In this document: one piece after another, positions 1 to 58,014 of the stretch
How positions within the stretch are numbered: position 1 is the first letter of the stretch
Layout: every line of letters starts with the position of its first letter
Assembly (NCBI GenBank): GCA_011051715.1
Contig: DRKP01000045.1
Span: 1-58,014 of the forward strand
Origin: Sedimenticola thiotaurini
GTDB taxonomy: Bacteria > Pseudomonadota > Gammaproteobacteria > Chromatiales > Chromatiaceae
DNA: 58,014 nt
Direction: 5' to 3'
Translations under genes and position numbers: made by a program
The notes under the pieces: model-generated
The model's input: only the letters and a program-made list of their open reading frames with translations
Databases searched by the model: none
Told to the model about the DNA's origin: nothing

Positions 1-73
1 TCTACAGCCAGTTTCGACAACGCAGTCCGCGGGCGCGCACAGCACGGCCTATCATTTTATTTCAATAGGTTAG

Positions 74-170
74 GAGCCTCAGGCATCTCCCCTCCCGGCG
101 TTGCGTGCCTTGCCAAGGGAACCACCCTTGCCTGCGGCACGCGCCTTGACAGGGAAGATGCCTGAGGCTC
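74..170. repeat. Long imperfect palindrome (97 bp)
   Basis: Arms 74-88 and 156-170 are a perfect 15-bp inverted repeat (GAGCCTCAGGCATCT and its complement). The interior continues the dyad: GCGTGCC pairs with GGCACGC, and CAAGGG with CCCTTG, around a five-base loop near 119-123. The whole could fold as one long hairpin in DNA or RNA. It lies upstream of the chemoreceptor gene at 283, with no gene between. It could be a REP/MITE-like element or a transcription terminator of a gene left of the window. Confidence 0.6.
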
Positions 171-282
171 TGAATACGACATATTAGGTTGCCGGGTTAA
201 TAAAGTTCCCACCACAGCGACCGCTATCGAGGATATCCGCAGGCCCCTTGGGGGCCATTCCTCGACCGCGGGAGTATCGGCT

Positions 283-1974
283 GTGAACAGGACTCTCTTC
301 TGGCGTCTCTTCTTCCCCATCCTGGGGGTGGTGTCCCTCGTCATCGGCGGCATCGCCTGGTACGTGCCGACCATGGTCCGGCAACAGGCCGAGGCGGCCG
401 CCCTGGAGCAGGCGGAGAAGACGGTCTCCCAGTTCAAGACCATTCGCGCCTATTACACCAGGAACGTCATCGCCAAGGTGCTCGGCAAGGGCGGCATCGG
501 CGCCTCCTTCGATCATCAGGACGATCCCAATGCCGTGCCCCTGCCGGCGACCATGATCCATGACCTGAGCCAGCTGCTGGCGGACAAGGGGACACGGCTG
601 AAACTCTATTCCGCCTATCCCTTCCCCAATCGCAGCGAACGTCGGCTGGACCCGTTCCAGCGGCAGGCGTGGGAGGCGGTGACCCGGGATCCGGAGCATC
701 CCTACGTGCAGACCGTGACACGGGAGGGCCGCACCAGCGTGCGGGTGGGCATCGCCGACCGGATGGTGGCCCAGGCCTGCGTCGGTTGCCACAACAGCCG
801 CCCGGATACGCCGAAGAACGACTGGAAACTGGGTGACGTGCGCGGGGTGCTGGAGGTGGAGATGCCGATCGACGACCAGCTGGCCGCGGGGGCGGCGCTG
901 AGCCGTTTCATCCTGGGTATCGTGGTTGCCGGTGCGCTGGCCATCTTCGTGACCCTGTTCCTGATCTATCGTCGGACCATCGGCCGGCGGCTGGACCAGG
1001 TCGCGCTGGCACTGAACGAGATCGCCGACGGCGATGGCGACCTGAGCCGGCGCCTGGGCCAGGAGGGTGAACACGAGGTGGCCCGCATCGGTGCCGCCTT
1101 CAACCGCTTCATCGACCGTCTCTCCGGCACCCTCCGGGAGGTGATGGCACTCACCGGTGAGCTGACCCGCCTCGCCCACGAGATGAGCAGCGCCAGCAGC
1201 GAGGCCAGCAGCGGCCTGACGCAGCAGCAGGAGGAGACCCGCCAGGTGGCCAGCGCGGTCAACGAGATGGAGGAGCGGGCCCGCGAGATCGCCGCCGGGG
1301 CGGCCGGAGCGGCCGAGGCGACGGAGGCGACGGATACCGCCACCCGGGAGGGGGCCGGGGTGGTGCAGGAGAGCATCGAATCCACTCACCGGCTGGCCGA
1401 GGACATCGGCCGGGCGGCGGCGGCGCTGGGACGGCTGCAGGCCGACAGCGACGACATCGGCGGGGTGCTGGACGTGATCGGCGGGATCGCCGAGCAGACC
1501 AACCTGCTGGCCCTCAACGCAGCCATCGAGGCCGCCCGCGCCGGCGAGCAGGGACGGGGATTCGCGGTGGTGGCGGACGAGGTGAGAAACCTGGCCGGGC
1601 GGACCCAGGAGTCCACCCGGGAGATCCAGCAGATGACCGAACGCCTGCGCGAGGCCACGGAAGAGGTGGTGGCGGCGATGGAGAGCAGCCGGGACCAGGC
1701 CGAGTCGGCGGTCGGACTGGCCGGCAGCGTGGGCGGGCAACTGGAGCATATCCGCGAGTCGGTGGAGACCCTGCGCCAGATGACCGGCCGGATCGCGGCC
1801 GCGGCCGATCAGCAGGGTCGGATGGTGGCTGAGGTGAACCGGAACCTGGCCCACATCAACGACGCGTCGGGGGCGGTGTCGGCGGCGGGCGAGGCGAGCA
1901 GTCGTCAGGCCCTGGAGGTGAGCCGGATGAGTGACCGCCTGCAGCAGCTGATCGGCCATTTCAGGATCGCCTGA
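283..1974 (+). CDS. Methyl-accepting chemotaxis protein with DUF3365-like, CxxCH-containing sensor domain
   Basis: Inner-membrane chemoreceptor, 563 residues. The order is TM1 (about 7-28), a periplasmic domain resembling Tll0287/DUF3365 (about 40-205), TM2 (about 208-228), HAMP (about 230-285) and a C-terminal signalling domain. The signalling tip contains the family's hallmark [20 protein letters not shown] and would contact CheA/CheW. The periplasmic domain carries CVGCHN at 166-171, a c-type haem attachment motif, so redox or gas sensing is likely (inference). The start is GTG at 283 with GGAG at 271-274 in good position. No che genes lie nearby, so it must work with a distant array. Confidence 0.93.
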
Positions 1975-2030
1975 CGGTGGCTGCCCCGAAACGGCTTCCG
2001 CAGCAGCGGCAAACGGGGTATCTTGAGCCG

Positions 2031-2675
2031 ATGCGATACGCGCCCCCCCTCTGCCGGACACTGACCCTGGCGCTGCTGCTGGTACTGCTGCCCGGCAGTG
2101 CCTGGGCCGAATTCTACAAGTACCTCGACCGCAGCGGGCGGGTGGTACTGTCGGACCGGCCACCGGCGGCGGGAGAGCGGCTGCTGTGGCGCTCCCGCAA
2201 CGATCCGCGTTACGCCGACTACTCCCGCATCGACCTGTCGTCGATGGAGCGCAACCGCCGCCGCTACGCCCCGCTGATCGACCGGGTCGCCCGCGACAAC
2301 GGCCTGCCGCCGGAACTGCTGCACGCCCTGGTGCGGGCCGAATCGGCCTACGACCCGCGGGCGCTGTCGAAGAAGGGGGCCCGTGGCCTGATGCAGCTGA
2401 TGCCGGCCACCGCCCGCCGCTACGGCGTCGCCGACAGCTGGGATCCGGAGCAGAACCTGCGTGGCGGCGCCCGCTACCTGAGCGATCTGCTGCAGATGTT
2501 CGACCGCGACCTGGAGCTGGCCGTGGCCGCCTACAACGCCGGCGAGAACGCGGTGAAACGGTTCGGCAACCGGATCCCGCCCTACGATGAGACCCGCGAC
2601 TATGTGCGCAAGGTGGTCGCCTTCTATCAGCAGGCGACGCCGCGGGTGGTCAGCGCCTACCCCACCGCCAGGTAG
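2031..2675 (+). CDS. Periplasmic lytic transglycosylase (SLT domain) with DUF4124-like N-terminus
   Basis: Murein hydrolase, 214 residues. Residues 1-26 are a signal peptide ending ...GSAWA. Residues 27-45 (EFYKYLDRSGRVVLSDRP) look like the start of a DUF4124 segment. An SLT domain covers about 78-205: RAES holds the probable catalytic Glu104, followed by the family motifs GLMQLMPATA and AVAAYNAGENAV. I chose ATG 2031 because it opens the signal peptide; an in-frame GTG at 1977 would put 18 residues in front of it. The last 19 bases overlap, tail to tail, the end of the convergent glycosyltransferase gene. Confidence 0.92.
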   Translation: MRYAPPLCRTLTLALLLVLLPGSAWAEFYKYLDRSGRVVLSDRPPAAGERLLWRSRNDPRYADYSRIDLSSMERNRRRYAPLIDRVARDNGLPPELLHALVRAESAYDPRALSKKGARGLMQLMPATARRYGVADSWDPEQNLRGGARYLSDLLQMFDRDLELAVAAYNAGENAVKRFGNRIPPYDETRDYVRKVVAFYQQATPRVVSAYPTAR

Positions 2676-3712
2676 TCGGCGCCGCGGCGGTATCCCATCC
2701 CCTCCAGCTCGGCGGCGATCCGTTCCCGGGCACCGTGGCTGGCGACGTAGATCAGCACCAGCGGTCGTCGCGGCCGCCGCAGCCAGCGCGGTGCCACCAC
2801 CGGTACCCCGTTCAGGCGATTACCGATCTTGTTCGGATCGATATCGATCCAGGCGACCGGCGAGAAACCCTGTTCCAGCAGCCAGCGGCAGCGTTTGCGG
2901 GTGCGGCGTCCGGCGCCCCAGATGACGAAGTGGTCGCGCCGCGCCAGCAGCCGCGGATCCCGTGCCAGGTAGTGTGCCCGCAGCCGGTCGAAGGCCTCTC
3001 TCGAGCAGCGTGGATCCCGGCGCGAGACACGCCGGGGGGAATCGCGCCACTCCAGCAGGACCTGCGGCAGTTTGGCCATGACTGCTCCGGTGTGGTGCAG
3101 CCGCAACCACAGGTCGTAGTCTTCCGGAAACGGGCCGTCGCGGTAGCCCCCGAGACGCTGCACCGGTTCCCGCCGGAACATCACCCCGGGGTGGGCGAAG
3201 GGGGACTCGATGTAGATCTCGTCGGCGATTTGGCGCGGATCGTTGCAGCCGTTCTGCCAGCGGATGTACTCGATCAGTCCCCGCCGCAGCCCCTGGGGGG
3301 GAAACGGCCGGGTGGCACAGCCGAGGAGGCTGATCTGCGGCTGCTCCAGCAGCCGCCGGTACTGAAGCCGGAGCCGCTCCGGGTGCATCCGGTCGTCCGC
3401 ATCCATGCGCGCGATCAGCGGGGTGGTGGCGCGCTCCAGGCCCAGGTTGAGGGCGTCCACCAGCCCGTGGCCGCCATTGTCCAGACAGTGGATCCGGGGA
3501 TCCCGCGCCGCATGGCGCCGGACGATGGCGGCGGAGCCGTCGTCGGAGTGATCGTCGATGGCCAGCAGCCGGAAGCGGCGGAGGGTCTGGGCGAGTATGG
3601 AGTCGAGGCACTCATCCAGGGTGTCCGCCGCGTTGCGGTAGGGCAGGACGATGTCGACAACGGGTGGCGCGTCGGCCCCGGCTCCGCTGGTGGAGGGTGC
3701 TATTCGCTCCAC
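2657..3712 (-). CDS. Family 2 glycosyltransferase with C-terminal Rossmann-like domain
   Basis: Predicted cytosolic inverting glycosyltransferase of about 351 residues. The GT-A fold is clear: VDIVLPYRN near 19-27, IDDHSDDGS at 52-60, the metal-binding DADD at 104-107 and the acceptor-side motif FPEDYDLWLRL at about 195-205. Residues after about 260 begin HFVIWGAGRRTRKR and form a separate nucleotide-binding-like domain. The substrate cannot be told from sequence. GTG 3712 is the best start; it overlaps the PilZ gene's stop by 13 bases, which suggests translational coupling. A longer in-frame reading to 3820 would run deep into the PilZ gene and is unlikely. Context suggests c-di-GMP-linked polysaccharide or glycoconjugate synthesis. 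Confidence 0.87.
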   Translation of the reverse strand: MERIAPSTSGAGADAPPVVDIVLPYRNAADTLDECLDSILAQTLRRFRLLAIDDHSDDGSAAIVRRHAARDPRIHCLDNGGHGLVDALNLGLERATTPLIARMDADDRMHPERLRLQYRRLLEQPQISLLGCATRPFPPQGLRRGLIEYIRWQNGCNDPRQIADEIYIESPFAHPGVMFRREPVQRLGGYRDGPFPEDYDLWLRLHHTGAVMAKLPQVLLEWRDSPRRVSRRDPRCSREAFDRLRAHYLARDPRLLARRDHFVIWGAGRRTRKRCRWLLEQGFSPVAWIDIDPNKIGNRLNGVPVVAPRWLRRPRRPLVLIYVASHGARERIAAELEGMGYRRGADYLAVG

Positions 3713-4038
3713 TCCTCCAGCAGATGGCGCACCATGGCGCCAGCCTGCTCCGACAGGTCGATGATCTGGAACCCGGCCCAGTGGTGGCCGGATTCGGTCA
3801 GGGTCTGGGTCCAGAGACACTCCGCACCCAGCTCCATCTCGGCCAGCCCGGGGATGTCCGAGTCGCTGCGCATGCGCAGCTGGAACAGCCGGTTCACCTC
3901 CGGCGCGGTGTCGCTGAGCAGCATGAATCCGCCCAGCGAGATATTGACCAGGTAGCCGAGGCTGGCGCCGCTGTTGGCGTCGATCACCTCGATCCGCTCG
4001 GTCAGTTTCCGTCGTGGATTGGCTCGCTTATCCTGCAT
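3700..4038 (-). CDS. PilZ-domain c-di-GMP-binding protein
   Basis: A single-domain cytosolic PilZ protein of 112 residues. The c-di-GMP signature is present: NPRRKLTER near the N-terminus supplies the RxxxR arginines, and NISLGGF gives the D/NxSxxG motif. The rest is the usual beta-barrel followed by a C-terminal helix (LSEQAGAMVRHLLEEW). It sits between the DUF1631 gene (12-bp gap upstream) and the glycosyltransferase (overlap downstream) in one minus-strand operon, so it may transmit c-di-GMP to the glycosyltransferase (inference). Confidence 0.93.
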   Translation of the reverse strand: MQDKRANPRRKLTERIEVIDANSGASLGYLVNISLGGFMLLSDTAPEVNRLFQLRMRSDSDIPGLAEMELGAECLWTQTLTESGHHWAGFQIIDLSEQAGAMVRHLLEEWSE

Positions 4039-4050
4039 CGGTCTGATTCC

Positions 4051-6369
4051 TCACTGGCTGCCCAGTCTCAGCATGTTCTGGATGGCTTCGAGGGCACGAT
4101 CCACGAACGGCAGCTTAGGCTGGGTCAGGATGCGGGCCTTGCCCCGGTGCATCTGCCGGGCCAGCACCTCGATCGGGGTGACCAGGGCCTGGATCCCGGA
4201 CTTGTCGACGAACATGTACTTCTGGGTAACCGGGCTGAACCAGGAGAGCTTCAACCGGTGCGGGACACCCTTGTCGTCCTCCAGTTCGAACCAGGTGCCG
4301 AAGGTGACGTCACCCAGCTGCTCGACGATGGCCCTCTCCTCCGCGTTCAGCTGCTGCGGCCGGTCCTGCTCCGATGGTACCTCGGCCTGGTCGCTCCTGC
4401 CGCTGGCCGCGGGAGCCGGCGCCTCCGCCGGCTCGGGGGCGGTGCCGTCGCTCTCACCCAGTACGGTGAGCGCCTCGAACAGGGCGTGCAGGTCCGGCTG
4501 ATGGACATCGCCCATGGAGGAGAGGCCGTTCTCGATCCGCTTCTTCAGGCCCGGCAGCCGGGAGCGGAACTGCTGCCGGATGGCCGGGTTCTCCTTCAGC
4601 TCCGTGACCCGGGCGACGTCGTCGATGACGCTGATCACCTCGCGCCACTCCAGGCTCTCCTCGATCCCGGGATCGCGCAGCAGCATCAGGATCATCTTGT
4701 CCAGCCAGGCATGGTTGAGGAAGCGCTCGATGGCGGGGTGGAAACGGCGGTCGCCGATGTGCTCCTGGACGATGCGGTGGGCGCGGATGCGGGCGTTCTC
4801 CAGCCGCTCGCGGCCCTTGGCCGCCTCCCGCGCACGTGCCTCCACCACCTTGGCCTTCTGCTTCAGCTCCTCGATGCTGCGGGTCAGGTCGTCGTAGACC
4901 TCCTCGAATACGCCCATGTCCTCCTTGAACTCGGCCAGCACGCGGTTCACCCCCTCCTGCATCGGGTAATAGATGCCGCGGCGCAGGTCCTCCTCCTCGA
5001 TCCACTCGCGGCCGGCGTCCACCATCAGGTTGAGCAGGCGCCGGGCGATGTGGCGTGAATCGATGAGAAAGCGGTGGTCGAGGATCGCCACCTTCAGGTA
5101 GGGGGTGTGCAGGTGGCTGATCAGGGCCTTGGCGATGTTCGGCAGTTCCTCTTCGTTGAGCACGTGCTCGAACAGCATGCCGACCAGCTCGATGGTATCC
5201 AGGTCGGCGCTGGGAATGGTGTTCGGATCGACGCCCCGGAACAGTTTCTCCCGCTCTTCGATGAGGCGTTGCCGGACCTGTTCCAGCAGGGCGTTGTCGA
5301 CCTCGATCCGGGCCGGCCGTTCGCCGCCTTCGGTCACCTCCGGCAGATAGTCGTCGCTGTGCCGGGGCTGGATCTCCTCCAGCGCGGAGACCAGGACCGG
5401 TGTCTCCACCAGCGGCTGGCCGGTGGCCGCCTCGGGGTGGATATCCGGGTGGTGGGCGTAGCGTGGATCCTGCCGCCTCCGGCTGGCCATCAGATCGCGA
5501 ATGGAGTTGAACAGCTCCTCGCCGAGGGCGGCGTCTGCGGAACCGGGGGAAGAGGGCTCGGCCGCAGCCGTCCCGCTGCCGCGACTGCCCGCTGCCGCCG
5601 CCGGCCGGGAACCCGGCTCCGCACCCGACCCGGTCTTCTGCCCGGTGTACGTCGCCGGCTCCGGGGCATCGGGCTGTTTCGCCACCTCCAGCTTCAGATT
5701 GGGGAAGACCCCGGCCTCGATCAGCTCCTGATTGAACTCCTCGTACAGGGTTTCCATGTTGCGCAGGACGAACTTCTCGAACATGGCGTGGATGATCAGC
5801 AGCACGTTGATGTCGAAGTCCAGATCGCCGATGGCGATCTGGAACGCGGAGGCGCAGTGGGCCGGTCCGGTGGGGATGTCGGTGTCGTCCAGTTTGTGTC
5901 CGCCACGCACCATGGAGAGCCGCTGCTTGAGGGCATAGAGCTGCTGGAAGCAGCGCCGCTCGGTCTTGTCGATCATGTTCTGCAGCGACAGCCGGCGGTC
6001 CAGTTCGGCATCGTCCACCAGGGCAAGGCCCTCGCCGGAGTCCTCGAACTGGCTCTCCAGCAGGGGAAAGGGGTAGCTGATCGGCTGGCCCCGGGAGAAC
6101 TCGGTGAAGCCCCGGGATATCTCCTCCCGGAAGCGCTGCTCCACCGTCTCCTTGCGCGAGCGCACCACGCTGATGGCATCGATGAACTGGAACTGGCTCT
6201 GGTTGGTGTCCGCCTTGTCGATGAAATCGAGCAGAGCCGGCTCCACCTTCTCGAACAGGGTGGTCATCCAGCTGCCGAACTGGATCAGTGCCATGTCCCG
6301 GCATCGCTGGATCACCGGGAGATAGCGTTGCAGACTGCTGCCGGGGCGGGGGGGTGCCGTTCTCTCCAT
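4051..6369 (-). CDS. DUF1631 family protein
   Basis: Large cytosolic protein of 772 residues, matching the length and pattern of the DUF1631 family, whose biochemical function is not established. Visible parts are a helical N-terminal half, a low-complexity linker rich in Pro/Ala/Gly/Ser (about 245-285), a helical region with a coiled-coil-like Glu/Lys/Arg-rich stretch (about 505-560), a second Pro/Ala linker (about 640-680) and a C-terminal beta-rich segment containing GTWFELEDDKGVPHRLKLSW. The start ATG 6369 is preceded by AAGGA. It is the first gene of a DUF1631-PilZ-GT2 operon, which hints at a link with c-di-GMP signalling. Confidence 0.88.
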   Translation of the reverse strand: MERTAPPRPGSSLQRYLPVIQRCRDMALIQFGSWMTTLFEKVEPALLDFIDKADTNQSQFQFIDAISVVRSRKETVEQRFREEISRGFTEFSRGQPISYPFPLLESQFEDSGEGLALVDDAELDRRLSLQNMIDKTERRCFQQLYALKQRLSMVRGGHKLDDTDIPTGPAHCASAFQIAIGDLDFDINVLLIIHAMFEKFVLRNMETLYEEFNQELIEAGVFPNLKLEVAKQPDAPEPATYTGQKTGSGAEPGSRPAAAAGSRGSGTAAAEPSSPGSADAALGEELFNSIRDLMASRRRQDPRYAHHPDIHPEAATGQPLVETPVLVSALEEIQPRHSDDYLPEVTEGGERPARIEVDNALLEQVRQRLIEEREKLFRGVDPNTIPSADLDTIELVGMLFEHVLNEEELPNIAKALISHLHTPYLKVAILDHRFLIDSRHIARRLLNLMVDAGREWIEEEDLRRGIYYPMQEGVNRVLAEFKEDMGVFEEVYDDLTRSIEELKQKAKVVEARAREAAKGRERLENARIRAHRIVQEHIGDRRFHPAIERFLNHAWLDKMILMLLRDPGIEESLEWREVISVIDDVARVTELKENPAIRQQFRSRLPGLKKRIENGLSSMGDVHQPDLHALFEALTVLGESDGTAPEPAEAPAPAASGRSDQAEVPSEQDRPQQLNAEERAIVEQLGDVTFGTWFELEDDKGVPHRLKLSWFSPVTQKYMFVDKSGIQALVTPIEVLARQMHRGKARILTQPKLPFVDRALEAIQNMLRLGSQ

Positions 6370-6566
6370 ATGGGTCTGCTTCCTTATGCGGGGGAGATGT
6401 CCGATCGGGGTGCGGGGCGGGACCGGGACGGTTGTGGACAGGCAGCGGTCCGTGGACGGCAGGCCATGCCAGGCGCGACCTCCCGCTCAACCGGGCCTTC
6501 CCTGGGGGGACGGTACGGGGGTGGCGGGGAGCGTCCGGTGCGGGTGCCAGGCATCGTCGAGTGTGT

Positions 6567-6785
6567 TCAGTCGTCCCCTTCCACGGGCGCCTCGCGCGGG
6601 GTCAGCAGGAGCCGCTCCGCCTCCGCTTCGGTGCCTGCATGGACCAGGCGGATGAGATCGCTGTCCCCCTCCTCCTGGGCCGATCGCAGCTGACGAACCT
6701 CGTCGCGCGCCTCGCGGTACTTTTCACGCCTTCCGAGGCAGGTCAGCTGTTTCTCCCGGCTGATGCGATAGATGAAATAAGGCAT
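6567..6785 (-). CDS. Small conserved hypothetical protein (72 aa)
   Basis: Short cytosolic protein beginning MPYFIYRIS and rich in charged residues. The middle (REKYREARDEVRQLRS) is an amphipathic helix. The pattern MPYFxYxI...YxEAxxxxxxLR resembles a small uncharacterised protein seen in many gammaproteobacteria, but I cannot name a function. The start ATG 6785 has an AGGAAC-type ribosome site. It lies between the GGDEF-EAL gene upstream and DUF1631 downstream on the same strand, so it may be cotranscribed with either. Confidence 0.7.
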   Translation of the reverse strand: MPYFIYRISREKQLTCLGRREKYREARDEVRQLRSAQEEGDSDLIRLVHAGTEAEAERLLLTPREAPVEGDD

Positions 6786-6905
6786 GGTTCCTGGTTCCTC
6801 GAGAGCCGCCCGAATCCGCTTGCGGCAAAGAATATCACGTCGACCGGGACGGCGACACAGGGGGGTGCGATGCTCCCCGCCGAGGGGGGAAGCAGAGCCG
6901 CCGGA

Positions 6906-9725
6906 CTACAGGATGACGCGGGATGCGTCGGGCTGCCAGCCGGGGTCGAGCAGCAGCGGGATCTTCTCCGCCGGGATGGAGTCGCCCAGCATCAGGCCCT
7001 GGGCGCATTCGCAGTGGTGATGGCGCAGGAACTCAAGCTGGGAGGCGTTCTCCACCCCCTCGGCGATCACCCGCAGATTGAGTCCGCGCGCCAGCGAGAT
7101 GATGGCCGCCGCCAGGGGCGGGGTCCCGCCGCCGCCGCTGATCTGGCTGATGAAGGAGGCGTCGATCTTCAGCGTGTCCAGCGGCGAGTTCTGCAGCTGG
7201 GCAAGGGAGGAGTAGCCGGTGCCGAAGTCGTCGAGGGCGATGTGGATGCCCATCTTCTTGAGCCGGGTGAGGGCCTCGATGGCGCCGCCATCGGCAACCA
7301 GGATCTTCTCCGTGGTGTCGAACTCCAGTGCCTCCGCCGGAACCCCGGTCTCGCGCAGGATCTGCGCCACCCGGTCGGGAAAATCGGCCTGAATGAGCTG
7401 GCGCGGGCTGATGTTGATGGTCATGGTCAGCGGCTGGTAGCCCTGGTCGTGCCAGCTGCGCAGCTGGCGGCAGGCGGTGCGGATGACCCAGTAGCCGATC
7501 GCGACGATCTCCCCGGTCTCCTCCGCCAGCGGGATGAACTCGCCGGGGAACAGCAGCTGCCGGTCGTCGTAGCGCCAGCGTACCAGCGCCTCCAGTCCGA
7601 CGATGCGACCACTGCTGAGATCGCTCTGGGGCTGGTAGTGCACCACCAGTTCGTCGCGCAGCAGGGCGGAGCGCAGCCGCGCCTCCAGCAGCAGCCGGCG
7701 CCGTGCCCGCAGGTCCATGTCCTCGGAGTAGAAACGGAAGGTGTTCTTGCCGCTCTCCTTGGCATGGTACATGGCCCGGTCGGCGTGCAGGATCAGCTGT
7801 TTCCGGTTGCCGGCATCGCGCGGGTAGAGGGCGATGCCGACGCTGGCGGAGAGACTGATGTCGTGGCCGTCGATCAGAAAGGGCTGGTTCACCGCTTCGA
7901 TGATCTGTTCGGCGATGGCGCTGACCCGGGAGAAGGTCTGGGGCCGGTCCTCCAGCTGGTGCAGGATGATGGTGAACTCGTCGCCGCCCAGCCGGGCCAG
8001 GGTGTCAGCCTCGCGGATCAGTCCCCGCAGGCGCTCGGTCAGCTGCAGCAGCAGCCGGTCGCCGGTGTCGTGGCCGAAGGTATCGTTCACCGGCTTGAAG
8101 TTGTCCAGGTCCACGTACAGCAGGGCCACCGGCTTGTTCTGACGGCGCGATTCCCGCAGTGCCTGGTCCAGGCGTTCCTGGAACAGGCGCCGGTTGGGCA
8201 GATCGGTCAACGGGTCGTACAGGGCCAGGTGCTGGATGTGCTCCTGGTATCGTTTCTCGTCGGAGATGTCGTTGAACAGGGCGATGCGGTAGCGCGACTG
8301 GCCGGAGGCGTCCTGGGACAGGGTGATGCTCATCTGCAGCGGATACTCCTCGCCACTGCGGCGCCGCCCCCACATCTCTCCGCGCCAGAAGCCCCGGGTC
8401 TCCAGTTCACGCTGGATCCCGGCCAGGAACTCGCGGTCGTGCCGCCCGGAGCAGAGCATGGTGGCATCGCGTCCGATCACCTCGTCCGCGGCGTAGCCGG
8501 TCACGCGGCTGAAGGCGGGGTTGACCCGGATGATCCGGTCCTCCCCGTCCATGATCATGATCGCCTCAAGGCTGTTGTCGTAGACGCTGTTGGCGAAATT
8601 GAGCTCACTCTTGTCCCGCTCGTGGGCGATGGCGGCGCCGATGATGTCACCGGCCACCTGCATCGCCTCCACCTCGGCCTCCGACCACTGGTGCCGGACC
8701 GGGCCGTCACCGAAGGCGATGAATCCCCACCAGCGATCGTCCACCTTGACCGGCACCGCGACCAGAGCCTGGATCTCCTGGCGTTCGAGGAAGGCGCGCA
8801 GCCCCGGCGGGGCCGAGGCGCGCTCCTCGCGCACTGGCCGGCCGGCCTCGAGCTGTGCCTCCCAGTGACAGAAATCGGGACGATAGTCGATGCCGTGGAA
8901 GGCCGGGGGAACGGATCCCTGTTCCACTGCATCCCGGTCCCAGGACCAGCCGTCCTCCTGTTCCATGGTCAACCCGCCGCCAGCCCCGCGGCGGTTGTGC
9001 ACCAGCCAGATTCTGCCGGCGGCCGCCGCGTCGCCCAGCAGGAACATCACCTGGTGCAGTTTCTTCTGCCAGTGGTCGTTGCGCAGGAAGCGGGAGGAGA
9101 TGTCCGCCACCGTGCCGAGGATGTGATCCCGTCGCCGCAGTTCCTCCGCCACCTGCAGCCGGTCCAGTTCGGCGCCGATGCGGACGGCGAATGAGCGCAG
9201 CACCGAAGCGGTGGTCTCGTCCACCTGCATCGGTCCGTCGTGCATCACCACCAGGATGCCCCCGGGTCCGTCCACCCCGTCCAGGGTGACGCCGAAATAG
9301 CTGTCGACGCCGAGGGTCTTCAGCAGCAGGTCGTTGGGAAAGCGCTGCAGCACCCCGGAGGGGATCAGTTCGATGCGGTTGCCCACCACCCCGGCGCAGG
9401 GGGCGTCCGCCAGCAGATAGGTGATGTTGGGGGGAAAGTGACCGTTGTCGTAGAGCGCCAGGGTGCGGATCGCGGTATGGGATTCGTCAGTGAAGCGGCC
9501 GGCGAAGGCCCAGCGGGCACCGTAGAATTCCGCCGCCCGGCGCAGGGCCTGCTGCAGGAAGGTCTCCCTGTCGTTGGCGGGTCCCAGCTCGGCGAGAAAG
9601 CGCAGGGCCGCCTCCGTGCGCTTCCAGACGGATCGTTCCGAACTGCCGCTGTCGCTCGCTGTCGCCATGCCATTGCGTGCGGCCGATGCCGCCCAAGCCC
9701 CCTTGTCCGGTACAGCTGCCAGCAC
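6906..9725 (-). CDS. GAF-GAF-PAS-GGDEF-EAL protein (c-di-GMP cyclase/phosphodiesterase)
   Basis: Predicted cytosolic dual-domain c-di-GMP enzyme of 939 residues. Two GAF-like domains (about 35-195 and 205-375) and a PAS domain (about 378-490) precede GGDEF (about 500-665) and EAL (about 680-930). The cyclase site GGDEF is intact at 580-584, and an inhibitory-site RxxD (READ, 571-574) lies five residues before it. The EAL site has EAL at 712-714, NIS, DDFGTGYSSL, LKID, EGVE and QG. However, the usual ExT-type metal ligand reads DTTE (Asp803). The start is uncertain: GTG 9725 or ATG 9668, neither with a strong ribosome site. No membrane segments are visible. Confidence 0.92.
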   Translation of the reverse strand: MLAAVPDKGAWAASAARNGMATASDSGSSERSVWKRTEAALRFLAELGPANDRETFLQQALRRAAEFYGARWAFAGRFTDESHTAIRTLALYDNGHFPPNITYLLADAPCAGVVGNRIELIPSGVLQRFPNDLLLKTLGVDSYFGVTLDGVDGPGGILVVMHDGPMQVDETTASVLRSFAVRIGAELDRLQVAEELRRRDHILGTVADISSRFLRNDHWQKKLHQVMFLLGDAAAAGRIWLVHNRRGAGGGLTMEQEDGWSWDRDAVEQGSVPPAFHGIDYRPDFCHWEAQLEAGRPVREERASAPPGLRAFLERQEIQALVAVPVKVDDRWWGFIAFGDGPVRHQWSEAEVEAMQVAGDIIGAAIAHERDKSELNFANSVYDNSLEAIMIMDGEDRIIRVNPAFSRVTGYAADEVIGRDATMLCSGRHDREFLAGIQRELETRGFWRGEMWGRRRSGEEYPLQMSITLSQDASGQSRYRIALFNDISDEKRYQEHIQHLALYDPLTDLPNRRLFQERLDQALRESRRQNKPVALLYVDLDNFKPVNDTFGHDTGDRLLLQLTERLRGLIREADTLARLGGDEFTIILHQLEDRPQTFSRVSAIAEQIIEAVNQPFLIDGHDISLSASVGIALYPRDAGNRKQLILHADRAMYHAKESGKNTFRFYSEDMDLRARRRLLLEARLRSALLRDELVVHYQPQSDLSSGRIVGLEALVRWRYDDRQLLFPGEFIPLAEETGEIVAIGYWVIRTACRQLRSWHDQGYQPLTMTINISPRQLIQADFPDRVAQILRETGVPAEALEFDTTEKILVADGGAIEALTRLKKMGIHIALDDFGTGYSSLAQLQNSPLDTLKIDASFISQISGGGGTPPLAAAIISLARGLNLRVIAEGVENASQLEFLRHHHCECAQGLMLGDSIPAEKIPLLLDPGWQPDASRVIL

Positions 9726-10072
9726 GATGCGTGCCGGCTTTCAAATAATCGAATAAACACAAATGGTTATGCGCTTATTCTTTTATTTCCCGTACGATCT
9801 GTGTAAAAAATGCTGACAGCCTGTCAGGGCCCTGAACGCAGGCAGCGGGGAGGGGGTCCTTGGCGGGAGTCTATCCAATCCGGGGTACCGCCGCACGATT
9901 CGACCGGAGGATCACCAGACACCCGTAACGGAGAATAGCATCAACCGCCGCATCGGGGTCCAGGATCCATCGCCGTCCATGTTCAGGTGGCGTTCAGGGT
10001 GGAGTGCCTAGTCTCGATCATGACCGGGGGAGATCCCCCGTCTTCCGTCAACGACCGAGCAGGAGTGACACC
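9726..10072. other. Divergent intergenic region
   Basis: 347 bases between the divergent GGDEF-EAL and glycine-zipper genes. The left part (9745-9810) is AT-rich for this genome and is the likely promoter zone of the GGDEF-EAL gene. The right part carries the GTTCAGG direct repeat listed separately. I see no open reading frame with protein-like composition in it. Confidence 0.6.
9981..9998 (+). promoter_or_regulatory. Candidate OmpR-family response-regulator box (GTTCAGG direct repeat)
   Basis: GTTCAGG occurs at 9981-9987 and again at 9992-9998, an exact 7-base direct repeat with 11-bp periodicity. Tandem half-sites one helical turn apart are the usual binding layout for OmpR/PhoP-type regulators. 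The site lies about 75 bp before a gene cluster that includes an OmpR-type regulator (10956), so autoregulation is the simple reading (inference). Confidence 0.5.
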
Positions 10073-10624
10073 ATGAAGACGATCTATCCAATGCTGGCAC
10101 TGAGCCTGATGCTGGGCGGGCTGTCGACCGGGGGTGCCGCGGCGACCGCCTTTTACGACAAGGCGAAGGTGATCCGTTCGACGCCGATCTACGAGACGGT
10201 GCGGGTGGCGCGCCCGGAGGAGCGCTGCTGGGACGAGAAGGTATACAGCAGAAGCCGCAGCGGCGGTGACTCCTTCACCCCGGCGATCGCCGGTGCCATC
10301 GTCGGCGGCGTGGTCGGCAACCAGTTCGGCAAGGGACACGGCAAGGACGCCATGACCGTGGCCGGCGCCCTGCTGGGGGCCTCGGTGGGACGGGACCTGT
10401 ACCGCTCGCGGGGCGGCCGGCGGCATGGCGGTTATGTCCTGGAGCGCCGCTGCGAGACCGTCGACCGCTATGTGGAAGAGGAGCGGATCGTCGGGTATCG
10501 TGTAAAGTACCGCTATCGTGGCCGTACCTTCACCACCCGCACCCTGGAGCGCCCCGGCAAGCGGCTGCGCATCCGGGTGGAACTGGAGCCGACGGCCCGC
10601 TACGCATTCAACGACCGACGGTAA
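10073..10624 (+). CDS. Glycine-zipper 2TM-domain envelope protein
   Basis: Exported protein of 183 residues. A signal peptide covers about 1-24 (MKTIYPMLALSLMLGGLSTGG). The core segment AGAIVGGVVGNQFGKG...AGALLGASVGRDL is the glycine-zipper pattern of the 17-kDa-antigen/2TM family of outer-membrane-associated proteins. The C-terminal half is basic, with two cysteines. The start ATG 10073 has AGGAG at 10061-10065. It is the first of four same-strand genes (glycine zipper, PepSY, response regulator, histidine kinase), suggesting envelope-stress regulation of its own operon. Confidence 0.85.
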   Translation: MKTIYPMLALSLMLGGLSTGGAAATAFYDKAKVIRSTPIYETVRVARPEERCWDEKVYSRSRSGGDSFTPAIAGAIVGGVVGNQFGKGHGKDAMTVAGALLGASVGRDLYRSRGGRRHGGYVLERRCETVDRYVEEERIVGYRVKYRYRGRTFTTRTLERPGKRLRIRVELEPTARYAFNDRR

Positions 10625-10662
10625 CCACCGGTGATCCGGACCGTCCATCAAGAGGGAGCGCC

Positions 10663-10950
10663 TTGCAGCACCGATCGAGACGCCTGTCCACGGTCATCCT
10701 GGTCTCCGGCCTGCTGCTGGCCGGGGGTAACGCCCCCGCCCGCAGTCCGGGTGGTGGTGGCTACCAGAGCCTGGACAGCGCCGTCTCCGGCGTGCGCCAG
10801 CGCAGTGGTGGCCGGGTGCTGTCGGCCGAGACCCGCCAGGAGGAGGGCCGCCCGGTCCACTACATCCGTCTGCTGACGCCGGACGGGCGGGTCCGGCGCG
10901 TGCGCATCGATGCCCGCAGCGGCCGCCGGCTGGGACCCCGGGAGCGCTGA
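10663..10950 (+). CDS. PepSY-domain periplasmic protein
   Basis: Small exported protein of 95 residues with an N-terminal hydrophobic signal (STVILVSGLLLAGG). The remainder matches a single PepSY domain: YQSLDSAVSGVRQRSGGRVLSAE, then a beta-hairpin ending in VRRVRIDARSGRRL. PepSY proteins of this size often sit beside two-component systems. TTG 10663 is preferred because AGAGGGAG stands at 10651-10658. The gene ends 5 bases before the response regulator. Confidence 0.83.
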   Translation: MQHRSRRLSTVILVSGLLLAGGNAPARSPGGGGYQSLDSAVSGVRQRSGGRVLSAETRQEEGRPVHYIRLLTPDGRVRRVRIDARSGRRLGPRER

Positions 10951-10955
10951 AGCGG

Positions 10956-11639
10956 ATGCGGCTGCTGCTGGTTGAAGACGAACCCGGGCTGCGCCGGCAG
11001 CTGCAGCACCAGCTGCGGGAACGGGGCCAGAGCGTCGATCTGGCGGTCGACGGCGAGGAGGGGCTCTACTATCTGCAGGAGTACCCGCTGGACCTGGCGG
11101 TGGTCGACATCGGTCTGCCACGTCTGTCCGGCATCGAGCTGATCCGGCGCGCCCGCGGTGACGGCATCGACCTGCCGATCCTGATCCTCACCGCCCGTGG
11201 CAACTGGCAGGACAAGGTGGAGGGGCTGGAGGCCGGCGCCGACGACTATCTGGTCAAGCCGTTCCACTTCGAGGAGCTCTGGGCCCGTATCAATGCCCTG
11301 GTCCGGCGCGCCGCCGGCCATGCCTCGCCGCTGCTCGAGTGGGGCCCGATCACCCTGGATACCGCGGCCCAGTCGGTGACCCGCGACGGCGAACCGCTGG
11401 AGCTCACCGCCTACGAGTACCGGGTGCTGGAGTACCTGATGCTGCACCGGGGCGAGGTGATCTCCAAGACCCGCCTGACCGAACACCTCTACGACCAGGA
11501 CTACGACCGCGACAGCAATGTGCTGGAGGTGTTCGTCGGGCGCCTGCGGCGCAAGCTGGACCCCGATGGCCGGCTGCGACCGATCGAGACCCTGCGCGGC
11601 CGCGGCTACCGTTTCGCCGACGCGCCGGCCGGAGGCTGA
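10956..11639 (+). CDS. OmpR-family response regulator (PhoP/QseB-like)
   Basis: DNA-binding response regulator of 227 residues. The receiver domain (1-115) has the acidic pair in LLLVEDEP, the phospho-acceptor Asp in VVDIGLPRLSG (about residue 51), Thr/Ser in ILTARG and Lys in LVKPF. The C-terminal winged helix (about 125-222) ends with the family motif RGRGYRF. The stop overlaps the kinase start by one base (TGATG), the tight coupling typical of cognate pairs. The best resemblance is PhoP/QseB; I give no symbol because the stimulus is not visible. Confidence 0.94.
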   Translation: MRLLLVEDEPGLRRQLQHQLRERGQSVDLAVDGEEGLYYLQEYPLDLAVVDIGLPRLSGIELIRRARGDGIDLPILILTARGNWQDKVEGLEAGADDYLVKPFHFEELWARINALVRRAAGHASPLLEWGPITLDTAAQSVTRDGEPLELTAYEYRVLEYLMLHRGEVISKTRLTEHLYDQDYDRDSNVLEVFVGRLRRKLDPDGRLRPIETLRGRGYRFADAPAGG

Positions 11640-12979
11640 TGGGCTCGCTGCATCTGCGGCTGTTGCTGCTGGCCAGCCTGGTGCTGGCCGGTTTTCTCGG
11701 TCTCGGCGCCCTGGCCCTGGACCGGGCATTCCAGCAGAGCCAGGAGCAGGCCCTGCGGGAGCGGCTGCAGGAGCGTATCTACACCCTGCTGGGCGCCGCC
11801 GACGAGGACGACCGCGGGCGCATGCGCATGCCGCGCTCGCTGCCGGATCCGCGCTACTCCAACCCCGACTCCGGGCTCTACGCCGAAGTGCGCGGAGACG
11901 ATGGCTACCACTGGCGCTCCTTCTCCCTGGTCGGCCGCAGCCTCGACCTGGTGCGGCCCCAGTCTCCCGGCGGCCGCCGCTTCGACTCCTGGCGCCTGGA
12001 CCGCGACCGCCTGCTGGGGCTCAGCTTCGGCGTCTCCTGGGAGGACGACCGGGGAAGGGAGCTGCGCTATACCCTGGCGGTGGCCGAATCCACCCGCGCC
12101 ATGGAGGAGCAGGTGGCCGCCTTCCGTGCCCGGCTCTATGCCTGGCTGGGGGGGGTCGCCGTGCTGCTGCTGCTGGCCCAGCTGCTGGTGCTGGCCTGGG
12201 GGCTGCGCCCCCTGCGCCGGGTGGCCGCCGACCTGCAGCGGGTGGAGCGGGGCGAGGTGGATGCGATCGGGGGCCGCTATCCGAGCGAGCTGCAGGGGCT
12301 GGTGCGCAACCTCAACGACCTGATCCGCAGCAGCCGCGCCAGCCGGGACCGCTACCGTCACCGTCTCGGTGACCTGGCCCACAGCCTGAAGACGCCCCTG
12401 GCGCTGCTGCGCGGGGCGGCCGAGGTGGAGGGTTGCGACGAACTGCGCGCCAGCGTCGCCGAACAGGTGGAGCGGATGGACCGGTCGGTCCAGTACCAGC
12501 TGCGCCGGGCCGCCGCCTCCGGGACCACCGGGCCGGGCGTATCCGTGCCCCTGCTGCCGCTGCTGCGGCGCCTGCGCGCCACCCTGGAGAAGGTCTACCG
12601 GGACAAGGGGATCGACTGCCGGCTGGAGTTGGAGGAGGGGCTGCGTTTCAGCGGCGACGAGTCCGACCTGATGGAGCTGCTCGGCAACCTGCTGGACAAC
12701 GCCTTCAAATATGGCCGTCGCCGGGTGCGGGTCGGCGCCACCGGGGAGGAGGGGCGGGTCACCCGCATCTGGATCGAGGACGACGGCCCCGGCATCCCGC
12801 CGGAGCAGCGCAGTACCGTGCTGGGTCGTGGTGTGCGGGCGGACCGGCAGCAGCCGGGGCAGGGGATCGGGCTCGGTGTCGCCCTGGAGATCGTGCACCT
12901 CTACGGAGGGGAGCTCTCCATCGACGGGGAGGGGACGCTGGGCGGGGCGCGGATCCAGGTCCGGCTGCCTCCCGCCTGA
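11639..12979 (+). CDS. PhoQ/QseC-like sensor histidine kinase
   Basis: Inner-membrane kinase of 446 residues. TM1 is near 6-28 and TM2 near 163-185, flanking a periplasmic sensor domain of about 135 residues with the aromatic motif GYHWRSFSLVGRSLDL. A HAMP region follows. The H-box is LAHSLKTPLALL with phospho-acceptor His248. N, G1 and G2 boxes are present (LLDNAFKYG, IEDDGPGIP, GQGIGLGVALEI). It should phosphorylate the adjacent response regulator. Confidence 0.94.
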   Translation: MGSLHLRLLLLASLVLAGFLGLGALALDRAFQQSQEQALRERLQERIYTLLGAADEDDRGRMRMPRSLPDPRYSNPDSGLYAEVRGDDGYHWRSFSLVGRSLDLVRPQSPGGRRFDSWRLDRDRLLGLSFGVSWEDDRGRELRYTLAVAESTRAMEEQVAAFRARLYAWLGGVAVLLLLAQLLVLAWGLRPLRRVAADLQRVERGEVDAIGGRYPSELQGLVRNLNDLIRSSRASRDRYRHRLGDLAHSLKTPLALLRGAAEVEGCDELRASVAEQVERMDRSVQYQLRRAAASGTTGPGVSVPLLPLLRRLRATLEKVYRDKGIDCRLELEEGLRFSGDESDLMELLGNLLDNAFKYGRRRVRVGATGEEGRVTRIWIEDDGPGIPPEQRSTVLGRGVRADRQQPGQGIGLGVALEIVHLYGGELSIDGEGTLGGARIQVRLPPA

Positions 12980-12993
12980 GCCGGGGTGGCCGG

Positions 12994-13458
12994 TTACTCC
13001 AGCGACAGGATGAAGTCCCACTGCTGTTCGGTCACCGGCATGATGGAGAGCCGGTTGCCCCGGCGCAGCAGCGGGAAGTCGGCCAGGGGGCCGTCGCCAT
13101 ACTGCTTCAGCTCCTGCAGTGTGATCGGCCGCTTCAGGTCGCGCAGGTAACGCACATCGACCATGTACCAGCGCGGGTTCTCCGGATCGCTCTTCGGGTC
13201 GTAGTACTTCTCGTCCGGGTCGAAGGCGGTGTGATCCACATAGCCTTCACGCACCACCTCCATGATGCCGGCGATGCCGGGCTCCTTGCAGTTGGAGTGA
13301 TAGAAGAAGACCTGGTCGCCCTCCTTCATCTGGTCGCGCATCATGTTGCGCGCCTGGTAGTTGCGCACCCCGTCCCAGTGGTCGGTTTGGCCGGGCATCG
13401 CCTTCAGATGCTCGATGCCATAGACGTCGGGTTCCGATTTCATCAGCCAGTATTGCAT
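12994..13458 (-). CDS. EVE-domain protein
   Basis: Cytosolic protein of 154 residues covering one whole EVE domain (PUA-like fold expected to bind modified bases or nucleotides). It shows the N-terminal signature MQYWLMKSEPDVYGIEHL, then WDGVRNYQARN, GDQVFFYHSNC and a C-terminal NRLSIMPVTEQQWDFIL. ATG 13458 fits the family's start and has AGGAA upstream; an in-frame extension to 13506 has no family match that I can see. It is convergent with the histidine kinase (15-bp gap). Confidence 0.92.
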   Translation of the reverse strand: MQYWLMKSEPDVYGIEHLKAMPGQTDHWDGVRNYQARNMMRDQMKEGDQVFFYHSNCKEPGIAGIMEVVREGYVDHTAFDPDEKYYDPKSDPENPRWYMVDVRYLRDLKRPITLQELKQYGDGPLADFPLLRRGNRLSIMPVTEQQWDFILSLE

Positions 13459-13545
13459 GGAAGGAATTCCTGTTCGTTCTGCTGTCGATGGGGCCCGCTT
13501 GACCACTGGCCCGTTCCGGGCCCAGGCCCTGGCGTATCCTACCGT

Positions 13546-14556
13546 TCAAGGCCGCCGCTGTTCCATCTCCTGCGCCATGTGCAGGAAGTTGGCCAGGCGG
13601 CGGGGGTGGATCTCCCCCGCGGCCACCGCCTGGCGCAGGGCGCAGCCGGGCTCGTCCCGGTGGCTGCAGTCGGAGAAGCGGCAGTGGCCCAGAAAGGGGG
13701 CGAACTCGCGGAACCCCCGCTCCAGCCGGTGGCGGTCGAGCCGGCCCAGGCGGAAGCTGCGTACGCCGGGAGAGTCGATCAGGGCACCGCCCTGGGGCAG
13801 CCGGTAGAGGGTGGTGGCGGAGGTGGTGTGGCGACCCAGGCCGGAGGCCTCCGAGAGGCGGCCGACCTGGATATCCCGGTCCGGCAGCAGCGCCTTCACC
13901 AGTGACGACTTGCCGGTTCCCGACTGCCCCACCAGGATGCTGGTCTGGTCGCGCAGCCGCTCGACCAGGGGATCCAGACCGTGCTCGTGAAGCGCGCTGA
14001 TCCGGATCAGTGGGTAGCCGATATCCTCGTAGAGGCCGAAATCCTGTTCGAACCCGCGTATCGCCGCCGCATCCATCAGGTCCTTCTTGTTGAGGGCGAT
14101 CAGCACCGGTACGCCGATCTGCTCCGCCGCCACCAGGTACTGGTCCAGCAGGTAGGGGCTGGGTGGCGGCAGCGGCGCCAGCACCACCACCAGCTGGGTG
14201 ATGTTGGCGGCGAGGGGACGTACCTCGCCGCTGTAGGTGGGCCGGATCAGCACGCTGTCGCGCTCCAGGATGGCGGTGACCACGCCCTCCCGCTCGCCGG
14301 TGCGCTGCCATGCCACCCGGTCGCCGCAGACCGGGTCACCGATGTTCTGGCGGGACAGGCAGTGGTGCAGGTCTCCCTGCTCGTCCTCCACCACCAGGTT
14401 CTGGCCATGGCGGGTGATCACCACCCCCGGCTCCTGGATGGCCTCGCCGTTCTGCTCCTGTGCCCTGTCGGCGCGGCGGGCCAGCTGCGCGCGGCGCCGG
14501 GCCTGGATCGCCCGGATCCGTTCCCGCTGCTGCCGGGAGAGTCTGCGTCTGGCCAT
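13546..14556 (-). CDS. rsgA: Ribosome small-subunit-dependent GTPase A
   Basis: Late 30S-assembly GTPase of 336 residues. An N-terminal basic region and OB fold (about 35-100) precede a circularly permuted GTPase domain: G4 NKKD, then G1 GQSGTGKSSL, G2 and DSPGVR (G3). The C-terminal zinc segment has CRFSDCSHRDEPGC. In E. coli rsgA is divergent from orn; here a cytochrome and an M48 protease gene have come between them. Confidence 0.96.
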   Translation of the reverse strand: MARRRLSRQQRERIRAIQARRRAQLARRADRAQEQNGEAIQEPGVVITRHGQNLVVEDEQGDLHHCLSRQNIGDPVCGDRVAWQRTGEREGVVTAILERDSVLIRPTYSGEVRPLAANITQLVVVLAPLPPPSPYLLDQYLVAAEQIGVPVLIALNKKDLMDAAAIRGFEQDFGLYEDIGYPLIRISALHEHGLDPLVERLRDQTSILVGQSGTGKSSLVKALLPDRDIQVGRLSEASGLGRHTTSATTLYRLPQGGALIDSPGVRSFRLGRLDRHRLERGFREFAPFLGHCRFSDCSHRDEPGCALRQAVAAGEIHPRRLANFLHMAQEMEQRRP

Positions 14557-14568
14557 CCGGGGGGACGA

Positions 14569-14856
14569 TCAGTTGCCGAACTTGTAGTACTCCTGGTTGA
14601 GATAACCGGCCACGTCCTCGACCTCGTCGTCGAACCATTTCAGGCCCAGGGCCAGTTCGCAGCGCTGCACCTGCCTGGTCAGGCCCGGCCGCGAGGTGAC
14701 CCGCCGCTCGGCCCGGGTGTAGAGCTCGGTGCCGTGGCACTCGAAGCAGTTCTGCTGCAGCAGCTGCCTGCCATTGGCCGGGTCGAAGGCGAGCAGGTCC
14801 CCGCTGGCCAGGAGCAGGATCAGCACGAAGGGAAGGGCGATGGTGGTGTTGCGCAT
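14569..14856 (-). CDS. Small periplasmic c-type cytochrome (one haem)
   Basis: 95-residue exported protein. Residues 1-22 form a signal peptide (MRNTTIALPFVLILLLASG). Haem attachment is shown by CFECHG at about 37-42, and the C-terminal half (WFDDEVEDVAGYLNQEYYKF) is the usual terminal helix. A Met suitable as distal ligand is not obvious in the mature part. ATG 14856 is well supported by AAGGAGG. It is likely cotranscribed with the M48 protease upstream (46-bp gap) and rsgA downstream (12-bp gap). Confidence 0.88.
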   Translation of the reverse strand: MRNTTIALPFVLILLLASGDLLAFDPANGRQLLQQNCFECHGTELYTRAERRVTSRPGLTRQVQRCELALGLKWFDDEVEDVAGYLNQEYYKFGN

Positions 14857-14902
14857 GGAACGAATCCTCCTTGGTTCGGGCCGGGACCCGCGGCGGCCCG
14901 GG

Positions 14903-16159
14903 TCAGCGGGCAGCGGCATGGGACAGGGTCTCCAGCCGGGCGATCCGGACCGGCGCCGGCGGATGGCTGTCGTGGAAGCCGGAGTAGAGTGGGTCCGGGG
15001 TCAGGGTGCTGGCGTTGTCCCGGTAGAGTTTGACCAGGGCACTGATGAGGGGTTCGGCGCCGGTCTGGCGGCTGGCGAAGGCGTCCGCCTCGAATTCGTG
15101 GCGGCGTGACAGCATCGCCAGCAGCGGACTCAGGAACTGGCTGAACAGCGGCACGATCAGCAGGAACAGCAGCAGCGCCGCGGCGTTGGAGGGACGCCCC
15201 ACCCCGAGGCCGTGGTAGAACCAGGGCTGCTGCGCCAGCCAGCCGAGGATGGCCAGTCCCGCCAGCGACATGGCGGCGCTGAGCAGCAGCTGCTTGCGCA
15301 CGTGGTGGTGGCTGAAGTGGCCCAGCTCGTGGGCCAGAACCCCCTCCAGCTCGTCCGGCTCCAGCTTCTCCATCAGGGTGTCGTAGAAGACGATGCGCTT
15401 GCGTCGCCCCAGACCGGTGAAGTAGGCGTTGCCGTGGGCCGAACGGCGGGAGCCGTCCATCACGAAGATGCCGCCGCTGTCGAAGCCGCAGCGCTGCAGC
15501 AGCCCCAGGATACGCTGCCGCAGCTCCCCCTCCGGCAGCGGCGTGAAGCGGTTGAACAGGGGCGCGATGAAGCTGGGGTAGGCCCAGGAGACGAACAGGG
15601 TGAAACCGGTCCAGAGCAGCCAGGCGTAGAGCCACCAGTAGCTGCCGGCCCGCTGCATCAACCACAGCATGGCCCACAACAGGGGGATACCGAGCAGGGC
15701 CAGCAGCAGCAGTTGCAGCAGCAGGTCCTTGACGAAACGGCCGGCGGTGGTGCGGTTGAAGCCGAAGCGCTGCTCCAGCACGAAGGTGCGCCAGAGGGTG
15801 AGCGGCAGCTCCGCCGCGCCCAGCAGCAGAAGGGCCGACAGGATCAGACCGATGCCCTGGGGGATCGGCGGCAGCGCGACCTGCCGCCACAGCAGATCCA
15901 GCCACTCGATGATGCCACCCAGGGTGAACAGCAGGAACAGGGCGCCACCGTACAGGCTCTGCCAGCGGGCCAGCCGCACCTTGGCCAGGGTGTAGTCCGC
16001 TGCCTTCCGGTGCTGTTCCAGGCTGACCCGGTCGCGGAACCGCTCCGGAACCCGGTCCCGGTGGGCCGCCACGTGGCGCTGCTGCCGCTGCAGCAGCCAC
16101 AGTTCCAGCAGCAGTCCGGCGAACAGCGCCAGCAGCACGATCAGGGTGAAGGGGTGCAT
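14903..16159 (-). CDS. M48A (Ste24/CAAX-prenyl-protease-like) membrane metallopeptidase
   Basis: Multi-spanning membrane zinc protease of 418 residues. An N-terminal hydrophobic helix is followed by several TM segments (about 65-85, 105-125, 150-200). The zinc motif HELGH lies in LEGVLAHELGHFSHHH (about 278-293) and the third ligand in HEFEADAFA (about 362-370). The segment SRRSAHGNAYFTGLG is also typical. The bacterial role is probably membrane-protein quality control, as no CAAX substrates are expected (inference). Divergent from orn with 92 bp between starts. Confidence 0.93.
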   Translation of the reverse strand: MHPFTLIVLLALFAGLLLELWLLQRQQRHVAAHRDRVPERFRDRVSLEQHRKAADYTLAKVRLARWQSLYGGALFLLFTLGGIIEWLDLLWRQVALPPIPQGIGLILSALLLLGAAELPLTLWRTFVLEQRFGFNRTTAGRFVKDLLLQLLLLALLGIPLLWAMLWLMQRAGSYWWLYAWLLWTGFTLFVSWAYPSFIAPLFNRFTPLPEGELRQRILGLLQRCGFDSGGIFVMDGSRRSAHGNAYFTGLGRRKRIVFYDTLMEKLEPDELEGVLAHELGHFSHHHVRKQLLLSAAMSLAGLAILGWLAQQPWFYHGLGVGRPSNAAALLLFLLIVPLFSQFLSPLLAMLSRRHEFEADAFASRQTGAEPLISALVKLYRDNASTLTPDPLYSGFHDSHPPAPVRIARLETLSHAAAR

Positions 16160-16251
16160 GGCCGGAAAGGATACAGGCTTGCCGGCGCCTCTGCTAGAAT
16201 CGCCCCTTCGCCCGCCGCGCCCGCCGCGGCCACATCGCCCAGGGGGGCCGC

Positions 16252-16797
16252 ATGACTGTCGACGCCAACAATCTGATCTGGATCGACCTGGAGATGACCG
16301 GGCTGGACACCGGCAACGACCGCATCATCGAGATCGCCACCGTCGTCACCGACAGCGCCCTGGAGACCCTGGCCGAGGGGCCGGTGATCGCCATCCACCA
16401 GCCGCGCGAGGTGATGGAGGGGATGGACGAGTGGAACCGTAACCAGCATGGCGGTTCCGGGCTGACCGAACGGGTCCTGCGGAGCCGCTACAGCGAGGCC
16501 GATGCGGAGCGGGAGACGCTGGAGTTTCTGCGTCGTTATGTTCCCGCCGGCGCCTCACCCATGTGCGGCAACAGCATCTGCCAGGACCGGCGTTTCCTGG
16601 CCCGGCTGATGCCGACCCTGGAGGCCTACTTCCACTATCGCAATCTGGATGTGAGCACCCTCAAGGAGCTGGCCCGGCGCTGGGCCCCGGCAGTGGCCGA
16701 CGGGGTGGTGAAGGGCGGCAGCCACCTGGCGCTGGACGACATTCGCGACTCGATCCGGGAACTGCGCCACTACCGGGATCACTTCCTGCGCCTCTGA
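16252..16797 (+). CDS. orn: Oligoribonuclease
   Basis: DEDDh 3'-5' exoribonuclease, 181 residues, which degrades 2-5-mers including pGpG, the end product of c-di-GMP breakdown. The active-site acidic motif is IDLEMTGLD near the N-terminus. [10 protein letters not shown] holds the second acidic residue, and [10 protein letters not shown] holds the C-terminal His/Asp. Length is typical. The stop TGA (16795-16797) runs directly into a heptamer repeat array. Confidence 0.97.
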
Positions 16798-16867
16798 CCC
16801 CTCACCCCTCACCCCTCACCCCTCACCCCTCACTCCTCACTCCTCACTCCTCACTCCTCACTCCTCA
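16798..16867. repeat. Heptamer tandem array 1 (10 units)
   Basis: Five exact CCCCTCA units followed by five exact CTCCTCA units, with no interruption. The array starts on the base after the orn stop codon and ends just before the 3' end of queG, so it fills the space between two convergent genes. There are no spacers, so it is not a CRISPR. Confidence 0.9.
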
Positions 16868-17929
16868 CTCCACCACCCGTTCCAGCGCCCAGGCGACGTG
16901 CTCGCGCACCAGCTCGGACGGATGGCCGCGGCGCCGCTCCAGGGCGGCGGCCACTCCGGGGGCGGGGCCAGCGTTTCCCAGCGCGATGGCGATGTTGCGC
17001 AGCCAGCGCAGATGGCCGATGCGGCGGATCGGGGAACCCTCCAGCCGTTTGAGGAAGGTCTTCTCGTCCCAGTCGAACAACGCCAGCAGCCGCGCCCGGT
17101 CGAGCCCGTTGCGGGGGGCGAAGTCGGGCTCCGGGGTCGGGCTGGCAAAACGGTTCCAGGGGCAGGCCAGCAGACAGTCGTCGCAGCCGTAGATGCGGTT
17201 GCCCAGCAGCGGACGCAGTGACACCGGGATCGGTCCCGCCAGTTCGATGGTGAGATAGGAGATACAGCGCCGGGCGTCCACCCGGTAGGGGGCGACGATG
17301 GCGCCGGTGGGGCAGGCGTCGATGCAGGCGCTGCAGCGGCCGCAGTGATCGGCCTCCGGTGTGTCCAGTGGCAGTGACAGGTCGGTATAGATCTCGCCGA
17401 GAAAGAACCAGCAGCCGGCCCGCCGGTTGACGAGGTTGCTGTGCTTGCCACGCCAGCCGAGACCGGCCTTTTCGGCCAGGGGCTTCTCCAGCACCGGCGC
17501 CGAATCGACGAAACAGCGGTAGCCGAATGGACCGATCGCCTGTTCTATGCGGCGTGCCAGCCGCTGCAGCCGGTTGCGCATCAGCTTGTGGTAGTCGCGG
17601 CCGAGCGCGTAGCGGGAGACATAGGCTGCCAGGGGATCGCCCAGCACGGCGGCCGGGTCATCGTCCGCCGGCAGATAGTCCATCCGCACCGACACGATGC
17701 TCCGGGTCCCCTCCACCAGCAGGGGCGGGCGGCTGCGCTTGAGGCCGTGCCGCGCCATGTACTCCATCTCGCCGTGATGGCCGTCCGCCAGCCACGCCTG
17801 CAGCCGGCGCTCCGCCCGGCCCAGATCGGTGTCGCAGATGCCCACCTGCTGGAAGCCCAGTTCACGGCCCCAGGCCTTGATCCGGCGGGCCAGCTGGCCT
17901 GCATCGGGGTGGCGGTCTCGCTCGTTCAT
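16865..17929 (-). CDS. queG: Epoxyqueuosine reductase
   Basis: Cobalamin-dependent last step of queuosine synthesis at tRNA wobble position 34; 354 residues. The C-terminal ferredoxin-like part carries two 4Fe-4S motifs: CGRCSACIDACPTGAI and CDDCLLACPWNRF. Upstream motifs include RYALGRDYHKLMRNRL and the catalytic-region VDSAPVLEKPLAEKAGLGWRGKHSN segment (about 163-187). It is divergent from nnr, as in E. coli. Confidence 0.96.
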   Translation of the reverse strand: MNERDRHPDAGQLARRIKAWGRELGFQQVGICDTDLGRAERRLQAWLADGHHGEMEYMARHGLKRSRPPLLVEGTRSIVSVRMDYLPADDDPAAVLGDPLAAYVSRYALGRDYHKLMRNRLQRLARRIEQAIGPFGYRCFVDSAPVLEKPLAEKAGLGWRGKHSNLVNRRAGCWFFLGEIYTDLSLPLDTPEADHCGRCSACIDACPTGAIVAPYRVDARRCISYLTIELAGPIPVSLRPLLGNRIYGCDDCLLACPWNRFASPTPEPDFAPRNGLDRARLLALFDWDEKTFLKRLEGSPIRRIGHLRWLRNIAIALGNAGPAPGVAAALERRRGHPSELVREHVAWALERVVE

Positions 17930-17984
17930 TTGGGGTATATTGACCCCACCCCTGATGGAATTGCCAGTCCCCGGTCACCAGTCC

Positions 17985-19502
17985 ATGCCCCAGCCCATGC
18001 CCCACAACGACCGTCTCCCCCACGCCCTCTATCGCGCTGCCCAGGTGCGGGAGCTGGACCGGATCACCATCGAGGAGTACGGCATCCCGGGTGCCACCCT
18101 GATGGAACGGGCCGGTGCCGCCGCCTTCGCCCTGATCCGGGAGCGCTGGCCCCGGCTGCGCCACCTGAGCGTCCTGTGCGGGATCGGCAACAACGGCGGT
18201 GACGGCTACGTGGTTGCCCGCCTGGCCCGGGAGCAGGGCCTGGAGGTGAGCCTGCTGCAGCTGGGTGATCCGGCGCGTCTCCGGGGCGACGCCCTGATGG
18301 CGGCGGAGCGCTTTCGGGAGGAGGGTGGCCGGGTCGAGGGTTTCCAGGGATTGCCGCGGCAGACAGAGCTGGTGGTGGATGGGGTCTTTGGCACCGGCCT
18401 GGAACGGGAGGTGGCGGGCAAGTGGCGCGAGGCCCTGGAACAGGTCAACCGCAGCCGGGTGCCGGTGCTGGCGCTGGACATCCCCTCCGGGCTGCACTCG
18501 GACAGCGGACAGATCCTCGGAGTGGCGATACGGGCCGACGCCACCATCAGTTTCATCGGTCTGAAGCAGGGCATGTTCACCGGCCAGGGGCCCGCCTGCT
18601 GCGGCGACGTCCGCTTCCATGCCCTGGAGGTGCCGGCGGTGATCTACTCCCGCGAGATCCTGTCGGCGCGGCGGCTGGACTGGGCCCAGCAGGCCACCCT
18701 GCTGGAACCCCGCTCCCGTTCCGCCCACAAGGGGGAGTTCGGCCACCTGCTGGTGGTGGGAGGGGATCTGGGCTTTTCCGGCGCCTGCCGCCTGGCCGGC
18801 GAGGCGGCGGCCCGGGTCGGGGCCGGCCTGGTCACCGTCGCCACCCGGCCGGAACACGCGCCGTTCCTGAATCTGAACCGGCCCGAACTGATGTGCCGCG
18901 GAGTGGAGCGGGGCAGCGATCTGGGGCCCCTGCTGGAGCGGGCCACGGTGGTGGCGATCGGCCCCGGCCTGGGGCAGTCGCCCTGGGGCCGGACGCTGCT
19001 GGGCCGGGTGCTGGAGAGCCGGTTGCCGCTGGTGGTGGATGCCGATGCCCTCAATCTGATCGCCGCCGAACCGGTGTCGCGCGATGACTGGATCCTCACC
19101 CCCCACCCCGGCGAGGCGGCGCGGCTGCTCCGCTGCAGCGCCGCCGAGGTGGAGGCGGACCGGTTCGAGGCGGTGGCCCGTCTGCAGTCCCGCTATGGCG
19201 GAACCGTGGTGCTGAAGGGGGCCGGGACCCTGATCCGCGACGCCTCCTCCAGACCGCCGGGCGTATGCAGCGACGGCAATCCCGGGATGGCCAGCGGTGG
19301 CATGGGCGACGTGCTCACCGGCGTGCTCGGCGGTCTGCTGGCCCAGGGCCTGGACGGCGCCGGGGCGGCCTGCCTCGGTGTCTGCCTGCACGCGGCGGCC
19401 GGGGACCGGGCGGCCCGGGACGGGGAACGGGGCCTTCTGGCCAGTGACCTGATGCCGGAACTGCGTCGCCTGCTCGGGGGGGCGGCCGGCACTCCATGCT
19501 GA
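17985..19502 (+). CDS. nnr: Bifunctional NAD(P)H-hydrate epimerase / ADP-dependent dehydratase
   Basis: Repairs hydrated NAD(P)H. About 505 residues: NnrE-like epimerase domain first (AQVRELDRITIEEYGIPG, then GIGNNGGDGYVVAR), then the NnrD kinase-like dehydratase (GEFGHLLVVGGDLGFSGA, AIGPGLGQS, DADALNL, GNPGMASGGMGDVL). The start is uncertain: ATG 17985 and ATG 17997 are both in frame and neither has a clear ribosome site. The 3' end overlaps tsaE by 7 bases. Confidence 0.95.
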   Translation: MPQPMPHNDRLPHALYRAAQVRELDRITIEEYGIPGATLMERAGAAAFALIRERWPRLRHLSVLCGIGNNGGDGYVVARLAREQGLEVSLLQLGDPARLRGDALMAAERFREEGGRVEGFQGLPRQTELVVDGVFGTGLEREVAGKWREALEQVNRSRVPVLALDIPSGLHSDSGQILGVAIRADATISFIGLKQGMFTGQGPACCGDVRFHALEVPAVIYSREILSARRLDWAQQATLLEPRSRSAHKGEFGHLLVVGGDLGFSGACRLAGEAAARVGAGLVTVATRPEHAPFLNLNRPELMCRGVERGSDLGPLLERATVVAIGPGLGQSPWGRTLLGRVLESRLPLVVDADALNLIAAEPVSRDDWILTPHPGEAARLLRCSAAEVEADRFEAVARLQSRYGGTVVLKGAGTLIRDASSRPPGVCSDGNPGMASGGMGDVLTGVLGGLLAQGLDGAGAACLGVCLHAAAGDRAARDGERGLLASDLMPELRRLLGGAAGTPC

Positions 19503-19981
19503 CCCTGGAAGCGGCCGGCGAACGGGAGCAGGAGGCGGTCGGCGCCGCCCTGGCCGCCTGCCTGAAACCTCCCTGCATCGTCTATCTGGAGGGGGACCTG
19601 GGTGCCGGCAAGACCACCCTGGTGCGCGGCCTGCTGCGGGCCGGGGGCTATGACGGCGCCGTCCGCAGCCCCACCTACACCCTGATGGAACCCTACCCGC
19701 TGCCGGCCGGCACCCTCTGGCACCTGGACCTGTACCGTCTCGGCGACCCGGAGGAGCTGGAATACCTGGGGCTGAGGGACCTGTTGCAGGATGATGTGCT
19801 GCTGCTGGTGGAGTGGCCCGGTCGCGGCCGCGGGGTGCTGCCCCCGGCCGACCTGGTGATCCGGATCGGGTATCTCCCGGGGGCGCGGCAGTTGCGGTTC
19901 GAGCCCGTTACCGCCCGGGGTGGGGAGGTGGTCGCCGACCTCGCCCGCCTGTTGCAGCACAAAGTTAAGGGATCGGCCTAG
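19496..19981 (+). CDS. tsaE: tRNA threonylcarbamoyladenosine synthesis ATPase TsaE
   Basis: ATPase of the TsaBDE complex that makes t6A37 in ANN-decoding tRNAs; 161 residues. Walker A is GDLGAGKTTLVRGLL, followed by the family motif VRSPTYTLMEPY and HLDLYRL. The gene overlaps nnr and precedes the amidase gene, the usual gammaproteobacterial order. Confidence 0.95.
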   Translation: MLTLEAAGEREQEAVGAALAACLKPPCIVYLEGDLGAGKTTLVRGLLRAGGYDGAVRSPTYTLMEPYPLPAGTLWHLDLYRLGDPEELEYLGLRDLLQDDVLLLVEWPGRGRGVLPPADLVIRIGYLPGARQLRFEPVTARGGEVVADLARLLQHKVKGSA

Positions 19982-20084
19982 CTAGATCTGCTATCTCAAG
20001 GATATTGCTGGAAAAAGATCTGTGATGCTGCTATCCTGACTGGCAGGTTCGGGTTGGAATGCACAGACGGGTCGGGAAACGGGG

Positions 20085-21379
20085 ATGAAAAAGCTTGCCG
20101 CCTTGCTCCTGCTGCTGGTCTCGCTGCCGCTGTTCGCTGCCTCGGTGGAGATCAACAATATGCGCATCTGGTCCGCCCCCGACCATGTACGCCTGGTGTT
20201 CGATACCAGCCGGCCGGTGGACCACTCCCTGTTCAGCCTCACCCATCCCGACCGGCTGGTGATCGATATCGCCGACGCCCGCTACAAGGGACGGCTGCCG
20301 GTACCGAAGGACGGCAATCCGGTGATCCAGCGCCTGCGCAGCGCCGCCCGCAAGAACGGCGACCTGCGGGTGGTACTGGATCTGAAGGGGCGGGTCCGGC
20401 CCAAGAGTTTCGTGCTCAAGCCCAACCGCAGTACGGCCATCGGCTGGTGGTGGATCTCTATCCCCGGCAGTCCGGTGGCGGTGCGGTGAAGCCGGTCAAG
20501 AGCAGCAAGCCGAAGGCCCTGCGCGACGTGGTCGTCGCCATCGATGCAGGTCATGGAGGTGAGGATCCGGGTGCCAGGGGGCGTGGCGGTACCTACGAGA
20601 AGACCGTGGTGCTGGCCATCGCGCGGCGGCTGGCGCGCCTGATCGACAAGGAACCCGGCATGCGCGCCGTGCTGATCCGCAAGGGTGACTACTACCTGGG
20701 ACTGCGCAAGCGCATGCAGCTGGCGCGGCGCCACCGGGCCGACCTGTTCGTCTCCATCCATGCCGACGCCTTCCGCGATCCGCGGGTGCGTGGCTCGTCG
20801 GTGTTCACCCTGTCGTCCCGCGGCGCCACCAGCGAGGCGGCGCGCTGGCTGGCGGAACGGGAGAACAGCGCCGACCTGGTGGGCGGGGTGAAGCTGGAGG
20901 ACAAGGACGACCTGCTCGCGTCGGTCCTGCTGGACCTCTCCCAGGCGGCCACCCGCGAGGCCAGCCACCAGGTGGCACGCAAGGTGCTGGCCCAGCTGAA
21001 GCGGCTCGGCAAGACCCACAAGGGGCGGGTGCAGCAGGCCGGATTCATGGTGCTGAAATCCCCCGATATCCCCTCGATCCTGGTGGAGACCGCCTTCATC
21101 ACCAATCCCAGCGAGGAGCGCAAGCTGAAGGACAGGCGGCACCAGCAGAAGATGGCCGAGGCGGTCCTGCGTGGGATCAAGGCCTACTTCGAACAGTCGC
21201 CGCCGCCCGGAACCCTGCTGGCCAGCCGTGCGCCGCGCCGCCACGTGATCGCCCGTGGCGATACCCTCGGGCGCATCGCCCAGCAGTATCAGGTGAGCCT
21301 GAACAAGCTGCGTTCGGTCAACAAGCTCACCGGCGACCGCATCCGGGTGGGGCAGGTGCTGCGCATCCCCGAGACCTGA
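20085..21379 (+). pseudogene. N-acetylmuramoyl-L-alanine amidase (AmiB/AmiC type) split by a one-base frameshift
   Basis: Periplasmic cell-division amidase. The first frame (20085-20489) gives a signal peptide (KKLAALLLLLVSLPLFAAS) and an AMIN domain. The second frame (entered near 20427 and read to 21379) gives the Amidase_3 domain (VVAIDAGHGGEDPGA, VSIHADAF, PSILVETAFITNP) and a C-terminal LysM motif (HVIARGDTLGRIAQQYQVS). At 20424-20434 the reading AAC-CG-CAG-TAC lacks one base: with it, the text reads KPN-x-QYGHRLVVDLYP across the joint, as expected of an intact enzyme. Both halves are otherwise intact, so a sequencing error or very recent mutation is likely. The position between tsaE and mutL matches the usual order. 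Confidence 0.88.
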
Positions 21380-21492
21380 TCGGCGCCCTGCCACCGTCTC
21401 CGTTCCCCCTGCGACTGTGGTGAACCGCCCCATCCCTGGTGGTTGTCCGCCGCAGGTTGCCTTCCTGCCCGTCCCCCGGATAGGGTAACCTG

Positions 21493-21555
21493 CCAGTCAC
21501 CAGTCACCAGTCACCAGTCACCAGTCACCAGTCACCAGTCACCAGTCACCAGTCA
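21493..21555. repeat. Heptamer tandem array 2 (9 units) before mutL
   Basis: Nine exact CCAGTCA units, ending 10 bases before the mutL ATG at 21566. An upstream in-frame ATG (21443) would translate the array as repeated Ser-Pro-Val-Thr-Ser-His-Gln-type text, but that extension is not part of MutL. Confidence 0.9.
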
Positions 21556-21565
21556 CCGGCGGTCC

Positions 21566-23362
21566 ATGCGCATCCATCAGCTTCCTCCCCAGCTCGTCAA
21601 CCAGATCGCCGCCGGTGAAGTGGTGGAGCGGCCGGCATCGGTGATCAAGGAGCTGGTGGAGAACAGCCTGGACGCCGGAGCCCGCCGTATCGAGATCGAG
21701 GTGGAGCAGGGCGGAATCCGGCTGATGCGGGTGCGGGACGACGGCCACGGCATCCACCCGGACGACATGGCACTGGCCCTGTCGCGCCACGCCACCAGCA
21801 AGATCGCCGACCTGGAACAGCTGGAGCGGGTCAGCAGCATGGGCTTTCGCGGCGAGGCCCTGCCCAGTATCGCCTCGGTCTCGCGCCTGTCGCTGCGCTC
21901 CCGCCAGGCCGGGGCCGACACCGGCTGGGAGCTGGGCGAAGCTGCCGCCGGCGGCGAACCGGTACCGGCGGCCGGGCCGGTGGGCACCACGGTGGAGGTG
22001 CGGGACCTGTTCTACAACACCCCGGCGCGGCGCAAGTTCCTGCGCACCGAGAAGACCGAGTTCGGTCATATCGAGGCGCTGGTGAAACGGCTTGCCCTGA
22101 GCCGCTTCGAGGTCGCCTTCGAGCTGCGCCACAACCGGCGCGAACTGTTCTCCCTGCGCTCCGCCGATGACCGGCCGGGGCAGGAGCGGCGGCTGGCGGC
22201 CCTGCTCGGTGAGCCATTCCTGGAGCAGGCCCTGTTCCTGGAGCAGGAGGGGATGGGGCTGCGGCTGACCGGGTGGGTGGCCCATCCGACCTTCTCCCGC
22301 AGCCAGGCGGACATGCAGTATTTCTATGTCAACGGCCGCAGCGTGCGGGACAAGCTGGTCTCCCACGCCGTGCGCCAGGCCTACCGTGACGTGCTCTACC
22401 ACGGACGCCACCCGGCCTATGTGCTCTACCTGACTCTGGATCCGCGGCTGGTGGACGTCAACGTCCATCCGACCAAGCACGAGGTGCGGTTCCGGGACGG
22501 CCGCAACGTGCACGATTTCCTGTTCCGCACCCTGCACCGGGTGCTGGCGGAGACCACCCCGGGGGAGGCGGTCGACCGGACGACCGGTGAGGTGCTGGAG
22601 CCGGCTGAAGGTGTCGTGGCTGCCGCTGGGAACCCGCCGCCGGCCGCCGCCACCGGGGGGCAGCAACCGTTCCGGTTCCAGGCCCGGGAGCGTGCCGCCG
22701 CCTATCGCCCCAGCTTCGACGTGCAGCGTCCGCCGCCCGCGCCGGCGGCGCCGGACCAGGCGCCGGATGCGGCGGAGATCCCCCCCCTCGGCTACGCCCT
22801 GGCCCAGCTCAAGGGGGTCTACATCCTGGCCGAGAACGCCCGCGGACTGGTGCTGGTGGACATGCACGCGGCCCACGAGCGGATCACCTATGAACGGCTG
22901 AAGCGGCAGCGGCTGGAATCGGGGGTGGGCAGTCAGCCGCTTCTCGTGCCGGTGTCGGTGGCGGTGAGCCGGCGCGAAGCGGAGCTGGCGGAGGAGCAGC
23001 GGGAGCTGCTGCGGCAGCTGGGCATGGAGGTGGACCGCCTTGGTGACGAGACCCTGGTGGTGCGGGCGATTCCGGTACTGCTGCGGGGCGGCGACGCCGC
23101 CGGCCTGTTGCGGGACCTGCTCTCCGACCTGGTGGTCCATGGCCGCAGCGGCCGTATCGAGGCGGAGCTGGACGGGGTGCTGGCGACCATGGCCTGCCAC
23201 GGCTCGGTCCGGGCCAACCGCCGCCTCACCCTGGAGGAGATGAACGCCCTGCTGCGGGAGATGGAGCGAACCGAGCGCAGCGACCAGTGCAACCACGGCC
23301 GCCCCACCTGGGTGCAGCTGGGCATGGACGAACTGGACCGCCTGTTCCTGCGCGGTCGCTGA
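21566..23362 (+). CDS. mutL: DNA mismatch repair protein MutL
   Basis: 598 residues. The N-terminal GHKL ATPase has [31 protein letters not shown] and [15 protein letters not shown] Pro/Ala-rich linker (about 340-400) leads to the C-terminal dimer domain. This contains [12 protein letters not shown], which fits the DxHA(x)2E(x)4E endonuclease motif, plus ACHGSVRAN and CNHGRPT. The protein is therefore probably of the endonuclease type used where MutH is absent. ATG 21566 is the start conserved in the family; the heptamer array sits directly upstream. Confidence 0.96.
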
Positions 23363-23372
23363 GGGCGGAGCC

Positions 23373-24311
23373 ATGCCTCCGGCCATCTTTCTCATGGGCC
23401 CCACCGCCTCCGGCAAGACCGAGCTGGCGCTGGAGCTGGCCGGGCGTCTCCCCTGCGGGATCATCAGCGTCGACTCGGCGCTGGTCTACCGCGGCCTGGA
23501 CATCGGCACCGCCAAACCGGATGCGGCCGAGCTGGCCCGGGCACCACACCGGCTGATCGACATCTGCGAGCCGTACGAGCGCTACTCCGCCGCCCGCTTT
23601 CGCCGCGACGCCCTGCAGGCGATGGCGGAGATCACCGCCGCCGGCCGTATCCCGTTGCTGGTGGGGGGGACCATGCTCTACTTCCGTGCCCTGGAACAGG
23701 GTCTGTCGCCGCTGCCCGACGCCGATCCCGGCGTGCGCCGGCGGCTGGAGCGGCAGGCGGCGGAGAAGGGCTGGGCCTGGATGCACCGGCGCCTGGAGCA
23801 GGTCGATCCGGAGGCGGCCGGGCGCATCCATCCCAACGATCCGCAGCGGATCCAGCGGGCGCTGGAGGTGTGGGAGCTGACGGGCGAACCGCTGACCCGG
23901 CTGCAGCGGCGCGGCAGGGAGGGGGCGCTGCCCTATCGCCCGGTCAAGCTGGTGCGGGCGCCGGCGGAGCGCAAGGTGCTGCACCGGCGCATCGAGGAGC
24001 GCTTCCTGCGGATGCTGGAGCAGGGATTCGAGGAGGAGGTGCGTCGGCTGCTGGCGCGCGGCGACCTGACGCCGGAGATGCCGGCGCTGCGGGCGGTCGG
24101 CTACCGCCAGATGGTGGCCTATCTCCGGGGCGAGTACGACTACCGGACCATGGTGGAGAAGGGGATCGCCGCGACTCGCCAACTGGCCAAGCGGCAGTTC
24201 ACCTGGCTGCGCGCCGACCCTGCCGCACTGTGGCTGGACGAGCAGCGGCCGCCGGTGCTGGAACAGGCCCTGGAGCACCTGGCAGTGGCCCTGGAGCGGG
24301 GCTCCGGATAA
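23373..24311 (+). CDS. miaA: tRNA dimethylallyltransferase
   Basis: Prenylates A37 of UNN-decoding tRNAs with DMAPP; 312 residues, full length. The P-loop is [12 protein letters not shown], followed by [19 protein letters not shown], the substrate-binding [10 protein letters not shown] and the C-terminal [12 protein letters not shown]. It begins 10 bases after mutL and is followed by hfq, the standard miaA-hfq-hflX-hflKC order. Confidence 0.97.
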
Positions 24312-24795
24312 TTCGTCGTTTCCATAACCGCTGGTCACACCGCTGGATTCCGGCCTGGGCCGGAATGACGGGGGCGGGCTGGCCGGGCTTTCCGGGGGAT
24401 CTGACCCTCGCCCCGTCCGTTCGCGGCGAGGCGCCGCTCCTGCCCGTGACCCGCCTGTAGCAGCGCCGCCCCCGGCGCGAAGGCATGTCCGAATGCCCCG
24501 TCGTCCGAACGAAGGCCGGGATCCAGGCGATCGAATCCGCCTGCTGCCGGTCGGTGCAGAAAGGACCGGGAGAGATGTGCCCCGGCGTTGCCAGCCGGAT
24601 TCTCCGGTGGCCGGGAAAGACGCCTGCCAGACCACGTCACACTCCGGTCAACCGGGTGCAATGGGCCGTCGGTGGTTGTGCTAGACTAGCGGCGACCGGA
24701 ACACCGTTCGCCTGTCACGCAGCCCTATCCGACATCCGGTGAACCATTACCCGGCGTTCCGGTCCCATCCATCATGAAAAACAAGGAGAATCACG
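24312..24795. other. miaA-hfq intergenic region with dyad elements
   Basis: 484 bases without a gene. It holds a GGATTC...GGAATGACG dyad element at 24344-24370, a REP-like segment at 24420-24481 (TTCGCGGCGAGGCGCCGCTCC and a partner in the other orientation), and a reversed copy of the first element at 24499-24537. The hfq promoter probably lies in the last 130 bases, where TAGACT (near 24682) could serve as -10. An hfq ribosome site, AAGGAG, is at about 24783-24788. Confidence 0.6.
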
Positions 24796-25050
24796 ATGTC
24801 CAAGGGGCAAAGCCTACAAGACCCTTTCCTCAACGCCCTGCGCAAAGAGCGGGTGCCCGTATCGATCTTTCTCGTGAATGGAATCAAGCTGCAGGGGCAG
24901 ATCGAGTCGTTCGACCAGTTCGTGGTACTGCTGAAGAATACCGTCAGCCAGATGGTCTACAAGCACGCCATCTCCACGGTGGTTCCCTCGCGTAACGTGC
25001 GGCTGCCCACCAACCAGCCGGAGGGCTCCAGTGATCCGGGCAATTTCTGA
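24796..25050 (+). CDS. hfq: RNA chaperone Hfq
   Basis: Sm-like hexameric RNA chaperone that pairs small RNAs with mRNAs; 84 residues. Sm1 and Sm2 motifs are intact: [39 protein letters not shown] (about 8-46), and [10 protein letters not shown]. The C-terminal tail is short. Preceded by a strong AAGGAG. Confidence 0.98.
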
Positions 25051-25249
25051 TTCGCCGATGCGGGCGCCCTGCCGTTATCGTCCGGTTGGCGCAGTGGGAG
25101 GAAAATGACGGACATCCCCACTCCTTCGCGCCACCGGTACCCCACAGAACCGATTTCCCTTCCGACCCATCGTACCCCCATTCCCCGGCATCGCGGCGAA
25201 GCGGTGCCGGAGCGGATGGGCGTGCTCGCGGCCCCCGCGGGAGGGTGCC

Positions 25250-26533
25250 ATGTTTGAGCGGCCGCGCAGTGGTGAACGGGCGGTGCTGGTGCAGGTCGAC
25301 ATCGGTGGTCCGACCGATCCGGAACAGCACTCCGAGTTCCAGGAGCTGGCGGCATCCGCCGGGGCCCTGCCGGTCGCCCGGGTCGGCGGCAGCCGGCAGG
25401 CGCCGGATCCCCGCTTCTTCATCGGCAGGGGCAAGGTGGAGGAGGTGCTCGGGGAGGTCACCCGGCACGAGGCCGAACTGGTCATCTTCGATCATCCCCT
25501 GTCGCCGAGCCAGGAGCGCAACCTGGAACAGACCCTGAAGTGCCGGGTGGTGGACCGCACCGGCCTGATCCTGGACATCTTCGCCCAGCGCGCCCGTTCC
25601 TTCGAGGGCAAGCTGCAGGTCGAGCTGGCCCAGTTGCGCCACCTCTCCACCCGGCTGGTGCGGGGCTGGACCCACCTGGAGCGGCAGAAGGGCGGTATCG
25701 GACTGCGCGGACCCGGCGAGACCCAGCTGGAGACCGACCGGCGCCTGCTCAACCGTCGCATCGCCCAGATCCGCCGGCGCCTGGAGAAGGTGGACAGCCA
25801 GCGCCACCAGGGGCGCCGCGCCCGCAGCCGGGCGGAGGTGCCCACGGTCTCCCTGGTGGGGTACACCAACGCCGGCAAGTCGACCCTGTTCAACCGCCTC
25901 ACCGATGCCACCGTCTACGCTGCCGACCAGCTGTTCGCCACCCTGGATCCCACCCTGCGGCGGGTGGAGCTGGGCGGGCATGGCGAGCTGGTGCTGGCCG
26001 ATACGGTGGGCTTCATCTCCCACCTGCCGCACGAGCTGGTGGCCGCGTTCCGCTCCACCCTGCAGGAGACCACCGAGGCGGCCCTGCTGCTGCACGTGAT
26101 CGACAATGCCAGTCCCCAGCGGGCGGTCTGCATCCACGAGGTCAACGATGTCCTGGCCCAGATCGGGGCCAGCGAGGTTCCCCAGATCGAGATCTACAAC
26201 AAGATCGATCTCGACGACGATGTGGAGCCCAGGGTGGAACGGGGCGAGGACGGACTGGTGCGCCGGATCTGGCTCTCGGCCGCCACCGGCGAGGGGGTCG
26301 GGCTGCTGCGTCAGGCACTGGAGGAATTTTTTCACCAGGAGCGGGTCCACAGGGTACTGCACCTGGGGCCGGAGGATGGCCGCCTGCGGGCACGGTTGTT
26401 CGAGGCGGGGCGGGTGATCGCCGAGCGGACCACCGAGGAGGGCGGCTGGGAACTGGAGGTGGAGCTGCCCCGGCGCAACTACGACCGGCTGCTGCAGCAG
26501 GAGTCCGGACTGGAGGCGAGGAGGATCGCCTGA
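25250..26533 (+). CDS. hflX: Ribosome-associated GTPase HflX
   Basis: GTPase that splits or rescues stalled 70S ribosomes; 427 residues. An N-terminal HflX domain (about 10-105) is followed by a Gly-rich linker (GGIGLRGPGETQLETDRR) and the G domain: G1 GYTNAGKSTLFN, G3 DTVGFI, G4 NKID. Start ATG 25250 has GGGAGG upstream. A 199-base gap separates it from hfq. Confidence 0.96.
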   Translation: MFERPRSGERAVLVQVDIGGPTDPEQHSEFQELAASAGALPVARVGGSRQAPDPRFFIGRGKVEEVLGEVTRHEAELVIFDHPLSPSQERNLEQTLKCRVVDRTGLILDIFAQRARSFEGKLQVELAQLRHLSTRLVRGWTHLERQKGGIGLRGPGETQLETDRRLLNRRIAQIRRRLEKVDSQRHQGRRARSRAEVPTVSLVGYTNAGKSTLFNRLTDATVYAADQLFATLDPTLRRVELGGHGELVLADTVGFISHLPHELVAAFRSTLQETTEAALLLHVIDNASPQRAVCIHEVNDVLAQIGASEVPQIEIYNKIDLDDDVEPRVERGEDGLVRRIWLSAATGEGVGLLRQALEEFFHQERVHRVLHLGPEDGRLRARLFEAGRVIAERTTEEGGWELEVELPRRNYDRLLQQESGLEARRIA

Positions 26534-26758
26534 GGCGCGCCACCGGTCCGGTTCACCGGAAAGGGGAGGGGATTCTGCTTGCCCCACCCCGGCAACCCAC
26601 CTAAAATCGCCCTTTCGTCCCGGGCTGGCCCAGGAGGCCGGGCGGCGCAACCGGCAACAGACAGCAATCACCAGGGCCTCCCCATCCGCGGTTCCGTCCC
26701 GAGGACGGGCGGCGGAGAGGGCCCCTGACACGATCGAGTACAGACACTGGAGTGTTCA

Positions 26759-27916
26759 ATGGCCTGGAATGAACCGGGTGGCAGCGACAAGGACCCCTGG
26801 AGCGGCAAAGGGGGGGAGCAGGGACCACCGGATCTGGACGAGGTGGTCAAGAAGATGCAGGAGCGCCTCGGTGGCCTGTTCGGCGGCAAGGGCGGTGGTG
26901 GTGACGAAGGTGGCCCCCGCCGCAGCGGTCCGGGCAGCGCCAACATCAAGGGTATCGCCGCCATCGTGGCGGTGGTGCTGGTCGTCGTGCTGGCGGTCAA
27001 GAGCTTCTACACCGTCGATCCCGCCGAGCGCGGTGTCATCCTGCGCTTCGGCGCCTACAAGGAGGTGACCCAGCCGGGCCCCCATTTCCTGATCCCGTTC
27101 GTGGACCAGGTGGTGAAGGTCAACGTGGACCAGATCTCCTCGTTCCGCCACAAGGCGCAGATGCTCACCGCCGACGAGAACATCGTCGACATCGAGCTGA
27201 CGGTGCAGTCCAAGATCCAGGACGCGGCGGACTACCTGTTCCAGGACCAGAACCCGGAGAAGACCATGCGTGACGCCACCGAGACGGCGGTGCGCGAGAC
27301 CATCGGCAAGAGCAAGCTCGACTTCATTCTCACCGAGGGACGCAGCTCCATCGCCGCCCGCATCAAGTCACGCGCCCAGGAGCTGATCAACAGCTACCGC
27401 AGCGGCCTGGAGGTGACCAGCGTCAACATGCAGCCGGCGAAACCGCCGGAGCAGGTGAAGAGCGCCTTCGACGACGCCATCAAGGCACGCGAGGACAAGG
27501 CTCGGCTGGAGAACCAGGCCGAGGCCTATGCCAACGAGGTGATCCCCAAGGCGCGGGGCGGCGCCGCCCGCCAGGTGGAGGACGCCAAGGCCTACCGCGA
27601 CCGGGTGATCGCCGAGGCGGAGGGTCAGACCTCCCGCTTCCTGGCGGTGCTGGCGGAGTACGAGAAGGCTCCGGAGGTGACCCGGGAACGGCTCTATCTG
27701 GAGACCATCGAGCGCACCCTGGAGAACACCAGCAAGGTGCTCCTGGATGTGAAGGAGGGCAACAGCCTGATGTATCTGCCGCTGGACAAGCTGATGCAGC
27801 CGCCGGGCGGCAAGGCCAGCCTCGGCCTGCCCACCGAGCAGCTGACCGACCAGGTCAGGAAGGCGACGGAACAGCGCCGTCGAGAGGTCAACCGCAGCCG
27901 GAGGGCCCGCCGATGA
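26759..27916 (+). CDS. hflK: FtsH-modulating SPFH protein HflK
   Basis: 385-residue membrane protein of the HflKC cage that surrounds and restrains the FtsH protease. The N-terminal cytosolic segment is Gly-rich (GGLFGGKGGGGDEGG). One TM (about 60-80) precedes the SPFH/band-7 domain (VDPAERGVILRFGAYKEVTQPG) and a long C-terminal helix. The stop overlaps the hflC start by four bases (ATGA). Confidence 0.96.
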   Translation: MAWNEPGGSDKDPWSGKGGEQGPPDLDEVVKKMQERLGGLFGGKGGGGDEGGPRRSGPGSANIKGIAAIVAVVLVVVLAVKSFYTVDPAERGVILRFGAYKEVTQPGPHFLIPFVDQVVKVNVDQISSFRHKAQMLTADENIVDIELTVQSKIQDAADYLFQDQNPEKTMRDATETAVRETIGKSKLDFILTEGRSSIAARIKSRAQELINSYRSGLEVTSVNMQPAKPPEQVKSAFDDAIKAREDKARLENQAEAYANEVIPKARGGAARQVEDAKAYRDRVIAEAEGQTSRFLAVLAEYEKAPEVTRERLYLETIERTLENTSKVLLDVKEGNSLMYLPLDKLMQPPGGKASLGLPTEQLTDQVRKATEQRRREVNRSRRARR

Positions 27917-28788
27917 ACAGCAACAGGATGACCGTGATCGGGATCGCCGCGGCGGTGGTGATCGGCCTGATCTACTCCTCCGCCTTCGTGGTCAACGAAT
28001 GGGAGACGGCGCTGAAGCTGCGCCTGGGCAAGATCGTCGACGCCGACTACAAGCCGGGACTGCACTGGATGGTGCCGATCGTCAACGAGGTGAAGAAGTT
28101 CGACGCCCGTATCCAGACCCTGGACGCCCGCCCGGAGCGTTTCCTGACGGTGGAGAAGAAGGACGTGATCGTCGACTCCTACGCCAAGTGGCGCATCGCC
28201 GATACCGCCCAGTTCTACCGTTCCACCGGCGGCAACCCGGGCAAGACCGCGCGGCTGCTGTCGGAGCGTATCAACACCAGCCTGCGCAACGAATTCGGCA
28301 AGCGCACCATCCAGGAGGTGGTCTCCGGCGAGCGCACCCAGATCATGGCCCTGCTGACCAAGGACTCGGACGAGAAGGCGGCCGAGCTGGGGGTGGAGAT
28401 CCTCGACGTGCGGGTGAAGCAGATCGACCTGCCACCGGAGGTGAGCGAATCGGTCTACGACCGCATGCGCGCCGAACGTGAGCGGGTGGCCCGCGACCTG
28501 CGCGCCAAGGGCGCCGAGGCGGCGGAGCGGATTCGCGCCGATGCCGACCGCCAGCAGACGGTGATCCTGGCCGAGGCCTATCGCAAGGCGGAGGAGCTGC
28601 GTGGTGAGGGCGACGGCAAATCGGCCGAGATCTTCGCCAACGCCTACAACAGGAACCGGGAGTTCTACGCCTTCTACCGCAGCCTGGACGCCTACCGCCG
28701 CATCTTCGAGAAGGGCGGCGACATGATGGTGCTGGAGCCGGACTCCGCCTTCTTCCGGTACTTCAAGGACCCGGAAGGCAAGCGCTGA
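27913..28788 (+). CDS. hflC: FtsH-modulating SPFH protein HflC
   Basis: 291 residues, partner of HflK. N-terminal TM (about 8-24), then SPFH domain (VVNEWETALKLRLGKIVDADYKPG) and a charged helical region (RAERERVARDLRAKGAEAAERIRADADRQQ, about 186-215). Tail motif FFRYFKDPEG is typical. Confidence 0.97.
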   Translation: MNSNRMTVIGIAAAVVIGLIYSSAFVVNEWETALKLRLGKIVDADYKPGLHWMVPIVNEVKKFDARIQTLDARPERFLTVEKKDVIVDSYAKWRIADTAQFYRSTGGNPGKTARLLSERINTSLRNEFGKRTIQEVVSGERTQIMALLTKDSDEKAAELGVEILDVRVKQIDLPPEVSESVYDRMRAERERVARDLRAKGAEAAERIRADADRQQTVILAEAYRKAEELRGEGDGKSAEIFANAYNRNREFYAFYRSLDAYRRIFEKGGDMMVLEPDSAFFRYFKDPEGKR

Positions 28789-28816
28789 CGCGCCCCGGCC
28801 CCGGGCGGACGACCCC

Positions 28817-29002
28817 ATGTGGCACGAACTCCTGGTGGCGCTCGCCCTGGTGCTGGTGATCGAGGGCATCCTGCCGTTTCTGAACCCCGCCGGCTGGCGC
28901 CGCACCATGCTCGGCGCCGCCCGGCTGGACGACCGCTCCCTGCGCCTGATCGGGCTGGCCAGCATGGTCCTGGGGGTGATCGTGCTCTACCTCGTGAACT
29001 GA
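28817..29002 (+). CDS. DUF2065 small membrane protein (YjeT-like)
   Basis: 61-residue protein with two hydrophobic helices (ELLVALALVLVIEGILPFL and LIGLASMVLGVIVLYLV) joined by a basic loop, NPAGWRRTM. This is the usual DUF2065 protein found between hflC and purA in gammaproteobacteria; its function is unknown. It ends 6 bases before hisZ. Confidence 0.93.
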   Translation: MWHELLVALALVLVIEGILPFLNPAGWRRTMLGAARLDDRSLRLIGLASMVLGVIVLYLVN

Positions 29003-29008
29003 GACCTT

Positions 29009-31571
<2,563 letters not shown>

Positions 31572-31590
31572 TGCCGGGCGAAGGATCGAC

Positions 31591-32406
31591 GTGACCGAGG
31601 CCAAGACCATCCGCCTCGACCACTACCTGGTCGAGAAGGAGCCCTACTACCAGCCCACCGGTGACGAGATCCCGGTCTTCGAGGCGGCCTACGGCAACCG
31701 TCTGCCGGTACTGCTGAAGGGGCCGACCGGCTGCGGCAAGACCCGTTTCATGGAGTACATGGCGTGGCGGCTGCAGCGGCCGCTGATCACCGTCTCCTGC
31801 CACGACGACCTGACCGCCTCCGATCTGGTGGGGCGCTACCTGGTCAAGGGTGGCGAGACCACCTGGGTCGACGGTCCCCTGACCCAGGCGGTACGCGCAG
31901 GCGGCATCTGCTACCTGGACGAGATCGTGGAGGCACGCAAGGACACCATGGTGGTGATCCATCCGCTGGCGGACGACCGCCGTACCCTGCCGGTCGAAAA
32001 GCTGGGCAGCCTGATCGAGGCACCGGACTCGTTCTGCCTGGCCATCTCCTACAATCCCGGCTACCAGAGCGTGCTCAAGGACCTCAAGCAGAGCACCCGC
32101 CAGCGCTTCGTCGCCCTCGAGTTCGACTATCCGGACGCCGCCCTGGAGGCGGAGATCGTGGAGCGTGAATCCGGGCTGGATGCCGAGACCGCCCGGCGCC
32201 TGGTGAAGTTCGCCGGCATGACCCGCAACCTGAAGGGCAGCGGCCTGGAGGAGGGGGCCAGCACCCGCCTGCTGGTACACGCCGCCAAGCTGATGGCCTC
32301 CGGCGTCTCCCCGGTCTCCGCCTGCCGCGGTGCCATCTCCCAGGCCCTCACCGACGACCCGGAGATGCTGGCCGCCGTCGACGAGCTCTCCTCCTCCCTG
32401 TTCTGA
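31591..32406 (+). CDS. cbbQ: MoxR-family AAA+ ATPase CbbQ (RuBisCO activase subunit)
   Basis: Hexameric ATPase of 271 residues that with CbbO removes inhibitory sugar phosphates from RuBisCO; the same fold serves as NorQ in nitric oxide reductase maturation. Walker A GPTGCGKT at 44-51, Walker B-like [11 protein letters not shown], and the sensor-like [21 protein letters not shown] that marks the CbbQ/NorQ subgroup. GTG start at 31591. It is followed at once by the VWA partner. RuBisCO itself is not in the window, so CbbQ rather than NorQ rests on family pattern. Confidence 0.88.
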
Positions 32407-32411
32407 CCCCC

Positions 32412-34529
32412 GTGAGCGATCCGACCGCGCTGGAGCAGCGGCTCGACCGGATCCTGGAGGTCGAGTTCAGCTACCGCAACACCGCCGTTCCCGCCGCCCG
32501 CATCGCCGGGCTTGCTGCGGACCGGCAGGCCTACATCATGGACTGGGTGCAGCGCATCGCCAGCACCAACATCGAGCTGGCCTACCAGTACGCCTGCCGC
32601 GCGGCCGAGGCCCTGGAGGCCCTGGAGCCGGAGCAGGTGGAGGCCTGGGCACTGCAGGCGATGGACACCTACGACCAGGAGGGGCTGCACGCCGCCCTGG
32701 GCATCATGCGCGACCTGGAGGGCTTCGTCGCCCGCAGCCGCGAGCTGGCGGTGGGGGCGGTGCTGAAGCGGGAGGAGGGGGTTCTGCTGGGGTTTCTCCA
32801 CGGCCTCTCGGGACGGCGCCTGAAGCTGGCGGCGGGGGAACCCGTCCACACCGACACCGAGACCCTCTATCTGCCGCCGGTACTGGCCCGGCTGGAGCGG
32901 CCGAAGGACAATTTTCTGCTCTACAAGCTGATGATCACCGGGTTCTGGGCCCAGGTGCGCTGGGGCACCTTCCGCGCGCCCCTGCTCCGGGCGCTGGCCG
33001 CCGATCCACAGCCGCAGCGGCTGCTGCAGCGTTTCGGCAGCCTCGAGGTGCTGCGCCTCGACGCCCGTATCGAACGGGAGCTGCCGGGGCTCTACCGGGA
33101 ACTGGAACGGCTGCAGGGGCTGCTGCGCGAGCCGCCGCTGCCGCCGGCCTGGGCGGCGCTCCGGAACTGGGCCGCCGATCCGGCTGTCACCTCGGCCGGG
33201 GTGCTGCAGCGGGCGCAGGCGCTGGCGGACGATCTTCCCCCCTGTCCGCCCCGGATCTACCAGGGCGAGCTGCTGCCGGAGGCGGCCGGGGCGTGCATGG
33301 CGGCGCGCATGGAGCGGGAGAAGGCGCGCTTCCGGGTGGCGCTGAAACTGCTGCAGGAGGAGCTGTCCGGAGAGGAGGAGGAGGGGGCGGACGAGTCCGC
33401 CGAACGCCCCCGTTTCTCCCGGCGGGAGATCCCGGATGACGATCCGGAACGGGAGATGGAGGTGGAGATCCTGCTCGACGGGCGCCCCCTGCCCCTGCCC
33501 CTCGAGGTGCGCAACCTGATGAGCTCCATCCAGCTCGACCTGGGCGAGATCCCGGACGAGTACCTGGAGCCGGCGGGGGAGGGGGAGTACGACCCGGCCC
33601 TGCTGGGGGACGAGGAGGAGGGGGCCGACGACGTCTGGAGTGGCAGCTACCATGAACAGGGGGCCTTTCTCTACCAGGAGTGGGATTTCCGCCGGCAGCA
33701 CTACCGCAAGGCCTGGTGCGCGGTGCGGGAGATCACCGTGCCCCCCGGCCCCGGCGGCTTCGTCGAGGCGACCCTGGAGAAGTACGCCGGCCTGACCCGG
33801 CAGCTGCGCAAGACCTTCGAGGCGATGCGCGACGAGAACCGGCTGCTGAAGCGCCAGACCGATGGCGAGGACGTGGACCTGGACGCCCTGGTGGAGGCCC
33901 TGGCGGACGCCCGGGACGGCTCCGAGATGTCCGACCGCCTGTTCACCCGCATGCACCGCACCGAGCGCAACATCGCGGTGCTGTTCATGGTCGACATGAG
34001 CGGCTCCACCCGCGGCTGGATCAACGAGGCGGAGCGCGAGTCGCTGGTACTGCTGTGCGAGGCGCTGGAGACCCTGGGCGACCGCTATGCCATCTATGGT
34101 TTCTCCAGCTATACCCGCAAGCGCTGCGAGATCTACCACGTCAAGGGCTTCGACGACCCCTACGACGAGACCGTGAAACGCCGCATCGCCGGCATCGGAC
34201 CCAAGGACTACACCCGCATGGGGGCGGCCATCCGCCACCTGAGCGGCCTGCTGCAGGGGGTGGAGGCGCGCACCCGGGTGCTGATCACCCTGTCCGACGG
34301 CAAACCGGACGACTACGACAACTACCGTGGTGAATTCGGCATCGAGGACACCCGCCGCGCCCTGATCGAGGCACGCCGCGACGGCATCCACCCCTACTGC
34401 ATCACCATCGACGAGCAGGCGCGGGACTACCTGCCCCACCTCTACGGCCCGGCCGCCTTCACCGTTGTCGACCAGGTACGAGCCCTGCCGCTGAAGGTCT
34501 CCGACATCTACCGCCGCCTGACCACCTGA
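32412..34529 (+). CDS. cbbO: VWA-domain protein CbbO (RuBisCO activase adaptor)
   Basis: 705-residue partner of CbbQ. The N-terminal three quarters are helical with acidic stretches (EELSGEEEEGADESAE). The C-terminal von Willebrand A domain (about 520-695) has an intact MIDAS: DMSGS (Asp528), a Thr in DYTRMGAAI, and Asp in TLSDGKPDD. In CbbQO the MIDAS contacts RuBisCO. The GTG start, five bases after the cbbQ stop, lacks a good ribosome site, so translation is probably coupled. The related NorD is a less likely alternative. Confidence 0.87.
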   Translation: MSDPTALEQRLDRILEVEFSYRNTAVPAARIAGLAADRQAYIMDWVQRIASTNIELAYQYACRAAEALEALEPEQVEAWALQAMDTYDQEGLHAALGIMRDLEGFVARSRELAVGAVLKREEGVLLGFLHGLSGRRLKLAAGEPVHTDTETLYLPPVLARLERPKDNFLLYKLMITGFWAQVRWGTFRAPLLRALAADPQPQRLLQRFGSLEVLRLDARIERELPGLYRELERLQGLLREPPLPPAWAALRNWAADPAVTSAGVLQRAQALADDLPPCPPRIYQGELLPEAAGACMAARMEREKARFRVALKLLQEELSGEEEEGADESAERPRFSRREIPDDDPEREMEVEILLDGRPLPLPLEVRNLMSSIQLDLGEIPDEYLEPAGEGEYDPALLGDEEEGADDVWSGSYHEQGAFLYQEWDFRRQHYRKAWCAVREITVPPGPGGFVEATLEKYAGLTRQLRKTFEAMRDENRLLKRQTDGEDVDLDALVEALADARDGSEMSDRLFTRMHRTERNIAVLFMVDMSGSTRGWINEAERESLVLLCEALETLGDRYAIYGFSSYTRKRCEIYHVKGFDDPYDETVKRRIAGIGPKDYTRMGAAIRHLSGLLQGVEARTRVLITLSDGKPDDYDNYRGEFGIEDTRRALIEARRDGIHPYCITIDEQARDYLPHLYGPAAFTVVDQVRALPLKVSDIYRRLTT

Positions 34530-34611
34530 CCCCCTCACCCCTCACTCCCCAACCAAACCCGGGGAACACGCTTGCACCGGGGCATCTCCCTTGCGATGAC
34601 CGGGTGTTTTT

Positions 34612-34681
34612 CCCCGACCCCCGACCCCCGACCCCCGACCCTAGATCCTCGATCCTCGATCCTCGATCCTCGGCCCTCGGC
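34612..34681. repeat. Heptamer tandem array 3 (10 units, changing sequence)
   Basis: In phase throughout with a 7-bp period: four CCCCGAC, one CCTAGAT, three CCTCGAT, two CCTCGGC. It lies in the 253-bp gap between cbbO and uvrY. The gap also has a short CCCCTCA-like run right after the cbbO stop codon (34530-34548). The uvrY promoter must lie between the array and 34783. Confidence 0.88.
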
Positions 34682-34782
34682 CTTGTCTTTCCTCGGCCCT
34701 GTCTCTCCCCACTCCCCAACCAAGTGGTCCCAGGCGCCCCGATTTGATACTCTGTCCAGTTCCAAGTCACAGAGGGGCAGAC

Positions 34783-35430
34783 ATGATCCGGGTGCTTCTG
34801 GTCGATGATCACGAACTGGTGCGCACGGGTTTCCGCCACATCCTGGCCGCCGACCCGGCGGGAATCGAGGTGGTCGGCGAGGCGGACAGCGGGGAACAGG
34901 CCCTGAAGCAGGTGCAGGCGCTGAGGCCGGACCTGGTGCTGATGGATGTGAACATGCCCGGCATCGGCGGCATCGAGGCGACCCGCAAGATCAAGCGCCA
35001 GTATCCCGATACCCAGATCATCGCCGTCACCGTGCACGCGGACGCCCCCTTTCCCGAGCAGCTGCACGAGGCCGGTGCCCTGGGCTACCTGACCAAGGGC
35101 TGTCCGGCCGACGAGCTGTTCGAGGCGATCCGGACCGTGGCCGCCGGCAAACCCTTCGTCTCCAGCGAGGTGTCGCGCAAACTGACCCTGGCACGGCTCA
35201 CCGGGGTGGATCCCGACACCCCCTTCTCCAGTCTCTCCCAACGCGAGATGCAGGTGCTGCTGATGATCACCCAGGGCAACAAGACCCAGGAGATCTCCGA
35301 TGCCCTCTGCCTCAGCCCGAAGACGGTATCCACCTACCGTCACCGCCTGTTCGAGAAGCTGAACGTGGATACCGACGTCGATCTGACCCACCTGGCGCTG
35401 CGCTACGGCCTGATCAGCAACAAGGGATGA
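34783..35430 (+). CDS. uvrY: LuxR-type response regulator UvrY/GacA
   Basis: Regulator of the BarA/UvrY (GacS/GacA) system that drives CsrA-titrating small RNAs; 215 residues. The receiver has VLLVDDHELVRTGF, Asp in LVLMDVNMPG (about 54) and Lys in YLTKGC. The C-terminal HTH has LSQREMQVLLMITQGNKTQEIS and KTVSTYRHRLFEKL. ATG 34783 is the family start. It overlaps the next gene by four bases. The uvrY-uvrC-pgsA-tRNA order is as in E. coli. Confidence 0.96.
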   Translation: MIRVLLVDDHELVRTGFRHILAADPAGIEVVGEADSGEQALKQVQALRPDLVLMDVNMPGIGGIEATRKIKRQYPDTQIIAVTVHADAPFPEQLHEAGALGYLTKGCPADELFEAIRTVAAGKPFVSSEVSRKLTLARLTGVDPDTPFSSLSQREMQVLLMITQGNKTQEISDALCLSPKTVSTYRHRLFEKLNVDTDVDLTHLALRYGLISNKG

Positions 35431-36062
35431 CCGCGTTCGAGCCGGACTGTCGACGTTGTCCCCGCCTGGTCGCCTTCCTCGACCGGGTGAAACAGCAGCA
35501 TCCCGACTATCGATGCCGGCCGGTGCCGCCGTTCGGGGATCCGATGGCGCGCCTGCTGATCGTCGGTCTGGCACCGGGAATGCATGGTGCCAATGCCACC
35601 GGGCGCCCCTTCACCGGCGACCATGCAGGCATCCTGCTCTATGCCACCCTGCACCGTTACGGCTTCGCCAGCCGGCCGGAATCGGTCTCCAGCGACGACG
35701 GCCTGGAGCTGATCGACTGCCGCATCACCAACGCGGTGAAGTGCCTCCCCCCCCTGAACAAACCCCAGACCGCCGAGATCCGCGCCTGCAACGACCACCT
35801 GGCACGGGAGCTGGCCGCTCTGCCGGAGGATGCGGTGGTGATCGCCCTCGGAACCATCGCCCACAACGCGGTTTTGCGCGCCTGCGGCGAGAAACAGTCC
35901 GCCTGGCCCTTCGCCCACGGCCGGGTGCACCGGCTCCCGGGTGCCCCGCGCATGATCGACTCCTACCACTGCAGCCGCTACAACACCCAGACCCGGCGCC
36001 TGACCCAGGAGATGTTCCACCAGGTGTTCGAACAGGCCCGCGAGCTGCTCCCCAACCCCTGA
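35427..36062 (+). CDS. Uracil-DNA glycosylase family protein, type V-like (Fe-S)
   Basis: 211 residues. GLAPGMHGANATGRPFTGDHAG matches motif A of UdgB-type (family 5) glycosylases and SYHCSRYNTQTRRLT matches their motif C (usually SYHPSRQNT...). Cysteines for a 4Fe-4S cluster are seen in CRRCPRL and NAVKCLPPLNK. It should remove uracil or deaminated purines from DNA. It lies between uvrY (ATGA overlap) and uvrC, a spot usually empty in E. coli. The third base of the stop abuts a heptamer array. Confidence 0.88.
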   Translation: MTAFEPDCRRCPRLVAFLDRVKQQHPDYRCRPVPPFGDPMARLLIVGLAPGMHGANATGRPFTGDHAGILLYATLHRYGFASRPESVSSDDGLELIDCRITNAVKCLPPLNKPQTAEIRACNDHLARELAALPEDAVVIALGTIAHNAVLRACGEKQSAWPFAHGRVHRLPGAPRMIDSYHCSRYNTQTRRLTQEMFHQVFEQARELLPNP

Positions 36063-36111
36063 CCCCTCACTCCTCACTCCTCACTCCTCACTCCTCACTC
36101 CTCACTCCTCA
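36063..36111. repeat. Heptamer tandem array 4 (7 units)
   Basis: One CCCCTCA unit and six CTCCTCA units, starting on the base after the TGA of the glycosylase gene. The two unit sequences are the same as in array 1, 19 kb away, which also starts directly after a TGA. A GC-rich REP-like fragment (near 36120-36140) separates it from uvrC. Confidence 0.9.
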
Positions 36112-36187
36112 CTCCCCAGGGCCGGCGCTCCCGCCGCGAAGCGAGGCCCCGGCATCCGACCCATCTGCCGGGAGGTATAATCCCCCC

Positions 36188-38002
36188 ATGCCCGACACCT
36201 TCGACCACCGCTCCTTCCTCGACAGCCTGACCAGCCGACCCGGCGTCTATCGCATGCTGGATGGCGGGGGAGAGGTGCTCTACGTCGGCAAGGCGCGGGA
36301 CCTGAAGCGGCGGGTGGCGAGCTATTTCAGCCGCTCCCTCAACGGCCGCCTGCAGCGGATGATTTCCCGGGTGCGCGATATCCAGGTGACGGTGACCCAC
36401 ACCGAGGCCGAGGCGCTGCTGCTGGAGAACACCCTGATCAAGTCCCTCAAGCCGCGCTACAACATCCTGCTGCGGGACGACAAGAGCTATCCCTACATCC
36501 ACCTGTCGGAGCATCCCTTCCCGCAGCTCTCCTTCCACCGCGGCTCCACCCGCGGGCCGGGCCGTTTCTTCGGGCCCTATCCCAGCGCCGGCGCGGTGCG
36601 CGAGACCCTGCGCCTGATGCAGAAACTGTTCCCCATCCGCCAGTGCGACGACGGCTTCTACCGCAACCGCTCCCGGCCCTGCCTGCAGTACCAGATCCGG
36701 CGCTGCACCGCCCCCTGTGTCGGCCTGGTGGACGAGGCCGACTATGCCCGCGACGTGCAGGATGCGGTGCTGTTCCTGGAGGGGCGGGCGGATCGCATCG
36801 TCGAGGGGCTGGTGCAGAGGATGGAGCGGGCGGCGGCCGGCCTGGAGTTCGAGCAGGCGGCCCGCTACCGGGACCAGGTCGCGGCCCTGCGCCGGATCCA
36901 GGAGCGGCAGTACGTCAGCGGCGAACGCGGCGACCTGGACATCGTCGCCTGCGCGGTGGAGGGCGGGACCGCCTGCGTGCAGCTGTTCTACATCCGCCAG
37001 GGGCGCAACCTGGGCAACAAGGTGTTCTTTCCGCGGATGCCGGCGGAGGAGGGGGCCGGTCGGGTGCTCTCCGCCTTTCTCACCCAGTACTACATCGGCA
37101 AGCAGATCCCGTCCGAGATCATCGTCAGTGACCCGGTGGGGGAGGCAGAGCTGCTGGAGGAGGTCCTGGCGGGGGCGGCCGGACGGCGGGTCCGGATCCG
37201 CCACCGGGTACGGGCCCATCGCGCCCGCTGGCTGGAGATGGCGCGACAGAACGCCCGCCTCGCCCTGGAGGGGCGGCTGGCCAGCCGTGCCGGCATGCAG
37301 GAGCGGGTCTCGGCGTTGCAGCAGGCGCTGGAACTGGACGAGCCGCCGGCGCGGATGGAGTGCTTCGACATCAGCCATACCGGTGGTGAGCTGACGGTCG
37401 CCTCCTGCGTGGTGTTCGGCAGCGAGGGTCCGCTGAAGAGCGACTACCGCCGCTTCAATATCGACGGCATCACCCCGGGCGATGACTACGCCGCCATGGA
37501 ACAGGCCCTGACCCGGCGCTACACCCGCATCCAGTCCGGCGAGGGCAGTCTGCCGGACGTCCTCTTCATCGATGGTGGCCGGGGGCAGCTCGGTGCCGTG
37601 GCCGGGGTGCTGGAGGAGCTGGCGGTGCAGGGGGTGACGCTGGTCGGCGTGGCCAAGGGCGCCGATCGCAAGCCGGGGCTGGAGCAGCTGTTCTTGTTTG
37701 GCCGCAGGGCGCCCATTATACTGCCGGCGAACTCGCCGGCGCTGCACCTGATCCAGCAGATCCGGGACGAGGCGCACCGCTTCGCCGTCAGCGGTCACCG
37801 CCAGCGCCGGGACAAGCGGCGCCGCACCTCGCGCCTGGAGGAGATCCCGGGCATCGGCAGCAAGCGCCGCCAGCAGCTGCTGCGCCAGTTTGGCGGGTTG
37901 CAGGGGATCGCCCGCGCCGGGGTGGAGGACCTGACCCGGGTCCAGGGCATCAGCCGGCGGCTGGCGGAGCAGATCTATCAGAGCTTTCACGGGGAGGAGT
38001 AG
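36188..38002 (+). CDS. uvrC: Excinuclease ABC subunit C
   Basis: Dual-incision nuclease of nucleotide excision repair; 604 residues. GIY-YIG domain (PGVYRMLDGGGEVLYVGKARDLKRRV), Cys-rich RPCLQYQIRRCTAPC, UVR motif (AAAGLEFEQAARYRDQVAALR), RNase H-like domain (MECFDISHTGGE, VLFIDGGRGQL) and C-terminal helix-hairpin-helix pair. ATG 36188 fits the family start. Confidence 0.97.
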   Translation: MPDTFDHRSFLDSLTSRPGVYRMLDGGGEVLYVGKARDLKRRVASYFSRSLNGRLQRMISRVRDIQVTVTHTEAEALLLENTLIKSLKPRYNILLRDDKSYPYIHLSEHPFPQLSFHRGSTRGPGRFFGPYPSAGAVRETLRLMQKLFPIRQCDDGFYRNRSRPCLQYQIRRCTAPCVGLVDEADYARDVQDAVLFLEGRADRIVEGLVQRMERAAAGLEFEQAARYRDQVAALRRIQERQYVSGERGDLDIVACAVEGGTACVQLFYIRQGRNLGNKVFFPRMPAEEGAGRVLSAFLTQYYIGKQIPSEIIVSDPVGEAELLEEVLAGAAGRRVRIRHRVRAHRARWLEMARQNARLALEGRLASRAGMQERVSALQQALELDEPPARMECFDISHTGGELTVASCVVFGSEGPLKSDYRRFNIDGITPGDDYAAMEQALTRRYTRIQSGEGSLPDVLFIDGGRGQLGAVAGVLEELAVQGVTLVGVAKGADRKPGLEQLFLFGRRAPIILPANSPALHLIQQIRDEAHRFAVSGHRQRRDKRRRTSRLEEIPGIGSKRRQQLLRQFGGLQGIARAGVEDLTRVQGISRRLAEQIYQSFHGEE

Positions 38003-38050
38003 GGGCGTCGGCGGCGTGGTGTGAGCGTGCCATCGGCGACCCGGCAGACG

Positions 38051-38653
38051 ATGAAGAACCACATCCCCAATCTCCTCACCCTGTTGCGCATCGCCCTGAT
38101 CCCGGTATTCGTGGTGCTGTTCTTCCTTCCCTGGGACTGGGCGGCGCGGGCCTGCGCCCTGGTGTTCGCCCTCGCCGCAGTGACCGACTGGCTGGACGGC
38201 TACCTGGCACGGCGTCTCAACCTGGTCTCCGCCCTCGGTGCCTTTCTCGATCCGGTGGCGGACAAGCTGATGGTCGCCACCGCCCTGATCCTGCTGGTGC
38301 AGGCCGATCCGACCCCGGCGCTGGCGGTGCCCGCGCTGGTGATCATCGGCCGCGAGATCACCATCTCCGCCCTGCGCGAGTGGATGGCCGAGCTGGGGGC
38401 CCGGGCACGGGTGGCGGTATCGGTGATCGGCAAGATCAAGACGACGGTGCAGATGGTGGCCATCGTGCTGCTGATCCTGCGGGAGGAGATCTGGGGCCTG
38501 CCGGTCTACACCATCGGCTATGTCCTGATCTATATCGCCGCCATCCTCACCCTCTGGTCGATGGTGGTCTACCTGCGCGCCGCCTGGCCCAGCCTGATGG
38601 GCCGGGACCTGCCCCCGGCAGTGGAACAGAGCGAACTTCTGCCGCCCGAATAA
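38051..38653 (+). CDS. pgsA: CDP-diacylglycerol-glycerol-3-phosphate 3-phosphatidyltransferase
   Basis: Inner-membrane enzyme committing CDP-DAG to phosphatidylglycerol; 200 residues with about five or six TM helices. The catalytic CDP-alcohol motif is DWLDGYLARRLNLVSALGAFLDPVADK (D-G-x2-A-R-x8-G-x3-D-x3-D). ATG 38051 (MKNHIPNLLTLLRI) fits the family start. Confidence 0.96.
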   Translation: MKNHIPNLLTLLRIALIPVFVVLFFLPWDWAARACALVFALAAVTDWLDGYLARRLNLVSALGAFLDPVADKLMVATALILLVQADPTPALAVPALVIIGREITISALREWMAELGARARVAVSVIGKIKTTVQMVAIVLLILREEIWGLPVYTIGYVLIYIAAILTLWSMVVYLRAAWPSLMGRDLPPAVEQSELLPPE

Positions 38654-38706
38654 ACTGTATCTCCCGTCCGGCGGGAACAGCCGGGGGCGCCCCTGGAACT
38701 TAGTCC

Positions 38707-38734
38707 TTGACACTCACCGCGGGGTGATTACAAT
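38707..38734 (+). promoter_or_regulatory. sigma-70-type promoter of the tRNA pair
   Basis: TTGACA at 38707-38712 and TACAAT at 38729-38734 with a 16-bp spacer, followed by a GC-rich discriminator (AGCGCGC). This near-consensus layout, 20 bp before the tRNA, is typical of stable-RNA promoters. Confidence 0.78.
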
Positions 38735-38753
38735 AGCGCGCTCATCGAGTGAC

Positions 38754-38829
<76 letters not shown>

Positions 38830-38842
38830 AATTCGACGAAAG

Positions 38843-38869
38843 ACCCCGGGTGCCCGCTCGGGGTTTTTT
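38843..38869 (+). terminator. Rho-independent-type hairpin after tRNA-Gly
   Basis: ACCCCG (38843-38848) pairs with CGGGGT (38859-38864), and the stem is followed by a run of six T. It stands between tRNA-Gly and tRNA-Cys, so part of the transcripts may end before tRNA-Cys. Confidence 0.72.
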
Positions 38870-38936
38870 GTGCAGCCGGGGCTGGAAAACCGCGCCCCGA
38901 TGCCGGATACTCTTCGCTGACGCTACACCCCCTCAT

Positions 38937-39010
38937 GGCTGAGTGGCAGAGTGGTTATGCAGCGGCCTGCAAAGCCGTGTACCTCGGTTCGATTCCGGGC
39001 TCAGCCTCCA
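38937..39010 (+). tRNA. tRNA-Cys (GCA)
   Basis: 74 nt including CCA. GGCTGAG pairs with CTCAGCC, the anticodon GCA lies at 38969-38971 in loop CTGCAAA, and the T-arm has GGTTCGATTCC. It is the last element of the conserved uvrY-uvrC-pgsA-tRNA block; the tRNA-Leu that follows in E. coli is missing. Confidence 0.96.
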
Positions 39011-39334
39011 TTCCCTCCCTTTCATCCGGCGCATCACCGGGCGGTCGTTTCGAAAGTACGGTCATGTTGGGCCTGCCGACAGGCTCCTGGTCCGAATATT
39101 TCACCCGATCGCTGAAATTATGTTTCAACATACTGTATCTCACGCGAAATCCTTGAATAGTAGCGGAGTACAATATGTTGCCGGGCATCGCTGAACGCAT
39201 CCTCGCACCGGTCTCGCCGTCCATCTGTGGTATTTGCCCGATCATCAATGGCTTCGGCTATTGATTCAATCGCAAATCCGCACCTGAACGCCGATCCCGG
39301 CGCGATCATCGCGTTCCCGGGTGAAACATTCGGG
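39011..39334. other. Intergenic region after tRNA-Cys
   Basis: 324 bases, more AT-rich around 39090-39180 than the surrounding sequence. I see no gene, no tRNA and no repeat of the tRNA-Cys 3' end. It is the junction between the core block and the accessory region. Confidence 0.55.
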
Positions 39335-39679
39335 CTAGAAGACCAGTACCTGGTCGGCGGCCACGGTGCGTTCAGCCAGCTCCTGCATGGTACTGCGCCG
39401 GGCTTCCGGAACGATGTCATCGTCGCTGAAACCACGGGCATCCATGCAGGTGCCGCAGAGCAGGACCTCACCTTTACGGATGACGGAGTTGAGCATCAGC
39501 CCGATGTTGTAAAAGCCCTGGGGGACGTTCTGGCCCCGTTTGGCGCAGACGATGGCATCGGCCATCAGGAACACCGTGACCTTTGCGTCCGTACTGCTCA
39601 GGGCCTTGGCCAGGCGCAGACCGTTGTAACTGCGTTCGGTGCCGTAGGGCGGGTCGTTCAGGATGATCAGGATATTCAT
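39335..39679 (-). CDS. DsrE-family sulfur-relay-like protein
   Basis: Small cytosolic protein of 114 residues with the DsrE/DsrF/TusD pattern: MNILIILNDPPYGTERSYNGLRLAKAL, AKVTVFLMADAIVCAKRGQ, and a conserved Cys pair in VLLCGTCMDARG. Such proteins carry persulfide sulfur or act as accessory factors in sulfur metabolism. ATG 39679 has GGAG upstream. Downstream of the hydroxylase gene and the rhodanese remnant on the same strand. Confidence 0.88.
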   Translation of the reverse strand: MNILIILNDPPYGTERSYNGLRLAKALSSTDAKVTVFLMADAIVCAKRGQNVPQGFYNIGLMLNSVIRKGEVLLCGTCMDARGFSDDDIVPEARRSTMQELAERTVAADQVLVF

Positions 39680-39940
39680 GCTGTACTCCGGTAGTGGTCA
39701 GGGTTGGCAATGGGCAGTCGCCGAAGACGCAGGGCAGCAGGCCGGTGACGGGCCCGGTGGTGTTGAATTCCCGGATCTCCCGTATCCCGAGGATTTCCGT
39801 ACGTGCGGACAGCGCCTCCCGCTTCCCCCGAATAGCCTGCGGCGTTGCGGATATCCAACAGGAGCAGGTCGGATTCCCGGTGCAGACGTTCGTGCAACTC
39901 GTCGATATTGAGGGTCGGACCATGGAACGCGGCAGGAAGG
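39677..39940 (-). pseudogene. Possible rhodanese remnant
   Basis: Reading from about 39940, one frame gives TLNIDELHERLHRESDLLLLDIRNAAGYSGEAGG, which looks like the first half of a rhodanese domain. The expected GHIPGA...NIP segment and the active-site Cys loop do not follow in that frame. Another frame then reads ALSARTEILGIREIREFNTTG. No start codon opens the first part. A decayed or frameshifted single-domain rhodanese is my reading, with modest confidence. Confidence 0.3.
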
Positions 39941-39956
39941 CTACCAGCGCAACCCT

Positions 39957-40820
39957 TTACTCTTCATCACTGTTGCTCCACTGGCGGCGGTTGATCACGT
40001 AGCCACTGACGGGGCCGGTGAAGGGCAGGGCCAGCATGCCGGGCAGCCGGTCCACCTTTTTCGGATCGCGATACTTGTGGATGCCGATGGTCATCCCCTG
40101 GTGGCCGGCCCGCGGCTGATCGCGGTAGGTGCCGAACAGACGGTCCCACCAGGTCAGGCTGAAGCCGAAGTTGCTGTTGGTCTCGTCGTCCTCCACCGAG
40201 TGGTGAACCCGGTGCATGTCGGGGGTGACCAGCAGCCAGCGGAGACGGCGGTCGAACGCCCGCGGGAGCTGGACGTTGCCGTGGTTGAACATGGCGGTGG
40301 CGTTGAGCATCACCTCGAAGATCACCACAGCGACCACGGGCGCGCCGAGCAGAACGACGGTGGCGAACTTGATCAGCATGGAGAGGATGATCTCCAGGGT
40401 GTGGAAGCGGGCGCCGGTGGTGACGTCGTAGTCCAGGTCCGCGTGATGCACCCGGTGCAGGCGCCACAGCACCGGGATGGCGTGCACCATCACGTGCTGC
40501 AGGTAGATCACCAGGTCCATCAGGATCACAGAGGCGACCACCGAAACCGTGAACGGCACGCCATAGTAGTTGAACAGGCCCCATCCCTGCTGCTGGGCGA
40601 CGGCGGCCACACCCACCGCGGCGGCCGGGAACAGCAGCCGCAGGACCACGCTGTTGAGTACCACCAGCCCCAGGTTGCTGGCCCAGCGGCCCGCCTTGGA
40701 CACACTGAGCGGGCGGCAGGGGGCGAGCACCTCCCACAGTGCCATGATGGCGAATATGCCGAAGAAGAATCCCAGACGAACCGCCAGCTCGTGATCGAGG
40801 ATCCAGTCGTTCCACTCCAT
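39957..40820 (-). CDS. Sterol desaturase / fatty acid hydroxylase superfamily membrane protein
   Basis: Di-iron membrane hydroxylase of 287 residues with four or five TM helices. The His clusters are present: HVMVH (about 112), HRVHH (about 124), a middle His in MFNHGN, and HRVHH again (about 205). The substrate is unknown; family members hydroxylate lipids. ATG 40820 is preferred over GTG 40829 because AAGGAGG lies 8 bases before it. Divergent from the ArsR-rhodanese regulator, which probably controls it. Confidence 0.88.
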   Translation of the reverse strand: MEWNDWILDHELAVRLGFFFGIFAIMALWEVLAPCRPLSVSKAGRWASNLGLVVLNSVVLRLLFPAAAVGVAAVAQQQGWGLFNYYGVPFTVSVVASVILMDLVIYLQHVMVHAIPVLWRLHRVHHADLDYDVTTGARFHTLEIILSMLIKFATVVLLGAPVVAVVIFEVMLNATAMFNHGNVQLPRAFDRRLRWLLVTPDMHRVHHSVEDDETNSNFGFSLTWWDRLFGTYRDQPRAGHQGMTIGIHKYRDPKKVDRLPGMLALPFTGPVSGYVINRRQWSNSDEE

Positions 40821-40853
40821 CCGATGCACCTCCTTCGAGGTTTGTTATAATTC

Positions 40854-40879
40854 ATCAATTAAATTAAAATTCAATTGAT
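40854..40879. promoter_or_regulatory. AT-rich dyad between hydroxylase and ArsR-rhodanese gene
   Basis: ATCAATT at 40854-40860 and AATTGAT at 40873-40879 form a perfect 7-bp inverted repeat with a 12-bp AT-only-rich spacer, inside a 60-bp stretch that is strikingly AT-rich for this genome. ArsR-family repressors bind such sites. It is likely the shared operator of the divergent pair. Confidence 0.55.
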
Positions 40880-40911
40880 ATATTGAACTATTCAAGATTA
40901 ATCGGGTGCCC

Positions 40912-41574
40912 ATGTCAACCGGAAACTTCAAACACGACCTGTTCAACCAGTTCGCCCGCGTCGCCAGGGCAATGGGCAACGGTTACCGGCTGGAGCTGCT
41001 GGAATTTCTGGCCCAGGGGGAACGCAGTGTCGATGCCCTGGCCAGGGTATCGGGGCTGACGGTGGCCAACACCTCCCAGCACCTGCAGCAGTTGCGGCAG
41101 GCGGGCCTGGTGGTAAACCGCAAGCAGGGGCACAAGGTCTTCTACCGCCTGAGCGGCGAGGATGTGACGGCGCTGCTGGGATCCCTGAGAGAGGTGGCGG
41201 AGCGGCACCTGGCCGATGTCGATCGCCTGGTGGACGACTATCTGAAGGTCAAGGACAGCCTGGAACCCGTGCCTGCGAAAGAGCTGTTGAAGCGCGCCAA
41301 GGCAGGTCTGGTGACGGTACTCGATGTGCGGCCTCCGGAAGAGTATGCGGCCGGGCACCTGCCGGGGGCGGTCAATGTACCTCTGGAGGAGCTGGAAAGA
41401 CACCTGGATGAACTGAACCCTTCCCGGGAGATCGTTGCCTATTGCCGTGGGCCCCATTGCGTGCTGGCCTTCGATGCGGTGGAGCAGTTGCGCAAAAGGG
41501 GCGTCGACGCCAGGAGGCTGGAGGGTGGTCTGCCTGAATGGCGGCTGCAGGGTCTGCCGGTGGAGACAGCCTGA
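40912..41574 (+). CDS. ArsR-family HTH regulator fused to a rhodanese domain
   Basis: 220 residues. The winged helix (about 10-95) includes GNGYRLELLEFLAQGERSVDALAR and LTVANTSQHLQQLRQAGLV. The rhodanese domain (about 120-218) has LDVRPPEEYAAGHLPGAVNVPLEEL and active loop YCRGPHCVLAF with Cys178 and Cys183. The HTH part has no CxC metal site, so sensing through a persulfide on the rhodanese or its Cys pair is plausible (inference). ATG 40912 is preferred over GTG 40906. Confidence 0.92.
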   Translation: MSTGNFKHDLFNQFARVARAMGNGYRLELLEFLAQGERSVDALARVSGLTVANTSQHLQQLRQAGLVVNRKQGHKVFYRLSGEDVTALLGSLREVAERHLADVDRLVDDYLKVKDSLEPVPAKELLKRAKAGLVTVLDVRPPEEYAAGHLPGAVNVPLEELERHLDELNPSREIVAYCRGPHCVLAFDAVEQLRKRGVDARRLEGGLPEWRLQGLPVETA

Positions 41575-41846
41575 CACAGCGTGACGAGTTCTTCACTGAC
41601 GCGTGAAACTCCGGGATGCAGGCGCATCGCGGACAGCGGCAGCCTCCCGTTCGGCGGCTACCCGCTCCTGTGCCGTCACCTGGCCGTGGCTGGGCAGGAG
41701 AGCCATCTCTTCTTCGGCACCACCCGCCAGAGCCTGCTGCTGGCCGCTCCCGGGGCCAGCCGGCTCCGGATCGAAACGTCCTGCGGCGAAACCTGCCAGA
41801 ACAACTGATTGAGGGTCCCGCCCAAAGCGCACTCGTCCACTGCGGC
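41575..41846. other. Intergenic region upstream of the mer-type promoter
   Basis: Together with the operator it makes a 345-bp gap. Several frames are open here, but their composition (Ala/Pro/Ser/Arg-rich, no motifs) looks like GC-rich chance reading. A merR gene, which one would expect opposite the operator, is not encoded. Confidence 0.5.
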
Positions 41847-41878
41847 TTGACACCGTACCAGGGTACGGCATCTAGGCT
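41847..41878 (+). promoter_or_regulatory. MerR-family promoter/operator (mer type)
   Basis: TTGACA (-35) at 41847-41852 and TAGGCT (-10) at 41873-41878 are separated by an overlong 20-bp spacer that contains the dyad CCGTAC-N4-GTACGG (41853-41868). The half-sites and their N4 spacing are those of the classical mer operator of Tn501-type systems. It lies 42 bp before the MerC-like gene. Confidence 0.8.
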
Positions 41879-41919
41879 CTCCCTGTCGGAACGACCGAAA
41901 GTCACGGGACAGGAGACGG

Positions 41920-42306
41920 ATGAACGCGTTGATGAAACAGATGGCCGGGCTCTCCAGCGCCGGTTTCGCCGGTGCCTGCTGCCTGGGTGTCCCCGCCGCC
42001 CTGGGTACGCTGACGGCGCTTGGACTGGGTTTCCTGATCCGGGATGCCTTTCTGATCCCGGTCTACGCCCTGCTGCTGGGGTTCACTCTCCGGATGCTCC
42101 ACCGGACCACCCGCCTGCATGGCCGGCGCACCCCATTCTGGACAGCAGTGGCGGGCAGCGTGCTGGCGATTGGCGGCCTCTACCTGTCGCCCTGGGTGGT
42201 CGCCGGCGGCATGGTGCTGGTCCTGGCCGCATCTATCGTCGATTTCGTTAACGGTAGGAAGGGGCCCTCCTGTGGCTGCGAACCGGAGCGACAGGGCGGG
42301 GTCTGA
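41920..42306 (+). CDS. merC: MerC-like mercuric ion membrane transporter
   Basis: Inner-membrane protein of 128 residues with four hydrophobic helices. The first holds adjacent cysteines, GACCLGVPAALGTLTALGLGFL, placed like the Cys pair of MerC. The C-terminal tail has IVDFVNGRKGPSCGCE, resembling MerC's ending with Cys residues. The mer-type operator directly upstream supports a role in Hg(II) uptake. No merA, merP, merT or merR is in the window. Confidence 0.75.
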   Translation: MNALMKQMAGLSSAGFAGACCLGVPAALGTLTALGLGFLIRDAFLIPVYALLLGFTLRMLHRTTRLHGRRTPFWTAVAGSVLAIGGLYLSPWVVAGGMVLVLAASIVDFVNGRKGPSCGCEPERQGGV

Positions 42307-42429
42307 GGCGGCTTGCGGCACCAATCCGGAGAAGAGGGGAGTCTGGCGCCGGCCGGCAGGTTATTCCACAGCGTCGAGGCAATCAGCCACCAGCATTTGT
42401 GCTGTTCCGGATCCGGTCCTTTCGCGGAT

Positions 42430-42738
42430 TCACTCATTGGAGGGGCGGCATCCGGCAAGGGTATCCTGCAAACTGCCCCGCTGCCCGGAAAACCATCGCA
42501 GCAGGCGCTGCTGAACCGCCTCCACCGGTTCCAGCCCGTCCATCAGGATGTGCCACCGGCCATCGCTGGAACGGGCGACGGCGACCGGTCCCCGTAGGGC
42601 CCCCAGCTCCAGGGCCCGCAGGTCGTCCCGGCACAGCTCGATGGAGACATCGATCGCCAGTGCGGAGGCTGCACAGCGCAGCCGTTTCTGCATCCGGGCG
42701 ATGCGGTCGCGGTCGCTGCCGACGAGCAGGATATCCAT
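42430..42738 (-). CDS. Thioredoxin-fold-like small protein without CxxC (hypothetical)
   Basis: 102 residues beginning MDILLVGSDRDRIARMQKRL. The pattern of a short beta strand, helix with Cys, VSIELCRDDLRALELGALRGPVAVAR and then a beta hairpin resembles small thioredoxin-like proteins (TM0996/MTH895 type), but the redox CxxC is absent. It starts 37 bases after the stop of the CDF gene on the same strand. The ribosome site is weak. Function unknown. Confidence 0.5.
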   Translation of the reverse strand: MDILLVGSDRDRIARMQKRLRCAASALAIDVSIELCRDDLRALELGALRGPVAVARSSDGRWHILMDGLEPVEAVQQRLLRWFSGQRGSLQDTLAGCRPSNE

Positions 42739-42775
42739 GACGGCTGCAGGAAGATCCCCGGGATCGCCGTCGGCG

Positions 42776-43675
42776 TCAGGGCAGATCGCCGGTGGGGCAT
42801 GCTGCCTGCTCATCCTCGATCTGCAGGGTGGCATGGTTGATACCGAAGCGCTGGTGCAGCATCTCCTCGATTTCCGAGCGCAACCCGGTCGTCCGGCTGA
42901 GCGGCTGATCACCGACGGCGATGTGCCCCTCGAAGTGGATGTCGTTCTCCGACACCTGCCAGAGATGGAAGTGATGCACACCGGTGACACCGGGAATCTC
43001 CAATATGGCCTTGCGGATCGCTGCCAGGGACAGGTCGGGCGGGGTCGCCAGCATGAAGACGCCGAGCGCGCGCCACAGGATCTGCAGGCTCTCCTTCAGG
43101 ACATAGAGACCGATCAGCAGGGTCAGGAGGGGATCGATCCAGCTGATGCCGTAGAGGGTGATGGCCAGTCCGCCCACGATCACACCGACGCTGGATACGG
43201 CATCGGAGAAGAGATGCAGGTAGGCAGCGCGCAGGTTCATGTTCTCCTTCGATCCGCGATGCAGCAGCCAGGTCCCCAGGACATTGGCCGCCAGCCCGAC
43301 GGCCGCCACGCTGGTCATCACCACACCGGAGATCGGTGTGGGATTTTGGAACCTGTCCCATGCCTCGAAGAACAGCCAGATGCTGATCGCCACCAGGGCC
43401 CCCGCATTGACCACGGCCGCCAGCACCTCGGCGCGCTTCATGCCGAAGGTGTGCCGGTCGTCACGGGGGCGCGCGTTGAGGCGGATGGCGATCCAGGCGA
43501 TGATCACCGCGATGCCATCGCTGAAATTGTGCAGGGCGTCGGAGAGCAGGGACAGGCTGCCGGAGATCAGCCCGCCGATGACTTCGGCTATGGTGATGGT
43601 GAAATTGAGCAGGATCACGATGGCCAGACGCCCACCGCTCTCCGGTACATCGTGGGAATGGCCGTGCTCGCTCAT
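42776..43675 (-). CDS. Cation diffusion facilitator (CzcD/ZitB-type) metal exporter
   Basis: 299 residues, six TM helices. The N-terminus has a His-rich MSEHGHSHD. The metal site is formed by LLSDALHNFSDG (TM2) and LHLFSDAVSSVG (TM5), i.e. the HxxxD-type pattern of Zn/Cd/Co exporters. A cytosolic C-terminal domain includes VHHFHLWQVSENDIHFEGHI. ATG 43675 has GGAGG about 9 bases upstream. Confidence 0.93.
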   Translation of the reverse strand: MSEHGHSHDVPESGGRLAIVILLNFTITIAEVIGGLISGSLSLLSDALHNFSDGIAVIIAWIAIRLNARPRDDRHTFGMKRAEVLAAVVNAGALVAISIWLFFEAWDRFQNPTPISGVVMTSVAAVGLAANVLGTWLLHRGSKENMNLRAAYLHLFSDAVSSVGVIVGGLAITLYGISWIDPLLTLLIGLYVLKESLQILWRALGVFMLATPPDLSLAAIRKAILEIPGVTGVHHFHLWQVSENDIHFEGHIAVGDQPLSRTTGLRSEIEEMLHQRFGINHATLQIEDEQAACPTGDLP

Positions 43676-44094
43676 CTGTCCTTGCCTCCAGACATCAAAC
43701 CACTTGGATCCCGGCCTACGGCCGGATGACGGGTTGTTGAGGGGCTCTTCGCATTTCTGTGCAGTTGCGAGTGGGAGATCGTTTCTCTCGCCAAGGCACC
43801 GAGGCCGCAAAGAGCGCCAAGCGGGTCATACACCCTTCGATCGCATTGGTCACCGTGAATCGGGATTCTTTGTGATCTTCGCGTTCTCTGCGACTTGGCG
43901 AGTACGGAGATCACCTCTGCCGCCAACGATTTCCTGAATGAATTCCTTCACGAGTCGCTGAACAAACCCGTTACCGTCACTCCGCCCAGGCCGGAATCCA
44001 TCACGTTCGACCGCTTGGATCCCGGCCTTCGCCGGGATGGCAGTTCGTTCAGGTGTTCGACAGGAAGACGAACCAGGCAGACAAAGGATGCAGG
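43676..44094. other. CDF-sigZ intergenic region with repeats
   Basis: 419 bases with no gene. It holds a GGATCCCGGCC...GGATGACG element (43704-43731), an imperfect inverted pair based on CTCGCCAAG...CAAAG (43787-43821 and 43868-43902), and an inverted pair of the first element (43975-44041). Confidence 0.6.
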
Positions 44095-44646
44095 CTATTT
44101 GCCGTCCGTGGCCCCGCGGGCGGAATCCGGCAGGAAGCAGCACACCTTCCCGCTTTCATCGAAGCGAACCCGGCAGACGTCGTGCAGTTCCCCCTTCAGG
44201 CGTCTGCGGGCCCGCTGGATACGGGACTTGGCGCCGGCCAGGGAGAGACCCAGGGAGCGGGCATAGTCGGCCTGGGTCATGCCCTCCAGGTCGCATTTCT
44301 CGATCGCGTCCCGGTCCTCTGCAGAGAGGCCTTCGAGCGCCCTGGGAAGGCATTGGGCGAGGTCCGCGACCGGCTCCGTCTGTTCCGTCTCCTCCGGTAT
44401 CTGGTCAGGGATCTCCTGGTACTCCCTGTGGGTCCTTGCATGGTCGATCAGGCGGTTCCTCGCCACCCGGAACAGCCAGGCGCGGGCATTGTCCAGTTGG
44501 CAGAAACGGCTGCCTTCCGCCAGCGCCTTCAGGAAGGTGTCCTGCAACAGATCCTCGGCCAGGTGCGGGTCATGCACACGGCCGATGAGGAAACCGCGCA
44601 GCTCCTTTTCATGCGCCCCCCACGCCTTCAGGACGCAGTTCACCAC
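44095..44646 (-). CDS. sigZ: ECF RNA polymerase sigma factor, SigZ-like
   Basis: About 183 residues. Region 2 contains RVHDPHLAEDLLQDTFLKAL and ARAWLFRVARNRLIDHAR; region 4 contains LEGMTQADYARSLGLSLAGAKSRIQRARRRLK. The C-terminal tail has Cys residues (DVCRVRFDESGKVCCFLP) as in SigZ proteins, a possible metal or thiol sensor. GTG 44646 matches the family length. An in-frame ATG 44733 would overlap the upstream gene by 38 bases. Last gene of the arsenic-cluster strand; no anti-sigma gene follows. Confidence 0.85.
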   Translation of the reverse strand: MVNCVLKAWGAHEKELRGFLIGRVHDPHLAEDLLQDTFLKALAEGSRFCQLDNARAWLFRVARNRLIDHARTHREYQEIPDQIPEETEQTEPVADLAQCLPRALEGLSAEDRDAIEKCDLEGMTQADYARSLGLSLAGAKSRIQRARRRLKGELHDVCRVRFDESGKVCCFLPDSARGATDGK

Positions 44647-44695
44647 ACCCGTCCCGGTTGCAGCGCCGTGGCTCTCCGTGGCTGCAGGGCCATGT

Positions 44696-45619
44696 TCATT
44701 CGAATTCCATTTGGGTGAAGATCGCCTGGGCATTGCGGCGGGCGATGCGCCCGGACAGCTTCAGGTAGCGGAAGCGCGACTGGTCGATTTCGGTCGCATC
44801 GATGGCGTCGCCACCGGCGTCGATCACTTCGGCAACCTTCTGTCGCAGGAACTCCAGGTAGTCACGGGTGTCGGCTCTCGCCTGCCCGGGGGATGCGACA
44901 TGGCCGTGGCCAGGGACGATCCACAGGGGATCGTAGTCCATCATGGTGTCGAATACCTGCAGCCAGCTGGCGCTGTCGCCGGCGGGACCGGTGCCGAGCA
45001 TGCGCTCCGTGAATACGATGTCACCGGCGAACATCACCCGCTGCCGGGGCAGCCACACGAACAGGTCTCCGACCGTATGGGCCGGGCCGGCATGGATGAG
45101 CCTGAATTCGACGCCGCCGAAGGTCAGGGACATCCCGTTTTCGAAGGTCTCATCGGCATAGACGGGCTCGGTACCGTCCAGCGCCGGGCCCAGCAGCTGT
45201 TCCAGCCGGTTGAAGTGATCGTTGGTACGTGCCCGCTGATCGGCCAGGGCGGCATCGGAGGTGATGATGCGGGCACCCCTGGCCTTGAAATAGCCGTTAC
45301 CGAGCCAGCGATGGTCCTGCCCACCGCTGTTGATGACGATCTTCACCGGCTGGTCGGTGATGCTCCGGATCGCCCGGTCGATCTGCTCCGCCCCCCTGTA
45401 GCAGCCCCCCGAGTCGATCAGCAGCGCCCCGTCGTCGGTCACCACCAGGCCGAAAGTGGCGTTGTTGGCGTAGTTTTCCGCTGAGCGCTGGTCCAGTTCG
45501 CCGACGATGGCATAGACGCCTTCGGTGACCCGCTGGATCTCCAGCGGGGTTTCCGCCAGCGCGATACCCGTCGCACCGCCGAGGCACCACAGGGTGAAAG
45601 TGAACAACAGATTCCGCAT
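44696..45619 (-). CDS. Exported metallo-beta-lactamase-fold hydrolase with altered zinc motif
   Basis: 307 residues with a signal peptide (about 1-22). The MBL fold is clear: EGVYAIVGELDQRS, LLIDSGG, AGPAHTVGDLFVWLP (His181), FAGDIVF (Asp200) and VPGHGHV (His238). The first zinc motif HxHxDH reads SGGQDH at 98-103, keeping Asp102-His103 but lacking the first two His. It resembles SoxH/quinoprotein-associated MBL proteins. It lies 18 bases downstream of arsJ on the same strand, so it probably belongs to that operon. Confidence 0.86.
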   Translation of the reverse strand: MRNLLFTFTLWCLGGATGIALAETPLEIQRVTEGVYAIVGELDQRSAENYANNATFGLVVTDDGALLIDSGGCYRGAEQIDRAIRSITDQPVKIVINSGGQDHRWLGNGYFKARGARIITSDAALADQRARTNDHFNRLEQLLGPALDGTEPVYADETFENGMSLTFGGVEFRLIHAGPAHTVGDLFVWLPRQRVMFAGDIVFTERMLGTGPAGDSASWLQVFDTMMDYDPLWIVPGHGHVASPGQARADTRDYLEFLRQKVAEVIDAGGDAIDATEIDQSRFRYLKLSGRIARRNAQAIFTQMEFE

Positions 45620-45637
45620 GATCCGATTCCTCCGGGT

Positions 45638-46864
45638 TCAGGAAGCCTGTGGCTGTACGCCCGACTCGTCCGCCGGCAGGGCGGGCAGTCCCAGCGACAG
45701 CAGGGCGGCGGCCAGCACAAAGGCGGCGGACCACCACAGACAGCCGGTCAGTCCCTGGGTCTGGTAGGCCCAGCCGGAGATCACGGTCCCGACCAGCCGT
45801 CCGCCGGCATTGGCCATGTAGTAGAAACCGACGTTCATCGCCACCCGGTCCCGGTCCGAGTAGGCCAGGATCAGGTAGGAGTGCACCGCCGAATTGATGG
45901 CGAAGACGATGCCGAACAGCACCAGGCCGGTGATCAGCACCACATCCGCCGGCCAGCCCATCTGCAGACCCAGGGCGATGCCAACGGGAAACAGCAGCAG
46001 CACGAAGGCCCAGAGCCGGGCGCTGCCGGCCCCCGGTCCCTGACCGTGGTGGCTCTGGCGCAGCAGCCTGGGGGCGCTGGCCTGGACGATGCCGTAGCCG
46101 ATCACCCACAGCGCCAGAAAGGCCCCCACCTCGCTGAACGACCAGCGGAGGACCTCGTAGAGGAACACCGGCAGACCCACCACGAACCAGACGTCACGGG
46201 AGCCGAACAGGAAGAAGCGGGCCGCCGACAGCCAGTTGATGGCAGGGATCTTGGAGAAGACCTGGGTGAACTTGGGCTTCGACTTCATCCGGCCGACGCC
46301 GGAGGGCAGCAGCACGGCGGTGACGATCAGCACCAGCAGCAGCATGCCGGCCAGCAGGGCCAGCGCCCCGCGGAAGCCGATCCATTCCAGCAGGCCGGCG
46401 CCGACGAAGAATCCCGCTCCCTTGAGGGCGTTCTTGGACCCGGTCAGCACCGCCACGTAGCGGAACAGCCGGGAGCTGCCGCCACCGCTCAGGGCCTTGA
46501 CGCTGGCCTTGGCCGACATCTTGTTGAGGTCCTTGGCGATGCCGGAGAGGGCCTGGGCCGCCATCACGTAGGGCACCGACAGCCAGGCATCCGGCACCGT
46601 CAGTGCCAGCAGGGCCGCCACCTGCATCCCCATGCCGATATGCATGGTCAGGTTGAGGCCGATGCGCGCCCCCAGCCAGCCCCCGACCAGATTGGTGATG
46701 ACACCGAACAGCTCATAGAACAGGAACAGCATGGCCACCTCGAACGGAGAGTAGCCGAGCAGGTGGAAGTAGAGCACCACCAGCATGCGGATGGCGCCAT
46801 CGGTGACGGTGAAGGCCCAGTAGCCCGCCGTGACCACCAGGTAGTTGCGTGTGCCCTGGTCCAT
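45638..46864 (-). CDS. arsJ: Organoarsenical (1-arseno-3-phosphoglycerate) efflux MFS transporter ArsJ
   Basis: MFS-type permease of 408 residues with about 11-12 TM helices. NYLVVTAGYWAFTVTDGAIRMLVVLYF and SGIAKDLNKMSAKASVK are characteristic of ArsJ. In known systems a dedicated GAPDH makes unstable 1-arseno-3-phosphoglycerate from arsenate, and ArsJ exports it. Here the GAPDH gene ends 2 bases before the arsJ ATG, supporting that role. Confidence 0.93.
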   Translation of the reverse strand: MDQGTRNYLVVTAGYWAFTVTDGAIRMLVVLYFHLLGYSPFEVAMLFLFYELFGVITNLVGGWLGARIGLNLTMHIGMGMQVAALLALTVPDAWLSVPYVMAAQALSGIAKDLNKMSAKASVKALSGGGSSRLFRYVAVLTGSKNALKGAGFFVGAGLLEWIGFRGALALLAGMLLLVLIVTAVLLPSGVGRMKSKPKFTQVFSKIPAINWLSAARFFLFGSRDVWFVVGLPVFLYEVLRWSFSEVGAFLALWVIGYGIVQASAPRLLRQSHHGQGPGAGSARLWAFVLLLFPVGIALGLQMGWPADVVLITGLVLFGIVFAINSAVHSYLILAYSDRDRVAMNVGFYYMANAGGRLVGTVISGWAYQTQGLTGCLWWSAAFVLAAALLSLGLPALPADESGVQPQAS

Positions 46865-46866
46865 GG

Positions 46867-47871
46867 TCACAGCGATTCGGCCAGCATCCCCACGATATCC
46901 ATCATGCGATTGACGTAGCCCCATTCGTTGTCGTACCAGGCGTAGACCTTCACCTGGGTGTCGTCGATCACCATGGTGGAGAGGGCATCGACGATGGAGG
47001 AGCGGGGATCGTCGAGATAGTCGACCGAGACCAGGGGACGCTCCTCGTAGCCGAGGATGCCCTGGAGTTCACCGGCGGCCGCCTCCCGGAAGAGGTCGTT
47101 CACCTCGTCGGCGGTGACCGGGCGCTGCGCCTCGAACACGAAATCGGTCAGGGAGGCGTTGAGCAGCGGCACCCGCACCGCGTGGCCGTTCAGCCGGCCC
47201 TCCAGTTCCGGGAAGATCCTGGTGATGGCGCGGGCCGAGCCGGTGGAGGTGGGGATCAGGGACTGGCCGCAGGCGCGCGCCCGGCGCAGGTCCTTGTGCC
47301 CCTTGTCGACGATGGTCTGGGTGTTGGTGATGTCGTGGATGGTGGTCATGCAGCCGTGGCGGATGCCGATCTTCTCGTGCATCACCTTGACCACCGGCGC
47401 CAGGCAGTTGGTGGTACAGGAGGCGGCGGTCACCAGATGATCCTGTTCCGGCCGGTAGCGCTGGTGGTTGACGCCATAGACGATGTTCAGGGCACCCTCG
47501 GTGGGTGCCGCCACCACCACCTTGCGGACCCCCTGGTCGAAATAGGCCTGCAGAGACTCCGGTCGCTTGTGGTGTTTGCCGGTGGCCTCGACGACGATAT
47601 CACAGTCCGACCAGTCGCCGGCGGCGATGGTGTCGTGGGAGGAGTAGGCGAGGGAGCGCCCGTCGATGGTCATGGCGTCGTCCCCGCCGGCGGTCTCCCG
47701 GTCCCACCGGCCATGCACGGAGTCGAATCGCAGCAGGTGGGCGGAACCGGCGGCATCGGTGGCGATCTCGTTGACGCGCACAAACTCGATCCCGTCCCGG
47801 TCCCAGCCGGCCCTCATCCCCAACCGCCCCATGCGGCCGAAGCCGTTGATGCCCACCCGTATGTTGCTCAT
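46867..47871 (-). CDS. ArsJ-associated glyceraldehyde-3-phosphate dehydrogenase
   Basis: 334-residue NAD-type GAPDH. NAD-binding start [17 protein letters not shown], catalytic Cys in [14 protein letters not shown] (about residue 150), and C-terminal [15 protein letters not shown]. Its tight coupling to arsJ shows it serves arsenate resistance, using arsenate in place of phosphate, rather than glycolysis. Start ATG 47871 has AAGGGG upstream. Confidence 0.95.
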
Positions 47872-47900
47872 TCGATTTCCCCTTGTGTATTCATATCCTC

Positions 47901-47925
47901 ATCGACGGATCCGATTGCCGTCGAT
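47901..47925. promoter_or_regulatory. Dyad upstream of GAPDH-arsJ
   Basis: ATCGACGG (47901-47908) and CCGTCGAT (47918-47925) are a perfect 8-bp inverted repeat with a 9-bp spacer, 30 bp before the GAPDH start on the minus strand. Candidate operator for the gapdh-arsJ-MBL unit; it does not resemble the dyad near arsR. Confidence 0.4.
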
Positions 47926-47939
47926 TTCCATGCTCGCCG

Positions 47940-48162
47940 CCGGCCCCATGCCTCTCCTCCTTCACGGAGCTGGCCGCAGGAGCGGCGCCCCCGCCGTGAA
48001 CCGACCATCCGGCTGTCGCCGTCGTGGCGGGGGGGCGGCCACCGTAACGCCCCGGGCCTTCGGTGTCGGCCCTGACGGGCACGGTGATTCGAACCGTCGT
48101 CGGTGGAGGGCCTCCACAGGCGGCCCGGGACGTCACCGTGGCCACCGTGTGAATCCGCCCGG
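47940..48162. repeat. Long direct repeat, copy A
   Basis: About 223 bases, starting CCGGCCCCATG and ending GTGTGAATCCGCCCGG. Copy B at 48192-48422 has the same order of segments with scattered substitutions and a small insertion. The core CGTCGTCGGTGGAGGGCCTC is identical in both. Confidence 0.85.
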
Positions 48163-48191
48163 CGAACCATCCATCCAACTCACCGCGATGT

Positions 48192-48422
48192 CCGGCCCCA
48201 TGTCACTCCTTCTTTACGGACCTGGCCGGTGGCAGATACCGTAGGAGCGGCGCCCCCGCCGCGAACCATCCGGCTGTCGCGGTCGTGGCGGGGGGCGGTC
48301 ACCGCAACGCCCCGGGCCTTCGGTGTCGGCCCTGGTGGACGCGGCGGTTCGAACCGTCGTCGGTGGAGGGCCTCCACAGGCGGCCCGGGACGTCACGGTG
48401 ACCGCCGTGTGAATCCGCCCGG
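48192..48422. repeat. Long direct repeat, copy B, with REP-like ends
   Basis: About 231 bases, homologous to copy A. Within it GTAGGAGCGGCGCCCCCGCC (from 48240) is mirrored by the inverted GGCGGGGGCGCCGCC ending near 48445, so the copy is bracketed by an inverted repeat of about 22 bp. Internal short dyads (CGGTCACCG/CGGTGACCG) suggest a structured element. Confidence 0.85.
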
Positions 48423-48491
48423 GGATTCGCGGCGGGGGCGCCGCCCCTGCCGGTACGTTGCCATAGTCACTCCGGTGGACGACAGCACCGG

Positions 48492-49412
48492 TCACAGCTC
48501 GTAGTCGCCGCTGTAGGGCTTCTCCCCCTCCACCGTGGGCAGGGTCAGCCGGTTGCCCCAGTGGGACCAGCCACCGTCGTACAGCCGCACGTCCCTGGCC
48601 CCCAGGTGTTTGAGTTGCAGGTAGGCCAGGCTCATGCGGAAGCCGTCGTGGCAGTAGACGTAGATGGTCCTGTCCAGCGGGATCTCCCGGTAGAGCTCGG
48701 CCAGTTCCTCGTCGGACCGCCATTTCTGGGCACTGGTCCCATCCAGGCTGACCACGTTGACGGCGCCCGGAATGTGCCCGGCCATGATCGAGTGCTTGAT
48801 CACCTCGCCGGTGTACATCGGATGGGGACGGGCGTCCAGCAGCACCACGTTCGGGTCGCGCCGGGAGACCACGTCGTCGTAGACGTCGGTCCATTCGATG
48901 AACAGGTCGGGATTGGCCTCCTTCAGGGTCACCGTTCCGGGGCTCGGCGCCGGGGTGGGTTCCCTGGTCATCTCCTCGAATGCGCTCCACTCCACGGTGC
49001 CGCCGTTGAGGATCTTCACCCGCTCCATGTCGAAGCCGTACAGCTCGAGCAGGTAGTAGAGGCGCGACACCAGCGCCGTGTTGGAGTCGTCGTAGAGCAC
49101 CAGGGTGGAATCGTCGTCGATACCCCATCCGCGCAGCGTCTTCTGGAACGCCTCGCGGGAGGGAAAGCGCATCAGGGGATTGCCCTGGTTGTCGCCCAGG
49201 TCCTTGAAGCGCTGCACCTGGATGGCGCCCGGGATGTGTCCCACGGTGAAATAGCGGTGTGGGTGATAGCGCACCTCCAGCACCACCAGCCCGTCGTCGT
49301 CGATGTGTTCCGACAGCCAGTCTGAATCGACCAGGTAGGCGGGTTCGGCAAGGGCCAGGGCAGGGGCCAGCCACAGCAGGCCGGTCAGCCACAGGGTGAG
49401 TCGTCTTCTCAT
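48492..49412 (-). CDS. Periplasmic two-domain rhodanese (sulfurtransferase) of the ars operon
   Basis: 306 residues with a signal peptide (1-22, ending ALALA). Domain 1 (about 24-150) has VGHIPGAI but an Asp-rich loop LYDDSN in place of the active Cys. Domain 2 (about 165-300) has AGHIPGAVNV and active loop YCHDGFRMS with Cys254. This is the thiosulfate/mercaptopyruvate sulfurtransferase layout. Its ATG overlaps the acr3 stop by four bases, so it is cotranscribed with arsenite efflux. A role in arsenic-sulfur chemistry is inference. Confidence 0.92.
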   Translation of the reverse strand: MRRRLTLWLTGLLWLAPALALAEPAYLVDSDWLSEHIDDDGLVVLEVRYHPHRYFTVGHIPGAIQVQRFKDLGDNQGNPLMRFPSREAFQKTLRGWGIDDDSTLVLYDDSNTALVSRLYYLLELYGFDMERVKILNGGTVEWSAFEEMTREPTPAPSPGTVTLKEANPDLFIEWTDVYDDVVSRRDPNVVLLDARPHPMYTGEVIKHSIMAGHIPGAVNVVSLDGTSAQKWRSDEELAELYREIPLDRTIYVYCHDGFRMSLAYLQLKHLGARDVRLYDGGWSHWGNRLTLPTVEGEKPYSGDYEL

Positions 49413-50503
49413 GCGTCTCCTCCGGGATTCGGTTGGGCGGATTGGTACCATTGTCTGCTGCTGTTGACGATCCGGACCACGGACAGCATCACCGGCACCT
49501 CGATCAGGACGCCGACCACCGTGGCCAGGGCGGCGCCCGAATCGAAGCCGAACAGCACGATGGCGGTGGCCACGGCCAGTTCGAAGAAGTTGCTCGCCCC
49601 GATCAGGGCCGAAGGACCGGCGACCGAGTGATCCACTCCGAGTCGCCTGTTGAGCAGATAGGCAAGTCCGGAGTTGAAATAGACCTGGATCAGGATGGGG
49701 ACGGCCAGCAGCAGGATGATCAGCGGCTGCGCGATGATCTGTTGCCCCTGGAATCCGAACAGCAGCACCAGGGTGGCCAGCAGTGCGGCCAGGGAGAGGG
49801 GCCCCAGGATGTCGAGCGTCCCCTGCAACGCGGCCTCTCCGCCACGCCGCAGCAGCCAGAAGCGCCACACCTGGGAGACGGCGACCGGCAGCACGATATA
49901 CAGGAGCACGGACAACAGCAGGGTGTCCCAGGGCACGGTGATGGCGGAGATGCCGAGCAGCAGTCCCACCACCGGGGCGAAGGCGAAGATCATGATCACG
50001 TCGTTGAGGGCGACCTGGGTCAGGGTGAAATGGGGCTCCCCCCGGGTCAGGTTGCTCCAGACGAAGACCATGGCGGTACAGGGCGCCGCGGCCAGCAGGA
50101 TCAGGCCGGCGATGTAGCTGTCGATCTGGTCGGCCGGCAGCCAGTCCGCGAACAGCCCGCGGATGAAGATCCACCCCAGCAGGGCCATGGAAAAGGGCTT
50201 CACCGCCCAGTTGATGAACAGGGTGACACCGACACCGCGCCAGTGCTCCCTGACCTGGTGCAGGGCGCGGAAGTCGATCTTCAGCAGCATCGGGACGATC
50301 ATCAGCCAGATCAGGATCGCCACCGGCAGGTTGACCTGGGCCACCTCGAGCCGTCCGAGCAGTTGAAACGGCGCCGGGAACCAGTGCCCCAGGGTGATGC
50401 CGGCGACGATACAGAGAAAGACCCACAGGGTGAGATAGCGCTCGAACAGATTCATCCCGGCGCCGGACTGCTTTCTGCTGGCGATCTCGCATTGGGCGGA
50501 CAT
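49409..50503 (-). CDS. acr3: Arsenite efflux permease ACR3 family
   Basis: Inner-membrane As(III) exporter of 364 residues with ten hydrophobic helices (FERYLTLWVFLCIVAGITLGHWFP at the start of TM1). The essential Cys region is AAAPCTAMVFVWSNLTRG, and GASNFFELAVATAIVLFG is also characteristic. ATG 50503 opens the reading frame; an internal ATG (MNLFERYLT) is a possible shorter start. It lies 33 bases downstream of arsR. Confidence 0.95.
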   Translation of the reverse strand: MSAQCEIASRKQSGAGMNLFERYLTLWVFLCIVAGITLGHWFPAPFQLLGRLEVAQVNLPVAILIWLMIVPMLLKIDFRALHQVREHWRGVGVTLFINWAVKPFSMALLGWIFIRGLFADWLPADQIDSYIAGLILLAAAPCTAMVFVWSNLTRGEPHFTLTQVALNDVIMIFAFAPVVGLLLGISAITVPWDTLLLSVLLYIVLPVAVSQVWRFWLLRRGGEAALQGTLDILGPLSLAALLATLVLLFGFQGQQIIAQPLIILLLAVPILIQVYFNSGLAYLLNRRLGVDHSVAGPSALIGASNFFELAVATAIVLFGFDSGAALATVVGVLIEVPVMLSVVRIVNSSRQWYQSAQPNPGGDA

Positions 50504-50536
50504 GATGGTTCCCGGTCGCTGTAAGTGAAGGGTGGA

Positions 50537-50884
50537 TCAGGCGTTGCAGAGCCCGTCGCCGCTGCCCGACACCCCCGCCAGGGCGGCGGCATCACTGGCA
50601 TAGGGCTCTTCACCCCTGATCCCGTCCGCCGCGGCCCGGATCACCTCGCCGGCCCAGGAGGGCAGTCGGGGATTGATGGAATAGTGGATCCACAATCCCT
50701 GCTTCCGGTCGGTGACGAGGGCGGCCCTGCGCAGGATGGCCAGGTGATGGGAGACCTTCGGCTGGGGGATCCCCAGGGCCTCGGTGAATTCGCAGACACA
50801 GAGCTCCGGGGTGGCGGTCAACAGCACCAGGCAGCGCAGGCGGGTGGGGTCGGAAAGGGCCTTGAACAGGGCAGGGGCGTCCAT
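50537..50884 (-). CDS. arsR: Arsenic-responsive repressor ArsR
   Basis: 115-residue winged-helix repressor. LFKALSDPTRLRCLVLL, then ELCVCEF (the As(III)-binding CxC at the start of the recognition region), PQPKVSHHLAILRRAALV and RKQGLWIHYSINP. As(III) binding should release DNA and switch on acr3 and the divergent arsP. A further Cys lies near the C-terminus. Confidence 0.95.
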   Translation of the reverse strand: MDAPALFKALSDPTRLRCLVLLTATPELCVCEFTEALGIPQPKVSHHLAILRRAALVTDRKQGLWIHYSINPRLPSWAGEVIRAAADGIRGEEPYASDAAALAGVSGSGDGLCNA

Positions 50885-50896
50885 ATGCAGTATTTT

Positions 50897-50945
50897 CTAT
50901 ATCGACGAAATCGCATACACTATATATCCATTTGTGTAGATATAG
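50897..50945. promoter_or_regulatory. Candidate ArsR operator region between arsR and arsP
   Basis: AT-rich stretch holding CTATATC (50897-50903), CTATATATC (50920-50928) and GATATAG (50939-50945). The last two form TATATC-N10-GATATA, a good inverted repeat; the first and last make a wider one. It is the only AT-rich segment in the 211-bp divergent gap and lies just upstream of the arsR start. Confidence 0.5.
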
Positions 50946-51095
50946 CAACAGGCAGAATGTCCGGTTTCCGATTCGATGGGGAGTGGAGGGGGCAGGCCGG
51001 GGACGGCTCCGATCACGGCCTGCATCCTTTTCCGGCTTCGTTCGTCTCCCTGACAAACGGCCCCTGGCCTGGACGCAGAAAATGGAGAACAACCG

Positions 51096-52157
51096 ATGAA
51101 CAACACCTCCGTCGAGACCATCGACCACCCTACGGGCAGCCGCCTCACCCTCTGGCTGGTCGGCATCGGCATCGCCGTGCCGCTCTGGTTTCTGGCCTAT
51201 TTCCATCTGCCTGATCTGGCAGACTTTCTTCTCTCCCTGACCGGCTACGACCGCAGCAGCCACATGGGGGAGGCACTGCATTTCTTCTTCTATGACACCC
51301 CCAAGGTGCTGATGCTGCTGGCCGGCATCGTCTTTTTCATGGGCATCATCCAGACCTTCTTTGCCCCGGAACGGACCCGGGCCCTGCTGGCGGGGAAGCG
51401 GCTGGGTATCGGCAACACCCTGGCGGCGACCCTGGGCATCGTCACCCCCTTCTGTTCCTGTTCGGCGGTTCCCCTGTTCATCGGCTTTCTGTCGGCCGGG
51501 GTCCCACTGGGGGTGACCTTCTCGTTTCTGGTATCGGCCCCCATGGTCAACGAGATCGCCCTGGCCCTGCTGCTGGGCCTGTTTGGCTGGCAGATCGCCG
51601 CCCTGTATCTGGGTTTGGGGCTGCTGGTTGCCATCGTCTCCGGACTGATCATCGGCAAACTGGGCATGGAGCGGCACCTGCAGGACTGGGTGCGTGAGAT
51701 CCACGCCGGCACGGCGACGCCGACCGGTAATTCGGGAATGAACTGGGAGGCGCGCTTCCAGGCCGGCTGGCACCATGTGAAGGAGATCGTGTGGAAGGTC
51801 TGGCCCTACATCCTGGTGGGTATCGCCGTGGGTGCCGGCATCCATGGCTTCGTGCCCCAGGACTTCATGGCCTCCTTCATGGGCAAGGACGTCTGGTGGT
51901 CGGTACCCGCCGCGGTGGTGATGGGCGTGCCCATGTACACCAATGCCGCCGGCATCATCCCCATCGTCGAGGCCCTGATCGGCAAGGGCGCCGCCCTGGG
52001 AACGACACTGGCCTTCATGATGAGCGTGATCGCGCTCTCCCTGCCGGAGATACTGATCCTGCGCAAGGTGCTCAAGCTGCCCCTGATCGCCACCTTCGTC
52101 GGAGTGGTCTCCAGCGGCATCCTGCTGGTGGGGTTCCTGTTCAACATCCTGCTGTGA
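51096..52157 (+). CDS. arsP: ArsP-type permease (organoarsenical efflux)
   Basis: 353 residues, eight to ten TM helices. The metal-thiol signature is TPFCSCSAVPLFIGFLSAGVP (about 109-129), followed by SAPMVNEIAL, and a second half repeat PMYTNAAGIIPI. ArsP members expel trivalent organoarsenicals (roxarsone(III), MAs(III)); related YraQ/UPF0718 permeases are less defined. Divergent from arsR and first in a run of four small-gap genes. Confidence 0.88.
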   Translation: MNNTSVETIDHPTGSRLTLWLVGIGIAVPLWFLAYFHLPDLADFLLSLTGYDRSSHMGEALHFFFYDTPKVLMLLAGIVFFMGIIQTFFAPERTRALLAGKRLGIGNTLAATLGIVTPFCSCSAVPLFIGFLSAGVPLGVTFSFLVSAPMVNEIALALLLGLFGWQIAALYLGLGLLVAIVSGLIIGKLGMERHLQDWVREIHAGTATPTGNSGMNWEARFQAGWHHVKEIVWKVWPYILVGIAVGAGIHGFVPQDFMASFMGKDVWWSVPAAVVMGVPMYTNAAGIIPIVEALIGKGAALGTTLAFMMSVIALSLPEILILRKVLKLPLIATFVGVVSSGILLVGFLFNILL

Positions 52158-52256
52158 CAGGTGACCGGGCATAGCAGGCCGGCTCATAGGCCGGCCTGGT
52201 ATGTGATTGAGACTGCAGGGTCGAAGAGATACGACCATTACATCTGCGAGGAGACC

Positions 52257-52478
52257 ATGAGCAAGATTTCTGAATTCGAGCTTCAAGGCGCCTGTTGTGC
52301 CAACGGCATCATACGCGCCAAGAAAGTGATCAAGGGCATTGCCGGGACAGGGAAGGTGACAATCGATCTGGCCCAGAATATTGCGCGGGTCGAGGGAGAT
52401 GTAGATCCCGAAGCCATCGTTTCGGCACTACGAGCCGCCAAATTCACAGCCTCCCACCTTTCAACCGCTGAGCAGTGA
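52257..52478 (+). CDS. HMA-like metal-binding protein with a Cys-Cys pair
   Basis: 73 residues of the heavy-metal-associated ferredoxin-like fold: beta strand, then GACCANGIIRAKKVIKGI, VTIDLAQNIARVEGDVDPEAIVSALRAAKF. The usual MxCxxC loop is replaced by adjacent cysteines (ACCANG), which suits a soft thiophile such as As(III) or Hg(II) rather than Cu (inference). GAGGAGACC precedes ATG 52257. Second gene of the arsP run. Confidence 0.78.
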   Translation: MSKISEFELQGACCANGIIRAKKVIKGIAGTGKVTIDLAQNIARVEGDVDPEAIVSALRAAKFTASHLSTAEQ

Positions 52479-52568
52479 TCGAAAACGGCGCCCCGCGCCA
52501 TACATGAACAATTCTACTGAATGATCCATGGTCTGGCAGGGGCCTTTACACACATGAGGAGAAAACCA

Positions 52569-52802
52569 ATGAACGCAAACAGTATGGTGAGTGTCTTTGC
52601 CGGCACCGTAATCATGGCCAGCCTGGGTATCGCCCATTTCACCGGGCAGATCGATCTTGGTCATCTCACCTGGTTGTGGCTGACCTTCTTTGTCGGCGCC
52701 AACCTGTTCCAGATGGGCTTTACCGGCTTCTGCCCGGCCAAATCCATATTCAAGATGCTGGGGGCGAGGGATTCCGAGGCCTCATCTTCCTGCTGTTCCT
52801 AA
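52569..52802 (+). CDS. DUF2892 (YgaP-type) small membrane protein
   Basis: 77 residues with two TM helices (SVFAGTVIMASLGIAHFTG and LTWLWLTFFVGANLFQMGF). The ending GFCPAKSIFKMLG matches the DUF2892/inner-membrane YgaP family, often found with rhodaneses and thioredoxins. The C-terminal tail SSSCCS adds a Cys pair. ATG 52569 has AGGAG upstream. Confidence 0.85.
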   Translation: MNANSMVSVFAGTVIMASLGIAHFTGQIDLGHLTWLWLTFFVGANLFQMGFTGFCPAKSIFKMLGARDSEASSSCCS

Positions 52803-52824
52803 ACCAGACGGAGAGGATTGAACG

Positions 52825-53121
52825 ATGAAAGAGATCAAGGTACTGGGTACCGGCTGTGCCAATTGCGCCACCACGATCAAGCTGATCGAGGAACAGGCCA
52901 GGGCGAAAGGAGTGGAGGTAAAACTCGAGAAAGTGGAGGACCTGGCCCAGATCATGGGCTATGGCGTCATGTCCACGCCGGGTGTGGTCGTCGATGGCAA
53001 GGTGGTCCACTCCGGCGGCATACCCTCCAAGTCCGCCATCGATGGCTGGCTGGAAGGGGAGGCCGGCGCTGGCCCGGGCGAGATCCCCGTCACTACCGGT
53101 GGTGGCTGCTGCGGTGGCTGA
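52825..53121 (+). CDS. Thioredoxin-family redox-active disulfide protein (TM0996/MTH895 type)
   Basis: 98 residues. KVLGTGCANCATTIKLIEE places the CxxC at about 10-13; then VEKVEDLAQIMGYGVMSTPGVVVDGKVVHSGG. The C-terminal tail GGGCCGG carries a further Cys pair, a likely metal or arsenic ligand. Such proteins commonly accompany ArsP-type permeases. Last gene of the arsP-HMA-DUF2892-thioredoxin run. Confidence 0.92.
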   Translation: MKEIKVLGTGCANCATTIKLIEEQARAKGVEVKLEKVEDLAQIMGYGVMSTPGVVVDGKVVHSGGIPSKSAIDGWLEGEAGAGPGEIPVTTGGGCCGG

Positions 53122-53492
53122 AGAGAGCAAAGGGGGCTGCGGAAACGCAGCCCCGTGCTGCCGTTTTTGAGCGATGTGCTCTTCTGCAAATGACAGCAGT
53201 GCAATCTTCCGGTGCGGGTCGGCATGGCACTGTTGATCCGCTCCCGCGTCAGGTGCGGCGCAAAGAGCTCTATGAATTCTCGCAGATAGCCAGGCAGAAT
53301 CGAGTCCCGGCCCAGCTCGACCCCGCGGCAGAGGCAAGAACCTATATTTAAGGGATAGAGTGGATGATTCCGGTGGTTCGTTGTAACGCCCGCGGCCGGC
53401 TGCCCACAGTTGAACCGGGATTCTTTATGACGTCTGCGATTAGACCTGCTGACAGGATGCAGGGAAGTTGCCTCCCTGCATCCCGTTGACGC
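53122..53492. other. Convergent intergenic region
   Basis: 371 bases between the thioredoxin and rhodanese genes. It starts with a hairpin (listed). On the minus strand at about 53170-53340 one short frame reads RDSILPGYLREFIELFAPHL, which has protein-like character but no start, so it may be a gene fragment. Confidence 0.5.
53133..53167 (+). terminator. Probable transcription terminator after the arsP run
   Basis: GGGGCTGCG-GAAA-CGCAGCCCC is a perfect 9-bp stem with a GAAA tetraloop (53133-53154). A run of five T follows only after eight bases (53163-53167), so it is less than ideal as an intrinsic terminator but well placed. Confidence 0.6.
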
Positions 53493-54419
53493 TTACTCCG
53501 GTTTCATGGCGACCGCGGGATGGCCCGTCGTCGTCCAGGCATGCATGGAACCATCGTACAACCTGGCCTTGTCGTTACCACCAAGTTCGTGCATGACGAA
53601 CCAGAGGCCGCTGGCCATATGCCCGGTGTTGCAGAAGGTGATCGCTTCCTGGTCGGCGCCAAGGCCGGCCAGGGATTTCTTGATCAAAGAGGTGGGAGCA
53701 AAGGTCTTCGGGCCATTGCCATGGGCGAGGAATGTGGACGCAGCGGCGAATTTTCCACCGGGTATATGGCCACCCTCGGTGAGGATCTTTTTCTTGTAGA
53801 ACAGGCCCAGATACTGGTCGTATCCACGCGCATCGAACAGCGTGGCCGATTTGTCGGCCACGGCCTTTTCCACATCGGCCGTCGTCGCCAGCAGTTCCGT
53901 GCGTTCCGCGGATGCCATGAAATTACCCGGCGCAGGGGCCTTGGCTCCCTCGTGGCTGATCTTCCTCTTGTCCTTCACCCATTGCGCAAAACCGCCATCG
54001 AGCATGGCGACATCGTCATGGCCGTAATACTTGAGCTGCCAATACAGGCGGGTTCCGAAGTTGACCTGTGGTGCATTGTGGCCGCGTGTCACGATCACGA
54101 TCGAACTGTCATTGTCTGCGCCCAGCTTTTGCATCAGGGCGTTGAACTGCTCCCTGGAGGGCAGCATGCCGGAGATCGTCTTGCCCATCACGACCTTCTT
54201 GCTGCGGACATCCTTCCACGGCACCAGTACCGACCCGGGTATATGTCCTTCCCGGGTAAAGGATTTCGTGTCCTTGCGTACGTCGAGTATCAACACATTG
54301 TCCTTGTTGGCGGACAGCCAGGCCGTGTCGACCAGCGGCCCCGGGACTTTGGCGAAAGCGGATTGGACAAGCAACAGGCACGCACAGGCCATTGCGGTAA
54401 TGAGTGTTCTGGTTTTCAC
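53493..54419 (-). CDS. Second periplasmic two-domain rhodanese (sulfurtransferase)
   Basis: 308 residues with a signal peptide (about 1-23, ending SAFA). Domain 1 has LILDVRKDTKSFTREGHIPGS but no Cys in its loop (VTRGHNAPQ). Domain 2 has LFDARGYDQYLG, GGHIPGGKF and active loop FCNTGHMAS with Cys263. It is convergent with the thioredoxin gene. It is less GC-rich than the first rhodanese and not a close copy of it, so it was probably acquired separately. Confidence 0.92.
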   Translation of the reverse strand: MKTRTLITAMACACLLLVQSAFAKVPGPLVDTAWLSANKDNVLILDVRKDTKSFTREGHIPGSVLVPWKDVRSKKVVMGKTISGMLPSREQFNALMQKLGADNDSSIVIVTRGHNAPQVNFGTRLYWQLKYYGHDDVAMLDGGFAQWVKDKRKISHEGAKAPAPGNFMASAERTELLATTADVEKAVADKSATLFDARGYDQYLGLFYKKKILTEGGHIPGGKFAAASTFLAHGNGPKTFAPTSLIKKSLAGLGADQEAITFCNTGHMASGLWFVMHELGGNDKARLYDGSMHAWTTTGHPAVAMKPE

Positions 54420-54832
54420 GGGTTCTCCTCCAGGGTTTATTGTAGGTGATGCGTAATATTGTAAATTTCATACTTTCTTTAAGTCGGTGACCCCGATCCG
54501 GTTGGGAAGCCATCAAGGGGCACTCAACAATCCGTCGTCCCGATGCAGGCCGGAAACCAGACGATCGAGCCTCCTGGATTCCCGCCTTCGCCGGATTGAC
54601 TGGAAGGACGGCTTCAGACATCCCCCAATGCTTCCATGATCGGAGCGTACGATCCGGTCACCGGGGAAAAAGAATAGACCAAAATGGAAAACAGTCATCG
54701 CAACGGAGGGCGAACGGCCATCTGTTCACCGGGTCGTCCATAAGAAACAATTATCCGCTTATTAAAGAACCTTGGTGCCCGGTCGACTACCTGAAGGATT
54801 TCGAAATTTGTCCTGGAAGGGGGGCGTTGTCG
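54420..54832. other. Divergent region before the second chemoreceptor
   Basis: 413 bases. The left 60 bases are AT-rich and suit the rhodanese promoter. An inverted pair of the GGATTCCCGCC...GGAT element lies at 54532-54600. The right part precedes the chemoreceptor; no gene is seen. Confidence 0.55.
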
Positions 54833-56854
54833 ATGCGGATCTGGAAGCGGCTGGAACTTCGTTGGAAGGCTTTGGTTTTTCTTCTCGTTCTGCTGGTGCC
54901 GGCAATTGCCGGTGGTGTATGGCTGATCATGAATCAGATGTATTGGCTCGATGTCAAGGCGAATGCCGGCGGCCTGATGAATTTCGTCGATGCCAAGCAG
55001 CAGGGGGTGATCCGGTTTCTCGGCCAGAACGAGAAGTTCGCCAGGGAACTGGCCGTTCTCGCCGATGATGCGCCGAAGGAGACCCTGGAGAAGTTCTTTG
55101 CATCGGTGGTCAGAACCGACGTGTTCAAGCTGGACGAACATCCGTTTGCGGAAGAGATCCGCTCCGGAAAGAGAAAAATCCCCACGCTGCAGGTCTACCG
55201 CAGCATCGACTATGTCCAGAACGGTGTCATCACTGCGTCGTCGGATCCCACCAGGGAAGGCAGACGGATCGGGGAGGAGCCAGACGCAAAAGCGGGGTAT
55301 TCGAATGTCCATCTCCATGACGGTGTACCCCAGATCGCCTTTCGGGCGAAGAACGCCAGGGGCGAGATCATCGTGCATGCGGATGCCAGGATGCTCACCA
55401 ATATCGTCAATGGCGAGATCGGCAATCTGGAAGGCGACATGGGTGCCTTCTATCTGGCGGGTGTTGGGAAGACCTTCGACTACTACATCGTCGATGAGAA
55501 CAATCGCCTGATCACCGATTCGAGGGTGCGTCCCGGCACCATGTTGCGGGGCAAGGGGTCGGAATTCCCCTGGCAGAGAACACTGAACGGTGCCAGGGAT
55601 CCGGACTGCAATGGTGGGATCTATGCCACCAATGCGCGCATGAACACGGGATGCCGGGAAGCGATGGGCTTCTATGACCGGGCCGACGGAACCCGGATGC
55701 TGGGTGTGTCCATGCCATTCTACGACTCCAACTGGACCATCGTGGTGGAGCAGGAGGCGGACGAGATCCTCTCCCCCCTGTTTTCGGTTCGCAACCGGCT
55801 GCTTCTCGGTGCGCTGCTGGTGGTGTCACTGCTGATCGGTATCTCGTTCTTCATGTTCACCCGGCTCATGCGGCGGGTGCAGGGTATCGACGGAATCGTC
55901 CAGGCGGTCGCCGGTGGTGACCTGTCGGTCGAGCCGCTCGCCCTGAAGGGTGACGACGAGATCGATCGCCTCTCCAAAGGGGTCAACCGGATGGCTGAAA
56001 ATCTGCGGGGGCTGGTGCTGCGGATCCAGCAGAGCAGTACCGCCGTGGGAGAGGCCGCTGGCAGGCTGACCCGCAATACGGAGGAAACCAGGGAATCGGT
56101 GACGAAGCAGCGCCAGGCCATCGAACAGATGGCGACTGCCATGGCCGAGATGGATACCACGGTATCCAGCGTCGCGGAGAGTGCACAGGAGGCGGCGCAA
56201 GGTACGCATCATGCGGCCGAGGAATCGGCCTCCGGGCACGAGGTCGTCGGCAGGGCGATGGAATCGATCAACGGGCTGGCCACAGAGGTGGAGAAGGCCT
56301 CGGGTGTGATTCTCCAGCTCGAAACGGAGAGCCGCAACATCGGCAGCATACTGGACGTGATCCGCGGTATCGCGGAGCAGACCAACCTGCTGGCCCTGAA
56401 CGCAGCGATCGAGGCGGCGCGGGCGGGGGAGCAGGGCCGTGGATTCGCGGTCGTCGCGGACGAGGTGCGTACCCTGGCGAGCAGGACCCAGGAGTCGACG
56501 GAAGAGATCAATGCCATGATCGAGAAGCTCCAGCAGGGTACCCGGGAGGCGGTCGCCGTGATGACCAACGGAAGCGACCGTGCCGGGAAGAGTGTCGAGC
56601 AGACCGAGGAGGTACGTTCGGTACTGGGCAAGATCACCCAGTCGGTCGCGGGTGTAAACGAGATGAACGCCCAGATCGCCACTGCCGCCGAGGAGCAGAC
56701 GGCGGTGGTGGGGGAGATCAGTCACAATATCCGGCAGATCTCCGAGGTCGCCGAATGCAGCACCACGGAGGTCGGCAAGATCAGCGAGACCGCCGACATG
56801 ATGTCCAGAACGGCGGCGGAACTGCAGCAGGCGGTGGGCAGTTTCAGGGTCTGA
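54833..56854 (+). CDS. Methyl-accepting chemotaxis protein with Cache-type sensor domain
   Basis: 673-residue chemoreceptor. TM1 (about 11-33), a large periplasmic domain of about 280 residues with dCache-like features ([17 protein letters not shown], a [15 protein letters not shown] loop, [13 protein letters not shown] at its end), TM2 (about 320-342), HAMP, then the signalling domain with [20 protein letters not shown]. Two Cys in the sensor domain (DPDCNGG, NTGCREA) could form a disulfide. ATG 54833 with GGAAGG upstream is chosen; earlier in-frame starts lack hydrophobic or family sequence. Confidence 0.92.
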
Positions 56855-56962
56855 TCGAATGCGGGTCACCCCCCCCCCGCCGTGGCCGCAACAGGTGGCC
56901 CCAGCGAGGGCGTGTCGGGTGGGGGGCGGCCGCTCCGACCGCCACCCGTCAGGAGATGCAGA

Positions 56963-56994
56963 ATCCGTCGTCCCGCCCTGCGCCGGAATGACGA
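56963..56994. repeat. Dispersed dyad element, copy at the right end
   Basis: ATCCGTCGTCCCGCCCTGCG followed by CCGGAATGACGAAC. Other copies are at 24344-24370, 24499-24537, 43704-43731, 43975-44041 (inverted pair) and 54532-54600 (inverted pair). All lie between genes. Confidence 0.7.
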
Positions 56995-57009
56995 ACAGGG
57001 GCTTGATAC

Positions 57010-57273
57010 TTACTCCTTCTTCGGCCTGACCGTAATGGCATCCAGGTCGACGCTGTCTTCATAGAGGAATTCGAAGCGGTCGCCCGGCTTCATCTCCATC
57101 TCCTTGCGCGTCCCATCGGGCATCACCCGGTACCACTTGTACTTACCATCCGCGGTGCGCACCTTGACGATCACCTCCTGGGCCTCGCCCTCCAGGAAGC
57201 CGGTGTCCGCCGCCAGCGTGGAAGCCGGAAAGGCAAGGATGGATATCGTCACGACCAGGGGCTTCAGGTTCAT
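57010..57273 (-). CDS. Small exported hypothetical protein
   Basis: 87 residues with a signal peptide (MNLKPLVVTISILAFPASTLAA). The mature part is a small beta-rich, acidic domain (EVIVKVRTADGKYKWYRVMP, then DRFEFLYEDSVDLDAITVR). ATG 57273 has GAGGAG upstream. I do not recognise the family. It follows the Sel1-repeat gene by 89 bases on the same strand. Confidence 0.7.
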   Translation of the reverse strand: MNLKPLVVTISILAFPASTLAADTGFLEGEAQEVIVKVRTADGKYKWYRVMPDGTRKEMEMKPGDRFEFLYEDSVDLDAITVRPKKE

Positions 57274-57362
57274 TGCTGTTCTCCTCGAGGTTGATTCGAC
57301 ACCGTATGCATTGCGCTCGGCCTGCGGCTGTCCGTCATACCGCTTGCGTCTGCAGGAACGGG

Positions 57363-58014
57363 TCAGTTGCCGGTCTGCCCGGTATCCGGGGACTGCGTCG
57401 TGGCCTCCGTCCCCGAATAGCCGAGGTTCCGGGCCTTTCGCCGCCAGTAGGCGGCCTTGTCGGGATCCTTCTTCACCAGCCGTCCCTCCGCATAGATGCG
57501 GCCCAGGTCGGCGCATGCCGCGGCATGACCCTGGGCGGCGGCCGATTCGATCCAGCGGATGCCTGCGGCGATGTCCCTGTCCACGCCGCGCCCGGTGAGC
57601 AGCATGGTGCCGAGGCTGTGCTGCGCATGGGGGATACCCTGGCGGGCGGCGAGCCGGTACCAGTAGGCGGCCTTCACTGGATCGGGCGCCACGCCGATGC
57701 CCTCTTCGTAGGCGACGCCGAGATTGTTCTGGGCCGGGGCGTATCCCGATTCCGCTGCTCTCCGGTACAGCCGGAAGGCACCGGCATGACCGGCGACACC
57801 ATAGCTTCGCAGCCGGTTTGCTTCCCGCGTCAGTGCTTCGGGAGACTCGTCGGACGACGGACTGTCTCCTGTCACGCGGCCCCGGATATCGATGGTGACC
57901 GCGTCACCGTCGGCATCACTCTCGCCGTCGCCCCACCAGCCGCAGCCGATGGCCGCGGCCGGGATGGTCATCGCGGCGAGAAACAGGACGCCACGGGTCC
58001 GGGCAAGATACGAA
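57363..58014 (-). CDS. Sel1-repeat lipoprotein (5' end outside the window)
   Basis: At least 217 residues visible. The frame stays open to the window edge: SYLARTRGVLFLAAMTIPAAAIGC is an Arg-rich hydrophobic signal ending in an AIGC lipobox, so the true start lies beyond 58014 and the internal ATG 57971 is not it. At least three Sel1-like repeats follow (GYAPAQNNLGVAYEEGIGV, GIPHAQHSLGTMLLTGRGV, GHAAACADLGRIYAEGRLV). These alpha-alpha repeats mediate protein contacts. Specific role unknown. Confidence 0.85.
   Translation of the reverse strand, partial: SYLARTRGVLFLAAMTIPAAAIGCGWWGDGESDADGDAVTIDIRGRVTGDSPSSDESPEALTREANRLRSYGVAGHAGAFRLYRRAAESGYAPAQNNLGVAYEEGIGVAPDPVKAAYWYRLAARQGIPHAQHSLGTMLLTGRGVDRDIAAGIRWIESAAAQGHAAACADLGRIYAEGRLVKKDPDKAAYWRRKARNLGYSGTEATTQSPDTGQTGN

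Follow-up and report, generated by a model that had tools for sequence, protein, structure and literature searches.

The merC-like gene and its mer-type promoter

The window, a 58,014-nucleotide stretch of Sedimenticola thiotaurini DNA, is contig C45 of a genome assembly of 194 contigs and 3.39 Mb (99.99% complete, 2.35% contamination). At 41847-42306 it contains a mer-type promoter followed by a gene for a small membrane protein:

41847..41852, plus strand: -35 box TTGACA, from sequence and spacing
41853..41868, plus strand: mer-type operator palindrome CCGTAC-CAGG-GTACGG (CCGTACCAGGGTACGG), the first 16 bp of the 20-bp promoter spacer
41873..41878, plus strand: -10 box TAGGCT, separated from the -35 box by 20 bp
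41911..41915, plus strand: likely ribosome-binding sequence AGGAG, predicted from the sequence
41920..42306, plus strand: gene for a MerC-like membrane protein of 128 aa (Pfam MerC, E 1.8e-5)

Between 41847 and 41878 the order of elements is TTGACA, CCGTACCAGGGTACGG, CATC and TAGGCT, with a perfect palindrome and a 20-bp spacing, and the AGGAG lies four bases 5' of the ATG of the open reading frame at 41920-42306. The initial annotation had described a CCGTAC-N4-GTACGG core within a 20-bp spacer and a MerC-like gene next to it; both descriptions hold, at the positions it gave.

In the window CCGTAC-N4-GTACGG occurs exactly once, as CCGTACCAGGGTACGG; five sites there match the core with up to two mismatches, against 1.58 expected (five were reached in 2 of 100 shuffles). 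The exact core is likewise unique in the 3.39-Mb genome. Allowing one mismatch adds 10 further genomic sites, including the operator of merTPA on contig C99, for a total of 11 per strand against 6 for a reversed control pattern; given that the control yields about half as many matches, the bare core is weak evidence by itself. These counts could be taken to favor coincidence, with the palindrome arising by chance in unremarkable intergenic sequence and the membrane protein gene behind it being unrelated, but by a base-composition estimate only about 0.001 exact sites joining the -35 box to the palindrome are expected in the genome, and two are present. As the -10 box is also correctly spaced and the next gene is MerC-like, coincidence becomes extremely improbable, and we reject it on the combination of -35 box, palindrome and -10 box. 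An extended pattern, TTGACNCCGTACNNNNGTACNGNNTC, built from the merC site, the merTPA site and the classical operator, matches the genome exactly only at the merC and merTPA operators; its lesser matches are the reverse readings of both operators at two mismatches and four other sites at three, and within three mismatches it returns 8 rows against 4 (2 per strand) for the reversed control.

The best family for the 128-aa protein is Pfam MerC (PF03203; 25.7 bits, E 1.8e-5, profile positions 3-107 of 108), just under the gathering cut-off of 27.6, and the NCBIfam MerC equivalog NF010318 is missed by far (10.7 bits against a cut-off of 170). We therefore regard it as a divergent MerC, whose membership of MerC proper is provisional since both family cut-offs are missed. 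A vicinal cysteine pair in the first membrane helix is a feature of the MerC family, which fits the Cys20-Cys21 pair found near the first helix of this protein; two further cysteines, Cys118 and Cys120, are at the C-terminus. A structural model of the 128 residues predicts helices at 2-22, 24-39, 43-67, 71-89 and 91-113 with middling confidence (mean pLDDT 69.9, pTM 0.49). MerC has been described as having four membrane helices (PMC3466566, in part).

The merC unit is closely preceded on its own strand by a gene (40906-41574) that encodes an ArsR-family regulator with a fused rhodanese domain and ends about 0.27 kb before the operator. Downstream, on the minus strand, 42776-43720 and 44098-45619 encode a CDF cation efflux transporter, a SigZ-like sigma factor (166 bits, cut-off 168.65) and a metallo-beta-lactamase-fold hydrolase. 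The open reading frame at 41581-41808 was considered as a MerB remnant and rejected: it has no Pfam family, a single irrelevant weak NCBIfam match, and no similarity to the MerB-like protein of locus L085 (a label that is our own reading).

The mer genes on another contig of the same genome

The initial annotation had noted that no merR lies opposite the gene and that no reductase is in the window, and accordingly called merC an orphan whose uptake without detoxification would be harmful. For the window this stands: none of nine scanned proteins (39338-45619) matches the MerR or MerA families, and the genome's MerR_1 (6), MerA (13) and MerR (4) family matches are all on contigs other than C45. 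For the genome it does not, given the following genes on C99:

C99 4388-4810, plus strand: merR (start chosen by us)
C99 7983-9623, minus strand: merA
C99 9628-9942, minus strand: merP
C99 9970 to about 10323, minus strand: merT

MerA (566.8 bits, NCBIfam cut-off 454.45), MerP (96.2, cut-off 92.55) and MerR are all above their cut-offs, and MerT is under its own (132.6 against 150). The best alignments of the C99 MerR are to the mercury regulators in PDB 5crl and 4ua1, with one extra residue between its last two cysteines; it matches the mercury-binding cysteines of Tn501 MerR at what we take to be their positions. Ahead of merT is TTGACT-CCGTACCCGGGTACAG-GGTC-TATCCT, with a 20-bp spacer as at the merC promoter. 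The TTGACNCCGTACNNNNGTACNGNNTC search found no operator within three mismatches before merR, which thus shows no sign of autoregulation through this motif. Three open reading frames separate merR from merA (L025:4388-10387). One encodes 613 aa without an NCBIfam family, presumably a papain-like protein; another, of 194 aa, is weakly muramidase-like (32.3 of 240 bits), and the last is small and has no family.

Thus, the trans-encoded merR and merA that the initial annotation had allowed for, and that it suggested seeking elsewhere in the genome together with the same operator, are both on C99, with an operator of like anatomy before merTPA. The genome devoid of any MerR-type protein, which it named as speaking against its idea, is not what we found: the C99 MerR scores above its cut-off. 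Because C99 supplies MerR, MerA, merP, merT and a like operator, the apparent puzzle dissolves at the level of the genome. C99 could in principle be foreign, since the assembly has 194 contigs and 2.35% contamination; tetranucleotide use in C45 and in the first 20 kb of C99 correlates at r 0.964, against 0.886-0.932 for three 20-kb pieces of C45 compared with the remainder of C45. If both contigs belong to one replicon, at least about 26 kb separate the two operators. The arrangement is not that of a classical mer operon, with merC on C45 and merR and merTPA on C99. The merC promoter nevertheless has the anatomy by which mer promoters have been defined, CCGTAC-N4-GTACGG between -35 and -10 boxes with a 19- or 20-bp spacer (PMC1526738, in part), and its own genome encodes a mercury MerR (C99, 158.0 bits, cut-off 150.85).

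A different regulator or metal might instead act at this promoter, be it another protein of the MerR type or the ArsR-rhodanese regulator (40906-41574). The genome has six MerR_1 matches including that on C99, with others scoring 91.8, 75.9 and 43.8 bits against MerR; the ArsR-family gene is about 0.27 kb from the operator, and arsR occurs in 8.1% of mer operons (PMC3466566, in part). However, palindrome and spacing are the same as at the genome's merTPA promoter, and among the matches listed the MerR-type proteins on C79, C188 and C6 all score under the NCBIfam cut-offs, their best being CueR at 110 of 147.4 bits, a ZntR-type at 78.5 of 143 and HspR at 36.4 of 105. We consider such control very unlikely.

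Distribution of the operator across the order

A survey of 210 genomes of the order for the operator with at most one mismatch gave 30 rows, two of which are reverse readings of palindromes already counted (G034 C17, G065 C107), leaving 28 distinct operator-like sites in 24 genomes. The reversed control pattern gave 26 matches (our own count of the table) against these 30 rows, so the linkage to mer genes, and not the raw number, is the evidence. The survey was restricted to sites with no or one mismatch because searches with three mismatches do no better than the reversed control (14 against 16 in G034, 20 against 52 in G081 and 35 against 65 in G082).

Behind 22 of the 28 sites comes a mer gene or a fragment of such a gene (fragments only in G109 and G163). 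In G173 (L127) an operator with a 20-bp spacer is followed within 0.3 kb by a short remnant of both ends of merA and then by an efflux adaptor-like gene. Five sites have no mer gene ahead: those of G063 (C26), G093 and G195 have no -10 box; that of G074 has merT/merP-like genes on the other strand only; and that of G209 (L129:263-1178), with a 19-bp spacer, precedes the gene for a membrane protein that we take to be TVP38/DedA-like and that is a possible further member of a mer regulon. Of all 28 sites, 20 have TANNNT at 20 bp as the -10 box, three have CANNNT at that distance, two have TANNNT at 19 bp and three have no such box; by these counts the 20-bp spacer is the usual form in this order.

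The decayed mer pieces behind intact operators in G173, G163 and G109 bear on whether the merC unit might itself be a leftover, a transporter split from an older mer operon that keeps an intact-looking operator and contributes little or nothing, with MerT and MerP doing the work. The presence of merT and merP on C99 likewise means that merC may be redundant. Against this, the operator, -35 box, -10 box, ribosome-binding site and reading frame are all intact, and the protein retains the residues invariant in all 13 aligned members of its lineage; a relic of this kind is quite unlikely.

The MerC-like lineage in relatives

This MerC-like protein is present in four of the 210 genomes of the order, that of the window included, and a protein query against genome contigs returned a single relative, L024 (an Opitutales MAG, 36%). 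Alignment of 13 members shows an invariant Cys20-Cys21-Leu-Gly (13/13); the C-terminal cysteines are not invariant. The surroundings were read for all of the 13 genes but L024: ten follow merA in the same orientation at a distance of up to 1.3 kb, one is behind merR and an operator, and one is the window gene. In eight of the loci (L080-L087) merA precedes the gene in the same orientation, directly in four and at up to 1.3 kb in the others; these merA neighbors were recognized by reading translations.

The arrangements in the order vary. On C57 of G034, merR is followed by a one-mismatch operator and then the MerC-like gene, and on C17 of the same genome merA is behind an exact operator, giving a second split regulon. 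In G081 the order is operator, merT, merP, merA and merC. In G082 (L063:4978-6616), behind an intact mer operator, a deletion has fused the beginning of merT to merA, and the downstream merC is the only mer membrane transporter recognized in that 11-kb stretch; judging from this gene content, MerC may be the main mercury importer there, a natural case. In G081 the highest-scoring MerR shares a contig with the mer operator, at a distance of about 17 kb, and in G082 it is encoded on a different contig; both score slightly below the MerR cut-off.

A class-wide profile search with alignment A1 matched 43 of 369 genomes, a mixture of MerC-like and MerT matches that cannot serve as a MerC count because A1 contained a MerT row. 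From the 30 loci listed under L080-L108 and L037, 11 (L080-L090) were read: eight are MerC-like, two are methyltransferase-like genes with a MerC-like stretch and one is a MerT. In the two methyltransferase-like proteins (L088:655-2070 and L089:664-2094, in G519 and G534), presumably ArsM-like, the C-terminal part matches the MerC/MerT profile.

Six of the 13 aligned members carry a BufA2 tail above the NCBIfam cut-off, and the window protein has none. These fusions of a BufA2 bufferin-type metallophore to a MerC-like protein (L064:5775-6488, L080, L081, L082, L084 and L085) are mostly in mer clusters. In G065 (L115:1-1528) a BufA2 gene (86.8 bits, cut-off 60), a second one like it and what we take to be an MNIO-like gene are divergent from a mer operator that precedes merC and merA, possibly a bufferin cluster sharing the mer control region.

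Comparison with known systems

Like the Tn501/Tn21-type mer operon, the merC unit has CCGTAC-N4-GTACGG next to the -35 box (PMC11049809 and PMC1526738, both in part) and a transporter predicted to be under MerR control; unlike it, the unit has no divergent merR at the operator, that gene being on another contig, and its spacer measures 20 bp instead of 19 bp. Mixed-type mer promoters, with the proteobacterial palindrome and a 20-bp spacer as at Providencia rettgeri merT, appear as a surprise in the available text of Permina et al. 2006 (PMC1526738), whereas this form is usual in the order surveyed here. According to the same text, zntR and zntA usually lie at separate places. Among 272 surveyed mer operons, merR or arsR was within the operon in all but two taxa (PMC3466566, in part).

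Detached regulators have precedents. For Thiobacillus (Acidithiobacillus) ferrooxidans a detached merR is recorded, and in the type strain the candidates for MerA, MerC and MerD and for a MerR-like protein have distant locus tags (PMC2621215, in part), with merC and merA neighbors by tag, in contrast to the solitary merC of the window. In Synechocystis, Slr0701 (MerR) controls the distant gene for Slr1849 (MerA) in trans through a shared element, as established by experiment (PMC6741143, in part). The likeness is a distant merR for a mer gene, here predicted from sequence; Synechocystis has no merC in this system, a different operator and belongs to another phylum. MerC|Buf2 fusion proteins are already in print (PMC12452194, in part), and their MerC domain is of the same lineage as the window protein, which has no such tail. 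The available parts of PMC8261052 and PMC13097082 contain nothing on a detached merC or MerC fusion, and searches limited to open-license papers showed no precedent for merC alone under its own operator. The window gene would be a MerR-controlled mer transporter, a known kind, with membership of MerC proper provisional.

Proposed function and implications

We propose, with a probability of roughly 0.8, that 41847-42306 forms a transcription unit of its own within a split mer regulon, controlled in trans by the C99 MerR and serving the import of Hg(II) for reduction by MerA. This proposal draws on the promoter and operator anatomy, the relationship of the gene, and the merR, merA, merP, merT and like operator in the genome. 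MerR is described as activating in trans by untwisting an over-long spacer (PMC11049809, in part). The C99 MerR would bind the palindrome and keep the over-long promoter off; once bound to Hg(II) it would untwist the promoter and allow RNA polymerase to start. The MerC-like protein, induced along with MerT, MerP and MerA, would then bring Hg(II) across the inner membrane via its cysteine pair and pass it to the C99-encoded MerA for conversion to Hg(0). If C99 belongs to the same genome, the worry of harm from uptake without reduction is void.

A more elaborate possibility, which we hold to be unlikely, is that a divergent and partly BufA2-fused MerC lineage is missed or underscored by current models, and that its member in the window is an independently tuned second mercury importer with its own 20-bp-spacer MerR promoter, serving perhaps other mercury species or a buffered periplasmic pool distinct from that of MerT. 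Most probably the MerC-like gene simply belongs to a working mercury-resistance system whose parts are scattered, and is an ordinary member of it.

What appeared to be a harmful orphan mercury importer would thus turn out to belong to a mer regulon whose genes are spread over the genome, and surveys restricted to the neighborhood of merA would miss a detached merC of this kind. The analysis further adds a divergent MerC lineage, and the set of mer promoters with 20-bp spacers offers material for testing the 19-bp rule of proteobacterial MerR.
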